Source: an uncultured Alcanivorax sp. (GTDB taxonomy: Bacteria; Pseudomonadota; Gammaproteobacteria; Pseudomonadales; Alcanivoracaceae). Taken from it: a stretch of 64,000 nucleotides of DNA. Below are positions 1 through 64,000 of the stretch, one piece after another. The stretch lies in contig NZ_CAMYIV010000011.1 of the NCBI RefSeq assembly GCF_947258575.1, positions 434,001 to 498,000 of the forward strand, given 5' to 3'. Every line of letters begins with the position of its first letter. Position 1 is the first letter of the stretch. The notes under the pieces were generated by a model. That model saw nothing but the letters and a program-made list of their open reading frames with translations, searched no databases and was not told the origin of the DNA. The position numbers and the translations under genes were made by a program.

Positions 1-1
1 T

Positions 2-346
2 TTGTTTGTCCGCAAAGTGCTGGAAAAATCCGGTATGCAGGTGGTTGAAGCCGAGGATGGGCGCGAAGCCTGCCGTTATTATACCGAGGACAGTTTTGAT
101 CTGGTGGTGCTGGATATGCAGATGCCGGTGATGGACGGCTATGAAACCGCCCAGGCTCTTCGTGACCGGGGTTTTGCGGGCCCGATACTGGCATTAACCG
201 CCAACGTACTGGCGGTGGACCGCCAGCGCTGCATGGATGCGGGCTGCAATGCCTTCCTTGGCAAGCCCATTCGCGTGAAACAACTGATTACCGTGTGTGC
301 AGGGTTGCTTGCTCAGCCAGAGATCCCTGAAGGGGTAGCGACCTGA
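2..346 (+). CDS. Receiver-domain protein, C-terminal part (5' end outside window)
   Basis: The visible part is almost exactly one response-regulator receiver domain without its first strand. It holds the phospho-acceptor loop VVLDMQMPVMDGYE, a switch threonine in LALTAN and the conserved lysine in FLGKPI, then ends. MQMPVMDG and ALTAN are typical of the last receiver of hybrid histidine kinases or of stand-alone two-component phosphorelay receivers, so the gene probably encodes one of these. The true start lies upstream of base 1. Its last 34 bases overlap the 3' end of the convergent hybrid kinase. Confidence 0.85.
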   Translation: MFVRKVLEKSGMQVVEAEDGREACRYYTEDSFDLVVLDMQMPVMDGYETAQALRDRGFAGPILALTANVLAVDRQRCMDAGCNAFLGKPIRVKQLITVCAGLLAQPEIPEGVAT

Positions 347-3180
347 CCGCGATGGAGCGCTTCGCGCACCTGTTGCTGGGAAACCGGTTTGCTCAGGTAG
401 TCATCCACGCCGGCGTCGCGGGCTTTTTGTACATAATCGCCGGTGGCATGGGCTGACAGGGCGATAATCCAGCAATGTGGGTGAGCGGTGGATGCCTGCT
501 CCAGGGTGCGGATTTCCCGGGTTGCCTGGTAACCGTCCATCACCGGCATCTCACAATCCATGAAGATGATGTCCCAGTAACCGGGTTGTTCGCCAACCAG
601 TTCCAGAGCCTGCTCGCCGTCACTTACCAGGGTCGCGTAGATACCCAGGGATTTGAGAATGCTGTCGATCACCAGCTGATTGACCGGGTTATCTTCGGCC
701 ACGATCACGTTCAGGGCGTTGCCCTTGTCCAGCACGATGGCGGGTTCTTCAGCGCTTTGTTGGGCAAGCTGTTCGTCATGGCCGGTGAGTAGGCTGCGTT
801 TGAGAGCCTGACAGGAGAACGGCGTTTCGATCAGCAACAGGTTCTCGGGCAGATTGTCGCTCAGCGGTTTGCCGGTGGGGTGTAGCAGTACCAGCACCGG
901 GTTACCGAAGTGTTGTTTCAGCCGTTGCACATACTGCGGGTTTTCCAGCACCGCATGCTCGGCGATGACAAAGTCCACCGGCCGTGACGGATTGGCCGGA
1001 TCCAGAGCGCTTTCCACATCACGGTATTCCAGGGTCTTGGCTCCCCAGCGCGTGAGAATCTGGGACAGGCTCAGCAACTGGGCCGGGGTATTGGAAATGA
1101 GCAGGGCACTGCGGTTGCTCAATACCGGTTTGCTTTGCGGTTTTTCCACTTCCACCGGCAGGGACAGCCAGAAGGTGGCGCCACGGCCCAGCGAGCTGGA
1201 CACACCGATATCGCCATTGAGCAGTTCGATCAGCCGTTTGCAGATCACCAGCCCGAGACCGGCGCCAGTATGTTTGCCCTTGCCGGACAGCTCGTGGAAT
1301 GCCTGGAACAAACTGTTCTGCTGCCCTTCGTCCAGGCCGACACCGGTATCCACCACTTCAAACATCAGCACGCAGAGGTTTTTTTCATTCACCGGTTGTT
1401 TCACGGTGACGTGCAGCGAGACATTGCCTCGCTCGGTGAATTTGAAGGCATTGCTGAGCAGGTTGGTAATGATCTGCTTGAGACGGATCGGGTCGGTCTT
1501 GATGCGTTCGGGAACGCGGCTGTCGATATGGATATACAGCGGCAGTTGTTTCTCGCTGGAACGCAGGGCAAACAGCCGCACACAGTCGTCGACAATGCTT
1601 TCCAGCTGCACGCTCTGGTAATCCAGCTCCAGCTTGCCGGATTCAATCTTGGAATAATCGAGAATGTCGTTAATGACGGTGAGCAGGGACTGGGTGGACT
1701 GGTAGATGGTGCCCACATACTGAGCCTGCTGCTGGGTCATGGAGGTGCGACGCAGCAAGTCGGTCATACCCATGATGCCATTCATGGGGGTGCGGATTTC
1801 ATGACTCATGGTAGCCAGGAATTCGCTCTTGGCATGGTTGCGAGCGCCGGCTTTGAAGGCTTCCATTTCCGCAATCGCTTTTTCGCGAATGGAGTCGGAA
1901 TGGGCTTCCTTGAGTCGGCTGATGCGCCGGGCCAGCGCCAGTGACAACAGAATGACTTCCAGGAACACACCGGTCTGGACCAGGTTTTCCGTGAGGCTGG
2001 TGCGGGGCAGTACGCCGTATTTGTTCAGCGCCATGGCCGCTACACCGGTAATGAAGCAGGCCCAGGCAATGGTGAAAATACGGGCGTCCGGGTCGCCGGC
2101 GCGGGCACGTAACAGGCCGACCACCAGGATGCTGAAGTCCATCACCAGAATGGCGCTGACGGAAATCGGAATCAGGAAACCCCGGCTGGTAAAGGGGGCG
2201 GCGAGAAACAGCAACGTACCGATAATCACCAGGCCTTTCAGCCATACCGCCAGGCGCGGCGCCTTTTCCCGCAGCGACAGAAAATGCAGCGTAAACAACG
2301 GCGGCAGCAGCACGATCAAGGGTAGCAGGTAGTGAATGATGTACTGGCTGACAAGCGGAGAATGCGGCCACAGGTAACGGTGGGCATAGCCGTGGAGTAC
2401 CGCCAGGAACAGGGTGACCACCGCCGACCAGCACACATATAGCAGGTAGACCTTTTCGCGAATGGAGAAAAACAGCGACAGGTTGTAGAGAATCATCACC
2501 AGCATGCCGCCGAAAAAGAGTCCCTGGATAATGGTCTGGTTCTGCGAGGAGCGAGCGAATTGTTCCTGGCTAAGCAGTTGTATAGGCAACTGGATGCTGT
2601 GGGGAGAGGTGACCTTGAGATAAAAACTGCTGTCCTTGCCGCTGGGCAGAGACAGCGGGAAAGCGGGAGTAGGGTAGTTGCCCGGGCGAACGGCAAAATC
2701 CCGATCCATGCCGGCCTGGAAGTGACTGATCAGGGTGCCGCCGGCATCCAGCTGGTAGACGTCCAGCTCGCCAAGCATGGCGTAATCAACCAGCAGCTGC
2801 CAATCGCTGTGCCGGGGGTTCTGATTCCGCACGGCAAATCGGAACCAGCAGTGCTGATTGGTGAATCCCAGGTTTGGCATTTCTCCCCGGCTGGATTGCC
2901 AGGGTAACGTCGGGCGTTTTTGCAGGGCATTAATGGTCGGCGACTGTGCCGCAGGGGTACAGAAGTAATCCAGCCCTTGATAGGGGTGTAGTTCTTCCTG
3001 CTTTTCGCCAATAATCTGCAGCTCGGGACCGTTAGCCCATACGGCTGATGTCAGCCCGAGTGAGAGAAAGGCAATAAGCAGAATAAAGGCAGTTTTCGCA
3101 TCCTTGAGCAACGTTTTTATTCCTGACAGAGGGTGCCGTTTATTTCGGGCCCGGACGAGTGACCATGAGGCTGCCTGCAC
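313..3180 (-). CDS. 7TMR-DISM hybrid sensor histidine kinase
   Basis: This is a membrane-bound hybrid histidine kinase. In order: an N-terminal hydrophobic signal (about residues 29-50), a periplasmic 7TMR-DISMED2-type beta domain (about 55-205), a seven-helix DISM membrane block (about 215-420), a HisKA domain with phospho-accepting His460 in MSHEIRTPMNG, a HATPase domain with N box near 573-577 and glycine boxes VVDTGVGL and GAGLGL, a degenerate receiver-like linker, and a C-terminal receiver with Asp875 (MDCEMPVMDG) and Lys931. Such kinases sense carbohydrates or other small periplasmic ligands in the known family; the ligand here is unknown. The GTG start at 3180 has no clear ribosome site; a TTG at 3111 after CAGGAAT is an alternative that still keeps the signal. 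Confidence 0.9.
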   Translation of the reverse strand: MQAASWSLVRARNKRHPLSGIKTLLKDAKTAFILLIAFLSLGLTSAVWANGPELQIIGEKQEELHPYQGLDYFCTPAAQSPTINALQKRPTLPWQSSRGEMPNLGFTNQHCWFRFAVRNQNPRHSDWQLLVDYAMLGELDVYQLDAGGTLISHFQAGMDRDFAVRPGNYPTPAFPLSLPSGKDSSFYLKVTSPHSIQLPIQLLSQEQFARSSQNQTIIQGLFFGGMLVMILYNLSLFFSIREKVYLLYVCWSAVVTLFLAVLHGYAHRYLWPHSPLVSQYIIHYLLPLIVLLPPLFTLHFLSLREKAPRLAVWLKGLVIIGTLLFLAAPFTSRGFLIPISVSAILVMDFSILVVGLLRARAGDPDARIFTIAWACFITGVAAMALNKYGVLPRTSLTENLVQTGVFLEVILLSLALARRISRLKEAHSDSIREKAIAEMEAFKAGARNHAKSEFLATMSHEIRTPMNGIMGMTDLLRRTSMTQQQAQYVGTIYQSTQSLLTVINDILDYSKIESGKLELDYQSVQLESIVDDCVRLFALRSSEKQLPLYIHIDSRVPERIKTDPIRLKQIITNLLSNAFKFTERGNVSLHVTVKQPVNEKNLCVLMFEVVDTGVGLDEGQQNSLFQAFHELSGKGKHTGAGLGLVICKRLIELLNGDIGVSSSLGRGATFWLSLPVEVEKPQSKPVLSNRSALLISNTPAQLLSLSQILTRWGAKTLEYRDVESALDPANPSRPVDFVIAEHAVLENPQYVQRLKQHFGNPVLVLLHPTGKPLSDNLPENLLLIETPFSCQALKRSLLTGHDEQLAQQSAEEPAIVLDKGNALNVIVAEDNPVNQLVIDSILKSLGIYATLVSDGEQALELVGEQPGYWDIIFMDCEMPVMDGYQATREIRTLEQASTAHPHCWIIALSAHATGDYVQKARDAGVDDYLSKPVSQQQVREALHRGQVATPSGISG

Positions 3181-3240
3181 CGCTTAACCGTGATGCTAGC
3201 AGCGTGGGCCGGGGGGCTCAATGCAGGGGGGACATAAGCC

Positions 3241-4653
3241 ATGAGTCAAAGTGTGAACCGTTTTGCCGTAGGGCCGGTGGTGGGTGAGGCCGGTGACACC
3301 CATGTAAGAGTGTTCGGAGCGCTGCCAAAAGGGAAGCTGGGAGCCGGAAAAAAATGGTTGTGGGGGCGGATTCGCTGGCGCAGCAAGGGAAGCACTGACT
3401 GGTCTCCGGCGAGAGAGTTTCGGCTTAACGGCAATTTCGATGGCTCCGGTGTGGTGATTCTCAATCAGTTGCAGCCCGGCACCCGCTATGAATATCAGGC
3501 TGGCTGGGTGGCTACGGAAGATGAGGTGGCGCTGGACTGGGATACCGCCGATCAGGGAGAGTTTCTTACCAATCAGCCGGATGCGGATGCCACGCGCTTT
3601 TTTTTCGGCTCCTGTTGTTACCGGTTTGTCGGCCTGGATGGTGAAATTCAGGATGATCGGGCAGACAAGATTTTTGCCGAAATGTCCTCGCGGGCGGATA
3701 GCTCGAAACCGGATTTTGTCCTTTTCGGCGGAGATCAGGTGTACGCCGATTCCATGTATATGTTCGGTGCTGCCACTACCCGAGAGGATTTTGATGCGCT
3801 TTATCGGGAAAGTTTTTCCCAGCCCCACCTGGCGAAATTGCTGCGGCATACCAACAGCTACATGATCCTTGATGATCACGAGATCGAGAATAACTGGCCA
3901 GCACGGGCTAATGCAGAGTTGTGGACCAGCAAATATCCCGCCGCCATCAAGGCCTATCAGATTTATCAGGCCTCCCATTCTCCGGCGGCACCCCTGAATC
4001 AGGCGGGCACCTATCTGGATCGTGATCCGGACCGGTTCTGGTACACCTTTTCGCGGGGGCCGGCGGATTTCTTTGTCATGGATGTGCGCACCGAGCGGGT
4101 ATTGAGTCGCTGGCCCTGGCAGCGCCGCATGATCGGCGATATTCAGGAGCAGGCTTTTATCGAGTGGCTGGATCGTGACCCGGACCGCATCAAGGTGCTG
4201 GTCACCTCCGTCCTGCTGTTCCCGGAACAGCGACGCCCGTTCCGCGGCAAGGATGCCTGGGAGGGGTTCATGCACCAGCGCCAGCGGTTGCTGGAGGCTA
4301 TGGGGCGCAGCCGTAGCGACAAGCTGGTGGTGCTGAGTGGGGATGTGCACGCCTCTCTCTACGCCTGTTTGACGTTGAACGGTGGCAAGCAGGTGCATAG
4401 CTGGACCTGCTCCGGTTTGTTCTGGCCCACCGCGCTGCGGGCGTTCCGTTGGTATCGCCCCATGATTCGGGTGCCGGGTGTGCTCCATGGGGGCTGGGGC
4501 AAGCCTCTGGGCCGGGTGGAAGTCCCCGGCGAGGTATTCAGCGATAACGCCTTCTCCGAGGTGAGCTTGAGCGCCGAGGGTGCCAGCTTCCAGCTGTTCG
4601 ATCGCAGGCAGCGGCCGATAAGCGAGGCAAGCCGTCAGATTCGCTGGCGTTGA
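3241..4653 (+). CDS. PhoD-like alkaline phosphatase/phosphodiesterase
   Basis: It resembles the alkaline phosphatase D / metallophosphatase family. An N-terminal fibronectin-like beta domain (about residues 1-115, with RIRWRSKGSTDW and LQPGTRYEYQAG) precedes a calcineurin-like metal site: FGGDQVYADSMY, DDHEIENNW and, near the end, LSGDVHASLY. These Asp, His and Asn residues are the expected metal ligands. No Tat or Sec signal is seen, although classical PhoD is exported, so a cytoplasmic site or an unusual export route is possible. The start ATG follows a G-rich ribosome site (GGGGGG). Substrate cannot be told from sequence; phosphate esters or phospholipid head groups are known in the family. 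Confidence 0.85.
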   Translation: MSQSVNRFAVGPVVGEAGDTHVRVFGALPKGKLGAGKKWLWGRIRWRSKGSTDWSPAREFRLNGNFDGSGVVILNQLQPGTRYEYQAGWVATEDEVALDWDTADQGEFLTNQPDADATRFFFGSCCYRFVGLDGEIQDDRADKIFAEMSSRADSSKPDFVLFGGDQVYADSMYMFGAATTREDFDALYRESFSQPHLAKLLRHTNSYMILDDHEIENNWPARANAELWTSKYPAAIKAYQIYQASHSPAAPLNQAGTYLDRDPDRFWYTFSRGPADFFVMDVRTERVLSRWPWQRRMIGDIQEQAFIEWLDRDPDRIKVLVTSVLLFPEQRRPFRGKDAWEGFMHQRQRLLEAMGRSRSDKLVVLSGDVHASLYACLTLNGGKQVHSWTCSGLFWPTALRAFRWYRPMIRVPGVLHGGWGKPLGRVEVPGEVFSDNAFSEVSLSAEGASFQLFDRRQRPISEASRQIRWR

Positions 4654-4727
4654 TCCAGGTTGCTGGTGCGTTCCTGCAATAATCCCCATGGCTTGCCGGG
4701 GCCACCACGTCCACCTATGGCAAATGG

Positions 4728-4733
4728 CTTACA
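4728..4733 (+). promoter_or_regulatory. Half-site resembling the GacA upstream activating sequence
   Basis: CTTACA here matches the right half of the GacA-binding palindrome TGTAAG-N6-CTTACA known upstream of Pseudomonas rsmY/rsmZ. The left half is poor (TATGGC, two matches). It lies about 60 bases before the start predicted for the candidate small RNA, the usual spacing. Half-sites of six bases occur by chance, so this is weak alone. Confidence 0.25.
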
Positions 4734-4789
4734 GAAGATGTAGCCAATCGCGTCTTATGCCGCCCCGGCGGTTTCCCTAAAGTGGATCT

Positions 4790-4874
4790 CGCAAGGACGC
4801 AATCGAACAAGGATGTTCAATTTCGGCCCCGGTACAGCCCGCCCGCCATTCCCCAAGTGGCGGGCGTTCTTTTT
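4790..4874 (+). ncRNA. Candidate Rsm/Csr-type regulatory small RNA
   Basis: The intergenic stretch has features of a CsrA/RsmA-sequestering RNA. Two AAGGA motifs sit in short hairpin loops: GCAAGGACGC, and the perfect stem AACA-AGGA-TGTT. A further GGA (AGTGGATC, 4782-4787) lies just upstream, and the stretch ends in a strong Rho-independent terminator. A weak promoter (TAAAGT at 4778-4783) would place the 5' end near 4790. No reading frame of note crosses it. Only two or three GGA motifs are present, fewer than typical RsmY/Z, so it could instead be the leader of the DUF2288 gene or a different small RNA. Confidence 0.35.
4842..4874 (+). terminator. Rho-independent terminator
   Basis: The stem CCCGCCA / TGGCGGG (4842-4848 with 4858-4864) has a nine-base loop and is followed by CGTTCTTTTTC. 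It is the right shape and orientation to end the candidate small RNA. It stands before the DUF2288 gene, so it separates that gene from upstream transcription. Confidence 0.75.
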
Positions 4875-4935
4875 CCCTCTTTGATTGCACCCCCTCGAAT
4901 ACGGATAATGCACGGCCCTGAACACGGAGCCGCCC

Positions 4936-5250
4936 ATGTCTGACTCATCCGCAGATCGCGATATTCTCAAAGCCAAACTCAATCAGGAAACCGCCAAGGC
5001 CAGCTGGAAAGAGCTGCAGCCGTTTTTCGCCCGTGGCCAGACGGTCTATGTGGCACCAGAACTGGATCTGATCGAGGTGGCACTGGCGTTTTCAGAAGAC
5101 CAGGCCGATACCCTGTCTCTGTGGCGGGACAAGGGGCAGGTGGACAAGGTCACTGATGATCAGGCCGCCAAGTGGTTTGAGATCGATCAGGGCCTATGGA
5201 CGGTGGTGGTGATGCCCTGGGTGCTGGTGCAGCCGGTGCAGGTGCAGTAA
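4936..5250 (+). CDS. DUF2288 family protein
   Basis: A 104-residue soluble protein recognised as DUF2288 from its fold-wide pattern: LKAKLNQETAKASWKELQPFFARG, then VYVAPELDLIEVALAF, an acidic helix, and a C-terminal WTVVVMPWVLVQPV. Length is normal for the family. Function is unknown. It has an own start after AACACGGAGCC and is monocistronic between a terminator and a palindromic repeat. No signal peptide or membrane segment is seen. Confidence 0.8.
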   Translation: MSDSSADRDILKAKLNQETAKASWKELQPFFARGQTVYVAPELDLIEVALAFSEDQADTLSLWRDKGQVDKVTDDQAAKWFEIDQGLWTVVVMPWVLVQPVQVQ

Positions 5251-5262
5251 GACTGCTAGAAA

Positions 5263-5346
5263 CGTAGGGTGCACTGAGCCTAAGGCGAACTGCACCGATT
5301 CGCCGCCGGAATGGTGTAGTTCGCCTTAGGCTCAGTGCACCCTACG
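5263..5346. repeat. REP-like palindrome, GTAGGGTG family (copy 1)
   Basis: Two 34-base arms starting CGTAGGGTGCACTGAGCC (5263-5296 and 5313-5346) are inverted copies with one mismatch around a 16-base centre. Related copies lie at 12540-12614 and 61630-61733. The element fills most of the gap before the glutamate dehydrogenase gene and codes for nothing. It resembles the interspersed palindromes starting GTAGGGTG that are scattered through many proteobacterial genomes. Confidence 0.85.
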
Positions 5347-5514
5347 CAGCGATAAAGCCTGGTTGTGCGCGCTACTGCTTTCCTGTCTCCCCCTGTGGCA
5401 CTTTGCCGATCAAATCACGGCAACGGGCTGGTATTGGTCTATTCCTCCGGTATAGAGTGAAACCGAGGCCGCTGGCCCCTTGCCGGCGCGCCCGAACGGA
5501 CGCCGGAGGATTCG

Positions 5515-8500
5515 ATGCAGGATGACGTCGCGCAGCGCCAGGCCCTGTTACAGGCCCAGCTTGAAGCGCTGGCTACCGCCCACGTCGGGGTTGAACATCA
5601 GCCCCTGTTCCGCAGTTTCATGGCGGCTTATTTTGAAATGAGCAGCCAGGCGGCGCTCACCGCCCGTACCCCCGAGCAGCTTTTTCATATCGCCCAGCAA
5701 CACTGGATGATGGCCTTCCAGCGCCACCCTGAAGAAACCCTGATTCATTTGAAGCCACCCACCCGCCCAGGTGGGCTGGCGGCGCTGCGAACGGTGACCG
5801 ATGACGTGCCATTTCTGGTGGATTCGATCGCCATGGCAGTACGAGATGCGGGGACGGCCATCGACTGGACCATTCATCCAGTGATCCAGGTGCTTCGTGA
5901 TACTCATGGGCACATGACCCGGGTGGTCGGCGTTGGCGATGGCGAGAATCCGGCGGAATCCCTGGTCTATGTAGAATTCGAACCCCTGGCCAGCGACGAG
6001 GCCTATGAGCATCTTCAGGAATCCCTGGAGCAGGTGCTGGGTGAATTGCGTCTGGTGGTGCAGGATTTCCCGGCCATGCTGGATAACCTGGAAGCCACGC
6101 AGAAAAATCTCTCTGCGGATTTTCCCGGTCGTGACCAGGAAGAGCTTGCCGAGGCCCGGGCCTTTATTGACTGGTTGTCACTGGACCATTTTACCTTTCT
6201 GGGCTATGCCCGCTCGCGGGCAGAGCCTGTGGATGATGGCATCAAGCTTTCCCTGGATCATGATGCCGGGCTCGGCCTGGCCCGGCCCGGCAGCCGTTAT
6301 GCCAACGCGGAAGAATTTATTGCTCCCCACGACGAGATGGCCAAGTACATTGCCCATGGTCGTCTGGTGGTGGTGACCAAGGCCAACGCCCGTTCGCCGA
6401 TCCACCATCCCCATTACATGGATGTGGTATCGGTAAAACGGTTGGCCGAGGACGGCACCGTTGAGGGGACCGATCGTTACATCGGCTTGTTCTCGCTGGA
6501 TGCCTATATCAATCGCCCCCGGGACATTCCGTTGATCCGTCGCAAGGTCAATTATGTGTTGGATCGCTCCCGTCTGCCCGAACGGTCCCACTCTGGCAAA
6601 CATCTGCGCGACATCATCTATCAGTTACCCAGAGACGAACTGTTCCAGTGCAGTGAAGAGGAGCTCTATAGCATTTGCATGGGGATCCGTGCCCTGCGGG
6701 ACCGTCACCACCTCAGTCTGTTCATGCGACGAGATCGTTATGGGCGGTTCTATTCCTGCATGGTTTATCTGAGCCGGGAGCGTTATTCCCGGGAACTGCG
6801 TGATCATGTCACCGCCGAGTTGAAGCAGCTCTGCAATGGCAGTTCGGTGGAACGCACGGTGGATTTTCTGCGTGAGGGGCTGGCACGGATTCATTGCATT
6901 ATCCGCATTCCCCAGGGGACCCATCTGGCCATGTCACAGGCCCAGGTGGAAGAACGCTTGTTGGCAGTCACCCGCACCTGGGCTGATCAGCTTCGCGACA
7001 TCCTGCGTCAGGAGGGTGAGCATGGCGAAGAGGGTGCCGCGCTGGCGCAGCGCTATGGCGACGCTTTCCCGTTGGGCTATCAGGAAAGCACTGACCCGAT
7101 GGAAGCTGCGGCGGATATTCACTACCTGGCGCAATTGAATGACCGCCAGCCGGTGCTGCCCTCGCTATCCATCAATAGCGGCGACGGGGCTGCCTGCCCC
7201 ACCAGCCTGCGTCTCTATAGCCAGAACAAACCGATTGGCCTGTCAGATGTGCTGCCCGCACTGGAAAATTTCGGTCTGCGAGTGGTGAGACAGGAGCCTA
7301 CTCAGGTCATGCCCCGTGATGGTGGGGCCCAGTGGGTGCAGGTGTTCGATGTGCAGGTGCATGGCGACTGCGCGCTGGGGCCGGTGCAGCAGAAGCGCTT
7401 TTTTGAGGAGGCGTTTCTGGAATGCTGGCACGGCAACACGGAAAACGACGGCCTTAACCGGTTGGTACTGTTGGCCGGTCTCAATTCCCGGCAGATCGTC
7501 TGTTTGCGGACGCTGACCAAGTACCTGGTACAGACCGGTTTGCCCTATTCGCAGAACTATATGGAACAGTTGCTGGCGGACCATGCCAGCATTGCCCGTT
7601 CCCTGGTGCAGCTGTTTGAAACCCGTTTTGACCCCGCAATCAGCGACGAGCGCCGCAAAAACGAGGGCATCAAGCTGGCCCAGACCCTGGATCACCAGCT
7701 GGACCAGGTGGCCTCGCTGGATGCAGATCGGGTGTTACGTGCCTTCCTCAGTGTGGTGCGGGCCGGCTTGCGTACCAATTTCTACCAACCGGATGCGGCC
7801 GGCCACGACAAGTCCTACGTGAGCCTGAAGCTGGACCCGAGTCAGGTATCGGAACTGCCGCCGCCGCTGCCCATGTATGAAACCTTCGTCTATTCACCCC
7901 AGATGGAGGGTATTCACCTGCGCGGTGGTCCGGTGGCCAGGGGCGGGCTGCGCTGGTCCGACCGGCGTGAGGATTTTCGTACCGAGGTGTTGGGCCTGGT
8001 GAAGGCGCAGATGGTGAAGAACGCCATTATCGTGCCGGTGGGGGCCAAGGGCGGCTTTGTGCTCAAACGGGGCACCCCGGCGGACCGGGACGCCTGGCAG
8101 CAGCAGGGTGTCACCTGTTACAAGGAATTTATTCGCGGGCTGTTGGATATCACTGATAACCGGGTCGCAGATCAGGTAGTGCCGCCGGCCGCCGTGGTTC
8201 GCCATGATGGCGATGATCCCTATCTGGTGGTGGCCGCCGACAAGGGCACCGCCACCTTTTCTGATATCGCCAATGGCCTGGCCGAAGAATACGGTTTCTG
8301 GCTGGGTGATGCTTTTGCCTCCGGCGGCAGCGCCGGCTATGACCACAAGAAGATGGGCATTACTGCCCGCGGTGCCTGGGAAAGCGTCAAGCGTCACTTC
8401 CGGGAAGCGGGCAAGGATATCCAGACAACGCCCTTTACCGTGGTGGGCATCGGCGATATGGGCGGCGATGTGTTCGGCAACGGCATGCTGTTGTCTGAAC

Positions 8501-10326
8501 AGATCAAGCTGGTGGCGGCCTTCAACCACATGCATATCTTCATTGATCCGGACCCGGACCCGGAGACCACCTTTGTCGAACGTCAGCGGCTATTCACCAC
8601 GCGGGGTACCACCTGGGAGGATTTCGATGCGTCGCTGATTTCCGACGGTGGCGGGGTCTGGTCGCGCAGTGCCAAAAGCATCACTCTCAGTCAGCAGGCC
8701 TGCGACGCTCTGGGTATTGAGCAACGCACCCTGACACCGGCGGAGTTGATCACCGCCATCCTCAAGGCACCGGTGGAGCTGCTCTGGAACGGGGGGATCG
8801 GCACCTACGTAAAAGGGAACAACGAAAGTCCGGCACAGGTGGGAGACCGGGCGAATGATGCCATCCGCATCAATGGTCGCGACCTGCGTTGTCAGGTGGT
8901 GGGCGAGGGCGGCAACCTGGGGCTGACCCAGCTGGGCCGCATCGAGTACGCGCTGAACGGCGGCTGTATCAACACCGATGCCATCGACAATTCCGGTGGT
9001 GTGCACAGCTCCGACCGAGAAGTGAACATCAAGATTCCACTCAACCAGCGGCTACGTGATGGTCGCCTGGACCGGGAAACCCGTGACCCGCTACTGGAGC
9101 GGATGACCGATGACGTGGCAACGGCCGTGCTGCGCGATAATTATGTGCAATGTCTGGCCCTGAGCCTGCTGGAATTCAATGCCGCCAGCCGTCTCGACGA
9201 ACACGCCAACCACTTGCGCACCCTGGAACGCCAGGGCTCGCTCACACGCTCGGTGGAATACCTGCCGGATGATGAAGGGCTCAGCGAGCGACGCACCCGT
9301 GGCAAGGGGCTGACCCGGCCGGAACTGTCGGTGTTGTTGTCCTACACCAAGAACGCCCTGTTTGATGCCATGCTGGCCACGGATGTGCCGGACGACCCCT
9401 TCTTCGATCAGGACGTACTCAACTACTTCCCGAGCGAGTTGGTGGAATCCTTCCGCGAGGATCTATTGGCCCATGGTTTGCGCAGGGAGCTGATTGCTAC
9501 TGTGCTGTCCAACGCGGTGGTCAATCGCATGGGCTTTTCCTTTGTTCACCGTTATGCCGATGAGCATGGGCTGTCCTTGCACCGTATCGTCAAGGCCTAT
9601 GCCATGGCCCATGCGGTATTCGATGGGGACCTTTACTGGGCACCGGTGGATGGCCTGGATGGCAAGGTGGACAGCCAGGTTCAGCTGCGCCTCTATGGTC
9701 GTGTCATCGGCCTGATGAAGCATGTCACCACCTGGCTGATTCATTACAAGTGGGGCCGCCGCCCGGTGGCGGAAGCGGTCAACCGTTATCGCCAGTCCAT
9801 CGGTGAGCTGGAAGCCATGCTGCCGGATATCCTGCCGGGCATTTACCGCCAGGAATGGGACCAGGCCGTGGCCGGTATGGGCGACGATGGCGTGCCGGAA
9901 AAAGAGGCTCGCCTGCTGGCCAACACCATGGTGCTGGGCAGTGCGCCGGACGTGATCGAATTGGCCTCCCAGGCTCAGGTGCCGCTGAAACTGGCGGCGG
10001 AGGTCTACTTCCTGGTGGGCGACCGCCTGCAGATCCTCTGGCTGTTGTCCGCCATCATCGACCTGAGCGTACAGGGTCGCTGGCAGGCCCTGGCCCGCGC
10101 CAACCTGCGCGAGGACTCTTATCGCCTGCATCGTCAGGTGGCTGCCAAGGTGCTGGAACAGGAGGGCGACAATGCCGCCGCTCGCTTTGCTGCCTGGGAA
10201 GAAAAATCCAAGCGCAAGGTCGCCTTCGGCATTCACCGGCTGCAAACCTTACAGGCCGACAGTCCCCACGACTTCATGACCCTGGCAGTGGGGGTGCGCG
10301 AGTTGCGCAAGCTGAGGAGTTTGTAG
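5515..10326 (+). CDS. gdhB: NAD-specific glutamate dehydrogenase, large (180 kDa) type
   Basis: This 1603-residue protein matches the large NAD-dependent glutamate dehydrogenase family (about 1600 residues), which deaminates glutamate to 2-oxoglutarate plus ammonium in catabolism. The N-terminal half has ACT-like regulatory segments. The catalytic core near residues 800-1200 is clear: GGLRWSDRREDFRTE, KAQMVKNAIIVPVGAKGG with the substrate lysines, a Rossmann region with TVVGIGDMGGDVFGNGM, and LWNGGIGTYVK and GEGGNLGLTQ. A helical C-terminal domain follows. The ATG is preceded by GCCGGAGGATTCG, a strong ribosome site. It stands alone between REP-like repeats. In Pseudomonas the orthologue is gdhB; activity there is allosterically controlled, which fits the long N-terminus. 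Confidence 0.95.
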   Translation: MQDDVAQRQALLQAQLEALATAHVGVEHQPLFRSFMAAYFEMSSQAALTARTPEQLFHIAQQHWMMAFQRHPEETLIHLKPPTRPGGLAALRTVTDDVPFLVDSIAMAVRDAGTAIDWTIHPVIQVLRDTHGHMTRVVGVGDGENPAESLVYVEFEPLASDEAYEHLQESLEQVLGELRLVVQDFPAMLDNLEATQKNLSADFPGRDQEELAEARAFIDWLSLDHFTFLGYARSRAEPVDDGIKLSLDHDAGLGLARPGSRYANAEEFIAPHDEMAKYIAHGRLVVVTKANARSPIHHPHYMDVVSVKRLAEDGTVEGTDRYIGLFSLDAYINRPRDIPLIRRKVNYVLDRSRLPERSHSGKHLRDIIYQLPRDELFQCSEEELYSICMGIRALRDRHHLSLFMRRDRYGRFYSCMVYLSRERYSRELRDHVTAELKQLCNGSSVERTVDFLREGLARIHCIIRIPQGTHLAMSQAQVEERLLAVTRTWADQLRDILRQEGEHGEEGAALAQRYGDAFPLGYQESTDPMEAAADIHYLAQLNDRQPVLPSLSINSGDGAACPTSLRLYSQNKPIGLSDVLPALENFGLRVVRQEPTQVMPRDGGAQWVQVFDVQVHGDCALGPVQQKRFFEEAFLECWHGNTENDGLNRLVLLAGLNSRQIVCLRTLTKYLVQTGLPYSQNYMEQLLADHASIARSLVQLFETRFDPAISDERRKNEGIKLAQTLDHQLDQVASLDADRVLRAFLSVVRAGLRTNFYQPDAAGHDKSYVSLKLDPSQVSELPPPLPMYETFVYSPQMEGIHLRGGPVARGGLRWSDRREDFRTEVLGLVKAQMVKNAIIVPVGAKGGFVLKRGTPADRDAWQQQGVTCYKEFIRGLLDITDNRVADQVVPPAAVVRHDGDDPYLVVAADKGTATFSDIANGLAEEYGFWLGDAFASGGSAGYDHKKMGITARGAWESVKRHFREAGKDIQTTPFTVVGIGDMGGDVFGNGMLLSEQIKLVAAFNHMHIFIDPDPDPETTFVERQRLFTTRGTTWEDFDASLISDGGGVWSRSAKSITLSQQACDALGIEQRTLTPAELITAILKAPVELLWNGGIGTYVKGNNESPAQVGDRANDAIRINGRDLRCQVVGEGGNLGLTQLGRIEYALNGGCINTDAIDNSGGVHSSDREVNIKIPLNQRLRDGRLDRETRDPLLERMTDDVATAVLRDNYVQCLALSLLEFNAASRLDEHANHLRTLERQGSLTRSVEYLPDDEGLSERRTRGKGLTRPELSVLLSYTKNALFDAMLATDVPDDPFFDQDVLNYFPSELVESFREDLLAHGLRRELIATVLSNAVVNRMGFSFVHRYADEHGLSLHRIVKAYAMAHAVFDGDLYWAPVDGLDGKVDSQVQLRLYGRVIGLMKHVTTWLIHYKWGRRPVAEAVNRYRQSIGELEAMLPDILPGIYRQEWDQAVAGMGDDGVPEKEARLLANTMVLGSAPDVIELASQAQVPLKLAAEVYFLVGDRLQILWLLSAIIDLSVQGRWQALARANLREDSYRLHRQVAAKVLEQEGDNAAARFAAWEEKSKRKVAFGIHRLQTLQADSPHDFMTLAVGVRELRKLRSL

Positions 10327-10350
10327 GGGGCGCAGGCACCACCTCCCCCG

Positions 10351-10442
10351 TTGGAGCCTTGCTCGCAAGGCGAAAGGGTTGCCCGTTTCGCCAAGTGCTG
10401 GCAGTAAATCGCCGCCATTCGCCTTGCAAGCAAGGCTCCAAC
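10351..10442. repeat. REP doublet (Pseudomonas-like inverted pair)
   Basis: GTTGGAGCCTTGCTCGCAAG starts a 25-base arm (10351-10375); the inverted copy with one mismatch lies at 10418-10442. Each arm is itself a hairpin (CCTTGC-TC-GCAAGG). This is the layout of REP pairs in Pseudomonas (REPINs or BIMEs). A lone relative lies at 11601-11630, so this pair and that singlet bracket the radical SAM gene. Confidence 0.8.
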
Positions 10443-10496
10443 GGATTGGCTGGGCAAGGTTGGTTAAAAAGTATTGAGTCCGGGCTCTTCTCGATA

Positions 10497-10516
10497 TACT
10501 GTACAAAAAGACAGTA
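10497..10516 (+). promoter_or_regulatory. LexA (SOS) box upstream of the radical SAM gene
   Basis: TACTGT-acaaaaag-ACAGTA is a perfect inverted repeat of the gamma-proteobacterial LexA consensus (CTGT-N8-ACAG). It ends 16 bases before the start codon, so LexA would cover the promoter. In P. aeruginosa the orthologue PA0069 is a reported member of the LexA regulon, so the site fits known biology. Confidence 0.9.
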
Positions 10517-10532
10517 TTCGACAGGAGCCATT

Positions 10533-11588
10533 ATGCCTGCTCTGAACCGGGGTACCCTCAGCCAGATACCGGGGCGCTTTGCCGCCAGCCATAGCGATAT
10601 GGATGATGCGCCGGTGAACCGGCCCACCCGCTATCACCATGAACAGGCGAAAAGCCTGATCATGACCAACCGCAGCCCGGACCTGCCATTCGAGCAGAGC
10701 ATCAACCCTTACCGGGGTTGCGAGCATGGCTGCATCTACTGCTATGCGCGCCCCAATCATGCCTATGTGGATCTGTCGCCGGGGCAGGATTTCGAGAGCG
10801 AAATCTTCTGCAAGGACAATGCGGCGGAGGTGCTTCGCGACAGCCTGCGCAAGCCTTCTTACCGCTGCCGCCCCATTGTGTTGGGCACGGTGACAGATCC
10901 TTACCAGCCCATTGAAAGAGAGCGTCGTATCACCCGCGAATTGCTGCAGGTGCTGGTGGATTGCCAGCATCCCTTCAGCCTGATCACCAAGAGTACCCTG
11001 GTACTGCGCGATCTTGACCTGATTGCGCCCATGGCGCGCCAGGGCAGAGCGTCGGTGGCGGTGTCCGTGACCACACTGGATAACCGTCTCAAAGGCGAGC
11101 TGGAGCCCCGGGCCAGTGGTGGCCGTGAGCGTATCAAGGTGATTCGTGAGCTGAGCCGGGCCGGGGTGCCAGTGACTGCTCTGGTGGCGCCGGTCATTCC
11201 CTTCATCAACGACCATGAGCTGGAAGATATTGTCGAGCAGGTGGCCCAGGCCGGTGCTCAGCAGGCGGGTTATGTGGTGTTGCGATTGCCCCATGAAGTG
11301 GGGCCGCTGTGGGAGGAATGGTTGCACGAGCATTACCCGGAGCGGGCGGAGAAGGTGATGTCGGTGATGCGGGATCTCCATGGTGGTGCCGTCTATGACA
11401 GCCGCTGGCACCAGCGACAAAGCGGGCAGGGGGCCTGGGCGCATTTGCTGCGCCAGCGTTTTGCATCTGCTTGCAAAGCGGCCGGACTGCTGGCCCAGGA
11501 AGAGCAATCTCTGGATTGCAGTGGCTTTGTGCCGCCAGGCCCCCATGGTCAGCTCAACCTGTGGGGCGTGGCAGAAGGCATGGCCTGA
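10533..11588 (+). CDS. PA0069-family radical SAM protein, SOS controlled
   Basis: A 351-residue radical SAM enzyme of the PA0069 / Rv2578c family. The [4Fe-4S] cysteine triad is in NPYRGCEHGCIYCYARP (about residues 60-76; CxxxCxxC), with conserved TDPYQPIE and VLGTV segments after it and VSVTTLD and LVAPVIPFIND further on. The ATG at 10533 after GACAGGAGCC was chosen: an open frame continues upstream through the dehydrogenase gene and REP pair, but only this start follows a ribosome site and the LexA box. The reaction is not known; SOS control suggests a role after DNA damage, possibly nucleic-acid repair. No partner gene is adjacent. Confidence 0.9.
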   Translation: MPALNRGTLSQIPGRFAASHSDMDDAPVNRPTRYHHEQAKSLIMTNRSPDLPFEQSINPYRGCEHGCIYCYARPNHAYVDLSPGQDFESEIFCKDNAAEVLRDSLRKPSYRCRPIVLGTVTDPYQPIERERRITRELLQVLVDCQHPFSLITKSTLVLRDLDLIAPMARQGRASVAVSVTTLDNRLKGELEPRASGGRERIKVIRELSRAGVPVTALVAPVIPFINDHELEDIVEQVAQAGAQQAGYVVLRLPHEVGPLWEEWLHEHYPERAEKVMSVMRDLHGGAVYDSRWHQRQSGQGAWAHLLRQRFASACKAAGLLAQEEQSLDCSGFVPPGPHGQLNLWGVAEGMA

Positions 11589-11600
11589 AGCGATGGCGCT

Positions 11601-11630
11601 GTTGGAGCTTTGCTCGCAAAGTGAAGATTC
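11601..11630. repeat. Single REP-like unit
   Basis: GTTGGAGCTTTGCTCGCAAA matches one arm of the doublet at 10351-10442 with a compensating change in the stem (CTTTGC-TC-GCAAAG). It lies just past the radical SAM stop codon and may help terminate or stabilise that transcript. Confidence 0.65.
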
Positions 11631-11679
11631 CCGTGAAAGCCAAGGCTCTCCAGAGGTAGTGATAAGGCGCACTTCAGTT

Positions 11680-11742
11680 AAGTGACCATTGGTTATTTAC
11701 AGGGGCGGGCCTTTCCTCTAAATTAGTGACCAATGGTTACTT
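11680..11742 (+). promoter_or_regulatory. Promoter with two TetR-like operators for the dehydrogenase
   Basis: A good sigma-70 promoter is visible: TTTACA (11696-11701), 17-base spacer, TAAATT (11719-11724). Two near-identical imperfect palindromes flank it: AAGTGACCATTGGTTATTT (11680-11698), covering the -35, and TAGTGACCAATGGTTACTT (11724-11742), directly after the -10. Size and symmetry suit TetR-family repressors. The regulator may be the TetR gene at 12703, though that gene's own upstream region lacks the motif. Confidence 0.7.
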
Positions 11743-11756
11743 AATGGAGAGAAAGC

Positions 11757-12518
11757 ATGCAAGCGGTCGTTATCACTGGCGCCAGCGCCGGTATTGGTAA
11801 GGAATTTGCCCGGCAGTTGGCGGTGGAAGGGAAAAACCTGGTTTTGGTGGCCCGACGGCTGGATCGCCTTGAGGCCTTGGCTGGCGAGTTGCGTGAGCGA
11901 CACGGTATTGAGGTCGCCTGTATCGCCTCGGATCTGGCACAGCCTGACGCCTCGGCCGAGCTGGTAACGGCACTGGAACAACAGCAGATCGGAGTGACTG
12001 GCCTGATCAACAATGCAGGTTTTGGTGACCGAGGTCAGTTTGCGGATCTGGATCTGCAGCGCCAGCTGGATATGGTGCAGGTGAATGTCACCGCTCTGGT
12101 GGATCTGACCTGGCGCCTGGTGCCGGCGCTCAAGCAGGCAAAGGAGGCGTTTGTGATCAATGTGGCGTCTTCAGCGGCCTTCCAGGCTGGCCCGAACATG
12201 ACTATTTATTACGCCACCAAGGCGTTTGTCTTGTCGTTTTCTGAAGGCCTGCACGAAGAGCTGAAAGGTAACGGAATCGCGGTCAGCGCTCTGTGCCCCG
12301 GTGCGACCGATTCAGAATTTGCCAGCGAAGCCCACATGACCGATACCTTGTTGTTCAAGGCCGGCACCATGACGACCGAGGCGGTGGTGAAAAAATCCCT
12401 GGCAGGACGCCGACGCGCCATTGTGATTCCCGGCCTGAAAAATTTGTTGCTGGTGTGGATGGGCAAGTTCTCGCCCCGTATGATTACCCGCCGCATGGCA
12501 GGCATGCTGCAGGCGTAA
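11757..12518 (+). CDS. Short-chain dehydrogenase/reductase
   Basis: Classical SDR of 253 residues. It has the NAD(P) loop TGASAGIG (residues 7-14), the NNAG motif, catalytic Ser in NVASSAAFQ, and YxxxK in YYATKAF. The arginines after the second strand (VARRLDR) suggest NADP(H). Substrate is unknown. The C-terminal tail (IPGLKNLLLVWMGKFSPRMITRRMAGML) is amphipathic or hydrophobic, as in lipid-active DltE/YqjQ-like SDRs. The gene follows a promoter with twin operators and is likely tightly repressed; it ends at a REP-like palindrome, so it is probably transcribed alone. Confidence 0.9.
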   Translation: MQAVVITGASAGIGKEFARQLAVEGKNLVLVARRLDRLEALAGELRERHGIEVACIASDLAQPDASAELVTALEQQQIGVTGLINNAGFGDRGQFADLDLQRQLDMVQVNVTALVDLTWRLVPALKQAKEAFVINVASSAAFQAGPNMTIYYATKAFVLSFSEGLHEELKGNGIAVSALCPGATDSEFASEAHMTDTLLFKAGTMTTEAVVKKSLAGRRRAIVIPGLKNLLLVWMGKFSPRMITRRMAGMLQA

Positions 12519-12539
12519 TCTGCGCTGGCGGATCTCTGG

Positions 12540-12614
12540 CGTAGGGTGCACTGAGCCTTAGGCGAACTGCACCACCAAACGGTGGGCTGCACCCTGCGCT
12601 CAGCGCCCCCTACA
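12540..12614. repeat. REP-like palindrome, GTAGGGTG family (copy 2)
   Basis: The left arm begins CGTAGGGTGCACTGAGCC and nearly equals the arm of copy 1. The right arm (12581-12614) has drifted (GCGCTCAGCGCCCCCTAC), so the long hairpin is imperfect. It lies directly downstream of the dehydrogenase. Confidence 0.75.
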
Positions 12615-12645
12615 GGTCCCGACTGGATAATAATGTCGGCCGGAT

Positions 12646-12661
12646 ATCATGCTTGCATGAT
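12646..12661. promoter_or_regulatory. Perfect 16-base palindrome upstream of the TetR gene
   Basis: ATCATGC-TT-GCATGAT is a perfect palindrome 41 bases before the TetR start. Its place suits autoregulation, but the sequence differs from the operators at 11680-11742. It could be a chance palindrome. Confidence 0.4.
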
Positions 12662-12702
12662 TAAAAGCTGGCACTGATTCCTGATTCAAACAGAGGTTCC
12701 CT

Positions 12703-13320
12703 ATGGCCGAATGTGTTTTTCAGCGTGCCCGCTCACCGGAGCAGAAGGCCGAACGGCGCGCCCAGATTCTTGCGGCGGCGGCAACCTTCTTTGAGCAGGA
12801 GCGTTTTGAAGCCATCAGTCTTGCCTCCATTGCTCGCAGGGCCGGCGTCACCAAGGCAGCGTTGTATCGTTACTTCCCTTCCAAGGAAGCACTGTTTCTT
12901 GGCTTGTACCTGGATGAACTGGAGCGGGTAAGCCATGCGCCAGTGGATGACAGTTTGCCACTGTGGCAGGCCTTGTCGGAGATGCTGGTGGCGCGCACAT
13001 TGTTTTGCCGGCTTACAGCGATCCTCCACTCGGTGCTGGAACAGAATCTGGATGAGGCGGCGGCCCTGGCGTTCAAACAGTCCCTGCTAGCGCATTTCGC
13101 GCAATTGGCTCAGCGTCTGCAGCAGGCCTATGGTCTGTCCAGCGATAAGGCGGCCACTTATCTGATGCAGGTACAGCAAACCTTGATTGGTTGCTGGGCT
13201 GTCAGTCATCCGGCACCGGTGGTTGAAAAGGTGCTGGATGCCCCCGGGCTGGATCTTTTTCGGGTGGATTTCCAAGCGGCGTTGCAGGCTCAGCTCAAGG
13301 CGCTGGAGATGGCGCTGTGA
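12703..13320 (+). CDS. TetR family transcriptional regulator
   Basis: A 205-residue regulator with an N-terminal TetR helix-turn-helix (about residues 17-63): RAQILAAAATFFEQERFEAISLAS and the recognition part VTKAALYRYFPSKEALF. The rest is a helical ligand-binding and dimer domain of ordinary length. Its stop overlaps the start of the downstream hydrolase (TGATG), so the two are translationally coupled and probably form one operon. Targets may be its own operon and the dehydrogenase upstream; the ligand is unknown. Confidence 0.9.
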   Translation: MAECVFQRARSPEQKAERRAQILAAAATFFEQERFEAISLASIARRAGVTKAALYRYFPSKEALFLGLYLDELERVSHAPVDDSLPLWQALSEMLVARTLFCRLTAILHSVLEQNLDEAAALAFKQSLLAHFAQLAQRLQQAYGLSSDKAATYLMQVQQTLIGCWAVSHPAPVVEKVLDAPGLDLFRVDFQAALQAQLKALEMAL

Positions 13321-13958
13321 TGGATTTGCTGTGGAACCGGGCCGAGCAGCCTGTGGCGCTGTTGGTGCTGGCCCACGGCGCCGGCGCGCCCATGGACAGT
13401 GACTTCATGAACGCCATGGCGGAGGCAGTGGCCGATCAGGGAATCTCCGTAGTCCGGTTCGAGTTTCCCTATATGGCGCGTCGTCGCCAGGAACAGCGCA
13501 AGTTCCCACCCAATCGCGCCCCGCAGTTGCTGGCGCACTTCCGGGACGTTCTGGCGGCATTACCGGACGACAACCTGCCGATCTGGATCGGTGGCAAGTC
13601 CATGGGCGGCCGCATGGCATCACTGCTGGCAGCGCAAGCCGACTGCCCACCTATCCATGGCGTGGTGGCGTTGGGTTATCCGTTTCACCCACCGGGAAAA
13701 CCGGAGAAAACCCGCACTGAGCATCTGCCACATCTGGCTGTCCCCATGCTGATTTGCCAGGGTGAACGTGACCCCTTCGGCAAGCCGCAGGAGGTGACGA
13801 ATTATGGTTTGCCGCAAGCCATCTCTTTACACTGGCTGCCCCATGGGGATCATGATTTTCGACCACTAAAGCGCAGTGGTCTTGAGCAGACCGATTTGAT
13901 TGGCGACGCTGCTGTCAGGGCAGCATGGTTCATCAGGGAAATAAGAGAGGCACAATGA
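13320..13958 (+). CDS. Alpha/beta-fold hydrolase (KANL3/Tex30-like)
   Basis: A 212-residue alpha/beta hydrolase. It shows LVLAHGAGAPMDSDF near the N-terminus (oxyanion region), the nucleophile elbow GGKSMGG, the acid in ICQGERDPFG and the catalytic His in HGDHDF. This is the pattern of the bacterial family related to KANL3/Tex30 and dienelactone hydrolase. Substrate is unknown. The ATG at 13320 overlaps the TetR stop by one base; a GTG one codon earlier is also possible. The coupling to a TetR gene suggests that the regulator controls or senses its substrate. Confidence 0.85.
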   Translation: MDLLWNRAEQPVALLVLAHGAGAPMDSDFMNAMAEAVADQGISVVRFEFPYMARRRQEQRKFPPNRAPQLLAHFRDVLAALPDDNLPIWIGGKSMGGRMASLLAAQADCPPIHGVVALGYPFHPPGKPEKTRTEHLPHLAVPMLICQGERDPFGKPQEVTNYGLPQAISLHWLPHGDHDFRPLKRSGLEQTDLIGDAAVRAAWFIREIREAQ

Positions 13959-13988
13959 CGTGCCGGTAGGGAAGGGAAAGGGAGTGAC

Positions 13989-15389
13989 ATGGAAGCCTGT
14001 AATTATCACCTGAAGAAGCCAGGGAGCTGGCATTGCTCCGGGTGCAGCAAACGGTTTTGTGGGCAGTGTGTGCCCGGTGGAGAAGAGAATTTTCGTCCTG
14101 GTCTGCCGCGCTGTGTGTTGTGCAGCCAACAACTGGACTGGCAGGGCGATGGTGAGCCTGGAACGCCATTCTGGCAGCGCTCCGGGGAAATCCTGCAATA
14201 CCCGCTCAAGCCGCCGGCGTTATGGCTGATTCTGTCTCTGGGCATTGCCAGTGTGCTGCCTCTGGGGCTGCTTACGGGCCTGTTGTTATTGTTTCTGGCT
14301 CTCACCCTGTTTGTTTATTCGCTGGTAGTGATCGCGGAGGTCGCCGGCAATGACTGGGTGCCGCCATCCCCGATGGATGTGATGTCCGAGGGAGGCTTGC
14401 TGGTCAAGCAAATCGTCCTGTTGATTACCTTGTTTACGGTGCCCCTGTTGCTGGTGTCAACGTCCATGGTTCTGGCCATGGGGCTGCTGGCCCTGGCTGC
14501 GCTGGTGTTGCCGGCGGCGGTGATGATTCTTGCAGTGAGTCGATCTCTGCGCATGGCGTTGAACCCGTTGCGCTGGTTGCAGCTGGTGGTCACTGTCGGG
14601 CTGTCCTATCTGCTTTTGTGGTTTGCCGTTATGGCGGTGACGGCGGCTCCGTCGTTACTGCAAACCCAGAGTGATTTTCAATTGTTGGTATTTCTGGGCA
14701 CGGCGTTCTCGGTTTATACGACGATTGTTGCCTCTGCCATGATGGGCGCCATGCTCAATGAAAAAGCTCGCGAACTGGGGCTGGCAGAAGATGAACCCCG
14801 GGGGCGTTCTCTGGCCGCTGATGATTTTGATGTGGCAGAAGCGCTGGGTTCTGCCCACATCTATGCTCAGGAAGGGCGTTTTGATGATGCGCTGGGCGTG
14901 GTGAATCGTGGCCTCAATACCGCCCCAATGCACCAGGAACTGAACTGGCGCCGGCTGCGTCTGTTGCGCTTGCTGGAAAAGGACAAACCCTGGCAGGCGC
15001 ATCTTGCTCGTTTTCTTCGCCAGCAATTTGCCAGTGGCAACGATGGATCCGCTGTGCAGATCTGGCTGGAAGTCCAGCAGCAACAGCCTGGATTTCGCTT
15101 TGATGAAGAGGGAAGTTTGACGCTGTCGTTAGCGCAGGCACTGTACCAAAGAGGGCGATTGAAAGAAGCTCGGCATTTATTGGTAAACCTGCATCAACGG
15201 GCACCAGGATTCCCGTTGTTGGGTGAGGCCTACGTGCTGCTGGCGCGACTTTATATGGAGCTGGACGGGGATTTGATCCGATCCGGCAAGTTGTTGGCCT
15301 TTGTAGAAAAGCATTTTCCTGATCAATTTCAGAGTCAGGAATCCTGCGAAGCCAGGCAAGTGTTCCAGCGTCTTAAAGACGCTGGCTAA
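13989..15389 (+). CDS. Multi-pass membrane protein with Cys-rich head and TPR-like tail
   Basis: I do not recognise a named family. Three parts are visible. Residues 1-50 carry a Cys/His cluster (CNYHLKKPGSWHCSGCSKRFCGQC, later CVLC) like a B-box or treble-clef zinc site. Residues about 70-260 hold about five hydrophobic segments and resemble DUF4013/Yip1-type membrane domains. The last 190 residues are helical and TPR-like (AEALGSAHIYAQEGRFDDALGVVNRGL). It ends 17 bases inside the convergent rhomboid gene. The TPR-like tail of both neighbours hints at a shared process, but this is inference. Confidence 0.75.
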   Translation: MEACNYHLKKPGSWHCSGCSKRFCGQCVPGGEENFRPGLPRCVLCSQQLDWQGDGEPGTPFWQRSGEILQYPLKPPALWLILSLGIASVLPLGLLTGLLLLFLALTLFVYSLVVIAEVAGNDWVPPSPMDVMSEGGLLVKQIVLLITLFTVPLLLVSTSMVLAMGLLALAALVLPAAVMILAVSRSLRMALNPLRWLQLVVTVGLSYLLLWFAVMAVTAAPSLLQTQSDFQLLVFLGTAFSVYTTIVASAMMGAMLNEKARELGLAEDEPRGRSLAADDFDVAEALGSAHIYAQEGRFDDALGVVNRGLNTAPMHQELNWRRLRLLRLLEKDKPWQAHLARFLRQQFASGNDGSAVQIWLEVQQQQPGFRFDEEGSLTLSLAQALYQRGRLKEARHLLVNLHQRAPGFPLLGEAYVLLARLYMELDGDLIRSGKLLAFVEKHFPDQFQSQESCEARQVFQRLKDAG

Positions 15390-16695
15390 GCCTCTCAAGG
15401 CGGGGATGTTGCCACTGTTTCTTTTCCAGATCCTGCAAGATCTCGCGCACCCGTTTGCGACGCTGTTGGCGCCAGGCCAGCTCGCCCAGCAGTAGTTGAT
15501 GGGCGGGGGGCAGGGTGCGGATATCTCCGCCGAGCCGTTCGTATTCCTGCCATAGCAATCCCAGCAGGGCGTCGCTGTCCTGCCGTTGGCTCAAGGTTTT
15601 TAGCGCTTCTTTCATGGCCGCATCCAGCTGTTTGCGGCGCAGGCCCATCTGCAGGAAGAAAAACCATAAGGGGCGGCTTTTCGGGTGGTTGGCAAGCCAT
15701 TGACGGCAACGGGACTGGGCATCATCAAAGCGTAATTGTTCGGCCAGTTGCTGGCATATTGCAGGCACCTGTGTGTCGTCCCCGCCAGTGTCGGGCTGAG
15801 TGTCTTTCAGCCGGTTCGGTTGCCCGGTGAAAGGAAGCAGGAACGCCAGAGCCAGCCCGGTCAACAGGCCGCCGGCGTGAGCCATATAAGCGACATTGCT
15901 GTTCATTGTCGCCGCCTGTATCAGTTCCCAGCCCAGCCATACCGGAAACAGCACCAGTGCCGGTGCCCGGAAGCTGCCGAAGAAAAATCCCAGCGTGTAA
16001 AAAAACTCCAGCTTGCGCAGACGGAATGTGCCGGCAAACAATCCCATCAGGCCGGAAATGGCGCCGGATGCCCCCACCAGTGGAATGCCGCTGTCCGGAG
16101 CGGATGCGATAAACAACAGGCCTGCACCTATGCCACAAAGCAGATAAGCAGTCAGGAAACGCCGGGCACCCCAATGCCGTTCCATGGCAATGCCAAACAT
16201 GATCAGGAACAGCATGTTGCCGAGAAGATGAAACCAGTCACCATGCATGAACTGGGAGCTGAGCAGGGTAGCCAGGCCGGGATCATTGGGAATCAGCCCC
16301 CAGCGAATAGTCGATTGCTGATGCAGCCAGGCTTCAAGGTCGTTGCGAAGCTGGCGCCACTGGTTGGCAGGGGGGTGTTGCTGCCAGTACTGGTGAACAT
16401 GCAGGGCGAATGCCTGATCGTACCAGCCGTAGGCCATCATGAAATCCGCACCCTTGTTGCTCATGGCCACGGCATCGGCATAGGTCCTGCTGTCCTGCTG
16501 TGATAGCCAATGAAGAAGCAAATCCACTTCATAGTCCGCCAGCAGATCGGCCTGTTCTGGCGTCAGCGGGTCATCTCTTTGCAGATCCTGGTGAGTGGTC
16601 CAGGCATAGACGACAATATTGATCAGGATCAGCAGAATGCAGATCCAGGGCGTAGTGCGGCGCGCTTCCTTGTCACCGACAGGTACGATAAGCAT
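15373..16695 (-). CDS. Rhomboid family intramembrane serine protease
   Basis: Rhomboid protease of 440 residues with a long tail. The catalytic pair is Ser210 in GASG and His273 in AHAGG, and Asn160 lies in HLLGN, the oxyanion position. About six to seven hydrophobic segments surround these. An insert between the first segment and the core (about residues 35-140) and a soluble helical C-terminus (about 300-440, with QLRFDDAQSRCRQWL-type repeats) extend it beyond the basic GlpG size. It cuts membrane-anchored substrates inside the bilayer. It overlaps the preceding membrane protein end-to-end by 17 bases. Confidence 0.9.
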   Translation of the reverse strand: MLIVPVGDKEARRTTPWICILLILINIVVYAWTTHQDLQRDDPLTPEQADLLADYEVDLLLHWLSQQDSRTYADAVAMSNKGADFMMAYGWYDQAFALHVHQYWQQHPPANQWRQLRNDLEAWLHQQSTIRWGLIPNDPGLATLLSSQFMHGDWFHLLGNMLFLIMFGIAMERHWGARRFLTAYLLCGIGAGLLFIASAPDSGIPLVGASGAISGLMGLFAGTFRLRKLEFFYTLGFFFGSFRAPALVLFPVWLGWELIQAATMNSNVAYMAHAGGLLTGLALAFLLPFTGQPNRLKDTQPDTGGDDTQVPAICQQLAEQLRFDDAQSRCRQWLANHPKSRPLWFFFLQMGLRRKQLDAAMKEALKTLSQRQDSDALLGLLWQEYERLGGDIRTLPPAHQLLLGELAWRQQRRKRVREILQDLEKKQWQHPRLERLSQRL

Positions 16696-16779
16696 GTGGT
16701 TCCCCCTTTTCGGCGACAGTGTAGCGTCATCCTTGCCAGTGGGGGAGGGCTGTCAGAGCTCCGCGGGTCCAGAACCACA

Positions 16780-16867
16780 GAAGCCGCGCCCAAACGGGTG
16801 GACGCGGCTTCATAGCGTGACGCGAGCATGGGACTTCGCGAACTGTTAACTATTCACTGTTAACTGC
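16780..16867. repeat. Half copy of the gene-end inverted-repeat element
   Basis: A hairpin GAAGCCGCG / CGCGGCTTC (16780-16788 with 16803-16811) is followed by one AT-rich arm, CTGTTAACTATTCACTGTTAAC and flanks (16837-16867). The left AT-rich arm is missing. The right arm overlaps the stop codon of the DUF4442 gene (TAA at 16862-16860 on the minus strand). Related full copies lie at 45213, 60003 and 63747. Confidence 0.75.
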
Positions 16868-17333
16868 TTTTACCAGGCTTCTCACTGATCCACAGATTGA
16901 TCGTGCCTTCCACTACCACGGTGCCATCATCGCGCATGGCTTTGACGGTGACCGGCAGGTTGCCGGGTTTCCAGTCTTCCGGATTGGCTTCGGCGGTGGC
17001 AGTAATATCGCTGGTGGCCTTGGCGGTGTAGTTTACATCCATGCCTTTGGGAATCCAGCGCAGGTGCTTGGGCACAGAGGATTCCGCCATGGCGCCCATG
17101 GCACATTCCAGTGCGTTGCAGATGGCGATTACATGCACTGTCTGGATGTGGTTTTCCACGCCTTTACGTTTCTTGAACTTTACCTCACAAAAATTGGGGC
17201 GAAGTTCGCTGATGATCGGGGTAATAGTGGCGAAGTAGGGGGCTTTGCGGCTGAACACCATGGAAAACAGCTTGCGGCCAGCGGGCAGCTTCAGGGCTTT
17301 TTCGTACATGTTCAGAAGGTAGTTGTCGCTCAT
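16860..17333 (-). CDS. DUF4442 hotdog-fold protein (thioesterase-like)
   Basis: A 157-residue protein of the DUF4442/PaaI-like hotdog superfamily. Seen are PYFATITPIISEL, FKKRKGVENHIQTVHVIAICNALE (the central helix region) and a final strand VVVEGTINLWIS. Family members include acyl-CoA thioesterases, but no experimental role can be assigned. The ATG at 17333 was chosen because CAGGAG precedes it; a longer frame to 17417 lacks such a site. The stop codon lies inside the AT-rich arm of a repeat. It is divergent from the DUF748 gene. Confidence 0.8.
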   Translation of the reverse strand: MSDNYLLNMYEKALKLPAGRKLFSMVFSRKAPYFATITPIISELRPNFCEVKFKKRKGVENHIQTVHVIAICNALECAMGAMAESSVPKHLRWIPKGMDVNYTAKATSDITATAEANPEDWKPGNLPVTVKAMRDDGTVVVEGTINLWISEKPGKSS

Positions 17334-17464
17334 GGCAGGACTCCTGTGCAAGATGCGCCCATTTTCCATAGCCGCCATGGCGACGCAATGGGTTTGGGGC
17401 GCCAGTGGGGCGCGCAACTGCTACCATGGCGTCAAAATCGGAGCGTCTTGATAGGGAGACAGAT

Positions 17465-20407
17465 GTGAAGGTGTTACAGGCCTGGAAAAGCAGTAGCTGG
17501 AAAGTGAAAACCCTGATTATTCTGGCCAGCCTTTATCTGCTTTACGCCTTGCTCGGCTTTTTCCTGGCGCCGGGACTGGTCCGGGATAATGCCAGCCAGG
17601 CACTGGCGGATCTGACCGGTCGGCAAGTCACCATTGATGAGGTGAAGATCAATCCTCTGGTGCTGAGCGCCACGGTGAATGGTTTCTCTATCAAGGATGA
17701 CCAGACCGAGGTGCTGCTCGGATTCAATCAGCTGTATGTGAATTTCCAGTTGTCTTCCCTGTTCCGCTGGAGCTGGCATTTTGATGAAGTCATGCTCGAT
17801 GCCTTGACGGTGCGTGCCCAGCGCAATCCCGGTAATACCTTCAGCTTTGATGATGTGCTGACACATATCCAGGAACAGCTTGCCCAGACGCCGGAAGAGG
17901 AAGCCCCGGAGCCGGAGCAAGAAGAGCCTGGCTTGCCGGCCATTTCCATTGCCAACCTCAGCCTTACCGGGGGGGATCTGCGTTTTACCGAGGCCACCGG
18001 TGACGAGCCGGAGAACCTGGTGCTGCCGCTGGCCTTCACGGTGAGCAATTTTTCTACCAAGGGCAAAGGCGAAAACAGCAATGACTACGCGATCCGCCTG
18101 GAAGGGCCGGACGGTGGCGTGCTGGATTGGCAGGGCCATTTTGAGTTCGCCCCCTTCATTGCCCTCGGCCATTTGGATGTGGAAAAGGTAGACCTTGTTT
18201 CGCTGGCGAAGCTGCTCAAGAACGAAGTCCGCTTTACCGTGCCGTCCGGCGAACTGGATGTGGAAACCGCCTATCATTTTGTTGCGCAGCCGCAACCGAA
18301 GGTAGTACTCAGCAATGGTCAGGTGATATTACGACAGCTTCAGCTGCTCAAGCCCGGTGAAGATGTCCCCAGCGTGTCATTGCCGACAGTACGTGTTGAA
18401 GGTGTGGCGCTGGATTCCCTGGCTCAGGAAGTGAAAATCCCCAAGGTGACCGTCACTGAGCCCGCTCTGGGCGCGGTGCTGGATGAACAGGGCATCGACC
18501 TGGCAACGCTATTTCTGCCGGCGGATCGGCAAGCCGCTGAAGAGCGGGTGGAAGAGGTAAAGGAAAAAGCCGAGCAGGCGGCCCAGAAAGTGCAGGAAGG
18601 CAAGGCTGACTGGATCGTGCGCCTGGATACCCTGCAAGTGGACGGCAGTGGGCTGCGCTTTACCGACCGCACCCTGCAACCCGCGCAGACCCTGACCCTT
18701 TCGGATGGTCAACTGACCCTGAAAAACCTGATCATCGGTGAGCCTGCTACCTTCACCTGGCAAGGCAGCAGTAAGATCCAGCAGAGCGGCACCCTGACAC
18801 ATTCCGGGGAAGGCAATCTGACACCCTTCAGCCTTGATGCACAGGCAGCCTTACAAGGATTGCCGTTGGTTCCCTTCTCGCCCTGGCTGGAGCGCGAGGT
18901 GCCACTGGTTCTGGCCGACGGGGTTTTGTCTGTGGATAGCAGCGCCAGTGTGAAAGGTGAGAACTCGGCGGTAACCGTCAGCGCCAATGCGTCCCTGGAA
19001 AATTTCAGTTTGCTGGAGAACGGCGAGTCCCTGCTCAAGATCAACCAGGGCAGTGTGACCGATCTGTCCTTGGCCACTGCCGGGCAGACGGTACGCATTG
19101 GTGAAATCGGCCTTACCGGTATGGATATGGCCAATCGGGTGGATGCCCAAGGCCGGGATGTGGCCACGCGGATTCAGGCGGGGATGGCTTCCGGTGATGC
19201 CAGCGGTAGCGGCAGTGATACGAGCCAGGGTGAGCAGGGTGAATCCTGGCAGGTGACGGTGGATCGAGTCCGTCTTATCGGCAGCCAGATCCGCCACGAG
19301 GACCTGTCGCTCAGTCCTAATTTCCGCATTGGCCTTTATGAGCTTTCCGGAAACCTGCGCAATCTGGATACCCGCCCGGGTAGAAAGGCCACCATGGACC
19401 TGAATGCCCAGGTGGATCGCTATGCGCCGTTCAGCATCAAGGGCGCGCTCACGGCAGAGCCTCTGTTTACTGACTTGAACGTTTCCCTGAAGAATTACGA
19501 AATGACTGGCCTGACCCCCTATACGGGGCAATACCTGGGTTACAAGGTGGAAAAGGGCCAGCTCGGTGTGAACTCGGGCGTGTCCATCGACAACAACCGG
19601 CTCAGCAGCAGCACGGATATTCTTGCCGATGAATTCTACCTGGGTGAGAAGGTGCCCAGTGATACGGCGGTGAATGCGCCGGTGAAACTTGGGCTGTCGG
19701 TGCTGCGTAACCGTTCGGGGCAGATTACCCTGCCGGTCAGCATGGACGGTGATCTGAATGATCCGAGCTTCAGCGTTGGTGGCATGGTTCTCAAGGTGTT
19801 GAGCAACGTTGTGGTCAAGGCGGCGACGGCGCCGTTTTCTGTGTTGTCGGCGCTGGCGGGCGGTAAGAACCTGGAGAGTATCGCTTTTGAGCCAGGGCTG
19901 GCAGCAACCGGTCAGGACACCGCTTCTTCCCTGGACGCGCTTGCCAAGGTACTCAATGAACGCCCGGAACTGCGTGTGGGCCTGATCGGCACTACCAACG
20001 CTGAGGATCGCACCGCCCTGGCCGCGCAGGCCATCGGCCGTGAGGTGGCAGATGAGGACTGGCTGGGTATTGATGATGCCTTGCAGGAAAAGAAGTGGCG
20101 CCGAAAATTGATTCGCCGCTATGAATCCAGCACTGATCGGGACGTGGAAAGCCTGGTCAGCAGCGCGCTTCCCGAGGATGACGAGCAACGCGAAACGCTA
20201 CTGGCGAAGGCTGCGTGGGAGAGCATGCTGGCAACCGACGCCAAGGCCCTGGACCGGGCACAGCTCACAGAGCTGGCACGTCTACGCGGCGAGAATGCCA
20301 AGGCGCTGCTGGTGCAGACATTGGGTATTGAGCAGAACCGCATATTCCTGAACGAAACCAACGTCGATGGCAAAGTGGCTGGCCTGACTCTGACCCTGGA
20401 AAAATAA
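17465..20407 (+). CDS. DUF748 family envelope protein (AsmA/TamB-like)
   Basis: A 980-residue protein with one N-terminal membrane helix (LIILASLYLLYALLGFFLAP) and a long, beta-rich periplasmic body typical of DUF748. Early it has LTGRQVTIDEVKINPLVLSATVNGF, the AsmA-like signature; late it has ALAKVLNERPELRVGLIGTTN, the C-terminal segment common in this family. Relatives of AsmA, TamB and YhdP bridge the envelope and move phospholipid, so a like role is plausible but not shown. The GTG at 17465 after GATAGGGAGACAG is preferred; in-frame starts at 17405 and 17426 also exist. The next gene starts two bases after its stop. Confidence 0.85.
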   Translation: MKVLQAWKSSSWKVKTLIILASLYLLYALLGFFLAPGLVRDNASQALADLTGRQVTIDEVKINPLVLSATVNGFSIKDDQTEVLLGFNQLYVNFQLSSLFRWSWHFDEVMLDALTVRAQRNPGNTFSFDDVLTHIQEQLAQTPEEEAPEPEQEEPGLPAISIANLSLTGGDLRFTEATGDEPENLVLPLAFTVSNFSTKGKGENSNDYAIRLEGPDGGVLDWQGHFEFAPFIALGHLDVEKVDLVSLAKLLKNEVRFTVPSGELDVETAYHFVAQPQPKVVLSNGQVILRQLQLLKPGEDVPSVSLPTVRVEGVALDSLAQEVKIPKVTVTEPALGAVLDEQGIDLATLFLPADRQAAEERVEEVKEKAEQAAQKVQEGKADWIVRLDTLQVDGSGLRFTDRTLQPAQTLTLSDGQLTLKNLIIGEPATFTWQGSSKIQQSGTLTHSGEGNLTPFSLDAQAALQGLPLVPFSPWLEREVPLVLADGVLSVDSSASVKGENSAVTVSANASLENFSLLENGESLLKINQGSVTDLSLATAGQTVRIGEIGLTGMDMANRVDAQGRDVATRIQAGMASGDASGSGSDTSQGEQGESWQVTVDRVRLIGSQIRHEDLSLSPNFRIGLYELSGNLRNLDTRPGRKATMDLNAQVDRYAPFSIKGALTAEPLFTDLNVSLKNYEMTGLTPYTGQYLGYKVEKGQLGVNSGVSIDNNRLSSSTDILADEFYLGEKVPSDTAVNAPVKLGLSVLRNRSGQITLPVSMDGDLNDPSFSVGGMVLKVLSNVVVKAATAPFSVLSALAGGKNLESIAFEPGLAATGQDTASSLDALAKVLNERPELRVGLIGTTNAEDRTALAAQAIGREVADEDWLGIDDALQEKKWRRKLIRRYESSTDRDVESLVSSALPEDDEQRETLLAKAAWESMLATDAKALDRAQLTELARLRGENAKALLVQTLGIEQNRIFLNETNVDGKVAGLTLTLEK

Positions 20408-20409
20408 GT

Positions 20410-21156
20410 GTGGCGCTAATCTGGAAAACCGAGCTGCAGGGAGTGCATTACGAAGTGCGCCGTGCGGGTAGAACCCTGCGGCTTTATGCCAATGGCGTGC
20501 AACACTCCGAGTTTCACCCCAAGCGACTGCTCACCGGCAGCGTCTGGGATCTGCTCTGGTTGCCGGCCCTGCTGCACGAGCCCTCCCGGTTTCGACGGGT
20601 TTTGGTGCTGGGCCTGGGGGGCGGGTCCTTGATCCCGCCCATTCGCCAGTTACTGAACCCTGAGACGCTGGTTGCTGTGGAGCTGGACGCTGCCCATCTG
20701 CAGGTGGCCCGTGATGTGTTCGGCATGGACGCTTTCGGCGTAGAGACCTATGAAGGCGATGCCCAGGCATGGCTGCGGGCGTATCAGGGGGAACCGTTCG
20801 ATCTGATCATCGAAGACCTGTTCGCTCCCAGCAATCAGCAGGTCAGCCGGGCGGTGCCGGCAGACAAGCCGTGGCTGCAATGCCTGGCGGATAATCTGTC
20901 GGCCAGCGGTACCCTGGTGATGAACTTTGGTGACTGGAAGGAATACCGGGAAAGTCCCGCTGCCACGGAGGAGGCCATGGCCGGTTATGCCAGCCGTTTC
21001 CGGTTGTCATGCAGCGATTGCCACAATGCGATTATCGCTTTTACCCGGGAACCGGCTCGCAGTATTCATCTGCGCAGAAGGGTAGAAGCCACCACCTCCC
21101 TCAGCACTCGCGATGCCCGCGCCCGGCTGGATTATCACATCCGGCAGCTGGATTGA
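20410..21156 (+). CDS. Spermidine synthase-like methyltransferase-fold protein
   Basis: A 248-residue Rossmann-fold protein of the spermidine-synthase-like group. Residues about 60-75 show VLVLGLGGGSL, then VAVELDAAHLQVA with the acidic ligand, YEGDAQAWL and FDLIIEDLF. The N-terminal tetramer domain of true spermidine synthases is short or absent. The IIEDLFAPS differs from the DxxD of SpeE, so polyamine activity is doubtful; a methyltransferase role is as likely. It starts with GTG two bases after the DUF748 stop and should be cotranscribed with it. Confidence 0.8.
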   Translation: MALIWKTELQGVHYEVRRAGRTLRLYANGVQHSEFHPKRLLTGSVWDLLWLPALLHEPSRFRRVLVLGLGGGSLIPPIRQLLNPETLVAVELDAAHLQVARDVFGMDAFGVETYEGDAQAWLRAYQGEPFDLIIEDLFAPSNQQVSRAVPADKPWLQCLADNLSASGTLVMNFGDWKEYRESPAATEEAMAGYASRFRLSCSDCHNAIIAFTREPARSIHLRRRVEATTSLSTRDARARLDYHIRQLD

Positions 21157-21163
21157 GAGAAGC

Positions 21164-21244
21164 CAGCTACTAGCTACGAGCTGCTAGCTGCTAGTCAAAC
21201 CCAACGGGTTCTATTACTAGAAGCTAGTAGCTCGCAGCTCGTAT
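21164..21244. repeat. Gene-end inverted repeat, CTAGCTAC type
   Basis: Quasi-repetitive arms (CTACTAGCTACGAGCTGCTAG on the left, inverted at 21216-21244) flank a small hairpin AACCC-AAC-GGGTT. It fills the 92-base gap between two converging genes. It has the same architecture as the GTTAAC-type elements but different sequence. Confidence 0.7.
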
Positions 21245-21248
21245 CCTT

Positions 21249-23189
21249 TCAATCCAGCATCGACACCGAATACAGGTCCTGGCTTTCCTTTTCGGTGAGC
21301 AGTTGTGAGGTGCGTGCCTGATTGTCGTGCAACCCCACAAACAGAGCCCGATAGGTGAGTACAGCCTGAACATAATCCCGGGTTTCCCGGAAGGGAATGG
21401 ATTCAATCCAGATATCGGCGGGCACGGCCTCGTCCTCTTCCCCCAGCCAGTTGTTCACCCGGTGCGGGCCAGCGTTGTAGGCGGCCAGCGCCAATACCCG
21501 GTTACCCTTGAACTCATCCAGCAGCTCCGCCAGATAGCGGCTGCCGAGCTGGATATTCAAGTCAGCGTTTTGCAGGGTGTTGGTGGTGGGGCGGCCCAGG
21601 TTGGCATCCTTGGCAACCTTGCGGGCGGTGCCCGGCATCAGTTGCATCAGGCCCATGGCGCCGACCGGTGAACGGGCCTGGGGATTGAAGGCACTTTCTC
21701 GCCGAGCGACGGCCATGGCCAGCCATGGGTCCAGATCATGCCTTTTGGCTTGCTGTTCAAATTCGCTTTGATAGGCCGGCGGGAAACGCCAGGCGAGCAC
21801 ATCCCAGGCCTTGGCCTGGATGGATGCCTGTACTGCCAGGTCGTACCAGTGCTGCTCGAGCGCGTGCTGGGCAAGCTGGCGGACGTTGGCATCATCGTTG
21901 TGCCACATCAGCCACAGCCATTCCTGACGAGCCGCGTAATCCTCGTTCAGCTCGCGCAGCAGGCGTACACGGGCGATGGCCGGCGGCGGCGTGAAATCCG
22001 CTGACGGTTTCACCTGGGCGTTGGAGAAATGGTAGGGCTCGCCCAGGCGGTCGGCGGCCATAAAGGCAAAAAAGTTTCTGTGTCTGGAGGCTTGCCGGTA
22101 GAGGGCACGGGCCTGGTCAGGCTGGTTCAGTTCTTCCAATGCCCGGGCGCGCCAGTAGAGCCAGCGCGAATCCTGCTGCTCGCTATCAGGTAAACGGGTG
22201 ATCCACAGTTCCGCGCTCTCCCAGTCCTGTTCGATAATGGTGCGGCGGGCACGTTGGTCCAGCAGCTCTGCATCTGGATTGAGCGCCAGCCAGCTGTCCA
22301 GCCATTGGCGGTTTTCTTCGATGCCACGAATGGTGGAATACCAGGCGATGCGCCGGCCGGCATCTTGCCGCATGGCGTCATCGCGGAGGCCTTGACGACG
22401 ACTGTGATCATCGAACCATTGCCGTGCCTCAACGGTGTCCTTGTAGGCCCAGCGATGTATAGCGGCGGCTAGCAGTTGCTGGCGTTGTTCCGGCTTGATG
22501 GTGGTGGGCAGGTTGTCCACCTTGTCGGGATGACGATAAAGGGTTTCCAGCCAGTCGCTGGCGGTGTCGTAATCCGTATCCGTGAGTTTCCTGCCCAGGT
22601 AGCGAACCAGGCCATGGCTGTTGGCCTTGAAGGCCAGCAGCTGTCTTTCCCAGATTGCGGCATCATCAATGACGCCGCGGGCCTGGGCCTGATCAAACAG
22701 CGGATCACACTGATTGGGCCGTGACTGGCCGCTGGCCCAGATGTCGGCAGCGGCTTGCAGGGCACTGTCGTCACCGTTGGCCAACTTGGCCTGATAGTAA
22801 TAACACTGGCGCGCGGTGGCAGAGGGCTCGTTGCTGTTGACGGCCAGCAGGGCGTCCCATTTTTCCGCTTTGCCATAAGCCACGTTGGCCAACTGGCGAA
22901 TGTCGTTTGGCAGCGGAGAATCGGGATAGCGCCGGGCGTAGTCGTTTATCTTTTCCGGGGCCAGCTCTGGCAGGGCCGCCCGCAGCCGATGAAAATCCAG
23001 ATAGGCTTGCAGGGGGTGATCATCGCCCAGCTGTTTTTCCAGTCGGGTCAGGGTATTCCAGTCATCATTGCGTGCTGCGTCCAGTGCCTGGCGGAAGACG
23101 CCGCTATCCGTAGCGGCGACTACCAACGAAGAAAACAGACAACAGCTAAACAGTACTACAGCGCGAATGCAGGGTGCAGCGCTAACCAT
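21249..23189 (-). CDS. slt: Soluble lytic murein transglycosylase
   Basis: A 646-residue Slt70-type enzyme that cleaves peptidoglycan glycan strands with formation of 1,6-anhydromuramic ends. An N-terminal signal (VVLFSCCLFSSLVVAA) leads to a long alpha-superhelical U/L domain (about residues 30-460) and a lysozyme-like catalytic domain. The catalytic Glu is in ARRESAFNPQA, followed by SPVGAMGLMQLMPGTA and LAAYNAGPHRV, all diagnostic. The ATG at 23189 follows GTGGAGGCTCAA; a GTG four codons earlier is unlikely. It is monocistronic and convergent with the gene before it. Confidence 0.93.
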   Translation of the reverse strand: MVSAAPCIRAVVLFSCCLFSSLVVAATDSGVFRQALDAARNDDWNTLTRLEKQLGDDHPLQAYLDFHRLRAALPELAPEKINDYARRYPDSPLPNDIRQLANVAYGKAEKWDALLAVNSNEPSATARQCYYYQAKLANGDDSALQAAADIWASGQSRPNQCDPLFDQAQARGVIDDAAIWERQLLAFKANSHGLVRYLGRKLTDTDYDTASDWLETLYRHPDKVDNLPTTIKPEQRQQLLAAAIHRWAYKDTVEARQWFDDHSRRQGLRDDAMRQDAGRRIAWYSTIRGIEENRQWLDSWLALNPDAELLDQRARRTIIEQDWESAELWITRLPDSEQQDSRWLYWRARALEELNQPDQARALYRQASRHRNFFAFMAADRLGEPYHFSNAQVKPSADFTPPPAIARVRLLRELNEDYAARQEWLWLMWHNDDANVRQLAQHALEQHWYDLAVQASIQAKAWDVLAWRFPPAYQSEFEQQAKRHDLDPWLAMAVARRESAFNPQARSPVGAMGLMQLMPGTARKVAKDANLGRPTTNTLQNADLNIQLGSRYLAELLDEFKGNRVLALAAYNAGPHRVNNWLGEEDEAVPADIWIESIPFRETRDYVQAVLTYRALFVGLHDNQARTSQLLTEKESQDLYSVSMLD

Positions 23190-23304
23190 TTGAGCCTCCA
23201 CATCGTCGGGTCAACATCACAAGTCTACCGGGGCGGTAGACGCTTTGGCGTGGTGAATGTGTAAAACTTTCAGGCTGGTACAAAAGGCTGAGAGTGCGTT
23301 ATGC

Positions 23305-23334
23305 CTGACATGAAAACGCCTGCTGCTCTATACT
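23305..23334 (+). promoter_or_regulatory. Sigma-70 promoter for rsmC
   Basis: CTGACA (23305-23310), an 18-base spacer and TATACT (23329-23334) form a good promoter. Transcription would begin near 23341, about 30 bases before the rsmC start. Confidence 0.6.
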
Positions 23335-23371
23335 GCGGCGCACTTTACTCCGCCGGTTCGGGCTTGCTGCT

Positions 23372-24346
23372 ATGGAAAATACGACACAATTGTTACTGCG
23401 CCAGGCTGGCGCTTTGTCGGGCCGTCAGGTGCTGGTGGTCGATGCCAATGATCCGGCGTTGAAAAGCCTGGATGTGGATGCTCAGCTGCAGTTGCATGCG
23501 GATGACTTTACCGTGGGCGCCCAGCAATGGGCGCCGGCACCGACGGTGCCACCTGAGGTGGATCTGCTGGTGTTGCCTCTGCCCAAATCCATCGACCGCT
23601 TGCGGTTCCTGCTCAATTGGCTGGCTGGCGAAATCAGTCAGCCGGTGGAGTTGTGGCTGATCGGGCCGGCGAAGGGCGGTATCCGCGGGGCACTGAAACA
23701 TCTGCAGGCACATGTGGACGATGCGGTGCTGGTGGATAGTGCCCGCCATTGCAAGCTGTATAGCGGGCAGCTGCAGCCGGGAGAAACGCAGACCCTGGCT
23801 GCCTGGGGTGAGGTAATCACGGTGGGCGACCTGGAGGTAGTCAGCTACCCGGGGGTGTTCAGCCATGGCCGGCTGGATGAGGGCACCCGGTTGTTGCTGG
23901 ATCTGATGGCAGAACATCGCTTGCCCAGACGGGGAAGCATGATCGACATGGGCTGTGGTGCCGGTGTGATCAGCGCCAGCCTGGCCAGCCAGGGGTGGAA
24001 GGTGCAGGCGGTGGACGTGAGTGCCTCTGCGGTAGCAGCGACAACTGCCAGTCTGGCCCGCAACGGGTTGCAGGGCCGGGTGACTGGCGGCGATCTGTTC
24101 TCCCCGCTGGCCGGCCGGGTGGACATGATCGTGACCAACCCGCCGTTCCATGACCGGCGCCAGCGTACTACCGATATCACCCGACGATTGATCGCCGAGG
24201 CGCCAGCCTATCTGAACAAGGAAGGGGTAATGTGGTTGGTGGCGAACCGCGAGCTGCCTTATGTCCAGTGGCTGGACGATGCTTTTTCCCATGTGCAGGT
24301 GGCAGGGGAGACCACACGTTTTCGGGTATACCGGGCGGTGGTCTAA
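23372..24346 (+). CDS. rsmC: 16S rRNA (guanine-1207-N2)-methyltransferase
   Basis: RsmC methylates G1207 of 16S rRNA in the 30S subunit. The 324 residues form the expected tandem of a degenerate N-terminal and an active C-terminal methyltransferase domain. The active domain shows SMIDMGCGAGVISASLA (SAM binding, about residues 189-205), VQAVDVSASAV, and the catalytic MIVTNPPFHD. Length is normal. It has its own promoter and a terminator right after the stop codon. Confidence 0.9.
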   Translation: MENTTQLLLRQAGALSGRQVLVVDANDPALKSLDVDAQLQLHADDFTVGAQQWAPAPTVPPEVDLLVLPLPKSIDRLRFLLNWLAGEISQPVELWLIGPAKGGIRGALKHLQAHVDDAVLVDSARHCKLYSGQLQPGETQTLAAWGEVITVGDLEVVSYPGVFSHGRLDEGTRLLLDLMAEHRLPRRGSMIDMGCGAGVISASLASQGWKVQAVDVSASAVAATTASLARNGLQGRVTGGDLFSPLAGRVDMIVTNPPFHDRRQRTTDITRRLIAEAPAYLNKEGVMWLVANRELPYVQWLDDAFSHVQVAGETTRFRVYRAVV

Positions 24347-24355
24347 ATCAGGAAA

Positions 24356-24378
24356 AGGGCATTACTGCCCTGATTTTT
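24356..24378 (+). terminator. Rho-independent terminator after rsmC
   Basis: Stem AGGGCA-TTAC-TGCCCT (24356-24371) followed by GATTTTTCC, ten bases past the rsmC stop. Confidence 0.65.
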
Positions 24379-24445
24379 CCTGCCAACGATTTTTTGTAGC
24401 AGCCATGCAATGCATGCATGGCGAATCCCCCACACTGCTTCGTCC

Positions 24446-25426
24446 TTACAGGCGTTTTTCCTGCACCATCCAGCGAATACAGTTTGCGATCATGGTGGCC
24501 AGTGGCACCTGATCGTTAAATCCCAGTTGCTGGACGGCTTTACTGCCGTCGGCATGCACCCGGCTGGTGACCAAGGCCACTTTTTCCGGTGTCAGCCGAG
24601 GCTCATTACCGGTAAACAGGCTGCCGATGGGGTATAGCTGTCCGGCCAGTTTCAATACCGCCGGCGGTACGGTTCGCGACGGGGCTTTTTTACCGAGTTG
24701 CCCGGCAATGGTCTGCACCAGCTCCAGAAAGCTGGCTTCCACCCCGGCCAGGATATAGCGCTCGCCGCATTGGCCGTGTTCCAGGGCTGACAGGTGGGCC
24801 TTGGCCACCTCTTCAACGGCACAGAAGTTACCCCCGCCCGGCGGCACCCCCGGCAGCTTGCCGTCCTGGATCAACTTGATCATCTGCGACCAGTTATGGG
24901 TGTCACCAGCGCCGATAATGCCGCAGGGATTCAGGATCACCGCGTCCAGCCCCTGGCGGATACCATTCTCTATTTCCTGTTCGGCGAGGTTCTTGCTGCG
25001 GTTGTAGCCGATCCAGTCGTTGGCCGCATTGGAGGGCGTCTGTTCGTTGATGGGGGTGTCCTGAATGCCCCAGGCGGAGATTGAGGAGGTATGGACAAAT
25101 CGGGCCGCCACGTTTTTCAGTGCCGCGCTGACCATGGCTCGGGTGCCCAGTACGTTATCCCGGTACTGTTGCGCGTTGCCACGCCGCCACAGGCTGGTAT
25201 TGCCGGCCACGTGAAAGACGGCATCCGGCGCTGCCGGCATCACCAGGGCCAATTCGGTGGCATTATCCAGCGGAGCCTGTACTACCTGAATGCCTTTGGC
25301 CTGAAGCGCCGCGGCATCACCCCGTGGCCGTATGACCGCAGTGACGTCCCAGCCTTTTTCCAGTAGCTGGTCGACAATGTGTCCACCGAGAAACCCCCGG
25401 GCCCCACTCACAAACGCCATTGGCAT
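24446..25426 (-). CDS. NAD-dependent epimerase / dihydroflavonol-reductase-like protein
   Basis: An extended SDR of 326 residues. The nucleotide site is FVSGARGFLGGHIVDQL (GxxGFxG), then VIRPRG, PLDN and VFHVAGNTSLW. The catalytic region has HTSSISAWG and YNRSKNLAE (YxxxK), and NPCGIIGAGD follows. The pattern fits the dihydroflavonol-4-reductase-like branch, which reduces carbonyls of sugars, steroids or lipid-like substrates; the substrate is unknown. Three ATGs lie close together; 25426 has the best spacing from AAAGAGGAG. It is divergent from the tRNA gene. Confidence 0.85.
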   Translation of the reverse strand: MPMAFVSGARGFLGGHIVDQLLEKGWDVTAVIRPRGDAAALQAKGIQVVQAPLDNATELALVMPAAPDAVFHVAGNTSLWRRGNAQQYRDNVLGTRAMVSAALKNVAARFVHTSSISAWGIQDTPINEQTPSNAANDWIGYNRSKNLAEQEIENGIRQGLDAVILNPCGIIGAGDTHNWSQMIKLIQDGKLPGVPPGGGNFCAVEEVAKAHLSALEHGQCGERYILAGVEASFLELVQTIAGQLGKKAPSRTVPPAVLKLAGQLYPIGSLFTGNEPRLTPEKVALVTSRVHADGSKAVQQLGFNDQVPLATMIANCIRWMVQEKRL

Positions 25427-25570
25427 GGCCATGCTCCTCTTTGTCATTCTGATCTTTAGGCAGTCTCTGAGCACGCAAACGGTTACTTAGAGACTCTTTC
25501 CGCAGTGTAACCTCAAACCTGTCATGATGGCGTGCCCACATCAGCGCTGGCAAAGGCGCATCCTTTTGAC

Positions 25571-25576
25571 TATATT
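25571..25576 (+). promoter_or_regulatory. Possible -10 element of the tRNA-Gly promoter
   Basis: TATATT lies 13 bases before the mature tRNA start. The -35 at the right distance (TGGCAA, 25548-25553) is weak, so this is tentative. Confidence 0.35.
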
Positions 25577-25589
25577 GCCGGTTGTTCAA

Positions 25590-25663
25590 GCGGGTGTAGT
25601 TCAATGGTAGAACGGCAGCTTCCCAAGCTGCATACGAGAGTTCGATTCTCTTCACCCGCTCCA
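25590..25663 (+). tRNA. glyU: tRNA-Gly (anticodon CCC)
   Basis: A full 74-base cloverleaf with encoded CCA. The acceptor GCGGGTG pairs with CACCCGC. The D arm is GTTCAATGGTAGAAC, and the anticodon stem GCAGC/GCTGC holds the loop TTCCCAA with anticodon CCC. The T arm is GAGAGTTCGATTCTC. It resembles E. coli glyU closely. It reads GGG codons. No integrase or duplicated 3' end is nearby, so it does not seem to be in use as an attachment site here. Confidence 0.97.
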
Positions 25664-25669
25664 TATCAA

Positions 25670-25696
25670 AAAAAGCCACCCATCGGGTGGCTTTTT
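25670..25696. terminator. Bidirectional terminator after the tRNA
   Basis: AAAAAGCCACCC-atc-GGGTGGCTTTTT (25670-25696) is a long A-stem-T hairpin that works on both strands. It ends the tRNA transcript and also lies just past the stop of the small minus-strand gene at 25718. Confidence 0.9.
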
Positions 25697-25717
25697 GTTT
25701 TTCCGGCTCCGGCGTTT

Positions 25718-26002
25718 TCAGATCGGGTAGGCAAGAAACTGTCCGCCGAGCCGGAACAGCACCTGCACCTGCATGCCGTCCTCCATGTCTGTGGCGGCGT
25801 CCCGCGCCAGCATGATGTAAGGGTAGCGGTGAGCCCAGGCGCAAGGCTTCACATAATGGGGAAAGGACGGGTCAGGTGCGTCGGCGACAAAGCTGTCACT
25901 TTCTCGGTGATAGAGCACATATCCCTGAAACGCGGCGCTGGCCGGCAGCCCCATTTCTTCCAGAAAGTCGGACATCCAGCCCGGGTTACCTTCAAGCATC
26001 AT
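25718..26002 (-). CDS. Hypothetical 94-residue protein
   Basis: I recognise no family. The product is soluble and slightly acidic, with aromatic-rich strands (AAFQGYVLYHRESDSFVAD, AWAHRYPYIMLARDAAT) and a closing hydrophobic strand VQVLFRLGGQFLAYPI. This looks like a small alpha/beta domain. Two adjacent ATGs could start it; CAGGG lies upstream at moderate distance. It ends at a bidirectional terminator. Coding bias and a full frame support it as real. Confidence 0.55.
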   Translation of the reverse strand: MMLEGNPGWMSDFLEEMGLPASAAFQGYVLYHRESDSFVADAPDPSFPHYVKPCAWAHRYPYIMLARDAATDMEDGMQVQVLFRLGGQFLAYPI

Positions 26003-26140
26003 GACTACACCCTGATGGCGGCATTGTTAATGCCAACCCTAAGGCAGCCATGGCGGCGTTTGGATATGCCTTTCTTTGCGTTTTGTTACGTTGCTGTGTG
26101 TTCTGTCAGGGCCGGTATCGATGGTGTGGAAATGTCATTT

Positions 26141-26160
26141 AACTGTACATAAGTACAGTA
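26141..26160 (+). promoter_or_regulatory. LexA (SOS) box upstream of umuDC
   Basis: AACTGT-acataagt-ACAGTA matches CTGT-N8-ACAG with a palindromic core. It ends 42 bases before the chosen umuD start and would cover the promoter, so the operon should be under LexA control as in E. coli. Confidence 0.92.
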
Positions 26161-26202
26161 TTTGATAGCATGGCTCCATCGTTATCTTTCCTGTGGTGTC
26201 CC

Positions 26203-26607
26203 ATGATTGCGCTGCCTTTTTTCACCGAATGTGTTGCTGCCGGTTTTCCGTCCCCGGCCCAGGGTTATATGGAGGCGCCGCTGGATCTGAATCAGCTATG
26301 CATTGGCCAGCAGGAGGCCACTTTTCTGCTTCGGGTAGAGGGGGACTCCATGCTGGACGCGGGAATTTTCCCGGACGACATTCTGGTGGTGGATCGCTCC
26401 CTGGAGCCATCCCACGGTGATGTGGTGGTGGCGTCGCTGAATGGGGAGTTCACCGTGAAGGAGTTGCGGCTGAGGCCACAGCCCATGCTGATGCCACGTA
26501 ACCCCCGCTATGCAGCGATATCGCTGTCAGATCAGGAGTGGGAGTTGTTTGGTGTGGTGACATTTTCCCTTCATGCACACCGGTCGGTGGCCCGGTCCCG
26601 GCGGTGA
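26203..26607 (+). CDS. umuD: UmuD, translesion polymerase V subunit (self-cleaving)
   Basis: UmuD of 134 residues. Ser49 in GDSM and Lys86 in FTVKEL form the Ser/Lys dyad, 37 residues apart as in E. coli (60/97). The cut site is Ala13-Gly14 in AAGFPSPA, matching Cys24-Gly25. RecA-aided self-cleavage yields active UmuD', which joins UmuC. The ATG at 26203 leaves a short untranslated leader after the LexA box; an in-frame ATG at 26170 would begin inside the promoter region. The short N-terminus before the cut site (13 instead of 24 residues) leaves either start open. The umuC start lies five bases past the stop. Confidence 0.92.
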
Positions 26608-26612
26608 GTGCC

Positions 26613-27884
26613 ATGTTTGCCCTGGTCGATTGCAACAGTTTCTATGCCTCCTGTGAGCGCGTTTTTCGACCGGATCTGGCGGGGCGTCCGGTGGTGGTGC
26701 TGTCCAATAATGACGGCTGCATCGTGGCCGGTTCTGCCGAGGCCAAGGCGCTGGGAGTGAGAACCGGCATGCCATTGTTCGAGGCTCGGGATCTGATTCG
26801 CAAGCACCGGGTCGCGGTGTTCTCCTCCAACTATGTACTCTACGGGGATCTCTCCCGGCGGGTGATGGCGTCACTGGCTACCCTGGTGCCAGCGGTGGAG
26901 GTGTACTCCATTGATGAGGCCTTTCTGGATCTGTCCCTGATGCGACCTGAGGAGCTGCAGCCGTTGGGGTTGGCGCTCCGCGAACGGGTAGGCAAATGGG
27001 TGGGTGTGCCGGTGTGTGTGGGAGTGGCTCCCACCAAGACCCTGGCCAAGCTGGCCAACCATGCCGCCAAGACGTACCCACAGACCGGGGGTGTGCTGGT
27101 GCTGACGGATCCGCGGTGGCGTGAGCGCTTGCTGGCACGTACGCCGGTCTCGGCGGTTTGGGGCATCGGCCGGCGGCTGGGGCAGCGTCTCAATGATATG
27201 GAGATCGAGACGGCTCTGGATCTGGCCCGTGCCGATTGCTGTCTGATCCGTAAGCGGTTCTCTGTGGTTCAGGAACGGGTGGTACGGGAGTTGAACGGTG
27301 AGAGTTGCCTCCCCCTGGAAGCCCGTCAGGAGCCCCGTCAGCAAATTATCCATTCCCGCTCTTTCGGGGAGCCGGTGGCGTCGCTGGCAGCGGTGCGTCA
27401 GGCGGTTAGTGACTTCGCTGCCCGGGCGGCAGAAAGCATGCGTGCAGAAGGACTCAGTGCCGGTGCTATCAGTGTCTATCTGCGTACCGCCCCGATGGGT
27501 AAGCCGCAGCAGTTATTCCCCGATTCTGCCCGGGCAAGTCTGTCGCCAGCCACGGTAGATACCCGGGTAATGGTGCGCCACGCGGTGGAGATGGTAGAGG
27601 CCCTCTGGCAGGCCGGTTATCGCTATGGCAAGGCGGGTGTCATGCTGACGGACCTGGGGCCGGCGGGGCGCGAGCAGGTCACCCTGTTTCGGGAGGACGA
27701 CAGCGCGGAGGAAGGGAAGGCGTTAATGCAGGTGATGGATACCATCAACCGCAGCGGCAAGGGCAAGGTATGGTTGGCGGGCCGGGGGATGAATCAGAGT
27801 GAACGGTGTGTCTGGGCCATGCGCCGGGCCCATTTATCGCCGGCCTATACTACCCGCTGGGCCGATCTGCCCCGGGCTCGATGA
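26613..27884 (+). CDS. umuC: UmuC, Y-family DNA polymerase V catalytic subunit
   Basis: Y-family polymerase of 423 residues, the E. coli UmuC size. It begins [18 protein letters not shown] with the first metal-binding Asp and steric-gate Tyr, then [12 protein letters not shown], and [12 protein letters not shown] with the second acidic pair. Helix-hairpin-helix and little-finger domains follow, with SRSFGEPV. It copies damaged DNA with UmuD'. The frame is open further upstream, but the ATG at 26613 gives the proper N-terminus and sits just past the umuD stop. The gene pair is SOS controlled. Confidence 0.95.
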
Positions 27885-27906
27885 GCCGCGGGGCAGAGGG
27901 TAGGGC

Positions 27907-29367
27907 TCAGACAGCGGTCATCGGTACCTGTTCGAGCATACGTTCCTCGATACGGTCCAGACGGGCACGACAGTCGCGGAAGGTGCGGCTGATGGCGGTG
28001 GTGTTGGCCACCATGTCGAGCTTGGGCCAGGTGGCCTTTTCCCCCTTGCGGATGTAGTTGCGTACATCCTGCAGGGTAGGGTTATTAAGCACTTTGAAGG
28101 CATTCATGGGCTGGCGCGGCGGGATCATATTGATATCGCCGATATACTTCTGGGTGACCATGCTCTTGGCCTTGTCGAACATCAGACCCACGTCGTTGGA
28201 TTCCACCCGGCGCTGTATCAGTTGCAGAGCGTAGCGCAGATTCATGGAGACATTCTTCAGTCCCCAGTCCGCCAGGGTGCTCATTGAGCTGTCGGTATTT
28301 TCGTTACGCGACAGGAAAGGCACCACATGGGGGTTGGTCTGGCTGACGATGGAATGGTTGACGCCATACAGCCGTGACAGGCGGCGGATGGGCAGGTCGT
28401 CGACGATGGAGCCATCCACGAACTTGCGGCCGGGAATATAGGGTACCCGCTCGCCATCAATATTCTTGGCCCACAGGGAGACCGGCGGATAGATGCCGGG
28501 AATCGCGCAGGATGCCAGTGATGCCTTGCGGATCAGCACATTGGGCGAGGTGCGCCAGTTGAGCAGACGGGCATGCTGATTACGGTCGTAGGGGCTCACG
28601 GTAATGTTGATTTCACGGCCGGTGTGCCGGTAGGCCTCCTCGAAGGTCATGTCGAGGATGTTTTCTTCCAGGCAGGCTTCCAGGTGGTCGCCATCCAGCA
28701 CCGGGGTGCCACGGACGATGCCCTTCCAGCCCAGCACCTTGAAGGCTTCCAGGTAGATGTTTTCCGGTTCCAGCTTGAGCTTCAGTTCTTCATCGTTGTG
28801 GGTACCCACAACGGACGCAATGATGCTGCCGGCACTGGAGCCGGAGATCACCGAAGGCAGTAGCCCCTGTTCCCACAGGCAGCGGGCCACGCCGATATGA
28901 AACAGACCCAGCGCGGCGCCACCGGAGAGCATCAGACAGCTCTGGCCAAAGGCCTGGCCGGTGGTTTCGAAGAAATCCAGCTTTTCCTTGAGCCCGAATT
29001 CCTTGAAGTTGGTGTCGCACAGGTAGTTCAGGGCGATGGTGACTTCTTCGAGATAATTCTCGATCAGGCGTTTGGTGCCCACGCGGGTTTGTTGATAGAG
29101 CCGCGGGTTGGAAATGTTGCCCAGATTGCCATGCAGGCCTTCGTGCAGGTGAAACACCAGCTTGTTGACGTCATTGCGTTCACGGGCCTGGCGGATCTGC
29201 CACAGGCGATTGCGGATCAACTCGTAGTCGTAATGGGGAGAGCGATCAATTTCTTTCCATTCGTCCGCCCCGGAAAGACGGTCGTGTTCGCGGCTGGCTT
29301 CGTACCACTCTTCGTAGGTTTCAGCGTGCTCGATGGCCCGATCCAGTTGTTTGAGAGTGCCTTTCAT
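27907..29367 (-). CDS. Patatin-like phospholipase with N-terminal DUF3336
   Basis: A 486-residue patatin-like lipid hydrolase. The N-terminal 130 residues fit DUF3336 (TYEEWYEASREHDRLSGADEW). The patatin core follows: MLSGGAALGLFHIGVA (oxyanion glycines), nucleophile elbow GSSAG, and the Asp of the dyad in FVDGSIVDDLPI. This build is shared with yeast TGL3/4/5 triacylglycerol lipases and many bacterial proteins. In an oil- or storage-lipid-using bacterium it may cleave phospholipids or stored lipids; this is inference. The ATG at 29367 follows GGAGACCTGC; the longer frame to 29493 lacks support. Confidence 0.88.
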   Translation of the reverse strand: MKGTLKQLDRAIEHAETYEEWYEASREHDRLSGADEWKEIDRSPHYDYELIRNRLWQIRQARERNDVNKLVFHLHEGLHGNLGNISNPRLYQQTRVGTKRLIENYLEEVTIALNYLCDTNFKEFGLKEKLDFFETTGQAFGQSCLMLSGGAALGLFHIGVARCLWEQGLLPSVISGSSAGSIIASVVGTHNDEELKLKLEPENIYLEAFKVLGWKGIVRGTPVLDGDHLEACLEENILDMTFEEAYRHTGREINITVSPYDRNQHARLLNWRTSPNVLIRKASLASCAIPGIYPPVSLWAKNIDGERVPYIPGRKFVDGSIVDDLPIRRLSRLYGVNHSIVSQTNPHVVPFLSRNENTDSSMSTLADWGLKNVSMNLRYALQLIQRRVESNDVGLMFDKAKSMVTQKYIGDINMIPPRQPMNAFKVLNNPTLQDVRNYIRKGEKATWPKLDMVANTTAISRTFRDCRARLDRIEERMLEQVPMTAV

Positions 29368-29531
29368 GCAGGTCTCCGCCATTGGCAACGTCTGAACACC
29401 CCTTGTGCTGCAGGCCACGCCCTTCGAGCCAGCCTGAAAGAAGGGGAGTTCAGAGGCTCCCTTGTTGTCATTAGTTGATGTCAGTATAGCCATGACCGGT
29501 GGCGGGTTTTAAGGCTTTGTAGGACAAAAAG

Positions 29532-29559
29532 AACGCGGCCGAAAAGAAAAGGCCGCGTT
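29532..29559 (-). terminator. Rho-independent terminator
   Basis: On the minus strand, stem AACGCGGCC / GGCCGCGTT with a ten-base loop is followed by CTTTTTG. It ends the small gene at 29615-29923, about 55 bases after its stop. Confidence 0.8.
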
Positions 29560-29614
29560 TATATGGGCAGAATTGCCTAACAGGCGATCAGCGCAAGCTG
29601 ATGGGGTGGGGCGG

Positions 29615-29923
29615 TTAGCCGGGCAGGGCCCGAGCCACATCTTCCAGTACCCGGATCATGTTCATGGCCCGGAATGGATGGGACAGGGTGAAAGGGGCGT
29701 CTGGCCGGTCCTGTGAGCTCGGATAAACCAGGATGCAGGGTTTGTCACTCTTGCTGGAGGTGGCTCGGCGGCCATCTTTGGCGGCCACCAGTAGAACGTC
29801 GGCCTGCCCCGGGTCGGCATTTTCCCAGATGACACTACAGCGGCCATTGATGATGCCCATCATGGAAACAAAGGCGCTGGCAGAGTCATGGGTGAGGCCG
29901 CTGACGGAAATTTTTCGGTTCAT
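29615..29923 (-). CDS. Hypothetical 102-residue protein
   Basis: No named family recognised. The fold pattern looks like a degenerate receiver or the last part of one: VIWENADPGQADVLLVAAKDG (strand and acidic residue), KPCILVYPS (strand), then LSHPFRAMNMIRVLEDVARAL, which recalls the KP-loop and last helix of receivers. The usual lysine of the KP motif is a His here. This resemblance is my inference. It has its own terminator; about 197 bases upstream, before the AraC gene, hold no coding frame and only a CCGGCGTAGCCGG hairpin. Confidence 0.6.
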   Translation of the reverse strand: MNRKISVSGLTHDSASAFVSMMGIINGRCSVIWENADPGQADVLLVAAKDGRRATSSKSDKPCILVYPSSQDRPDAPFTLSHPFRAMNMIRVLEDVARALPG

Positions 29924-30120
29924 GGTGCGTCCCTGTAACGGTTCCCGAAACCGGCGTAGCCGGTGGTTTGAGGGAACTTCGTGATCCCTTGGGAACTGTT
30001 GTAGTCAACCTGTGGCGGTATGGGCAAAGCGATAACGACCAGCGGCGGTTAGGTAGACACTGAACGGGATTATGAGGAAATGCGCATAAGAGAAAGCCGA
30101 CAAAGCGTGTAAGTGATTTC

Positions 30121-31149
30121 CTACAAATCCGGCTTTTGTTGGGTGCGAAACTGGCCAGGGGTCATCCCCGTATGCCGCTTGAAGCTGCGCTGAAACGACC
30201 GAATATCCGAGTAGCCCAGGGCTTCGGCGATCTCCGCCTGGGGGGCCGGGCTCTGGCAGAGTAATTGGCGGGCCTGATGCAGTCGCACCTGGTCCAGCAG
30301 TTTCTGCCAGCTGTGGCCTTCATCGGCGAGCCGACGGTGCAGGGTGCGCACGTTCATACCCAGCCGTTCGGCGATGGTTTCCTTGCGCGGCAGGGAATGG
30401 CCAATGGCATCCTGAATGCACTGTTTTACCCGCTGGGCCAGGCTGGTTTCCACGCCCAGCTGGTGAAGCTGTTGAATGGCGTGGGCTTCCAGGGTCGACA
30501 GCAATAGCGGGTCCGGCTGGCGAATCGGTTGTTCCAGCAGGTCCGGCGGACCGATCAGGGCAGAGCAGGGTTGCGCGAACCGCACCTCGCAGAGAAACAC
30601 CCTCTGGTACTCCTCAACAAGTGCGGGGCTGGGTCTGGGATGTTCCAGCCAGACTTCGGCGGGGGCCAGTTGGTCATTGCCGGTCAGCCAGCGGGCGTAG
30701 CGGATCCAGGAGCCCAGCACATTGTCTATCAGGTGTTGGCGCGCGGGTTGTTGTCTGTAGCGACAGTCCCAGCGAATGGCGGCCTGGTTGTCGTCAATGC
30801 GGGTATCGGTGGTACCCATGTCGCCCACCAGCTTTTCATAGAGGCTGACCTTGGACAGGGCCTCCTGAAGGGTGCCGGCACTCATGGCGATGTAACCCAT
30901 CACATTGTAGGAGCCCGGCTGGACAAACTCGGAGGTGTGCAGGCCGAAGAGCGGGTCGCGGGAGTGATCGATCAGCGTGTGCAGCAGCGCCTGGAAGCTG
31001 ACACCGGGAATGCGGGCGTCCGGCTGGCGGACCCGTTCCAAATCCAGGGCTGCGGAATCCAACGCGGCAGCAATATCCAGCCCCCGGGCTTCACCGTGGG
31101 CAAGATACTGCTGCAGCGCGGCGCTGCAGATCTGACCGAGGCTATCCAT
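30121..31149 (-). CDS. AraC family transcriptional regulator (OruR-like)
   Basis: A 342-residue regulator with an N-terminal ligand domain of the arabinose-binding-like AraC type (about residues 15-200, GSYNVMGYIAMSAGTLQEALSKVSLYEKLVG) and a C-terminal double helix-turn-helix (RLGMNVRTLHRRLADEGHSWQKLLDQVRL and ALGYSDIRSFQRSFKRHTGMTPGQFR). It overlaps the end of the SIMPL gene by one base, so both may be one transcript. Ligand and targets are unknown. A second member of the same subfamily is at 54737. Confidence 0.9.
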   Translation of the reverse strand: MDSLGQICSAALQQYLAHGEARGLDIAAALDSAALDLERVRQPDARIPGVSFQALLHTLIDHSRDPLFGLHTSEFVQPGSYNVMGYIAMSAGTLQEALSKVSLYEKLVGDMGTTDTRIDDNQAAIRWDCRYRQQPARQHLIDNVLGSWIRYARWLTGNDQLAPAEVWLEHPRPSPALVEEYQRVFLCEVRFAQPCSALIGPPDLLEQPIRQPDPLLLSTLEAHAIQQLHQLGVETSLAQRVKQCIQDAIGHSLPRKETIAERLGMNVRTLHRRLADEGHSWQKLLDQVRLHQARQLLCQSPAPQAEIAEALGYSDIRSFQRSFKRHTGMTPGQFRTQQKPDL

Positions 31150-31850
31150 TAATCCAGTTCGAAGGTGATCTGGACCCGGGCGGTGATATCGGTTTCGCCG
31201 GGCCGGTAGCTGTCGGCGTTACCGCTTTCCTTGCTGCGCGCCATCATCATTACCGGTTGCGGAGGCTGGAAATCCTGGGCCTGGATCTGGATAGCCTTGC
31301 CAAGCTCCCGATCAGCGGCCTCGGCGATGATGCTGGCCCGCTGGCGGGCATCTGCCACGGCTTTCTCCAGAGCCTGGTTGGCCAGCTCGTCGGCGTTGCT
31401 GACTTCGGTGCCGGCCGGGCGAATATCCCGCAAACCCTGCTTGGCCAGGCCGTCGAGCAGCTGGGTATAGGTGTTCAGGCCATTGGCGCGGAAGGTGACG
31501 TCACGGCTTACCTGATGGCCGATCAGTTTACGCTCCGGTTGGTATTGCCATTGCGGCTGAACGCGCAGATCGCTGGCGCGCACCTGTTTTTCCTCAATAT
31601 CCAGGTCGTCCGCCAGGTCGAGCATATCGGCTACGGTGTCGTCGACGCGGGATTTCATGGCGGCAATGTCGTCGCCCTGTTCGCTGGCAGTCGCTACCAC
31701 GCGGAAAATATCCGGTTGGGCTGCGATGTCGCCACTACCTGACACGGTGATGCTGTCAGGCCCGTGATTGATAAGATGGGGGGCATCGTTGCAGGCCGTC
31801 AGGCTCAATGCCCCCAGGGCGATCAGGGATGCGGCGGTGATGCGTTTCAT
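31149..31850 (-). CDS. SIMPL-domain lipoprotein (DUF541)
   Basis: A 233-residue SIMPL/DUF541 protein. It starts with a lipoprotein signal, MKRITAASLIALGALSLTAC, with Cys20 in the lipobox. Then come ITVSGSGDIAAQPDIFRVVATASEQG (first SIMPL strand pair), VRASDLRVQPQWQY, and a C-terminal ITARVQITFELD. The family is envelope located and its biochemical role is poorly known. It is divergent from apbC and overlaps the AraC gene by one base. Confidence 0.88.
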   Translation of the reverse strand: MKRITAASLIALGALSLTACNDAPHLINHGPDSITVSGSGDIAAQPDIFRVVATASEQGDDIAAMKSRVDDTVADMLDLADDLDIEEKQVRASDLRVQPQWQYQPERKLIGHQVSRDVTFRANGLNTYTQLLDGLAKQGLRDIRPAGTEVSNADELANQALEKAVADARQRASIIAEAADRELGKAIQIQAQDFQPPQPVMMMARSKESGNADSYRPGETDITARVQITFELD

Positions 31851-32013
31851 GGACTCTCCTTGTACTGCCGTGCAATCGGCATTCTATTTTGCGCATTTAC
31901 AGCGGGATAACCACCCCATGGTTCGCGTTTGTGCAACGAATAACTTCCACGAAGGTGGCTTGGTTGTTGACGGCTTAGCCCCTATCATCGCACCTCTCGA
32001 AACGGAGGCCATC

Positions 32014-33099
32014 ATGAGTTCAGCCGAGCAACGCATTCGACAGCAACTGGGCGATTTTATTCCCGACGATCTGGGCGTCAGCCTGACATCGGTGGATGCC
32101 ATTGAATCACTGACCGTGGACAACAGTACCGTCCATGCCCGAATCGTTCTGGGATTTCCGATTGACGGTATTCGTGAGGACTTGGCAGCACAGATTCGGG
32201 AGCATCTGAGTGAGGTGCTGGAAGGCCGTGAGCTGACCCTGGTGCTGGAGGCGGACATCATCCCGCACCGGGCCCAGAGCAGCTTGCCGGCAATGGACCA
32301 GGTAGCCAATGTGATTGCCATAGCCTCCGGCAAAGGCGGGGTGGGCAAGTCCACCACAGCGGTGAATCTGGCGTTGGCGTTACAGGCTGAAGGCGCCCGG
32401 GTGGGTCTGCTGGATGCGGACGTGTTCGGTCCCAGCCAGCCGCTGATGCTGGGCCTGCCGGACGGCACCCGCCCGGAAGTGCTGGAAGGAAAGTTCTTTG
32501 TGCCGGTGGAGGCCTATGGGCTGCAGACCATGTCCATGGGCTATCTGACCACCAAGCAGACCCCGGTGGTCTGGCGCGGCCCGAAAGCCAGTGGTGCACT
32601 GGTGCAAATGATGGAGCAGACCCGCTGGCATAAGCTGGATTACCTGCTGGTGGATCTGCCCCCGGGCACCGGCGATATCCAGCTGACACTGGCCCAGAAA
32701 ATTCCGGTGGCTGGTGCGGTAATCATCACCACGCCCCAGGACATTGCCCTGCTGGATGCCATCAAGGGCGTGGAAATGTTTCGTAAGGTGGATATCCGCG
32801 TGCTGGGCATTGTGGAGAACATGGCGGTACATATCTGCAGCCAGTGTGGCCATAAAGAGCATGTGTTCGGTCAGGGCGGCGGGGAAAGGATGGCCAGTGA
32901 ATACCACACCGAAGTACTGGCGGCCCTGCCATTGTCCCTGCGAATCCGGGAACAGGCTGACAGCGGCCAACCGGTGGTGGCGGCCTGCCCGGACAGTGAG
33001 GAGACCGGCCTGTACCGTCAGGCAGCCCGCCGGTTGGCGGCCAGACTGTCATTGACGGAAGCCGGCAAGCGGGCGTTTCCCAAGGTGACACAACATTGA
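32014..33099 (+). CDS. apbC: ApbC/Mrp iron-sulfur cluster carrier ATPase
   Basis: A 361-residue P-loop ATPase of the Mrp/NBP35 family, which carries [4Fe-4S] clusters to apoproteins. An N-terminal DUF59/MIP18-like domain (residues 1-85) precedes the deviant Walker A IASGKGGVGKST, the LLDADVFGPSQP switch, VDLPPGTGD, and the cluster-binding pair in HICSQCG (CxxC). The frame is open upstream to 31768, but the ATG at 32014 follows AACGGAGGCC and gives the normal N-terminus. Monocistronic as far as can be seen. Confidence 0.95.
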   Translation: MSSAEQRIRQQLGDFIPDDLGVSLTSVDAIESLTVDNSTVHARIVLGFPIDGIREDLAAQIREHLSEVLEGRELTLVLEADIIPHRAQSSLPAMDQVANVIAIASGKGGVGKSTTAVNLALALQAEGARVGLLDADVFGPSQPLMLGLPDGTRPEVLEGKFFVPVEAYGLQTMSMGYLTTKQTPVVWRGPKASGALVQMMEQTRWHKLDYLLVDLPPGTGDIQLTLAQKIPVAGAVIITTPQDIALLDAIKGVEMFRKVDIRVLGIVENMAVHICSQCGHKEHVFGQGGGERMASEYHTEVLAALPLSLRIREQADSGQPVVAACPDSEETGLYRQAARRLAARLSLTEAGKRAFPKVTQH

Positions 33100-33194
33100 G
33101 GGACGAGGTCGGTCAGGCCTGCTGCGTGCGGCGTTTCATGCTGCTACCATTGTCCGCTTGAACGCCAACCACCCCGGAATTTTGAGGCGCAACA

Positions 33195-33764
33195 ATGACG
33201 ATTAAATCGGATCGCTGGATTACCCGCATGGCCGCCGAAAAAGGCATGATCGAGCCCTTTCAGAGTGGGCAGATCCGCGCGGATGAAAATGGCGAAAAAA
33301 TGATTTCCTATGGTGTGTCCAGCTACGGGTACGATGTGCGCTGTGCGGATGAATTCAAGGTGTTCACCAATATTCATTCCGCCACGGTAGACCCCAAGGC
33401 TTTCGATGAGCGCAGCTTCGTGGACATCAAAGGCGACTACTGCATCATCCCGCCCAACTCCTTTGCCCTGGCCCGCACCGTGGAATATTTCCGCATTCCC
33501 CGTAATGTGCTGACCATCTGTCTGGGCAAGTCCACCTACGCGCGCTGCGGCATTATCGTCAATGTGACGCCCCTGGAACCGGAGTGGGAGGGCCATGTGA
33601 CTCTGGAGTTCTCCAACACCACCACGCTGCCGGCAAAAATTTATGCTCACGAGGGTGTAGCGCAGATGCTGTTCTTTGAATCCGATGAGATGTGCGAAAC
33701 GTCTTATATGGATCGGGGCGGGAAATACCAGGGCCAGCGTGGTGTGACCCTGCCACGGGCCTGA
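33195..33764 (+). CDS. dcd: dCTP deaminase
   Basis: A 189-residue dCTP deaminase, which converts dCTP to dUTP for thymidylate supply. Diagnostic segments are [20 protein letters not shown] at the N-terminus, [31 protein letters not shown] in the core (with the catalytic Glu and the Ser/Arg pair), and the C-terminal [15 protein letters not shown], which closes on the nucleotide. Length is the same as the E. coli enzyme. It has its own ribosome site region (GAGGCGCAACA). Confidence 0.96.
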
Positions 33765-33800
33765 AACTGTCGCCGCTCCTACAGTGGTTCTATCAACCCA

Positions 33801-34514
33801 CTAGGACAACGGCGGCACATCCGGGCCGTCGTAATCAATCATGATCAGTTCTGCCTTGAGCAGGGTGCTTTCTATGTGCCTGGCCTTGACCACCATGTAG
33901 TCCAGGCTTGGCGCCACCCAGAACAGGGTGCGACGTTTTTCCTTGCTGTCCCCTTCGCGCTTCTTTTCCACCAGCAGGGTGTCAATTTCGCCCATAGGCG
34001 TATCAATCACTTCCCGGTCGATAATCTCGAAATGATGGGTGCGCAGCTTGTCACCGTAGACGCTGGTGACTTTGTAGGCCTTGTCGCCGGTGGCAAATAC
34101 ACAACGCCCGCGCAACAGAATGGTCAGTTCGTCCAGGGTGTTTTCCGGGATTTCCAGGCTTTCCTGATCGTCTTCGGATTCGTTGTGGACCATGGGTGGG
34201 TTCCACTGGAAATCCATATGGTGGTAGCGGTGCTGGCCGAATCCCTTGAATTCATGAACATACTGGGTGGTGCGCGGCTGACAGTCGCGCCAGTGGAAAT
34301 AGCTCTCTTCGGTATTGGTAAGCAGGAAGGATTTGGCCTTCAGCAGCATGCGGTAATAGTCTTTGCCTTCGGCGGGTTCCAGCACCAGGTCGGCCTTGAC
34401 CGGGGTGGGCAGCTTGTTCACATAAATGCGGAATTCGGCCGCAAAAGGCGCCAGCGGTTCGGCACTGGCAACGCTACAGGCTGCCACCAGTAAGGCAAGT
34501 AAGATCCGTCGCAC
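33801..34514 (-). CDS. DUF3108 domain protein (downstream paralogue)
   Basis: A 237-residue exported DUF3108 protein. The signal MRRILLALLVAACSVASA ends near residue 18. The body is a series of beta strands (APFAAEFRIYVNKLPTPVKADLVLEP) with WVAPSLDYMVVKARHIE near the end, as in the family. The function is unknown. It starts two bases after the stop of a second DUF3108 gene, so the two are one operon with purM and purN. Confidence 0.85.
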   Translation of the reverse strand: MRRILLALLVAACSVASAEPLAPFAAEFRIYVNKLPTPVKADLVLEPAEGKDYYRMLLKAKSFLLTNTEESYFHWRDCQPRTTQYVHEFKGFGQHRYHHMDFQWNPPMVHNESEDDQESLEIPENTLDELTILLRGRCVFATGDKAYKVTSVYGDKLRTHHFEIIDREVIDTPMGEIDTLLVEKKREGDSKEKRRTLFWVAPSLDYMVVKARHIESTLLKAELIMIDYDGPDVPPLS

Positions 34515-34516
34515 CG

Positions 34517-35239
34517 TTAGTATCCCTCCATAGATTGCAGCGTCATCACGTGATCGCCATCACTGTTTTCCTGCAGCAGTTGGACGAGCAGATAATCATG
34601 CTGCGGTGCAAACCACATGTAGGTCTGTCGCTTGCTGTTGGTGCCGCGCTGGCGTTGTACTTTTACTGTTTCCACCCGCTTGCCGTCAATATTCAGCTGT
34701 TCCTCGCCAACTACACGGTAGCGGTGTGCTTCCATGGAACGCTCATCGGCAACCTGGAGTTTGATGTCACGCTGGCCAGCCTGAAGAGAACATTGCAGGG
34801 CCAGAGAGACGGAGAGTTCGTCGGTGGCTTGATCTGTGATCGGGTAATTGCGCGTGGGCTTATCCGTGCGTTCACTGGCGGCGACCCCGGTTTCCCGGTC
34901 CAGATGCAGCTTGGCTTCCTTGACCCGCCCCAGGCCACGACGGTAGTAGCCATAGAACGTGCTCTCGGGGATACATTTTTGCCAGTCGAACAGGGTGGTT
35001 TCACGGATTTCGCCCAGCCAGTTTTTGGCCTGCACTTCCATTTTCCACAGGCCTCCCTGCATGGGTTTCAGAGTCCGTGTGGCAGTAACGGTGAAAGGAA
35101 TACCTTCACTTTTCAGGCTGTAATCCAGAGAAAAAGGCGCAACCGGTGGCTCGGCATGGCTGGCCGGAGCCACCAGGGCCAGTGTCAGCAGAAGACTGCT
35201 AGACCAGTTGAAACCCCTGTTCGGGGAGAGGTTTGCCAT
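34517..35239 (-). CDS. DUF3108 domain protein (upstream paralogue)
   Basis: A 240-residue exported DUF3108 protein. Its start lies 41 bases inside purN, and the signal ([16 protein letters not shown]) begins after about 13 residues encoded in the overlap. Core features match its downstream neighbour: APFSLDYSLKSEGIPFTVTATRTLKP and MWFAPQHDYLLVQLLQE. The two were probably formed by duplication. Linkage of purMN to DUF3108 genes is, as I recall, common in gammaproteobacteria; the reason is unknown. Confidence 0.85.
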   Translation of the reverse strand: MANLSPNRGFNWSSSLLLTLALVAPASHAEPPVAPFSLDYSLKSEGIPFTVTATRTLKPMQGGLWKMEVQAKNWLGEIRETTLFDWQKCIPESTFYGYYRRGLGRVKEAKLHLDRETGVAASERTDKPTRNYPITDQATDELSVSLALQCSLQAGQRDIKLQVADERSMEAHRYRVVGEEQLNIDGKRVETVKVQRQRGTNSKRQTYMWFAPQHDYLLVQLLQENSDGDHVMTLQSMEGY

Positions 35240-35840
35240 CCAGCATGACTCCGTTCTGATTCAATTCCAGGCGCTGTTCGGCGCGCCATTGCAACACCAG
35301 AGGATAAAGCAGGTGTTCGCGTTGTTGTACGCGTTTGGACAAGGAATCAACGGTATCGTTCGCAAGGACGTCCAGCGGAGCCTGGGCGATCAGTGGGCCG
35401 CCATCCAGTTCTTCGGTGACGAAATGGATGGAGCAGCCATGCTGTTGATCGCCGGCTTCCAGAGCGCGGGCATGGGTCTGGAGCCCGCGGTACTTGGGCA
35501 GCAGGGAAGGGTGGATGTTGATCAGCTGGCCGGCATAGTGGCGGACAAACAGCGGTGAGAGAATGCGCATGAACCCGGCCAGCACCACCGTACCGGGCTG
35601 GTAACGGTCCAGAGTCGTGATCATTGCCTGGTCAAATGCTTCGCGGCTGTCGTACTGGCGATGATCCAGTACTTCGGTGGCAATGCCGGCATGTTTGGCA
35701 CGGCTCAAACCTCCGGCATCGGCACGGTTGGACAGTACCACCACGACCTCTGCATCCAGGCGGCCACTATCAATGGCCGCCATGATGGCCTGCAGATTGG
35801 TGCCCGAGCCGCTGATCAGAACAGCAAGGCGGTGCGTCAC
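35199..35840 (-). CDS. purN: Phosphoribosylglycinamide formyltransferase 1
   Basis: PurN transfers formyl from 10-formyl-THF to GAR in purine synthesis. The 213 residues show [13 protein letters not shown] (phosphate loop), the folate and catalytic region [24 protein letters not shown] with the catalytic Asn and His, and [15 protein letters not shown] with the catalytic Asp. Its start overlaps the purM stop by four bases (ATGA), giving translational coupling. Its end overlaps the next gene by 41 bases. Confidence 0.96.
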
Positions 35841-36880
35841 TCTGCCAGGCCTTCCAGTACCACTTCCGGTTCCCCTTCACCGGCCTGGATCTCACCCATC
35901 AGGAAGGCCACTTCGCCTTCTGCTTCCATCAGCGCCAGGGTGGCATCTACCTGATCTGCCGGGACGGCGATGACCATACCGACACCACAGTTAAAGGTGC
36001 GGTACATCTCGAAAGCCGGGACCTGGCCTTCCTGTTGCAACCACTTGAATACGGCAGGAAATTCCCAGCTACGGGTGTCGATAACTGCACGGGTGTTTTC
36101 CGGCATCACCCGGGGCAGGTTTTCCGGCAGGCCGCCGCCGGTGATGTGTGCCAGGGCATGCACCTGGACCTGCTCGATCAGTTTCAGCAGGGGTTTGACA
36201 TAGATGCGGGTGGGTGCAAGCAGATGCTCCATCAGGGGCTGACCTTCCAGTTCGATGTCGATATCGGACTGGGCCATGATGCGGCGAATCAGCGAATAGC
36301 CGTTGGAGTGGGGGCCGGAGGAAGCGAGGCCGATGAGTTTGTCGCCGGCCTTGAGCTTGCTGCCATCCAGCACGCCATCTTTTTCCACCACGCCGACACA
36401 GAAGCCGGCCAGATCGTAATCCTCTCCCTCGTACATCCCCGGCATTTCTGCCGTTTCGCCACCAATCAGGGCGCAACCGGCCATTTCACAGCCTTCGCCG
36501 ATGCCGGTCACTACGCTGGTGGCGGTGTCCACATCCAGCTTGCCGGTGGCGTAATAGTCCAGGAAGAACAGGGGCTCGGCGCCGCCCACGATCAAATCGT
36601 TGACGCACATGGCCACCAGATCGATGCCCACCTTGTCATGGCGACCGGTATCAATAGCCAGACGCAACTTGGTGCCAACCCCATCGGTACCGGCTACCAG
36701 AACCGGGTTCTTGTAGCGGCTGGGCAACTCGCAGAGGGCGCCAAAACCGCCCAGACCGCCCAGCACCTCGGGACGACGGGTGCGTTTGGCCACGGGGGCG
36801 ATACGTTTTACCAGCTCGTTGCCAGCGTCGATATCGACACCGGCGTCACGGTAAGTCAGCGGCCGTTTCTGATCGGTCAT
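35837..36880 (-). CDS. purM: Phosphoribosylformylglycinamidine cyclo-ligase
   Basis: PurM (AIR synthetase) closes the imidazole ring in purine synthesis. It has 347 residues. Present are [17 protein letters not shown] at the start, [50 protein letters not shown], and [15 protein letters not shown], all diagnostic. The ATG at 36880 follows GGAGCCCCCC; the open frame upstream to 37504 is non-coding. It heads a purM-purN-DUF3108-DUF3108 operon, divergent from the DUF2066 gene. Confidence 0.96.
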
Positions 36881-37009
36881 GGGGGGCTCCGGATTGGTGA
36901 AGGCGCGTATTTTAAGGGTGAGGGGGCTATCTTTCCAGCCAAACCGGCAGAATTGCCGCTGGCAGCAAGCTGCATGCGGTGAGAACAGAAAACCGTTGTG
37001 CAATTGCAT

Positions 37010-37031
37010 GGTGTCTGGTGTCAGGCGTCTC
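37010..37031. repeat. Isolated GTCAGGCGTC-type repeat arm
   Basis: TGTCTGGTGTCAGGCGTC here resembles one arm of the GACGCCT-type inverted repeat at 56663-56710. No partner arm is seen nearby, so it may be a relic or chance. Confidence 0.35.
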
Positions 37032-37093
37032 GCGTCCCGGCGGGTTATCAGTGATAATAGCGCGCTTGAATTTTCAGGTTGGAATGGCCGGTC

Positions 37094-38092
37094 ATGCGTT
37101 TTCTTGGAATCGTGGCATTGTTGTTGGGGTTGGCCCTTGGGGCCCAGGCAGAGTCTCTGAATACAGTGGCGCTGACGGTGGATGGCCGTGGCGAGGCTCA
37201 GCGCCAGCAGGCTCTGCAGCAAGGGCTGAAGGACATGCTGGTGCGTCTGAGTGGCAAACAGCAAGTCCTTGAGCAGCCGGTATCCGAGCAGGCTCTGGCG
37301 CAGCTGGACCGTTGGGTCACTCGCTACGATTACGACGGTGATCAACTGATGGTCCGCTATGACACCCGCGGCTTGATGGATTTCATGGCGGCAGCGGGCG
37401 CGCCGGTATGGGGCTTTCCGCGTCCCCAGGTGTTGATCTGGCTGGTAGAGCAGGGCACCGGCCGTGGAGATATGGTGGCGGGAGATCATGAACTGCGCGA
37501 GCACCTGGTTGGCGAAGCCCGGCGCCGGGGGCTATCCCTGGTGGTGCCCGAATGGGACAGTCAGGACCGTAATGCGGTCACCGTAGCGGATGTCCGCGGC
37601 CGATTCGATAACCAGTTGCGGTCCGCTTCCGAGCGATACCCTCATGAACTGGTTGTCGCTGCTGTTTTGTATCAAGGCTCGCCGGCCACGGTGAGCTGGC
37701 GTGTGTTACAGGGCAAGAAGACCCTGAATCAGGGGCGTGAAGACAGTGCTTCCGCTGAACAGGCGGTGACAACGTTGGTGGATGCGGTGACCGATCAACT
37801 CGCTCAGCGTTATGCGGTGGCCAGCAGCGCTTCCGAGCGGCTCACCCTGCTGGAGGTCGAGCAGGTGGAAACGCTGGCTGACTGGCATCAGCTGCAGGGT
37901 TTCCTGGCAGGGCTGAGCGGCATGCGGGCCGTCTCGCTGGTACAGGCCTCTGATCAGGGAGTGACTTTCGGCCTGGATTTCGGTGCCAGCGATTCCCAGC
38001 TACGTAGCCTGCTGGAGCTTTCCCGACAATTGCGCCCCTGCCCGGACGATTCGGTCGCCGGGCCGCAGTGGCGCTACTGCTGGCGTTCCTGA
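37094..38092 (+). CDS. DUF2066 domain exported protein
   Basis: A 332-residue DUF2066 protein. The Sec signal [19 protein letters not shown] precedes [35 protein letters not shown], the family opening. [13 protein letters not shown] and [20 protein letters not shown] follow. The family is envelope associated with unknown function, and it often lies next to hda, as here. The ATG at 37094 gives a clean signal peptide; an in-frame TTG five codons earlier is less likely. The hda start follows three bases after the stop. Confidence 0.87.
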
Positions 38093-38095
38093 TCC

Positions 38096-38785
38096 ATGAG
38101 CGCACAGCTGCCCCTGGCGCTGCAATTGCGTGAGGGAAATGACCTTTCCAATTTCCTGTCCGGCCCCAACGGGGCCGCGCTGGCCGGCGTCCGTGAAGTG
38201 GTGCTGGGTGCAGATCGTCAGGCCTTTATCTGGGGCGGGGAGCAACAGGGCAAGAGCCACCTGCTGGAAGGGGCGGTGCGCCTGGCCCAGCAGCAGGGCA
38301 TGGATGCTTGCCTGTTGCCTGCCAGCGAGCTACTCCCGCTGGTGCCGGCGGTGCTGGAGGCCATGGAACAATTCGATCTGCTGGCGCTGGATGATTGTCA
38401 GCGTTTTGCCGGTGATCCGGCCTGGGAAGAGGCCTTATTTCACCTTTATAACCGTCTGATGGCACAGGGCGGGCACCTGCTGGTGACCGCCAATGCCTCT
38501 CCGACCGCCACCGGCCTGTTACTGCCGGATCTGGCCACCCGCCTGGCCGCCGGGCCGGTATACAGGCTGGCCCCTCTGGCAGATGATGACCTGCAAAAAA
38601 TGTTACAGGAGCGGGCCAGGGCCCGTGGGCTACGGATTGAGCAGGATGTAGCTCACTATATCGTGTTGCGCAGTGAGCGTAGCCCCGGGGCGTTGATGGC
38701 GCTGCTTGACCGCCTTGACCGTATGGCCCTCGCGCAACAGCGCTCGGTCACTATTCCCTTTGTCAAGGATGCGCTGGGGTGGTAA
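38096..38785 (+). CDS. hda: Hda, DnaA regulatory inactivator
   Basis: A 229-residue AAA+ protein lacking the DNA-binding domain of DnaA, as in Hda. It starts MSAQLPLALQL, which holds the clamp-binding motif QLPLAL. Next come IWGGEQQGKSHLLEGA (Walker A), LLALDDCQRFAGDPAWEEALFHLYN (Walker B and following helix) and LPDLATRLAAGPVYRLAPL. With the DNA-bound sliding clamp it makes DnaA hydrolyse ATP and so prevents re-initiation. It lies three bases after the DUF2066 stop; the two are one operon. Confidence 0.94.
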   Translation: MSAQLPLALQLREGNDLSNFLSGPNGAALAGVREVVLGADRQAFIWGGEQQGKSHLLEGAVRLAQQQGMDACLLPASELLPLVPAVLEAMEQFDLLALDDCQRFAGDPAWEEALFHLYNRLMAQGGHLLVTANASPTATGLLLPDLATRLAAGPVYRLAPLADDDLQKMLQERARARGLRIEQDVAHYIVLRSERSPGALMALLDRLDRMALAQQRSVTIPFVKDALGW

Positions 38786-38946
38786 AAAGGGTCGCTTAAC
38801 GAAGAAGCAACAGTCTGCTACGTAAGTAACCGCTATATTGATGATTGGTTACATCAGATTACGTTCCGGTGATCAGTGCATTGTCGGACTTTGGATCCAG
38901 ATTAGAACAATAACGCCAGGCACAAAAAAGCCTGCAGGAGCACAAC

Positions 38947-41900
38947 ATGCGCCACATCGCGCTTTGGCAAACCCTTGCTGGCTGCGCCCTTATTCTCGCA
39001 GCCGCCACTTCCCAGGCAACCGTTTACAAAATCGAGACCACGGACGATGTGGCGGTTTCTGTTGAACGTGTCGTCTACGAAGAGTCCGATGCCCCCCAGT
39101 TCGCTCCGGAAGACAGCTATTACAAAGTAACCCCGGAGTCGAGCGGTGGTCGGTGCACTCTGCGCGAAGCCATTTACGCGATCAGTTACCAAGTCAGCGT
39201 CGGGGCCTGTGAGGCGGGCACTGGTAATGACACTATTCGCTTGCTTGAAGGTGAGACGTACCTGTTGACTGAAGGGGAGCTTCCCCTGGGGGGCAGGAAG
39301 GTCAAGTTTGTTGATGAGACAAAAGAAGTTGTGGACCCCGAATGCACTCCAACGGCCCAAGATGACTGTCTAGTAGAGATCGTTGTGAAAGTGCCTGTCG
39401 ATCTTGATGAAGGCGATGACACTCCCATTTCGCCCAATATCAGAATTGATGTGTTCCTGGACAGCTTTGAAGAACCGGAAGACAAGGAAAAGCCTGTCAT
39501 CTCTGCGGGCGGAAACAGCCGCGTGTTCCTGCTGGAGCGAGGCTCGCTGACGCTGGGTAACCTTATTTTGCAGGAAGGCTCGGCCAATAATGAAGTCGAC
39601 CCGGCAGAGAGAAATGGCGGGTTGATCCTGGCCCATGGCGGGCTTGGCTTATCAGAGAATGTCGAGTTGCGTGGAGGCCAGGCGATCAACGGTGGCGCGG
39701 TATACCTTGAGAACGGTAGCAACCTGGCTTTTCCGGAAAGCACACTGTTCGAAGACAATGTGGCCAGCGGCAATGGTGCCGTGATAGCAACGTCTGCCGA
39801 GTTTGATGGGGAAATTACCGGTCACCGCTTTTACATGGCAGGTAACGAGTCTCAGTCTGATGGTGGGCTGTTCTATCTGGATGGAGATGAAGACAAGCAG
39901 ATTGTGTTTGATCTGACCAATGGAACCATCACCAACAATAGTGGCGGCGTTATCCAGTTGGTAGCGCCGAAGCATCAGCTGGTGCTGCAGAACATGACGA
40001 TCGTCTTCAACGAAGGCTTGGCGCTACATCTTGATGAAGCTCAGCTGGATGTGCCGACCGATCCGGATGAAGATCCACCAGAAGCGTTCAGTACGGCCTT
40101 TATCTTCAATACGGTACTGGCAGGTAACAGCAATGGGGCATGTGCGGGTACTGCGTTGGATGGCACCGACGATGCCGATGCTACCTTGCTTTACACAATT
40201 ACCGACGACGCGACGTGCCCTTTGCCGCGGGAGCAGACCGAAGGGACGCCGGTGACACTGGACCCGAACGGAGCCTCGGCGGAAGTGCTGCTTGGCTGGA
40301 ATGAGACAACGGCCAGTCGTGTCACTTGCGTGGGAACCGGCTCCGGAGCCTGCATGCCGATTCCTGCCGAAGAGCTGGGCGGAAATTTTCCTGGCTTTCT
40401 CCCTAACCCGGAACCCGCCGGGTTGGATACGACAATACCGGAGGCAACTCCCAGCCTGTTCGATCGCGGTAACCCGGAAACCGTAGATCAATGTGCCAAG
40501 CAAGACATGCGCGGTGAGTCGCGTGGTGGCGCTGGTGGACGTTGTGACGTGGGAGCGGTGGAATTTCTGCGTGCACTGGCGCAACCGGATGAGATTGATC
40601 TGATTAGCGGCCGGACTGTGCTCGGAGACGTGCTGAAAAATGACAGAAATGACACTGTGGTGGATTGTGGACGTCTGGAACCAATCATTATTGATGAAGG
40701 CACCTGCCCGGTCATGGATAGTGCCTGCCTTGAGCAAGAAGTACTTGAGCGTTGCATGACAATTATTGTTGCCCCTGAGCGGGGACGGGCATCAGTGGAA
40801 ATTGATGGCCAGGGTTACCCTCGTGTTCGTTATTCCCCGGACAGCAGTTTTCACGGCGTAGATCAGCTGCGTTATTTGGTTTCCCGGTATGCCTTTGCTG
40901 GTGGTACCGATATCGGTCTGGATCAGAGTGAAATTGCCAATATGGTGGCGCAGCCGTCCAGTGGCCTGACAGAGCCCAAGAGTATTCTGGGTGGCAGCAG
41001 CGGTGGTTCTTTTTCAGTCCTGGCATTTTTAACGTTGCTCGTTGGTGGCCTGCTCCGCCGATGGCGTTCAGGGCTTGTTGCCCTTGCCGTGATGCTATCG
41101 GGCACAGTGTTGGCTGCTGATATTGAAGTGAACTCCCTGCTCGATGATAACCCTTCCATTACCAACGATGGCCTGTGCACCTTGCGAGAAGCGTTGGCCA
41201 ATGCCGCTACTTTCAGTAGCCCGGACTGTGATTTCGGTGCCAAAGGCGAAGATCGCATCCTGCTGCCTGCTGGCGATATCCATCTGGAAGGCACACTGGT
41301 AATCCAGGGGGGCAGTGTGGAGCTGGTCGGCAAAGGCGTTCGCAATGCAGATGATGCAGAGCCGGATGCTGAGGACACGATTACCCGAATTATCGGGGAT
41401 GGACAGAGCCGATTGTTCGAAGTGCGAGCGCCAGTTAGTAATGGTCATCCCAGTGTATTGTTTCGCTATCTCCAGCTGGAAGGCGGTAACGCCTCTGTGC
41501 CTGGAGGCACCCCCGTGGGTGATCAGGGATTTGGCGGTGCAGTCATTACCGGCGGCTCCGTGGTTTTTGACCGGGTTATCCTTCGCAATAACCGGGCAGA
41601 CCGTTCCGGTGGGGTTATCTATGTACGGGCCAACGCCGGCAATGAAAAACAGGTGTCCTTCAATCGTGCCTATGTGACAGGTAACGAGGCGTTGCAATCC
41701 GGTGGTGTTATGGCAACCACAGCCCAGAATGGAGAGAGTTTCCGGTTTGCCGCTGTTGATACAACGTTTGAGAGCAACCATGCTGACGTTGAGGGTGGCG
41801 CCTTTGATTTGAATGTTCCAACCGGCAATTTCATTGCATTTTCCAACAGTACCTTTGTGGACAACAGTGCACCGAAAGGCTCGGCCCTGGATCTCAGTGG

Positions 41901-43398
41901 CGTGGATATTAATGTCCGTCTGATGAATCTGACCTTCGTGAATAATGCTCCGGGGAATGGTATTGAACTGGGCGACTCTGAAGCCACGGTCAGCTTGGCA
42001 AACAGTATTGTTGCGGCCAGTGGAACCAGTTGCTCAACAGGTACCGGGGAATTGCGCGATAGCGTTTACAACCTGTTTTCTGGCGCTGCCTGTACGGCAA
42101 GTGGTACAGATGAGAACAATGACGATGGGGAAGGTGGAACCGCGGGCATGTCATCAGTGCTGGAAGGTGAGACGGGTAGTTCTACGGACTATACGCCTCC
42201 GTATCTCGTTGCTGCTGATCTCAACGATTTATTAATCATTGATGCCGGCAACGACGAAGAGGATCTGCAATCTGGTACCTCAACTCCGCTGCGCTGCCGC
42301 GCTGCGGATTTGCGTGGTATTGCCAGGACTTCTGGTGGCATTTGTGATCGAGGGGCCTTTGAATATCAACAAATTACCGCTGCAGATGACGAGGCCAATA
42401 ACCAGCGTGCGCCAGATCGCCGCGTCCTGATAGACGTCTTTGATAATGATTTGCCGAGTGATGGAGCCGAGATTGAGCTGCTTGATGGAAATGGCGAGTT
42501 ATTGGACGATAATTTCGTTTTCACTCCGGCACAATTTGATATTGTCGGCGGGGAAGAAGAGGTCAATCCGACGGCCGGCTCTTACACCTATGATTCAACG
42601 ACCCGCCGTTATGTTCTAGGTGGTAGTGGATCCCAAGCCGATGGCACCACCATTGAATTTGTCTGGGAATTTTACAGCGAATCGGTTGATGGCTATGACG
42701 TGAAATGCGGCGACCCGCTTCCCCAGCGTTTCATCAATCGCAATCCGGACAATTATGATGATGGAGATGTGGCCGAAAATTGTATCGTCCTGTTCACTCC
42801 TTCAAATCAGGGCTTCATTCCAGATTCAGTAGATCCAGCCAAGGATGCAGTTTGTGAAGCCCTCAATGATGATGACAGAGACACACCTCGGCTGGTTTTC
42901 CTTTACAACTTTGAAGACAACGCGGACCCGGCCCAGCAGTCCTCGGATGCTTTGGTCAGCATGAGTATCACCAACAAGGCGCCGAGTATCACTGGGCAGA
43001 CCCGTAGTAGCCGTCCTGGTGAATCTGTAACCTTCAAGATTACCGCTGATGACCCCGATGGTGACTCGAGTTCCATCAATTGGCCAACGCTTAGAATCAA
43101 GGATGAGCCTAGTTTTACTAAACGTAATAATGAAACGGGTAGTGCTCAGGGCACGGGGATAATCATCAATTCTGACGCGCGCACCGTGACCTACATCCCC
43201 GATAGTAACTTCAGCCCGTTCAAGGACAGCTTTACTCTGGAAGTGGAGGATCACTGTGGTAGTACGTCGGCGGCTGCCACCTTCACCATCACCTACCCGG
43301 GAGAACAGGAAGACGCAAGCGCCGGTAGCTGGAGCCTTGGCCTGCTCTCCGGTCTGTTATTACTGTTCTGGCGTCGCCGGCGCCTTGCGGCGGCGTAG
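38947..43398 (+). CDS. Double CSLREA/beta-helix surface protein (in-frame fusion of two paralogues)
   Basis: A 1483-residue secreted protein made of two similar halves in one open frame. Half one: signal peptide (about residues 1-24), CSLREA-type motif CTLREAIYAIS (Cys70), beta-helix repeats rich in Asn/Gly, a CDVGAVEF end motif, then a Gly-rich stretch (GGSSGGS near 681), a hydrophobic segment and RRWR, like a GlyGly-CTERM sorting tail. Half two begins at once with a signal-like segment (LVALAVMLSGTVLAADIEV, about 707-725), CTLREALANA, beta-helix, CDRGAFEY, extra beta domains and a final SWSLGLLSGLLLLFWRRRR tail. GCAGGAGCACAAC precedes the ATG. Surface or biofilm function is plausible but unproven. 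See findings. Confidence 0.88.
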   Translation: MRHIALWQTLAGCALILAAATSQATVYKIETTDDVAVSVERVVYEESDAPQFAPEDSYYKVTPESSGGRCTLREAIYAISYQVSVGACEAGTGNDTIRLLEGETYLLTEGELPLGGRKVKFVDETKEVVDPECTPTAQDDCLVEIVVKVPVDLDEGDDTPISPNIRIDVFLDSFEEPEDKEKPVISAGGNSRVFLLERGSLTLGNLILQEGSANNEVDPAERNGGLILAHGGLGLSENVELRGGQAINGGAVYLENGSNLAFPESTLFEDNVASGNGAVIATSAEFDGEITGHRFYMAGNESQSDGGLFYLDGDEDKQIVFDLTNGTITNNSGGVIQLVAPKHQLVLQNMTIVFNEGLALHLDEAQLDVPTDPDEDPPEAFSTAFIFNTVLAGNSNGACAGTALDGTDDADATLLYTITDDATCPLPREQTEGTPVTLDPNGASAEVLLGWNETTASRVTCVGTGSGACMPIPAEELGGNFPGFLPNPEPAGLDTTIPEATPSLFDRGNPETVDQCAKQDMRGESRGGAGGRCDVGAVEFLRALAQPDEIDLISGRTVLGDVLKNDRNDTVVDCGRLEPIIIDEGTCPVMDSACLEQEVLERCMTIIVAPERGRASVEIDGQGYPRVRYSPDSSFHGVDQLRYLVSRYAFAGGTDIGLDQSEIANMVAQPSSGLTEPKSILGGSSGGSFSVLAFLTLLVGGLLRRWRSGLVALAVMLSGTVLAADIEVNSLLDDNPSITNDGLCTLREALANAATFSSPDCDFGAKGEDRILLPAGDIHLEGTLVIQGGSVELVGKGVRNADDAEPDAEDTITRIIGDGQSRLFEVRAPVSNGHPSVLFRYLQLEGGNASVPGGTPVGDQGFGGAVITGGSVVFDRVILRNNRADRSGGVIYVRANAGNEKQVSFNRAYVTGNEALQSGGVMATTAQNGESFRFAAVDTTFESNHADVEGGAFDLNVPTGNFIAFSNSTFVDNSAPKGSALDLSGVDINVRLMNLTFVNNAPGNGIELGDSEATVSLANSIVAASGTSCSTGTGELRDSVYNLFSGAACTASGTDENNDDGEGGTAGMSSVLEGETGSSTDYTPPYLVAADLNDLLIIDAGNDEEDLQSGTSTPLRCRAADLRGIARTSGGICDRGAFEYQQITAADDEANNQRAPDRRVLIDVFDNDLPSDGAEIELLDGNGELLDDNFVFTPAQFDIVGGEEEVNPTAGSYTYDSTTRRYVLGGSGSQADGTTIEFVWEFYSESVDGYDVKCGDPLPQRFINRNPDNYDDGDVAENCIVLFTPSNQGFIPDSVDPAKDAVCEALNDDDRDTPRLVFLYNFEDNADPAQQSSDALVSMSITNKAPSITGQTRSSRPGESVTFKITADDPDGDSSSINWPTLRIKDEPSFTKRNNETGSAQGTGIIINSDARTVTYIPDSNFSPFKDSFTLEVEDHCGSTSAAATFTITYPGEQEDASAGSWSLGLLSGLLLLFWRRRRLAAA

Positions 43399-43665
43399 CA
43401 GGCTGCGCCGCAACAGCTCCCAGATCAGCCCCCCGGCCAGCATGCTGGCCAGCAAAAGCAGTAATTTGGGGATGTCCACCAGTGTCCAGAACAGGATGTC
43501 GATGCTGGTGGGCTCCAGATTCTGAAGCACGATAATTGCCACCACGATCACCGCCAGAATTTGCAAGGCCCCGATCGGGTGGGTCATCAGCCACCGGCCT
43601 GTTGTCTTTCCTCCTCGGGCCAGCTTTGAGGGCTTGTGTTCGCTGCGCTCTTCCATGTCAGACAC
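43360..43665 (-). CDS. LapA-family small membrane protein
   Basis: A 101-residue protein with two hydrophobic segments (IGALQILAVIVVAIIVLQN and LLLLLASMLAGGLIWELL) and charged ends, in the pattern of the LapA (YciS-like) domain: QNLEPTSIDILFWTLVDIPKLLLLLASMLAG. E. coli LapA assists in LPS assembly control with LapB; no LapB is in this window. Its 3' end overlaps the CSLREA gene by 39 bases, convergently. Confidence 0.78.
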   Translation of the reverse strand: MSDMEERSEHKPSKLARGGKTTGRWLMTHPIGALQILAVIVVAIIVLQNLEPTSIDILFWTLVDIPKLLLLLASMLAGGLIWELLRRSLLRRRKAPATPEQ

Positions 43666-43777
43666 CTCTGTTATCGGATTGGATCATTTCTTCCATCCTC
43701 CCCATCATGCCAGTCTCTGCCAATATGGCTAGGGAGCCTCAGTTTTGGTCTTACTCGTGCCAGCCGGGGGACATGCC

Positions 43778-43783
43778 TATAAT
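43778..43783 (+). promoter_or_regulatory. -10 element of the sthA promoter
   Basis: A perfect TATAAT, with TG three bases upstream, lies 27 bases before the sthA start. The -35 region (TCGTGC at 43755-43760) is poor, so recognition may depend on the extended -10 or an activator. Confidence 0.5.
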
Positions 43784-43809
43784 AGTGATGTCGCGGAAAG
43801 GAGAAGTGA

Positions 43810-45207
43810 ATGGATATCAGTGCGGGTTGGGATCTGGTGGTGATTGGTAGTGGGCCGGCGGGTGAAGCGGCGGCCATGCAGGCGACCAAGAAAGGCCTGC
43901 GGGTAGCCATTGTCGAAGACCAGACATCCCTGGGAGGTAACTGCACACACTGGGGGACCATTCCTTCAAAGGCGCTTCGTCATCTGGTACGCCAGGTGAT
44001 TCGTACTCAGCGCAATCCTCTGCTGCGTGGCATTCTCAATCCCCGTGAAGTCCGTTGGCAGGATCTGATTGCCAGGACCCGCGAGGTCATCGATTCACAG
44101 GTCCAGGTGCGTACGGATTTCTATATCCGTAACCGGGTGACGGTGTTTGGTGGCCGAGGTGAGCTGCTTGGCAATAACGAGGTGAAGGTGGAAGACCGGG
44201 AAGGGCGGTTGCATCTGCTCAAAACCCGTAACGTTGTGATTGCTACAGGCTCAAGGCCCTATCATCCGGAGGATGTGGATTTCGAGCATCCCCGTGTCTA
44301 CGACTCAGACACCATTCTCACCATGGACCATACCCCACGCCATATCATCATCTATGGGGCGGGGGTGATCGGATCGGAATATGCCTGCATCTTTACCGGC
44401 CTGGGAATCCGGGTTGACCTGGTCAATTCCCGGCAGCATCTACTGGATTTTCTGGATACGGAAATTTCCGATGCGCTCAGTTATCACCTGCGCGAGCAGG
44501 GCTGCACCATTCGTCAGGATGAGGAATACAAGCGGGTTGTTGCCGACGATGATGGTGTCACCCTGGAACTGAAGTCCGGCAAGAAACTGCGCGCCGATGC
44601 CTTGCTGTGGTGTAACGGTCGCTCCGGTAACACTCAGGACATGGGGCTGGACGCTGTCGGCCTTGAGCCCAACAACCGTGGGCAGTTACAGGTCAACGAG
44701 CGCTACCAGACCAGTGTGGAAGGTATTTATGCCGTCGGCGATTTGGTGGGTTGGCCCTCCCTGGCCAGCGCGTCCTATGACCAGGGCCGCTTCTGTGCGG
44801 CGGCCATTGCCGGCGATGACGTCCGGCAGGTGACCGACGTGCCTACCGGCATTTATACCATCCCGGGGATTAGCAGCGTGGGGCGCAACGAGCAGGAGCT
44901 CACCGACGCCAAGGTGCCCTATGAGGTCGGACAGGCCTTCTTCCGCAATCTGGCCCGGGCGCAGATTACCGGTGAGCGGGTAGGGATGCTGAAAATCCTG
45001 TTTCACCGGGAGACCCTGGCGGTGCTGGGCATCCATTGCTTCGGCTATCAGGCCATGGAAATCGTCCATGTGGGCCAGGCCATCATGCGCCAGCCCGGCG
45101 AACAGAACACGCTGGAGTACTTTATCGACACCACCTTCAACTACCCGACTATGGCGGAAGCTTATCGGGTGGCGGCGATCAACGGGATTAACCGGATCAG
45201 GCGGTGA
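43810..45207 (+). CDS. sthA: Soluble pyridine nucleotide transhydrogenase
   Basis: SthA is a 465-residue flavoprotein that moves hydride from NADPH to NAD+ (and back). It has [17 protein letters not shown] (FAD), [19 protein letters not shown], in which the family has a single Cys and Thr instead of the redox disulfide of lipoamide dehydrogenase, then [16 protein letters not shown] (NAD(P)) and [16 protein letters not shown]. The dimer end has [27 protein letters not shown] precedes the ATG. It balances reducing power in catabolism of fatty acids and glutamate, both encoded here. Confidence 0.95.
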
Positions 45208-45212
45208 GGTAA

Positions 45213-45360
45213 TTAATAATGAATAGTGAATAATTAATAGCTGCGCGGATCAGTCTTCACTGAGCATCAAGGCAAGAGGCCGCGCTCAGCACTTGGGCGC
45301 GGCCTCTTGCGTTAATCTCCCCGCGCGTTATTAACTATTAATTCTTAACTATTAACTATC
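45213..45360. repeat. Gene-end inverted-repeat element with terminator hairpin (full copy A)
   Basis: The AT-rich left arm (TTAATAATGAATAGTGAATA, then AGCTGCGCGG) and the right arm (CGCGCGTTATTAACTATTAA and on) flank a perfect 14-base stem GCAAGAGGCCGCGC (45272-45285) with its complement (45297-45310) and an 11-base loop. It lies between convergent sthA and smr. The right arm holds the smr stop codon. Family members: 60003 and 63747, half copies 16780 and 60972. Confidence 0.85.
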
Positions 45361-45949
45361 TTTGCTGTTTCCCCGCCTCCATAAAGAATTCCCTATTGCG
45401 TTGCCGTGACTGACTGCTTTTCCGTATCAGTACATAGGTGGCGCCGCTGCCGCCCTGGTTCTGGGGGGCGGAGTGGTAGGCGAGTACCAGATGACTCTCC
45501 TCGAGCCAGTGCATGACGTAGCTCTTCAGAAAGCCAGGACGCTCGCTGTGCACCCCTTTGCCGTGGCTTATCAGGACGGAACGCAGGCCCTGTTCGTGGG
45601 CTTTCATCAGAAAAGCCTGCACCCGGTCTCGGGCGTCCATCAAACGCACCCGATGCAGGTCCAGCAGGTCCTGGGCATCATACTTGCCCAGCCGCAATTT
45701 GCGGTATACGCCTTCCTGTACGCCGTTTTTCTTGACCCCGACAATATCGGTGGGGCCAATCCGGGGGACTTGTTCCGGCACGGTGAGGGGATTGCGGTCC
45801 TTACGGTCATCCATAACGGCGGCGCGGCGCAGTTGCTCGCGCAGGCTGTCTGGCCGCTTGGTCCGGGGTAGGTTTGCGCGATTATCCGGTTTGATCGGTG
45901 TCACATCCGCCATTTCCTGGCGGAACAGATCATCGTCATTGGTGGCCAT
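45356..45949 (-). CDS. Smr-domain protein (MutS2-like nuclease domain)
   Basis: A 197-residue Smr protein like E. coli SmrA/YdaL. A charged N-terminal half carries VGVKKNGVQEGVYRKLRLGKYD. The Smr domain then shows LDLHRVRLMDARDRVQAFLM (the conserved LDLHG-like motif, here LDLHR), RSVLISHGKGVHSERPGFLKSYV, and YHSAPQNQGGSGATYVLIRK. Smr domains nick DNA or cleave RNA in known cases. The ATG at 45949 follows GGAGCAGTTCC. Its TAG stop lies inside the arm of the repeat element. Confidence 0.9.
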   Translation of the reverse strand: MATNDDDLFRQEMADVTPIKPDNRANLPRTKRPDSLREQLRRAAVMDDRKDRNPLTVPEQVPRIGPTDIVGVKKNGVQEGVYRKLRLGKYDAQDLLDLHRVRLMDARDRVQAFLMKAHEQGLRSVLISHGKGVHSERPGFLKSYVMHWLEESHLVLAYHSAPQNQGGSGATYVLIRKSSQSRQRNREFFMEAGKQQR

Positions 45950-46039
45950 GGAACTGCTCCACAAAACCCGTTAGTTCATGCTTGCATGGTACACAAAGCG
46001 GGCAGAAACTGGCAGTGAGACCCTTCCCGAGAGGTAGTT

Positions 46040-46363
46040 ATGGAGCGACGACGTTTCCGCAGGCCTCGACTGAGACTGAATGTCCGGGCTTCCATCGATC
46101 GAAAGCCGGTGGGGCATATTCTCAATCTGACTGACGAGGGTCTGTGCCTGACCGGTCGTGGTTCGCCACCTCAGGGGAGCCAGTCACTGCTACTGCAACT
46201 GCCTTTACCTTTATCGGGTCATCGTGAACTGACAGTGATGGCGGAACCCCGTTGGCATGATTATTTGCCCAATGGACATTGGCGGGGTGGCTTCAAGCTT
46301 CTGGCGGATGAGAATACAGCTGCAGCACTGACCACTCTTGCCAGCCGTTACGGCGATAATTAG
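46040..46363 (+). CDS. PilZ domain protein
   Basis: A 107-residue single PilZ domain that likely binds cyclic di-GMP. The Arg motif is near the start (MERRRFRRPRLRLNVRAS), followed by HILNLTDEGLCLTG in place of the D/NxSxxG motif; Thr replaces the usual Ser, so binding strength is uncertain. AGGTAGTT precedes the ATG. It is flanked by the smr start region and, downstream, a terminator. Target process is unknown. Confidence 0.85.
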   Translation: MERRRFRRPRLRLNVRASIDRKPVGHILNLTDEGLCLTGRGSPPQGSQSLLLQLPLPLSGHRELTVMAEPRWHDYLPNGHWRGGFKLLADENTAAALTTLASRYGDN

Positions 46364-46377
46364 CCAAAAGGAGAGAG

Positions 46378-46401
46378 GGGCTTCATCCGTGAAGCCCGGT
46401 T
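46378..46401. terminator. Terminator between pilZ-type gene and small charged protein
   Basis: Stem GGGCTTCA-tccg-TGAAGCCC (46378-46397) followed by GGTTTT. It lies between converging genes and may serve both, since the minus strand has CCTCTCTCCTTTT after it. Confidence 0.65.
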
Positions 46402-46441
46402 TTCAGACCTGGAAGCGAATGCTCCCGAGATGGAACCTGTT

Positions 46442-46600
46442 TCAGTAAGGACGCGAATCGCGGCTTTCGCGCGAGTCACTTTTGTCCTCTGAATCGTGCC
46501 GATGACGTTTTGCATCACGTTTGCGACGTTCACGTTCAGCGCGCTTGTGTTCTTCGTTCCAATCGTCCGGTTCATAGTCATCAAAATGTCGACGACCCAT
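46442..46600 (-). CDS. Small highly charged protein, 52 residues
   Basis: A short frame starting MGRRHFDDYEPDDWNEEHK and continuing as an Arg/Lys/Glu/Asp-rich stretch to SRDSRPY. About two thirds of residues are charged, no hydrophobic core exists, and it is likely disordered. The ATG follows AAAGAGAG at a fitting distance, and a terminator lies past the stop. I recall similar small proteins starting MGRRxFDD in other gammaproteobacteria but cannot name a family. An overlapping longer frame (46360-46683, same strand) seems spurious. Confidence 0.65.
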   Translation of the reverse strand: MGRRHFDDYEPDDWNEEHKRAERERRKRDAKRHRHDSEDKSDSRESRDSRPY

Positions 46601-46710
46601 GGTGCTACTCTCTTTACAGAATGAAAGGGGGTTCTCAGTGCTTTATATAGCACTAATCCGGCGAAGGGAGAAGTGTCCGGCACACCATTTGTTGGTGCGC
46701 CGGGCAGCGA

Positions 46711-47469
46711 TTATCGACCGTAAGTCTGATCCAGGTAATTCAGAATGTCCGCGGATTCGAATAGTTCAGCGCCAGTATTGGGATCTACCAGGTAGGGAAC
46801 GGCGATGCGGCCGGCTCGTTCCATCAGGGCGACCCGGTTACGCTGACGGGGCGCATAGTCATCAAGAAGACGCCGCCGCACCGGCGGTAGCACCCAGTCC
46901 TGCCATTGATCCCGGCCGCACTGACGAAGCAGGTAGGGAAGCTGAAGCTCGGTGAGGCGTTCGCGAACCAGGCGGGCGAAGGGACTGGCCTCAAAAGAGT
47001 AGAGTTCCAGTGCCTGTTCGGGCGCCTGGCTGTCCAGGGCGTGCAGGCCACGGGAGGCACGGGGCAGTGACGCGGACACCGCAGCGGCCGTGCGCAGGCT
47101 GCGTACCAGCCAGCGGCGCGGCGCTGGGCGGCCACCGTATTCCCGGTACAGGTAGTCGATGATATCGGCGGATTCGTACAGTGCGGCCCCGGTATTCGGG
47201 TCCATCAGATAGGGGAATTGCTGGCGTCCACTCAGGCGCTCCACCAGTGGGCGGTAACGCTCACCGCCCTTGGGGCAAGGGAAAATCAGCACATCCAGAT
47301 CCAGATCCGTCAATGCTTCGCGAACCAGGCGGCAAAACGGGCAGCCTTCCATGTCATACAGTTCAAGGGGTTCCTGGGGCGTCTTGCGGTGGCCTTTGCT
47401 GGCAATGCCTCGACCCTGCTGCAGGGCGGAAGCGGCCAGGGAGCGCAGCACCTCGGTGTTATGGGACAT
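46711..47469 (-). CDS. Protein with two tandem GST N-terminal (thioredoxin-fold) domains
   Basis: A 252-residue protein with an internal duplication. Domain one (about residues 33-115) has LYDMEGCPFCRLVREALTDL with a CPFC dithiol and PYLMDPNTGAALYESADII. Domain two (about 165-250) has LYSFEASPFARLVRERLTEL, in which both cysteines are gone (SPFA), and PYLVDPNTGAELFESADIL. No GST C-terminal helical domain is present. The CPFC motif suggests a glutaredoxin-like redox role. ATG at 47469 follows TTCAGGAGAATT. Confidence 0.85.
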   Translation of the reverse strand: MSHNTEVLRSLAASALQQGRGIASKGHRKTPQEPLELYDMEGCPFCRLVREALTDLDLDVLIFPCPKGGERYRPLVERLSGRQQFPYLMDPNTGAALYESADIIDYLYREYGGRPAPRRWLVRSLRTAAAVSASLPRASRGLHALDSQAPEQALELYSFEASPFARLVRERLTELQLPYLLRQCGRDQWQDWVLPPVRRRLLDDYAPRQRNRVALMERAGRIAVPYLVDPNTGAELFESADILNYLDQTYGR

Positions 47470-47652
47470 AGCGAATTCTCCTGAAACGAATGTCCAGACC
47501 TTATCATCTCTCCAGTCCCTCGCATTGGCCCTCAAGACGCCTTGCATATCAAGCGGTTAACCACTGCCCGTTCCGCTCACCCTGGCTGTTAACTCCTGTC
47601 ATTGAGTGACGGGCTCGGGTAGGGCAATCTCTGCGGTCTACATTTGGCCGGT

Positions 47653-47689
47653 ACCTGTCACTTTGTTGCGAACCCATGCACTGACAGGT
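47653..47689. promoter_or_regulatory. Inverted repeat upstream of fadA
   Basis: ACCTGTCA (47653-47660) and TGACAGGT (47682-47689) are exact inverse copies 21 bases apart, 59 bases before the fadA start. A smaller palindrome GTCATTGAGTGAC lies at about 47598-47610. They could be operator sites for a fatty-acid regulator, or a leader hairpin. The 279-base gap before fadA holds no other feature I can see. Confidence 0.4.
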
Positions 47690-47748
47690 TCCGCCCTCCA
47701 AAACCCGTCAGCTGTGCTGACATCTGCCTGAGGCAAGAGGAAGGTTCC

Positions 47749-48960
47749 ATGACCGAAGCCTATATTTACGATGCCATCCGTACTCCCCGTGGTCGGGGTA
47801 AAAAAGATGGTTCACTGCATACGGTGAAGCCGCTGGACCTGGTGGTCGGCCTGATCGATGAAGTGAAAGCCCGTTTCCCCAATATGGACACCAACCGTAT
47901 TGATGATCTGTTGTTGGGCGTGGTTACCCCGGTGGGCGATCAGGGCGCCTGTATCGCCAAGACGGCAGCGCTGGCTGCGGGCCTGCCGGATACAGTGGCG
48001 GGTTACCAACTGAACCGTTTCTGCGCCTCCGGCCTGGAAGCGGTGAACACCGGTGCCCAGAAAGTGGCCTCCGGCTGGGATGACCTGATTCTGGCGGGTG
48101 GTGTGGAAGCCATGAGCCGGATTCCCATGGGCTCCGACGGCGGTGCCTGGGCCATGGATCCGGTCACTAACTACAAGACCGGTTTCGTCCCTCAAGGTAT
48201 TGGTGCTGACCTGATTGCCACCATCGAAGGTTTTTCCCGCCGTGATGTGGATGAATTCGCCGCGGAATCTCAGGAGCGTGCTGCCACTGCCTGGGAAAAA
48301 GGCTACTTCGGCAAGTCCGTGGTACCGGTGAAAGACCTCAACGGCCTGACCGTACTGGATCGTGATGAGCACGTTCGCGCCGGCACTACTGCTGATGGGC
48401 TGGCAGGTCTGAATCCCTCTTTCGCCATGATGGGCGAAATGGGTGGTTTCGATGCGGTGGCGCTGCAGAAATACCACTGGCTGGAAAAAATCGATCACGT
48501 TCACCACGCCGGTAACTCCTCCGGCATCGTGGATGGCGCGTCATTGGTCGTGCTGGGTAACGAGCAGGTCGGCAAGAATTACGGCATGAAGGCCCGTGGC
48601 CGTATTGTCTGCACCGCCATCAGCGGTGCCGATCCGACCATCATGCTGACCGGCCCGGGCCCGGCCGCCAAGAAGGCGCTGGCCAAAGCCGGCCTCAAAA
48701 CCAGCGACATCGATCTGTGGGAAATCAACGAAGCGTTTGCCGCCGTGGCCATGCGTTTCATGAAGGACATGGACATTACTCCGGATGTGACCAACGTGAA
48801 TGGCGGTTCCATCGCCATGGGGCATCCGCTGGGGGCCACCGGTGCCATGATTCTGGGAACCGCGCTGGATGAACTCGAGCGTCGCGACAAGAAGTACGCG
48901 CTGTGCACCTTGTGTGTGGGCGGTGGCATGGGTATCGCCACCATCATTGAGCGTCTGTAA
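47749..48960 (+). CDS. fadA: Acetyl-CoA acyltransferase (thiolase) of beta-oxidation
   Basis: A 403-residue thiolase that splits 3-ketoacyl-CoA with CoA, the last beta-oxidation step. The nucleophile is Cys92 in [23 protein letters not shown], the His in [15 protein letters not shown], and the second Cys in [10 protein letters not shown] complete the site. [15 protein letters not shown] at the start and the sequence in general recall the actinobacterial FadA that pairs with a long FadB, rather than E. coli FadA. The ATG at 47749 follows AAGAGGAAGG. FadB starts 29 bases after its stop, so they form an operon and a complex. Confidence 0.92.
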
Positions 48961-48989
48961 ACCGCGTCGAACGAATTCGGAGAAAGAAC

Positions 48990-51155
48990 ATGAGTGAACA
49001 AACTGCAATCCGTTGGGAACAGGACGCGGACAACATCGTTACCCTGATTCTGGATGATCCCAATCAGTCCGCGAACACCATGAACGAGCTGTACGGCAAG
49101 TCCATGGCAGCCACCGTGGAGCGTCTGGAAAAAGAGAAAGACAACATTGCCGGTGTCATCATCACTTCCGCCAAGAAAACCTTCTTTGCCGGCGGTGATC
49201 TGCGTGACCTGCTCAAGGCAAAAAAGGAAGACGGCCAGGTTTTTCTGGATAACGTCACCGAGATCAAGCGTCAGCTGCGGGTGCTGGAAACCCTCGGCAA
49301 GCCGGTAGTGGCGGCGCTGAATGGCACCGCCCTGGGTGGCGGCCTGGAAATCGCCCTGGCCTGTCATCACCGTATCGCTATCAACGACAAATCCGCCCAG
49401 TTCGGTCTGCCGGAAGTGACCCTGGGTCTGCTCCCCGGTGGCGGCGGTGTCACCCGCGTGATTCGCATGCTGGGTATTCAGGATGGCCTGATGAAAGTGC
49501 TCATGCAGGGTCAGCGCATGAAAGCCGACAAGGCCCAGAAAACCGGGCTGATCGACGAGTTGGCCGCTGACCGTGACGAGATGCTGGCCAAGGCCCGCGA
49601 GTGGATCAAGGCCAATCCGAAAGCCCAGCAGCCCTGGGACCAGAAGGGTTACAAGATCCCCGGTGGTGACCCCAAGAACCCCAAGTTCGCCATGAACCTG
49701 CCGGCCTTCCCGGCCAATCTGAAAAAGCAGATCAAGGGCGCCAACTATCCGGCCCCGCTGGCGATCATGTCGGCGGCTGTGGAAGGGGCCCAGGTGGATT
49801 TCGATAATGCCTCCACCATTGAAGGTCGCTACTTTGTGTCTCTGGTTACCAGCCAGGTCGCCAAGAACATGATCACCGCCTTCTTCTTCAACCTGCAGGC
49901 GATCAACGCCGGTGCCAGCCGTCCCAAGGATGTGCCGAAATTCCGTGCCGAAAAAGTAGGCATCCTCGGCGCCGGCATGATGGGCGCGGGCATTGCCTAC
50001 GTGACTGCTCGCAGCGGTGCCCAGGTGGTGCTGAAAGATATCTCCCAGGAAAACGCGGAGAAGGGCAAGGATTACTCCCGCAAGCTGCTCGACAAGGACA
50101 TCTCCCGGGGCAAGATGACCGAAGAGAAGAAAGAGCAGATCCTGTCGCTGATCCATGCCACGGCAGATGCCAAGGATTTGGACGGGGTGGACTTCGTGAT
50201 CGAGGCGGTGTTCGAGAGCACCGAACTGAAGCACAAGGTCTTCCAGGAAATCGAGGATGTGGTGAAGCCCGATGCGGTGCTGGGTTCCAACACCTCGTCT
50301 CTGCCGATTACCGGCCTGGCCAAGGGCGTGAAGAAGCAGGACAACTTCATCGGTATCCACTTCTTCAGCCCGGTGGATAAAATGCCACTGGTGGAAATTA
50401 TTTCCGGCAAGGACACCAGCCCGGAAGCACTGGCGAAGACCTACGATTACTGCCAGCAGATCAAGAAGACCCCCATCGTGGTCAACGATGCGCGTGGTTT
50501 CTTCACCACCCGTGTCATCGGCACCTTCGCCAACGAAGGCATTGCCATGCTGGGTGAAGGTATCAATGCCCAGTCCATCGAGCAGGCCGCCATGCAGGCC
50601 GGTTACCCGGTAGGCACCCTGAACCTGATCGATGAGATCAACATGGAAACCGCCCTGAAAATCGGCAAGGCAGCCCGTGACGATGCCAAGCGTGAAGGTC
50701 AGGAGCTGCCGCCAGAGCATCCAGCAGAAGTGGTCATGAAGAAAATGGTCGAAGAGCTGGATCGTCCCGGTAAAGTCCAGGGCAAAGGCTTCTACGAGTA
50801 CCCGGAAAACGGCAAGAAGCACCTGTGGTCAGGCTTGAAAGACGCCTTTGGTGGTGACAAGGAGATCCCGTTCGAAGATATCAAGGAGCGGATGATGTTC
50901 GTGGAAGCCATTGAAGCAGTGAAATGCTTTGATGAAGGCGTGATGGAGTCTGTTGCCGATGCCAACATCGGTTCCATCTTCGGTATTGGCTTCCCGGCCT
51001 GGACCGGTGGCGTGATCCAGTACATCAACCAGTACGAGGGCGGCCTGCGTGGTTTTGTGGCCCGTGCCCAGGAACTGGCCAAGTCCTACGGTGATCGCTT
51101 CAACCCGCCAGCTTCCCTGGTGGAGAAAGCGGAAAAGGACGAAATCTACAAGTAA
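48990..51155 (+). CDS. fadB: Multifunctional fatty-acid oxidation subunit (enoyl-CoA hydratase / 3-hydroxyacyl-CoA dehydrogenase)
   Basis: A 721-residue FadB/FadJ-type enzyme that hydrates enoyl-CoA and oxidises the 3-hydroxyacyl-CoA. The N-terminal crotonase domain (about residues 1-300) has KKTFFAGGDLRDL and ALNGTALGGGLEIALACHHR, then LPEVTLGLLPGGGG with the catalytic Glu. The NAD domain begins VGILGAGMMGAGIAYVTA (about 325) and has the catalytic His-Glu region GIHFFSPVDKMPLVEI. Two C-terminal 3HCDH domains follow. GAGAAAGAAC precedes the ATG. With fadA it supplies the trifunctional complex; a strong terminator ends the operon. Confidence 0.94.
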   Translation: MSEQTAIRWEQDADNIVTLILDDPNQSANTMNELYGKSMAATVERLEKEKDNIAGVIITSAKKTFFAGGDLRDLLKAKKEDGQVFLDNVTEIKRQLRVLETLGKPVVAALNGTALGGGLEIALACHHRIAINDKSAQFGLPEVTLGLLPGGGGVTRVIRMLGIQDGLMKVLMQGQRMKADKAQKTGLIDELAADRDEMLAKAREWIKANPKAQQPWDQKGYKIPGGDPKNPKFAMNLPAFPANLKKQIKGANYPAPLAIMSAAVEGAQVDFDNASTIEGRYFVSLVTSQVAKNMITAFFFNLQAINAGASRPKDVPKFRAEKVGILGAGMMGAGIAYVTARSGAQVVLKDISQENAEKGKDYSRKLLDKDISRGKMTEEKKEQILSLIHATADAKDLDGVDFVIEAVFESTELKHKVFQEIEDVVKPDAVLGSNTSSLPITGLAKGVKKQDNFIGIHFFSPVDKMPLVEIISGKDTSPEALAKTYDYCQQIKKTPIVVNDARGFFTTRVIGTFANEGIAMLGEGINAQSIEQAAMQAGYPVGTLNLIDEINMETALKIGKAARDDAKREGQELPPEHPAEVVMKKMVEELDRPGKVQGKGFYEYPENGKKHLWSGLKDAFGGDKEIPFEDIKERMMFVEAIEAVKCFDEGVMESVADANIGSIFGIGFPAWTGGVIQYINQYEGGLRGFVARAQELAKSYGDRFNPPASLVEKAEKDEIYK

Positions 51156-51176
51156 CGGTGGGTTTTGTCTGATAAG

Positions 51177-51204
51177 AAAACCCGGCTCTGTGCCGGGTTT
51201 TTTT
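51177..51204 (+). terminator. Rho-independent terminator of the fadAB operon
   Basis: AAAACCCGGC-tctgt-GCCGGGTTTTTTT (51177-51204), 22 bases after the fadB stop. Strong stem, T-run of seven. Confidence 0.92.
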
Positions 51205-51231
51205 ATGTCTGTACGTTGCGCCGATACAGGG

Positions 51232-51642
51232 CTAGCGTGGCCCTACCCAGAAGTGCGGGTTACAGGCCACTTCCCACAGATGACCATCCGGGTCGGCAAA
51301 GTAGCCGGCGTAACCGCCCCAGTCGGTGGGCTGGCCTGGTTTGATCAGTTGTGCGCCGGCTTCCTGGGCCTGGGCCAGCAACTGGTCGACCTGTTGTGGG
51401 CTTTCCACATTGTGGGCCATGGCCACACCCCGAAAACCCTCACCGGATGCTGCAACGCCAGCATCAGCGGCAAGATCGTCATGGCCGAACAGGCCCAGCC
51501 AGGTGCCGTTCAATTCAAAGAACGCCACCGGCGCATCGTCAGGCATGGGGCGGCGGGGTAGGCCCAGGCCCTGTTCATAAAAACGGATCGCCGTGGTCAG
51601 GTCCCTGACGCCAAGGGTGATCATGCTGATCCGTGGTTCCAT
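51232..51642 (-). CDS. VOC family protein (glyoxalase/bleomycin-resistance fold)
   Basis: A 136-residue VOC protein. Paired beta-alpha-beta modules are seen: RISMITLGVRDLTTAIRFYEQGLGL and FRGVAMAHNVESPQQVDQLLAQAQEAGA, with YAGYFADPDGHLWEVACNP, in which the metal-ligand Glu of VOC enzymes lies in LWEV. Reaction is unknown; members include lyases, dioxygenases and antibiotic-binding proteins. The ATG at 51642 follows CAGGAGATTTTC. It is divergent from the PPK2 gene. Confidence 0.88.
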   Translation of the reverse strand: MEPRISMITLGVRDLTTAIRFYEQGLGLPRRPMPDDAPVAFFELNGTWLGLFGHDDLAADAGVAASGEGFRGVAMAHNVESPQQVDQLLAQAQEAGAQLIKPGQPTDWGGYAGYFADPDGHLWEVACNPHFWVGPR

Positions 51643-51708
51643 GAAAATCTCCTGTTTGTCGAGCACGCTGCCCTTTATGCTCAATACGGTATACCCAAGG
51701 GAGTACGT

Positions 51709-52524
51709 ATGGAACTGGACCGCTTTGGTTGGCCCTCAGGGCCCACCCTCAACGTGCAGAGTTTGCCAACAGATTACCAGGAGCCGCCGCAACAGGATCT
51801 GGATGCGGTGCTGGACGGTCTGCACGAATACCAGCGGCGTCTGTTTGCCAATCGACGTCACGGGGTGCTCCTGGTGGTGCAAGGGCTGGATGCTGCCGGC
51901 AAGGACAGCCTGATTCGCACCCTGGCCAGGGCCATGGACCCGGCCGCGTTTCGGGTGCATGGGTTCAGTCGACCGCTGGGTGAAGAGGTGGATCATGATT
52001 TTCTCTGGCGAGTATGGCGCCACCTGCCGGCCCGCGGCGAAGTAGTGGCCTTCAATCGCAGCCATTACGAATCCGTGCTCGCTGAACGGTTGTGGCCGGT
52101 TACCGAACACAGCAGCGATGACTGGCCGCTCAAGTACGAGGCCATCAACGCCTTTGAGCAACACCTGCATCGGGAAGGGACCCGGATCATCAAGATCTGG
52201 CTGAATACCTCGCAGGAAGAACAGCGCCGCCGCCTGTTGAAACGACTGGACAAGCCGCGCAAGCGCTGGAAGTTCGATGCGGCTGATGTAGAAAGCTGGT
52301 TGGCCAGGGACGCCTACCTGTCTCTGGTGAACGAGACCCTGACGGCCACCCATACCCTGCATGCTCCCTGGCATCTGATTCCCAACGATAACAAGCAACA
52401 GGCCAGGGCGGCGGTGGCGCAATTGCTTTTGTCCACCCTGAAGGAACTGGCGCCTGAGTATCCCCAGGAAAATCCGCAGTGCATCGAGCACTATCGGCGT
52501 GTATTGACGCAACAGAATGATTGA
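51709..52524 (+). CDS. Polyphosphate kinase 2 family protein
   Basis: A 271-residue PPK2 protein, which transfers phosphate between polyphosphate and nucleotides. The Walker A is GLDAAGKDSLIRTL (about residues 64-77). The lid region is HDFLWRVWRHLPARGEVVAFNRSHYESVL; FNRSHYE is typical of the class that phosphorylates AMP/ADP. The later IIKIWLNTSQEEQRRRLLKRLDKPRKRWKF is the conserved Arg/Lys segment. It lies nine bases before a Na/Pi symporter gene, so the pair links polyphosphate and phosphate handling. No ppk1 or ppx is in the window. Confidence 0.9.
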   Translation: MELDRFGWPSGPTLNVQSLPTDYQEPPQQDLDAVLDGLHEYQRRLFANRRHGVLLVVQGLDAAGKDSLIRTLARAMDPAAFRVHGFSRPLGEEVDHDFLWRVWRHLPARGEVVAFNRSHYESVLAERLWPVTEHSSDDWPLKYEAINAFEQHLHREGTRIIKIWLNTSQEEQRRRLLKRLDKPRKRWKFDAADVESWLARDAYLSLVNETLTATHTLHAPWHLIPNDNKQQARAAVAQLLLSTLKELAPEYPQENPQCIEHYRRVLTQQND

Positions 52525-52533
52525 GTCGCAGCG

Positions 52534-54057
52534 ATGAACAGTGTGCTGACAATGGTGGCCGGGCTGGGGCTGTTCCTGTTTGCCATGCAGCTGGTGGAGC
52601 AGGCGGTGCAGACGCTGTTCAGCGAAAAGGCGTCCCACTGGCTGCAACGCTCCACCAATACCACCCTGAAAGGCGTGCTTGCCGGGGCCCTGGTTACCGC
52701 CGTGATGCAGAGCAGCTCCCTGGTCGGATTACTGGTTCTGGCCTTTGTGTCAGTGGGGATACTGCCGCTGCGTCATGCCATGGCGGTGATGCTGGGGGCC
52801 AACCTGGGCACCACGGTAACCGGCTGGTTGGTGACGTTGTTGGGTTTCAAGCTCTCGCTTTCCGCGATCAGCCTGCCTCTGGCCGGGGCCGGCGCTCTCT
52901 GCTATGTACTGCTGTCGAAAGGTGTGTGGCGTTCTGCGGGCTTGTTCCTGCTGGCTTTCGGCTTGCTGATCTTTGGCCTGGATACCATGAAGGTGGCCGT
53001 TGAAGGCGTCGGGCAGCGTTTCGATGTGAGCTGGCTACAGGGTTATCCGCCGCTGGTGTATCTGCTGGCCGGGGTACTGCTGACCGCCATCATCCAGTCC
53101 TCGTCGGCAGCCATGCTGATTACGTTATCGGCACTTAACGGGGGCTTGATTGCCTTGCCGGAAGCCCTGGCGCTGGTGATCGGTGCCGACCTGGGGACCA
53201 CCAGTACCTTGTTGCTCGGAGCGATAAAGGGCTCCGTGCAGAAGAAACAGGTGGCGGCGTTTCATGTGTTTTATAACCTGGGAACGGCGCTGCTGGCCTT
53301 TTTCCTGATGATGCCGGTGTGGCCAGAGGTCTCTGGCTGGTTGGGTCTCAGTGATCCGCTATATGGCCTGGTGGCCTTCCATACCGGTTTCAATCTGGTC
53401 GGGATTGTGGTGTTCGCGCCGTTACTGGGTGCCATGGAGCGGAGTATTGAAAAGCATATTGGCAAGCGAGGACATCATGACCTGTTCGCCGATATCAGCC
53501 CGCAATCGGTGGAGCCGGCGTTGTTGGTGCTCGGCCGCGAGACTGACAGCCTCATCGAGCGGGTCAGGAACTATTGCCTTCACCCGCTCCAGGGGCGCTC
53601 CTTGTCTCGTTTCCTTGAGGAATACGGCCGGGTGACAGACATGGAAATGGAATTGGCTGACTATGCCAACCGGCTGGCTCAACAGCCCATGACCGAGGGG
53701 CAGGAACAGCGCCTGCGGCGTCTTCGCGCCCGGGTGCGTGAAGCGGTTTATGCCTTGAAGGCGCTGAAGGATGTGGCGGATGATCTGGCGCTTCTGGCAG
53801 CAAGCCGTGACCCCGGCCTGCAGGGGTTCAGTGAGCAGATCCTTCAGGCGCTGGAGCGACTCTATCAGGCATCACCCTGCGATGAGCTGGCGGCACAGCA
53901 TCGCCTGGCCATGGAACAGCTTCAGCGCGACGCCTATTTACTGGTGGCAGATGCCCGTTTACGGGGGATCAGCGTGCTGAATCTGGCGCGGGAAGTGGAT
54001 GAGAGTGGCCGCCACTGGTTGCGGAGTCTGGCTGTGATGGATGGCGATACCCTGTGA
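52534..54057 (+). CDS. Na/Pi cotransporter family protein with PhoU-like tail
   Basis: A 507-residue NptA/YjbB-type phosphate transporter. The two inverted Na-Pi repeats are clear: MQSSSLVGLLVLAFV and GANLGTTVTGWLVTLLG in the first, IQSSSAAMLITLSAL and GADLGTTSTLLLGAIKG in the second. The QSSS motifs form the binding site. About eight or nine membrane helices precede a cytosolic helical PhoU-like domain (about residues 340-507). E. coli YjbB mainly exports phosphate, so direction is uncertain. Cotranscription with PPK2 suggests coping with phosphate freed from or stored as polyphosphate. Confidence 0.9.
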   Translation: MNSVLTMVAGLGLFLFAMQLVEQAVQTLFSEKASHWLQRSTNTTLKGVLAGALVTAVMQSSSLVGLLVLAFVSVGILPLRHAMAVMLGANLGTTVTGWLVTLLGFKLSLSAISLPLAGAGALCYVLLSKGVWRSAGLFLLAFGLLIFGLDTMKVAVEGVGQRFDVSWLQGYPPLVYLLAGVLLTAIIQSSSAAMLITLSALNGGLIALPEALALVIGADLGTTSTLLLGAIKGSVQKKQVAAFHVFYNLGTALLAFFLMMPVWPEVSGWLGLSDPLYGLVAFHTGFNLVGIVVFAPLLGAMERSIEKHIGKRGHHDLFADISPQSVEPALLVLGRETDSLIERVRNYCLHPLQGRSLSRFLEEYGRVTDMEMELADYANRLAQQPMTEGQEQRLRRLRARVREAVYALKALKDVADDLALLAASRDPGLQGFSEQILQALERLYQASPCDELAAQHRLAMEQLQRDAYLLVADARLRGISVLNLAREVDESGRHWLRSLAVMDGDTL

Positions 54058-54062
54058 GGGCT

Positions 54063-54079
54063 GGCGTCAGGCTGACGCC
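54063..54079. terminator. Short palindrome at a convergent gene junction
   Basis: GGCGTCAG-g-CTGACGCC (54063-54079) spans the nine-base gap and overlaps the end of the minus-strand receiver gene, whose TGA stop lies in it. No T-run follows. Its sequence is related to the GACGCCT-type repeat at 56663-56710. Confidence 0.5.
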
Positions 54080-54462
54080 CCGGTGGGGGAGAGGTTGCCG
54101 GTGGCTAACTGGCTGAAAGCCACTTCCAGCCAGCGTCGCAATTCACTGGGGCGCAGGGGCTTGGGCATCAAGGTCTCGCCGCCTGCGTCCAGGCATTGTT
54201 GCCGGTAGGCCTCGCTGTTGTTGCCGGAGATAAACAGAATGGGGGTCTGGCCATTCTGGTTGCGGATATCCCTGGCCACGCTGAATCCATCCAGTGTCGG
54301 TAGTTCCACGTCCAGGATCAGCAGGTCCACATTTCGCTGTCGGTAAAGACGTAGCGCTGCCTCACCGTCGGCGGCCAGCACATATTCATGGCCCAGCTCT
54401 TCGATGATACGGCAGATGATAAGACTGACAGCTTTATTGTCTTCGACAACGAGAACATTCAT
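54067..54462 (-). CDS. Stand-alone receiver-domain response regulator
   Basis: A 131-residue single receiver domain without an output domain (CheY-like). It starts MNVLVVEDNKAVSLIICRIIEEL with the acidic pair, has the phospho-acceptor in VDLLILDVELPTLDG, the switch in PILFISGN, and the lysine in LMPKPLRPSELRRWLE. Ser replaces the usual Thr. A longer frame reaches 54543, but homology begins at 54462; no good ribosome site is seen at either. Possible partners are orphan hybrid kinases such as that at 313-3180; no kinase is adjacent. Confidence 0.85.
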   Translation of the reverse strand: MNVLVVEDNKAVSLIICRIIEELGHEYVLAADGEAALRLYRQRNVDLLILDVELPTLDGFSVARDIRNQNGQTPILFISGNNSEAYRQQCLDAGGETLMPKPLRPSELRRWLEVAFSQLATGNLSPTGASA

Positions 54463-54604
54463 GAATGATTTTGTAACGTAACGGCGCGCTGATAACAAGG
54501 GTGAAAGACACGTCAAGGTAGTTTTTGTTATTTCAACGTACAATGGCGCGACCGGATCGGGTAAACACTATGTCAATTATGGCCAGTTTCTTTATTATTG
54601 GCGG

Positions 54605-54706
54605 TCCGGATTCCGGTCAGAGGATTCGAGATACAAGCCCGGCGGACAAGAATGCTGAACGGGTAACGATTTCAGGATACTGAAGAAGCGGTTCAACCGC
54701 TTTTTG
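54605..54706 (+). ncRNA. Candidate small RNA or AraC-gene leader with GGA motifs
   Basis: A promoter-like pair ATGTCA (54570-54575), 17 bases, TATTAT (54593-54598) precedes about 100 bases ending in hairpin AAGCGG-TTCAA-CCGCTT followed by TTT (54686-54705). Inside are four GGA motifs, one in the small stem TTCAG-GATA-CTGAA and one in CCGGATTCCGG. This looks like a CsrA/RsmA-binding RNA, or an attenuated leader of the AraC gene that begins 31 bases further on. Four GGA motifs in 100 bases is only modestly above chance. Confidence 0.3.
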
Positions 54707-54736
54707 GCATTGCCAATGGTGTGAGGGTGGCGGTCG

Positions 54737-55756
54737 ATGTACCAGCGCAGAACAATCAATATCAATCGCGTAGTGAAGTTGCTCCAGGGGGCGGGCCGGT
54801 CCGGTGCCAGCATTCCCGATCTACTTGATCAGTGCGATATCCCCCGACAGTTGCTCGATGACCCGGACGGTACCATCGAGCGAGACACCTTTATCAAGAT
54901 GATGCTGCTGATTATGCAGCAGACCCAGGACGAGTTTCTCGGTTTTGGCCAGGGTCGCAAATCAAAGCCCGGCACCTTTTCCATGATGGCCCACGCGGTG
55001 ATCAATTGCCCGACCCTGGGGGCGGCCATCGAGCGGGGTATCCGCTTTTATGATCTGTTCGAGCTAAGCATGCATTCCCGGATAGAGCGGCACGGAGACA
55101 TCGCCCGGCTGGTGGTAAAGGCTGACCCGCGCCTGGATTTTCGGGAAGTGATCATTGAGACGTCCCTTTTTGTCTGGCTGCGTTTTATGAGCTGGCTGGT
55201 GGGCAAGGCTATCGAGCCCCAGCTGGTGAAGCTGGATTACACCGATGTGAGGAACGATGAGGAACACCGTTTCCTGTTCGATTGCCCCATCGAGTACAGC
55301 GCCGACGAAAATGCGGTGAGTTTCCGTGCTGATTTTCTTGACCTGCCCCTGGTGCAAAACGAGCTGTCTCTTTCCAAGTTTCTCAAGGATTCCCTGGCTC
55401 AGTTGTTCGATGGCAATATCCACAATGTGGGGTTGCCGGCGCAAATCCGGGCGATCATCTCCAACGAATACGGCAACAGCTTCCCCGATTTCACGGAAAT
55501 CTGCGGTAAACTCAACATGACGCCGCAAACCCTGCGCCGCCGGCTGAAAGAGGCCAATACCAGCTACCAGGAGATCAAGGACTCCATCCGCAAGGATGCG
55601 TCAGTCTATTACCTGTCCAAGCCGGATCTGAGCATCGATGAAATTGCCCTGTTGATGGGCTTCAGTGAAGCCAGCTCTTTCCACCGTGCCTTCAAAAAGT
55701 GGACGGGCAAGACCCCATCCAGCTTCCGTAAGGAGCATTTCGGCGTCAGTCATTAA
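54737..55756 (+). CDS. AraC family transcriptional regulator (OruR-like)
   Basis: A 339-residue AraC regulator with the same domain plan as the one at 30121: an N-terminal arabinose-binding-like sensor (about residues 20-210, GTFSMMAHAVINCPTLGAAIERGIRFYDLFE) and a C-terminal double helix-turn-helix (LNMTPQTLRRRLKEANTSYQEIKDSIRKD and LMGFSEASSFHRAFKKWTGKTPSSFRKE). In oil degraders such regulators often control lipid or alkane genes, but no target is adjacent. purU starts 24 bases after its stop, so read-through is possible. The AAGCGG hairpin upstream may attenuate it. Confidence 0.88.
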   Translation: MYQRRTININRVVKLLQGAGRSGASIPDLLDQCDIPRQLLDDPDGTIERDTFIKMMLLIMQQTQDEFLGFGQGRKSKPGTFSMMAHAVINCPTLGAAIERGIRFYDLFELSMHSRIERHGDIARLVVKADPRLDFREVIIETSLFVWLRFMSWLVGKAIEPQLVKLDYTDVRNDEEHRFLFDCPIEYSADENAVSFRADFLDLPLVQNELSLSKFLKDSLAQLFDGNIHNVGLPAQIRAIISNEYGNSFPDFTEICGKLNMTPQTLRRRLKEANTSYQEIKDSIRKDASVYYLSKPDLSIDEIALLMGFSEASSFHRAFKKWTGKTPSSFRKEHFGVSH

Positions 55757-55780
55757 TCTGACCGATTACCAGGACCCGCA

Positions 55781-56653
55781 ATGACAGTGCAAGACGCCAA
55801 CACGGCCCGCCTGCTGGTAACCTGCCCGGACAAGCCGGGTATTATCAGCGCCGTCAGTACCTTTCTGTTCAACCACGGTGCCAACATCACCGATTTCGAC
55901 CAGCACTCCAGCGATGCCCGGGGTGGCACTTTCTTTCTGCGCCTGGAATTCCAGACACCGGAGCTGGACTGCTCCCGGGAGGCGCTGCGCAACAATTTCG
56001 CCAGCCGGGTCGCTGAACCTTACGGCATGCAGTGGCAGATCAGCTATGCCAGCGAGAAAAAGCGCATGGCGGTGTTGGTATCACGCCATGACCACGTGAT
56101 CATGGATTTGTTGTGGCGTACCTCGCGGGGCGACCTGCCGGCCACCATTCCAATGGTGATCAGCAATCATGATGATCTTCGCGGCGAAGTGGAGCGCTTC
56201 GGTATCGATTATCACCATATTCCGGTGAACGGCGATAACAAGGCCGAGGCGGAAGCCAAGGCGTTGGCGCTGTTGGAGGGCCAGGTAGACGTGATCGTGT
56301 TGGCCCGCTACATGCAGATTCTGAGCAGCGAGTTTGTTTCGCACCATCCGCACCGCATTATCAACATCCACCATTCCTTCCTGCCAGCCTTCGTGGGCGC
56401 CAACCCCTATCAGCAGGCCCACGATCGTGGCGTCAAACTGATCGGTGCCACCAGCCACTATGTGACAGAAGATCTGGATCAGGGGCCGATCATCGAGCAG
56501 AACGTGCAGCGGGTCAGCCATCGGCATTCCGCTGACGAGCTGAAGTCGCTGGGGCAGGACGTGGAACGGCAGGTAATGCTGCGCGCAGTTCGCTGGCACC
56601 TGGAAGACCGGGTCATCGTCGATGGCAACAAGACAGTGGTGTTTGTGAAGTAA
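55781..56653 (+). CDS. purU: Formyltetrahydrofolate deformylase
   Basis: PurU hydrolyses 10-formyl-THF to formate and THF and so balances one-carbon pools. Its 290 residues have an N-terminal ACT domain (LLVTCPDKPGIISAVSTFLFNHGANITDFDQHS) and a formyl-transferase domain with IPMVISNHDDLR, RIINIHHSFLPAFVGANPYQQAHDRGVKLIGATSHYV, and TEDLDQGPIIEQ. The Asn/His/Asp catalytic set matches purN, present at 35199. It may be cotranscribed with the AraC gene. Confidence 0.95.
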   Translation: MTVQDANTARLLVTCPDKPGIISAVSTFLFNHGANITDFDQHSSDARGGTFFLRLEFQTPELDCSREALRNNFASRVAEPYGMQWQISYASEKKRMAVLVSRHDHVIMDLLWRTSRGDLPATIPMVISNHDDLRGEVERFGIDYHHIPVNGDNKAEAEAKALALLEGQVDVIVLARYMQILSSEFVSHHPHRIINIHHSFLPAFVGANPYQQAHDRGVKLIGATSHYVTEDLDQGPIIEQNVQRVSHRHSADELKSLGQDVERQVMLRAVRWHLEDRVIVDGNKTVVFVK

Positions 56654-56662
56654 CCCCGGACA

Positions 56663-56710
56663 CTGACGCCTGACGCCAAAAACTAAAATCGCACAGGCGT
56701 CAGGCGTCAG
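56663..56710. repeat. Gene-end inverted repeat, GACGCCT type
   Basis: CTGACGCCTGACGCC (56663-56677) and its exact inverse (56696-56710) flank an 18-base AT-rich loop. Each arm is a direct repeat of TGACGCC. It fills the gap between convergent purU and the outer-membrane protein gene and may terminate both. Confidence 0.75.
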
Positions 56711-56714
56711 GTGG

Positions 56715-57386
56715 TCAGTTGCTATAACGCAGCCCGATCCCCAACGTGCCAAAGTTTTCGGATTCCAGTTGCGTGTGGCGGTAATCCGCAGTTACAGACA
56801 ACTTATCCAGCACCGGGATTGCCAGGCCTACGCCGAGATAGGGCGCAATACCACTTTGACTATCGCTGCTAGGGGCTTCCGATAGCGACAACACGGTGTC
56901 GCCATTATTATCCAGCAGGGTGCGCTGCTGACGGTTCTCCAGCTCAAAATCGTAGATATAGGCGCCGCCTTTCAAGTATACCCAACGCCTGGTCTGCCAC
57001 AGGAGCCCTACAGTGAAGCCATTGATCTCCAGCGAATCTTCTTCGTTGATGCGGACACTGCTGGCCCCGGCACCCTGTTCCGACACCGTTGGTGCTCTTA
57101 CAAATTCACTGTCGATGGAATCCTTGCTCTGACGCAGGAAACCTGCCTCCAGTCCCAGACGGGAGTCACCACCCAGATCCACACTGTTGAGCCACATGCC
57201 AATGCGTATATTCAGCCCATCGGTGGTATCAAAGCCATAGGGGGCCAGGTCAGCACGTAGCATCTGCGCCTCGGCGTAGAAGTCCACATCTGGTGGCGCC
57301 AGTTCTTCCTCGGCATGAGCCAAAGAGACAAAAGGGGAGAGCAGGGCGGCGCCAAGGCCCAGAGTCAGCGGCAATATTGTTTTCAT
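56715..57386 (-). CDS. Predicted outer-membrane beta-barrel protein
   Basis: A 223-residue exported protein. The Sec signal is MKTILPLTLGLGAALLSPFVSLAHA. The mature part alternates amphipathic strands with turns (FYAEAQMLRADLAPYGF, LGLEAGFLRQSKDS, PYLGVGLAIPVLDKLSVTADYRHTQLES) and ends FGTLGIGLRYSN, without the usual terminal Phe; Asn is last, preceded by aromatic Tyr. This fits small OmpA/OmpW-like barrels. The ligand is unknown. The ATG at 57386 gives the clean signal peptide. It is divergent from rlmM, 77 bases away. Confidence 0.8.
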   Translation of the reverse strand: MKTILPLTLGLGAALLSPFVSLAHAEEELAPPDVDFYAEAQMLRADLAPYGFDTTDGLNIRIGMWLNSVDLGGDSRLGLEAGFLRQSKDSIDSEFVRAPTVSEQGAGASSVRINEEDSLEINGFTVGLLWQTRRWVYLKGGAYIYDFELENRQQRTLLDNNGDTVLSLSEAPSSDSQSGIAPYLGVGLAIPVLDKLSVTADYRHTQLESENFGTLGIGLRYSN

Positions 57387-57463
57387 TATTGATCCAGCCG
57401 TTGTGATAAGGACAATGTAGAGCCTCAAAGAAGCTCCCATATTGTAACCAGCGCGAGACCAAC

Positions 57464-58525
57464 ATGCACAGTGACTTGCAGCACGCCCATGATGAAACCC
57501 TGCTGGGGTTGTGCCGACCCGGCTTCGAGAACGATCTGGCGGCGGAGCTGAACTACCATGCGGCGGAGCAGATGGTTGGCGGTTATCCGCGTACCGTCCC
57601 GGATAGCGGCTATGTGCTCTGGCACAGCCAACAGGGTTCCATGGCGGCACTGCTGGATAGTGGGCTGATTTTTGCCCGTAGCCTTAGCCTGGCCGAAGGG
57701 CAGTTCGTGGATATCGGCGATGACCGGATTGCTGAACTATGGCCACTGCTGAAGCAGGCGGCTCCTTTCAGTGAGGTGTTTCTGGAACATCCGGACACCA
57801 ATGACGGTCGTGAAATGCAGCGCTTTCTGCGCGGCTTTCGCAAGGCGCTGGAGCCACGTCTGAAAAAGGCTGGTCTGTTGAAACCCGGTGCCCGCCAACG
57901 GCTGCACCTGTTCTTCAGTGATTCCCACAATGGCTGGGTGACCAGCAGCCCGACCGCTATCCCACTTGCTGAAGGCGGGGTGCGACGGCTGAAATTGCCG
58001 GCTGAAGCACCCAGCCGCTCCGCGCTCAAGGTTGAAGAGGCGCTGATCCGTTTTTTTGGCAGCACGGACGGCCTCACAGCAAAAACCGCTGTGGATCTGG
58101 GCGCTGCCCCGGGCGGCTGGAGCTGGCAACTGGCCCGCCGTGGCATCAAGGTGCAGGCGGTGGATCACGGTAAACTGGATACCCGCCTGATGGATGAATA
58201 TCCGGTGGAGCATATCCACGGTGATGCCTTCACCTGGCGGCCCCGTAGCAGTGTGGACCTGGTGGTTTGCGATGTGGTGGACAAGCCGGCGCGCACCCTG
58301 CAGCAAATGGAAAAATGGCTCACCCAGGGTTGGTCCAGAGCGGCCCTGTTCAATCTCAAGCTACCCATGAAGCGTCGTTTCCAGGAGGCATGGCAATTGC
58401 TCGAGAAACTGACCGTTGCCATGGAGCGTCACGAGAATCTGGGCGTGCCCGAGATCAAGGCGGCCCAGCTTTACTATGATCGTGAGGAAATTACCGTGTG
58501 GGCTGCGTTCCACCGGGACTATTGA
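57464..58525 (+). CDS. rlmM: 23S rRNA (cytidine-2498-2'-O)-methyltransferase
   Basis: RlmM methylates the ribose of C2498 in the peptidyl-transferase centre. The 353 residues have an N-terminal THUMP-like part (about 1-95) and an RrmJ-like Rossmann domain with [19 protein letters not shown] (SAM site, about residues 208-226), [21 protein letters not shown], and [10 protein letters not shown]. These give the K-D-K-E set of 2'-O methyltransferases. Length matches E. coli RlmM. The MFS gene begins two bases after its stop. Confidence 0.93.
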
Positions 58526-58527
58526 TC

Positions 58528-59769
58528 ATGCCCACAACCCGTGCCACCCCGGCACTCTTTGCCACCCTGGGTATGCTGTACTTTGCCCAGGGTCTGCCGG
58601 CCGGCTTGTTGGGTAAGTCCATGCCGGCCCTGGCCAGGGATGCAGGCCTGTCACCGGAATGGATCGGCCTGCTGGCGCTACCGGCGTTGCCCTGGGCGCT
58701 GAAATTTCTCTGGGCACCTTGGGTAGACCGCTGGGGCAGTGGCAAACCCAATCACCGCAAGCGATGGATTCTGGCCTGCGTATTTGCCGTGATGGTGGTG
58801 CTGGCCATCACCGCACTGTTCCCCCGGGAATGGCTGTTCGGCCCGGGCTTTGTGCTGCTGGTGGCGCTGCTGTTCCTGCTCAACCTGTTCAGTGCCACCC
58901 AGGATATCGCCACCGACGGTCTGGCTACGCGCTTGTTAACGCCGGACCTGCGTGGGCTGGGCAACAGCATCCAGGTCAATGGCTACAAGATCGGCATGAT
59001 TTTGGGTAGTGGTGCGTTACTGATTTTGGTCGGTCGCTGGGGTTGGCAGGGCACCATGGCGTGCATGATCATCGCCTTGATGCTGGTTGCCCTGGTGGCC
59101 TGGCGATTCCGGGAGCCGCCAGAACCGGTGAAGCCCCGCCGGCCGGTTACCTTGCGCTGGTGGCGGCGGCAACTGACGTTATTCTGGTGGCGACCGCAAA
59201 TGGCGGTCTGGTTGCTCATTCTGCTGGGTTACAAGGTTGGCGATGGATTCGGTTCCCGTATGATCAAACCCTTTCTGGTAGATCGGCAGTGGAGCCTGGA
59301 AGGCATTGGGCACCTGGATCTGGTGTCTTCCCTGGTGGGGCTGGCCGGGGCCGCGTTGGCAGGCGTGCTGATGATGAGGATGTCGCGCAAACTGGCCCTG
59401 TTCGGTTTTGCCGGCTTGCAGGCCGTGTCCTTTCTTGGCTGGTGGATGGTGGCCAGCAGCCCGGCGGATCACTGGATCTGGCCGGTGGCCCTGTTCGAGC
59501 AATTCGCCGACGGCCTTTCCACCGTCGCCCTGTTTGTACTGATGATGGACTATTGCCGCAGCGGCCACGAGGGCAGTGACTACACCATGCAGGCCTCGGT
59601 GCAGTTGTTTGCGGTGGGAGCCTTCACCCTGGCCAGCGGCTTCAGTGTGGCCTGGCTGGGCTATGCCAGCCACTTCTTGCTGGCTGCGATTCTCTGCACA
59701 GCCGTTATAATGGCCGCCTTTTTCTGGCAAGCGCCCATTGATGGCAACGCAAAAAAGGTAACTCCATGA
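58528..59769 (+). CDS. MFS transporter, AmpG-like
   Basis: A 413-residue major-facilitator protein with about 12 membrane helices. The start [59 protein letters not shown] is very like AmpG-type permeases, which import anhydro-muropeptides. [17 protein letters not shown] is a family hallmark. Some of these instead carry acetyl-CoA or unknown solutes. It begins two bases past rlmM and its end overlaps tusA by four bases, so the three form an operon. A muropeptide role would fit slt in this window, though they are unlinked. Confidence 0.85.
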
Positions 59770-60002
59770 GCCACGACGCCCAGCACCACCTCGATGCCAC
59801 CGGCCTGCTGTGTCCGGAACCGGTGATGATGTTGCACAACAAGGTGCGCGACATGGCCCCAGGCGAGGTCCTGGAAGTGCGCGCCACCGACCCGTCCACC
59901 GAACGGGATATTCCCAAGTTCTGCCAGTTTCTTGGCCATACCTTGTTGGGGCAGGCGCAGGAAGGGGAGCTTTGGGTTTATTGGATACGGAAAAAGCAGT
60001 GA
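59766..60002 (+). CDS. tusA: Sulfurtransferase TusA
   Basis: A 78-residue TusA, which takes sulfur from IscS and hands it on for 2-thiouridine of tRNA and other thiolations. The CPxP motif is at Cys16 ([19 protein letters not shown]), and the fold ends in [13 protein letters not shown]. It starts in a four-base overlap (ATGA) with the MFS stop. The TGA stop is formed at the first bases of the following repeat element. Confidence 0.93.
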
Positions 60003-60161
60003 ACAGTTAATAGTTAACAGTGAATAGTTGCGCGCCCAAGCGCATTGAAAGTTGAACGCAAAGAGGCCGCGTCCATGGCTTGGACGCGGCCTCTTTGCGT
60101 TGTGGATTCACTCACGGATCAATCCGCGTAGCTTTTCACTATTCACTGTTAACGATTAACT
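60003..60161. repeat. Gene-end inverted-repeat element with terminator hairpin (full copy B)
   Basis: AT-rich arms (ACAGTTAATAGTTAACAGTG on the left; CACTATTCACTGTTAACGAT on the right) flank a perfect 21-base stem starting AACGCAAAGAGGCCGCG (60055-60075) and its complement (60081-60101) with a five-base loop. The stem contains the AGAGGCCGCG core of copies at 45213 and 63747. It lies between convergent tusA and the gene at 60168. Confidence 0.88.
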
Positions 60162-60167
60162 GCATTT

Positions 60168-60854
60168 TCAACTCCTTGCCAGCATGGCCACCGCCGCCAG
60201 TGCTTCCGGGTCGCGTTCTTTCAGTTTGTTGGCGATGCCGTGCTGAAAGAAGTAGCGGAAGTCCGGCAATTGTTGCGCCTGGATCAGGCATTTGGCGCCG
60301 GGTAGTACCGGGGTTTCCATGGTGCCGCTTTCATCGGCCACCATAGCGGCCAGGGTGCCGTCTGCGGTCAGCCGCCAGCTCACCACTTCCATCAGGCTGA
60401 TGGTGTGAAAATCATCCTCGGAAAATACTGCGTGAGTGCCGATGGTATCGGGGATTTCCTGAATCATCTGTTGGCCGGGCTGGGGTTTGCCAAAGAAGCC
60501 CAGTGCCGCATCCAGCTCCTGTACCTTGTGCTCGGGAGCCTCAACGAACAGGTAGTCGCTTTCCGGCAGCCGGTAGCCTTCCCAGCGGCCGTTCAGAGGA
60601 TCTGCCAGCGCCATGGCGGTCACCGGTTCTTTCAGCCAGGGAACCATGGCCACGGTATCGCCATTGGCGAGACGAGCCCAGGCCAGGATTTTCAGGGAGA
60701 AGAGTTTATCGGGGTGGTGGTCGTTGGCGTACAACAGCTCAATGCCATCGTATTCCGGGGAAAGACGCAAAATGGGGGGCTGTGCCGCTTTGCGGCGTGG
60801 AGAGAAAGGAACCACATTGTTCCCGCCAGGGTGTTGCCGGTGAGCCTGAGTCAT
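60168..60854 (-). CDS. Conserved hypothetical protein, 228 residues
   Basis: I recognise no named family, though it looks like a conserved gammaproteobacterial protein. It is soluble and acidic, with repeated strand-turn patterns: YDGIELLYANDHHPDKLFSLKILAWARLANG and FHTISLMEVVSWRLTADGTLAAMV are similar, so two related modules may exist. No signal or membrane segment. The ATG at 60854 follows GGGAGGTGCCC. It ends six bases from the repeat element. Base use is like its neighbours. The 286 bases upstream hold only a repeat arm at 60972. Confidence 0.7.
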   Translation of the reverse strand: MTQAHRQHPGGNNVVPFSPRRKAAQPPILRLSPEYDGIELLYANDHHPDKLFSLKILAWARLANGDTVAMVPWLKEPVTAMALADPLNGRWEGYRLPESDYLFVEAPEHKVQELDAALGFFGKPQPGQQMIQEIPDTIGTHAVFSEDDFHTISLMEVVSWRLTADGTLAAMVADESGTMETPVLPGAKCLIQAQQLPDFRYFFQHGIANKLKERDPEALAAVAMLARS

Positions 60855-60971
60855 GGGCACCTCCCGGTACAAGTCCTTGGCGCCGCCAGCCCGACACACA
60901 GTGTTCGTTCTGCACGGCCCGTTAATTCACGTTAGCCTGTACGAGGCGGCCATGCAAGCCGGTGCAGAAAG

Positions 60972-61010
60972 CAATTGATAGTTGATAATGGATAATTGAT
61001 AGCTGCGCGG
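60972..61010. repeat. Single AT-rich arm of the gene-end element
   Basis: CAATTGATAGTTGATAATGG followed by GATAATTGATAGCTGCGCGG resembles the left arm and CTGCGCGG end of copy A (45213). No hairpin or second arm follows, so it is a fragment or half copy. Confidence 0.6.
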
Positions 61011-61140
61011 TTTTGGTACTGAGGTGGCTCGCCGCGAAGGTGCCCGCGGGTCGGGGTGGCGTAGCCTGTAGGCCTGAACGCGGTTGACTTGTGGTTCGGC
61101 GTTATCCCCTTTTAATGTTCATTTCATCCAGGAGGCGGGT

Positions 61141-61596
61141 GTGCAGTGTGAGTATTATTTTGCCTATGGCTCGAATATGAATCCGGCCCGCATGGCGGTA
61201 CGGGGCATGCAGTATCGGGAGTCCATGGCGGCGCGGCTTGAAGGGTGGGCGCTGGCATTTAACAAGCGGGCCCATGGCAAGCAGGGCATTGCCTACGCCA
61301 ACATTGTGCCGACCAATGATGTGGTGGAAGGGGTGTTGTACCGCTTGCGCGATCATCGGGAAATCGAGCGGATGGACCCCTATGAAGGGCACCCGGTCCG
61401 TTACCGGCGTGAATGCATGCCGGTGCTGACAGGTGCGGGTGAAGTGCCGACCTGGGTTTATATTGCCAATGCAGACTGGCAGGCGGAAAACCTGAAGCCG
61501 GAGCGCTGGTACCTCAACCATCTGTTGAGCGGGCGCCCCTGGTTGACCGACAGTTATTACCGAAGGCTGTTGCAGGTGCCGGTATTTGAAACGTAG
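61141..61596 (+). CDS. Gamma-glutamylcyclotransferase-family protein
   Basis: A 151-residue protein of the gamma-glutamylcyclotransferase fold. The substrate loop YYFAYGSNMNPARM is at residues 5-18, and VVEGVLYRLRDHREIERMDPYEG supplies the catalytic Glu region. The family releases 5-oxoproline from gamma-glutamyl amino acids or acts on gamma-glutamylamines. It starts with GTG at 61141, directly after AGGAGGCGG; a frame from 61084 lacks a ribosome site. It is followed by a REP-like palindrome. Confidence 0.88.
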   Translation: MQCEYYFAYGSNMNPARMAVRGMQYRESMAARLEGWALAFNKRAHGKQGIAYANIVPTNDVVEGVLYRLRDHREIERMDPYEGHPVRYRRECMPVLTGAGEVPTWVYIANADWQAENLKPERWYLNHLLSGRPWLTDSYYRRLLQVPVFET

Positions 61597-61629
61597 GCGG
61601 GCGGCTGCCGAGAAGATGCCGGACAGTAT

Positions 61630-61733
61630 CGTAGGGTGGATTAGCCTAAGCGTAATCCACCTGCTGCCTGACTGGGCAACCTGTCATCACGCCAAAACGA
61701 TGGTGGATTACGCCCAGGCTAATCCACCCTACG
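61630..61733. repeat. REP-like palindrome, GTAGGGTG family (copy 3)
   Basis: Arms CGTAGGGTGGATTAGCC... (61630-61661) and the inverse (61702-61733) are about 32 bases with few mismatches, around a 40-base centre. The first eight bases equal those of the copies at 5263 and 12540; the rest (GGATTAGCC...AATCCACC) is the variant widespread in proteobacterial genomes. It lies between converging genes. Confidence 0.85.
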
Positions 61734-61756
61734 GGAGACGCGGGACAGGGATGATG

Positions 61757-63112
61757 TCAGGTGGTTGGTGACAAGGTTTGCTGCATCCGCCAGCGCAGTC
61801 GCCAGCCTAGCAGAATGGCCGCCACGGTCAGGCCGGCGACCAGGCCGATCCAGAAGCCGGCCGGGCCCATGGGCTCGCCGAACCAGTGGGTCAGGCCCAG
61901 GCCGTAACCCAGTGGCAGGCCTACACCCCAGTAGGCGAACAGGGTCATGATCATCGGCCAGGCAGTGTCTTCGAAGCCGCGCAGGCAGCCGTTGGCGCAG
62001 ACCTGCAGGGCGTCGGATACCTGGTATAACGCTGCGAACAGCAACAGATAGGTGGCCAGTTCGATCACGTCCCGGTTATTGGTATAGATATGGGGGATCC
62101 AGCTTCTTGCCAGGACCAGCGCCGCTGCTGCCGTCACCCCCACCACGGTGGTGATACACAGTGCCACCTGCACCGCATGTCGCAGTCCCGGCTCGTCGTG
62201 GCGTCCCCTGGCATGACCCACCCGGACCGAGGCGGCCAGGGAAAAGCTGAGCGGCACCATGAAAATCAGCGAGGTGAAATTCAGGGCGATCTGGTGGCTG
62301 GCCACGATCTGTGCGCCCAGGCTGCCAATCAACAGGGCAATCACGGCAAAGATGCTGACCTCGAAAAAGATCGACAACCCCACCGGCAGGCCCAGGCGCA
62401 GCATGTACCCCAGGCTGGCCATTTCAAAATGGCGCCGGCGCAGATTGAGCGGGGCGTGCTGGTACACCGGGTGGCGGTGGGTATAAAACAGCATCATCAG
62501 CGCCATGGACCACATCACCAGGGAGGTGGCCCAGCCACAGCCCACACCGCCCATGGCAGGAAAGCCCAGCTTGCCGTAAATCAGCACATAGTTACTGGGA
62601 ATATTGATCAGCAGCCCGATCACGCTGAACAGCAGCACCGGGCGGGTGTGATTCATGGATTCCGTGTAGCTGCGCATGGCCAGCATCAGGGCGGCACCGG
62701 GCATGCCCCAGCTGAGCGCATCCAGATAGCCGCTGACCAGCGGGCGAATGGCCGGGTCCACATCCATCCATACCAGTACCGGGGCGATGCTGCGCAGGAT
62801 CAGGGCGCAGAGAATCCCCAGCCCCAGGCCCAGCCAGATGCCCTGCTGGGCGAGCGGGTTGATGCGATGGTAAGCTTCGCCGCCGAGATGGCGGGAGAGA
62901 ATCGGGGTGGCGCTCATCAGCACGCCGGTCATGAACAGAAACAGGGGCACCCAGATACTGGCGCCCACCGCCACTGCGGCCAGATCATTGGCACTGACTC
63001 TCCCTGCCATCATGGTATCCACAAAGCCATTGGCGGTCTGGGCCAACTGGCCGCCGAGAATGGGCAGGGCAAGTGTGAGCTGGGCGACGAGCTCCTGACG
63101 ACGGGATGACAT
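61757..63112 (-). CDS. MATE family multidrug efflux transporter
   Basis: A 451-residue MATE exporter with about 12 membrane helices, similar to NorM. The start RRQELVAQLTLALPILGGQLAQTANGFVDTMMAGRVSANDLAAVAVGASIW is typical, as are WVDxxPAIRPL-type loops and VQVALCITTV. It expels cationic drugs with Na+ or H+ influx. The ATG at 63112 fits homology, but no ribosome site precedes it and it lies only 16 bases from the divergent epmC start; a longer start (63178 or 63238) is possible. Confidence 0.9.
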   Translation of the reverse strand: MSSRRQELVAQLTLALPILGGQLAQTANGFVDTMMAGRVSANDLAAVAVGASIWVPLFLFMTGVLMSATPILSRHLGGEAYHRINPLAQQGIWLGLGLGILCALILRSIAPVLVWMDVDPAIRPLVSGYLDALSWGMPGAALMLAMRSYTESMNHTRPVLLFSVIGLLINIPSNYVLIYGKLGFPAMGGVGCGWATSLVMWSMALMMLFYTHRHPVYQHAPLNLRRRHFEMASLGYMLRLGLPVGLSIFFEVSIFAVIALLIGSLGAQIVASHQIALNFTSLIFMVPLSFSLAASVRVGHARGRHDEPGLRHAVQVALCITTVVGVTAAAALVLARSWIPHIYTNNRDVIELATYLLLFAALYQVSDALQVCANGCLRGFEDTAWPMIMTLFAYWGVGLPLGYGLGLTHWFGEPMGPAGFWIGLVAGLTVAAILLGWRLRWRMQQTLSPTT

Positions 63113-63128
63113 AGGCGCGACGAATCTT

Positions 63129-63725
63129 ATGGGTGATCTTGGCGGTAAACCACAGGGCCAAACAAAGGCGGCTACCATACCGCAAAGCGCTGTCCGGGGG
63201 CACCGTAGCGAGGACCTGGACAGACTGTTTAGGGCCACTTTTTTTCATTCCCACACCACTGTGCTGGAAGGTGGCGCGGACGAGCCTGTATATCGTCCGG
63301 GCAACCCCCATCGTATCTGTTATACCCGCGATTATTTCCGCAGCGCCCTGCACGAAATCGCCCACTGGTGCGTGGCGGGTTCGGCGCGGCGTCAGCAGGA
63401 AGATTATGGCTACTGGTATGCCCCGGACGGACGCAATGCCGAGCAGCAGGCGCAGTTCACCCGGGTAGAAGTGTTGCCCCAGGCTTATGAGGCGCTTTTC
63501 TGCGCTGCCTGCGGCCATCCGTTCCGGGTGTCATTGGATAACCTGAATGGGGATGCGGGGGATGAGAGGGACTTTGCAATGAAGGTGCATGACAAGGCGC
63601 GCTCCTTGGTAAAAAACGGCCTTCCCGAACGCCCCCGACTCTGGTGTCAGACCCTGGCAGATTTCTACGGTCGCACGTCTATTTCCCTGGAGGAGGGGCT
63701 TGGCGAGGTTTTTGATTGCCCTTGA
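63129..63725 (+). CDS. epmC: Elongation factor P hydroxylase
   Basis: EpmC (YfcM) hydroxylates the lysylated lysine of EF-P. Diagnostic segments are DEPVYRPG, the metal motif LHEIAHWCVAGSARR (HExxH-like), EDYGYWYAPDGRNAEQQAQFTRVEVLPQAYEALFCAA, and FRVSLDNLNGD. Its 198 residues slightly exceed E. coli EpmC (about 182) because of the N-terminus; homology begins near residue 27, and no better start codon is seen in frame. No epmA or epmB is in the window, although EpmC needs them. The stop lies before a repeat element. Confidence 0.9.
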   Translation: MGDLGGKPQGQTKAATIPQSAVRGHRSEDLDRLFRATFFHSHTTVLEGGADEPVYRPGNPHRICYTRDYFRSALHEIAHWCVAGSARRQQEDYGYWYAPDGRNAEQQAQFTRVEVLPQAYEALFCAACGHPFRVSLDNLNGDAGDERDFAMKVHDKARSLVKNGLPERPRLWCQTLADFYGRTSISLEEGLGEVFDCP

Positions 63726-63746
63726 TCAGTGGAGTGGAGCGTTTCA

Positions 63747-63900
63747 GTTAACAGTGAATAGTGAACAGTTAACAGCGACGCGACCGGGCTTTTCTTGTGC
63801 TGAAACGAAAGAGGCCGCGCTCAAATTGTGGGCGCGGCCTCTTTCGTTTCTGAATGTGCTGACCCTTGGCGCGAGCTGTTAACTGTTAACTATTCACTGC
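63747..63900. repeat. Gene-end inverted-repeat element with terminator hairpin (full copy C)
   Basis: Left arm CAGTTAACAGTGAATAGTGA and on (63747-63783), right arm GCTGTTAACTGTTAACTATT and on (63873-63900). The centre is a perfect 19-base stem starting GAAACGAAAGAGGCCGCGC (63802-63820 with 63832-63850), 11-base loop. It lies between epmC and the converging partial gene. Confidence 0.88.
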
Positions 63901-63902
63901 CC

Positions 63903-64000
63903 TTAAAGTCTGCCGCTGCGTTTCAGCATCAGATAAAGGTTGTTGATCTGCGCCGGCATGTGCTGCGGGGTGGTAGCAGTGACCAGGGCGCCGGCGTGGC
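63903..64000 (-). CDS. Partial CDS, C-terminal 31 residues
   Basis: The end of a minus-strand gene runs off the window. The last residues read HAGALVTATTPQHMPAQINN and LYLMLKRSGRL before TAA. The tail is an amphipathic helix. It is too short to assign. Its stop is adjacent to the right arm of repeat copy C. Confidence 0.5.
   Translation of the reverse strand, partial: HAGALVTATTPQHMPAQINNLYLMLKRSGRL

Follow-up and report, generated by a model that had tools for sequence, protein, structure and literature searches.

The 64,000-nucleotide stretch of Alcanivorax DNA analysed here (the window) contains three full copies of a non-coding, multi-copy element of about 155 bp with inverted ends, located at 45211–45361, 59997–60163 and 63745–63900. 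We call these elements cassettes and refer to the three copies as 45213, 60003 and 63747, the positions at which the initial annotation had placed them. It had also put all three between convergent genes, and the flanking ORFs confirm this. The 45213 cassette lies between an oxidoreductase resembling dihydrolipoamide dehydrogenase (43810–45207, plus strand; labelled lpd here) and Smr (45356–45964, minus strand). The 60003 cassette is flanked by the convergent ORFs 59766–60002 (plus), which we take to be TusA-like, and 60168–60899 (minus), and the TGA stop codon of the left gene (60000–60002) falls within the left arm of the cassette. At 63747, EpmC (63129–63725, plus) converges with a minus-strand gene that continues past the end of the window.

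A cassette begins with an array of about four 7-bp units (the arm). Next come a short step that varies, CGCG, about 29 nt of spacer and a long GC-rich hairpin with the core AGAGGCCGCG; in the second half, after the hairpin, a spacer and CGCG lead to a second 7-bp array, which is inverted. Two half copies had also been reported, and these turned out to be different parts of the element, hairpin and right arm at 16780 and left arm with CGCG only at 60972. Two further inverted pairs of 7-mer arrays are related to the arms and do not contain the AGGCCGCG core. The features of the window are listed below; the arm dialects are described further on.

16780–16867, no strand: half cassette, hairpin GAAGCCGCG/CGCGGCTTC and dialect A right arm (sequence reading)
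21161–21246, no strand: related inverted 7-mer pair of GCTACTA-like units, without the AGGCCGCG core (lag-7 arrays)
45211–45361, no strand: full cassette 45213, arms mainly dialect C (RTKAATA), between lpd and Smr
45269–45313, no strand: 19-pair hairpin at the centre of cassette 45213 (folding)
56663–56721, no strand: related inverted 7-mer pair of CTGACGC units, without the AGGCCGCG core (lag-7 arrays)
59997–60029, plus strand: left arm of the 60003 cassette, four dialect A (GTKAAYA) units (sequence reading, arm-pattern match)
60030–60034, no strand: left CGCG step of the 60003 cassette, seen also in the copies of genomes G005 and G010
60055–60101, no strand: central hairpin of the 60003 cassette, 21 pairs, 5-nt loop, core AGAGGCCGCG (folding)
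60125–60128, no strand: right CGCG step of the 60003 cassette (sequence reading)
60131–60163, minus strand: right arm of the 60003 cassette, inverted dialect A 7-bp units (sequence reading, arm-pattern match)
60972–61009, plus strand: half cassette, dialect B left arm (ATTGATA/GTTGATA/ATGGATA) and CGCG only (sequence reading)
63745–63900, no strand: full cassette 63747, dialect A arms, downstream of EpmC
63802–63850, no strand: 22-pair hairpin at the centre of cassette 63747 (folding)

In the 16780 half, which sits between two minus-strand genes, one G-C pair of the usual core is replaced by A-T; A. jadensis and G005 have this half at the same site. The 60972 half sits between divergent genes, is common to A. 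jadensis and is missing in G005 and G010. At this site (60971) the latter two genomes have a 17-base stretch with a short palindrome and the genome from which the window was taken (the source genome) has about 150 bp; no target duplication was visible by eye when the source was compared with G005 and G010. Both related 7-mer pairs are flanked by convergent ORFs, namely 20410–21156 (plus) and 21249–23201 (minus) for the first and 55781–56653 (plus) and 56715–57650 (minus) for the second. The first of these junctions differs by species, with GCTACTA arms in the source and G005, CGAGTGA arms in G010, and in A. jadensis a REP together with a further inverted repeat at the orthologous site. The window further contains a REP-like inverted repeat, GTAGGGTGGATTAGCC...GGCTAATCCACCCTAC, at 61630–61740 between a GGACT gene and MatE, and GTAGGGTGCACTGAGCC repeats, present as an inverted pair at 5263–5341 and as a further copy at 12540–12573; a GTAGGGTGCACTGAGCC repeat also adjoins a cassette in stretch L138.

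The initial annotation described arms built from GTTAAC units. The arms are indeed built of repeats, but the real unit is a tandem one of 7 bp: self-match of the arm zone at lag 7 was 0.54 in the source genome (124 halves) compared with 0.27 in shuffled sequence, and 0.53 compared with 0.28 in A. jadensis (76 halves). Three units of the arm consensus RTKRAYA, with at most one mismatch, gave 14 matches in the window versus 0.00 expected from 100 shuffles. Within 867 kb of A. jadensis we counted 144 lag-7 stretches; lags 5, 8 and 10 gave 6, 4 and 7, the coding-favoured lags 6, 9 and 12 gave 65, 68 and 72, and lag 14 gave 83. The corresponding numbers in 387 kb from other genera were 9 stretches for lag 7 and 2, 2 and 4 for lags 5, 8 and 10. 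Pure 7-mer arrays (GAGCTAC, TAGCTCG) of approximately 45–50 units were also noted in A. jadensis (L202:1–317 and L220:13891–14241), where they adjoin ordinary A/T-tract terminators.

Arm units occur in the dialects A (GTKAAYA), B (ATKGATA-like), C (ATKAATA) and G (GTKGACA), and as class II units (GCTNCAA, GTTNCAA and GTTGAAA). Every dialect, class II included, was seen with the same hairpin core; at A. jadensis L217:9271, the usual core carries ACGCAAC-type arms, one more dialect. Genomes have their leanings, the source towards A and A. jadensis towards B (15 of 33 classifiable cassettes), and dialect C was found at 5 sites read in G012 and dialect B at 7 sites read in G004. Left and right arms belong to the same dialect in 51 of 54 source cassettes (37.3 expected) and in 32 of 33 A. 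jadensis cassettes (10.2 expected). These counts omit cassettes in which an arm falls outside the classification (8 of 62 and 5 of 38, respectively). Within a dialect, two arms from one cassette resemble each other no more closely than arms taken from separate cassettes do, since the fraction of permutations reaching at least the observed value was 0.25 for source A (n = 43), 0.64 for A. jadensis A (n = 8) and 0.74 for A. jadensis B (n = 15). This combination fits ends that are drawn from a shared dialect pool. Selection for arm-to-arm pairing is unsupported for the same reason, and palindrome correction by template switching was rejected because it predicts arms that are near copies of each other, which within a dialect they are not. 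Dialect matching is not obligatory, as a rare mixed case demonstrates: a G010 cassette (#58; L292, the site of source L155) has units of dialect G in its left arm and of dialect C in its right arm.

For genome searches we used the core pattern AGGCCGCG, 4–30 nt, CGCGGCCT, with the reversed pattern as a control. The source genome contains 72 exact hairpin cores versus 0 for the control, and the shared-hairpin family postulated from the window therefore extends far beyond the five copies on which it was based. The arm analysis included 62 of the 72 cassettes, and 60 had flanks long enough for mapping to A. jadensis. The exact core was present in all 17 Alcanivorax genomes searched (12 to 72 copies; control 0 or 1), and beyond the genus 16 of 40 genomes had between 1 and 5 matches each (control 0 to 3). 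Arms matching the dialect A pattern were detected in 15 of the 17 genus genomes, in two genomes (G025 and G032) of a second genus, and in 5 of 369 genomes drawn from the class, the source genome included. At the sites read in the second genus, the interiors framed by the arms mostly look unrelated (other terminators, REP-like repeats); at site L102, one half resembles the hairpin core. Carriage by a plasmid or phage found no support, since searches of 72,556 plasmid and 50,697 phage records gave no match to window positions 59996–60168. In the window, a tRNA alone exceeded the Rfam gathering score, and the cassettes match no Rfam family.

A preference for gene 3′ ends, as expected from the initial annotation, was evident throughout the family. 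Among the 99 cassettes classified in the source and A. jadensis, 70 lie between convergent and 29 between tandem genes, and none between divergent genes (source, 43, 18 and 0 of 61, with one more at an edge; A. jadensis, 27, 11 and 0 of 38). Gene orientation was taken from a simple coding-score gene caller, which misassigned one side (window 63811). The background of 795 adjacent gene pairs comprised 143 convergent, 145 divergent and 507 tandem pairs, and those with gaps of 100–1000 bp comprised 88, 101 and 181, respectively. Where the genes converge, a median of 63.5 nt (source) and 64 nt (A. jadensis) separates the stop codon from the core. This equals the length of arm, step and spacer, so that the stop codon tends to border on the arm or to lie within it. 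Arms were present on 135 of 169 sides facing gene 3′ ends and on 27 of 30 sides facing 5′ ends (shuffles, 0 of 100). Since they face both gene ends, they are the termini of the element itself, independent of stop codons. Stop-codon arrays as the general purpose of the arms were rejected on this ground and also because class I arms are stop-rich and class II arms (GCTNCAA, GTTNCAA) are not, as judged by eye.

The three hairpins fold into stems of −37.7 to −43.8 kcal/mol for 55 nt (z −7.2 to −11.3). Selection for stem structure had been suggested from the three copies; covariation is real, but it is modest and mostly found next to the core. Scoring covered those 85 of 100 cassettes whose core is 29 nt long, with pairs 0–7 fixed by the search pattern. 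Position −2 was paired in 76 cassettes (56.4 expected), −3 in 73 (64.6 expected), −4 in 55 (44.0 expected) and +8 in 72 (60.5 expected). Beyond −5 the outer stem showed a small pairing excess, which was largest at −9 (57 versus 48.0 expected). A paired change to GAAGCC/GGCTTC was found in the 16780 half and in the source and G005 cassettes at the L339 site.

Two properties of intrinsic terminators, a stable GC-rich stem and a position at gene 3′ ends, are found in the cassettes; few U's follow the stem, and there is no U-rich tract of the kind expected. A consensus terminator scan (27 sites versus 17.1 expected in 19 kb) gave none at the three hairpins. By contrast, A and T tracts do accompany a comparable stem in A. 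profundi and SAT93. Like bidirectional intrinsic terminators, the cassettes are placed between convergent genes and combine a GC-rich stem with a symmetric design; they differ by their weak U-tract, their 7-mer arms and their replacement as units. Two-way termination by the central hairpin is a plausible function, and it is the best reading of its place and shape.

We compared the cassette sites between species. Of 29 source cassettes with both flanks mapping to one A. jadensis stretch, 28 had their site occupied in A. jadensis, a proportion that is biased upward because the A. jadensis stretches were mostly chosen around its own hairpins. The sole A. jadensis site without a cassette (#31) contains a REP-like repeat instead. 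At the 60003 junction a cassette is present in 10 of 11 loci read, source included, the exception being NORP25; locus L045 was too short to score. Of the 17 genus genomes, 12 carry core and arms at the lpd–smr junction, one arm being short in some of them; G004 has a decayed cassette and G013 heptamer arms without the core, neither core nor arms were seen in G006 and G015, and G009 reads N. By eye, the class of a locus is the same in the source and A. jadensis for 5 of 5 class II and 23 of 23 class I loci, so that replacement does not draw on the whole pool. None of the compared loci offered a clean empty site, and inspection by eye for target duplication showed none at 60971.

The tenants of these sites change. 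The 26 scored source/A. jadensis pairs comprised 7 kept, 1 kept in inverted orientation and 18 replaced cassettes. Spacer similarity was bimodal, with values of 30–56 for kept pairs, 32 for the inverted pair and at most 15.1 for the other 18, where replaced means a score under the 99th percentile for unrelated pairs, 15.7 (their mean is 2.6 and their sd 5.4). Three of the 29 pairs (#7, #29 and #31) were left out since one side had no exact core; at #7 and #29 a cassette is present in A. jadensis and, by eye, its dialect has changed. The arm dialect or sub-dialect, again by eye, changes in 17 of 18 replaced pairs (not in #38) and in 0 of 8 kept pairs. In the window, the 60003 cassette is shared by the source, G005 and G010, and A. 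jadensis, which by flank identity is the closest of the three to the source, has another. At 45213, G005 and G010 share a dialect A cassette, the source has dialect C and A. jadensis dialect B. The source, G005 and G010 also share the 63747 cassette, which in G010 is interrupted by another heptamer-armed insert; A. jadensis has a REP-like repeat there.

Fifteen of 17 replaced loci were found in at least one of G005 and G010, and #5 and #8 gave no third species. Mean flank identity was 93.3% between the source and A. jadensis (17 loci) and 89.6–91.6% for the other pairs (13–14 loci). Sharing runs against this kinship at #17, where the source goes with G005 and A. jadensis with G010, and at #56, where the source goes with G010 and A. 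jadensis with G005. Sharing of A. jadensis with G005 at #43 and with G010 at #57 is not against kinship, as a replacement in the source suffices for the former and replacements in the source and G005 for the latter. Altogether 28 of 90 species pairs at 29 loci share a cassette (spacer score of at least 25), a proportion that is no rate because 17 of the loci were picked for a difference between source and A. jadensis. Six of the 28 shared pairs, at 5 loci, are inverted. Median cassette identity was 93.0% for the 28 shared pairs and 71.5% for non-shared pairs; shared cassettes diverge about like their flanks, whose medians range from 90.5 to 92.0%.

Copies at other loci were found when 18 interiors (14 from A. 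jadensis, 4 from the source) were searched against the 17 genus genomes. A. jadensis #25 recurs at two unrelated A. jadensis loci, with 88% and 86% identity across 112 nt, and A. jadensis #58 at two more (88% and 85%), and the flanks of these copies do not match. A. jadensis #48 is present at the orthologous site of G014, and the source, G005 and G010 share another cassette; A. jadensis #15 is present in inverted orientation at the orthologous site of G001 (flanks by eye in both cases). Three of the four A. jadensis copy sites were checked, and at all of them the source, G005 and G010 hold a different cassette; G009 has the same cassette at one, a different one at another and is unreadable at the third. 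The copy sites are already occupied in relatives, whichever copy is older. As the copies are only 85–88% identical, no recent jump was caught. The comparisons thus show the cassette behaving as a unit from one arm to the other: it is replaced whole, recurs at unrelated loci, is inverted and is at some loci shared across species against kinship, which indicates that cassettes move as units. The proposal of a mobile family holds in this respect, and the comparisons support the view that mobility mostly amounts to replacement of whole cassettes at kept addresses and less to scattering to new sites.

The explanation to which we give about half of our confidence is that the cassettes are symmetric non-coding elements of Alcanivorax, moved by a recombination or transposition activity that reads their arms and acts in trans. 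The central GC-rich hairpin would end transcription arriving from either side, and termination would make a cassette useful, or at least harmless, between mostly convergent genes. The inverted 7-bp arrays would be the recognition ends for the activity in trans; recognition specificity would drift, giving dialects, and the putative activity would prefer sites already holding a cassette or a terminator. A more specific version, which we advance tentatively and regard as doubtful, assumes a putative enzyme that reads 7-bp arrays of drifting dialect and swaps terminator cassettes into occupied sites in either orientation, the same arm grammar framing other terminators and repeats in Alcanivorax and the sister genus. 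The mostly unrelated interiors under the same arms in the second genus are an ill fit to one fixed element.

A real possibility, if on the whole an unlikely one, is that no dedicated enzyme is involved and that plain homologous recombination between species and strains, by importing gene-end regions, swaps the alleles of old terminators at fixed loci, with RecA-dependent flips between the arms. Such recombination would agree with addresses that are kept between species, with the sharing against flank kinship at #17 and #56, and with A. jadensis #48 in G014 and #15 (inverted) in G001, both at sites orthologous by eye. The flanks themselves argue against it, as identity beyond 70 nt was at most 2 points higher where the cassette is shared (medians 92.0, 91.2, 91.4 and 90.5% versus 90.0, 90.8, 90.5 and 90.0% where it is not), so that the recombination tracts would have to be short; moreover, the inversion of 6 of 28 shared pairs and the copies at unrelated loci would each need extra steps.

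Static ancestral terminators that drift fast in place, with rapid divergence mistaken for replacement, are improbable. They would account for the kept positions and for the unchanged locus class between the source and A. jadensis (5 of 5 class II, 23 of 23 class I), but orthologous pairs fall into two modes of similarity, shared cassettes do not outpace their flanks in divergence, and copies at unrelated loci as well as some cross-species sharing exist.

It is very improbable, in our view, that the cassettes form a REP/REPIN system and owe their movement to a RAYT (Y1) transposase. Palindromes at gene ends recall such a system, and PF01797 is present in 16 of the 17 genus genomes, the one without it being G015, whose arms look decayed at the 8 sites read. 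Nevertheless, 0 of 16 PF01797 loci examined (one per genome, of 60 genus hits) was framed by a cassette, lag-7 arrays within approximately 1.5 kb of 3 of the 16 (L242, L244 and L250) did not frame the gene, and G018 has PF01797 hits but no arm-pattern match. REP, BIME and REPIN elements are likewise palindromes with many copies at gene 3′ ends; the cassettes, in contrast, are about 155 bp long with arms and showed no RAYT association in the 16 loci examined. To our knowledge, period-7 arms are no feature of REP.

DNA uptake sequences are mostly single and far more numerous. That the cassettes are inverted uptake sequences doubling as terminators, as in Neisseria, is scarcely credible and was rejected: inverted pairs at gene ends and species-dominant dialects are common to both, but the cassette core is rarely single (GAGGCCGCG was unpaired in 0 of 6 cases in the window and in 14 of 90 across 867 kb of A. 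jadensis, a sample selected for the most part around hairpins) and its dialect resides in the arms, not in the hairpin.

Bacterial MITE-like small repeats include Correia/NEMIS, ERIC and RUP. With these, the cassettes have in common that they are short, non-coding, multi-copy and intergenic, with inverted ends and copies at different loci. They differ in that their ends are 7-bp arrays in interchangeable dialects around a conserved central hairpin, in their turnover by replacement at kept addresses, and in that no target duplication was seen by eye and no parent transposon, or transposase tied to the arms, at the 16 of 60 PF01797 loci examined. Period-7 repeats are already known, and the REP, MITE and uptake-sequence families share single traits with the cassettes, which are closest to REP/MITE-like palindromes. 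TAACTGA heptamer repeats are described (MacGregor 2015, PMC4679880) from Beggiatoaceae, Cyanobacteria and Bacteroidetes as direct repeats, mostly just upstream of start codons in the genome studied, with one inverted case among 170 sets. They resemble the cassettes in having related 7-bp tandem units, an intergenic location and an unexplained mechanism of spread, whereas cassettes are inverted pairs that frame a hairpin, mostly at gene ends and in many dialects. Dialect-matched inverted heptamer arrays framing swappable terminators were not found described in the open-licence literature searched, in which the arm sequences as text also gave no match; this leaves their absence in print unproven.

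Bacterial gene ends are usually viewed as static. Alcanivorax, a genus of oil degraders, appears to keep many terminator-like sites at which the address is fixed and the sequence is exchanged as cassettes. If swapping into occupied sites is true, the set of gene-end terminators would be continually re-tenanted at fixed addresses. The cassettes offer a natural comparison of terminators and of the non-disruptive spread of short repeats, and the dialect-matched heptamer arms are a concrete handle for finding a protein that reads them.

The arms are also relevant to the way in which heptamer arrays spread among other bacteria, for which there is as yet no explanation. Arrays of GTGAATA units were found in three genomes from other families of the class, G304, G302 and G398, with 157, 45 and 5 pattern matches, respectively. 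In seven stretches of G302 and G304 that were read, the units form direct arrays, with one inverted partner (L275). In G181, the reversed control pattern matches 63 times, perhaps because a separate family of heptamer arrays is present there.
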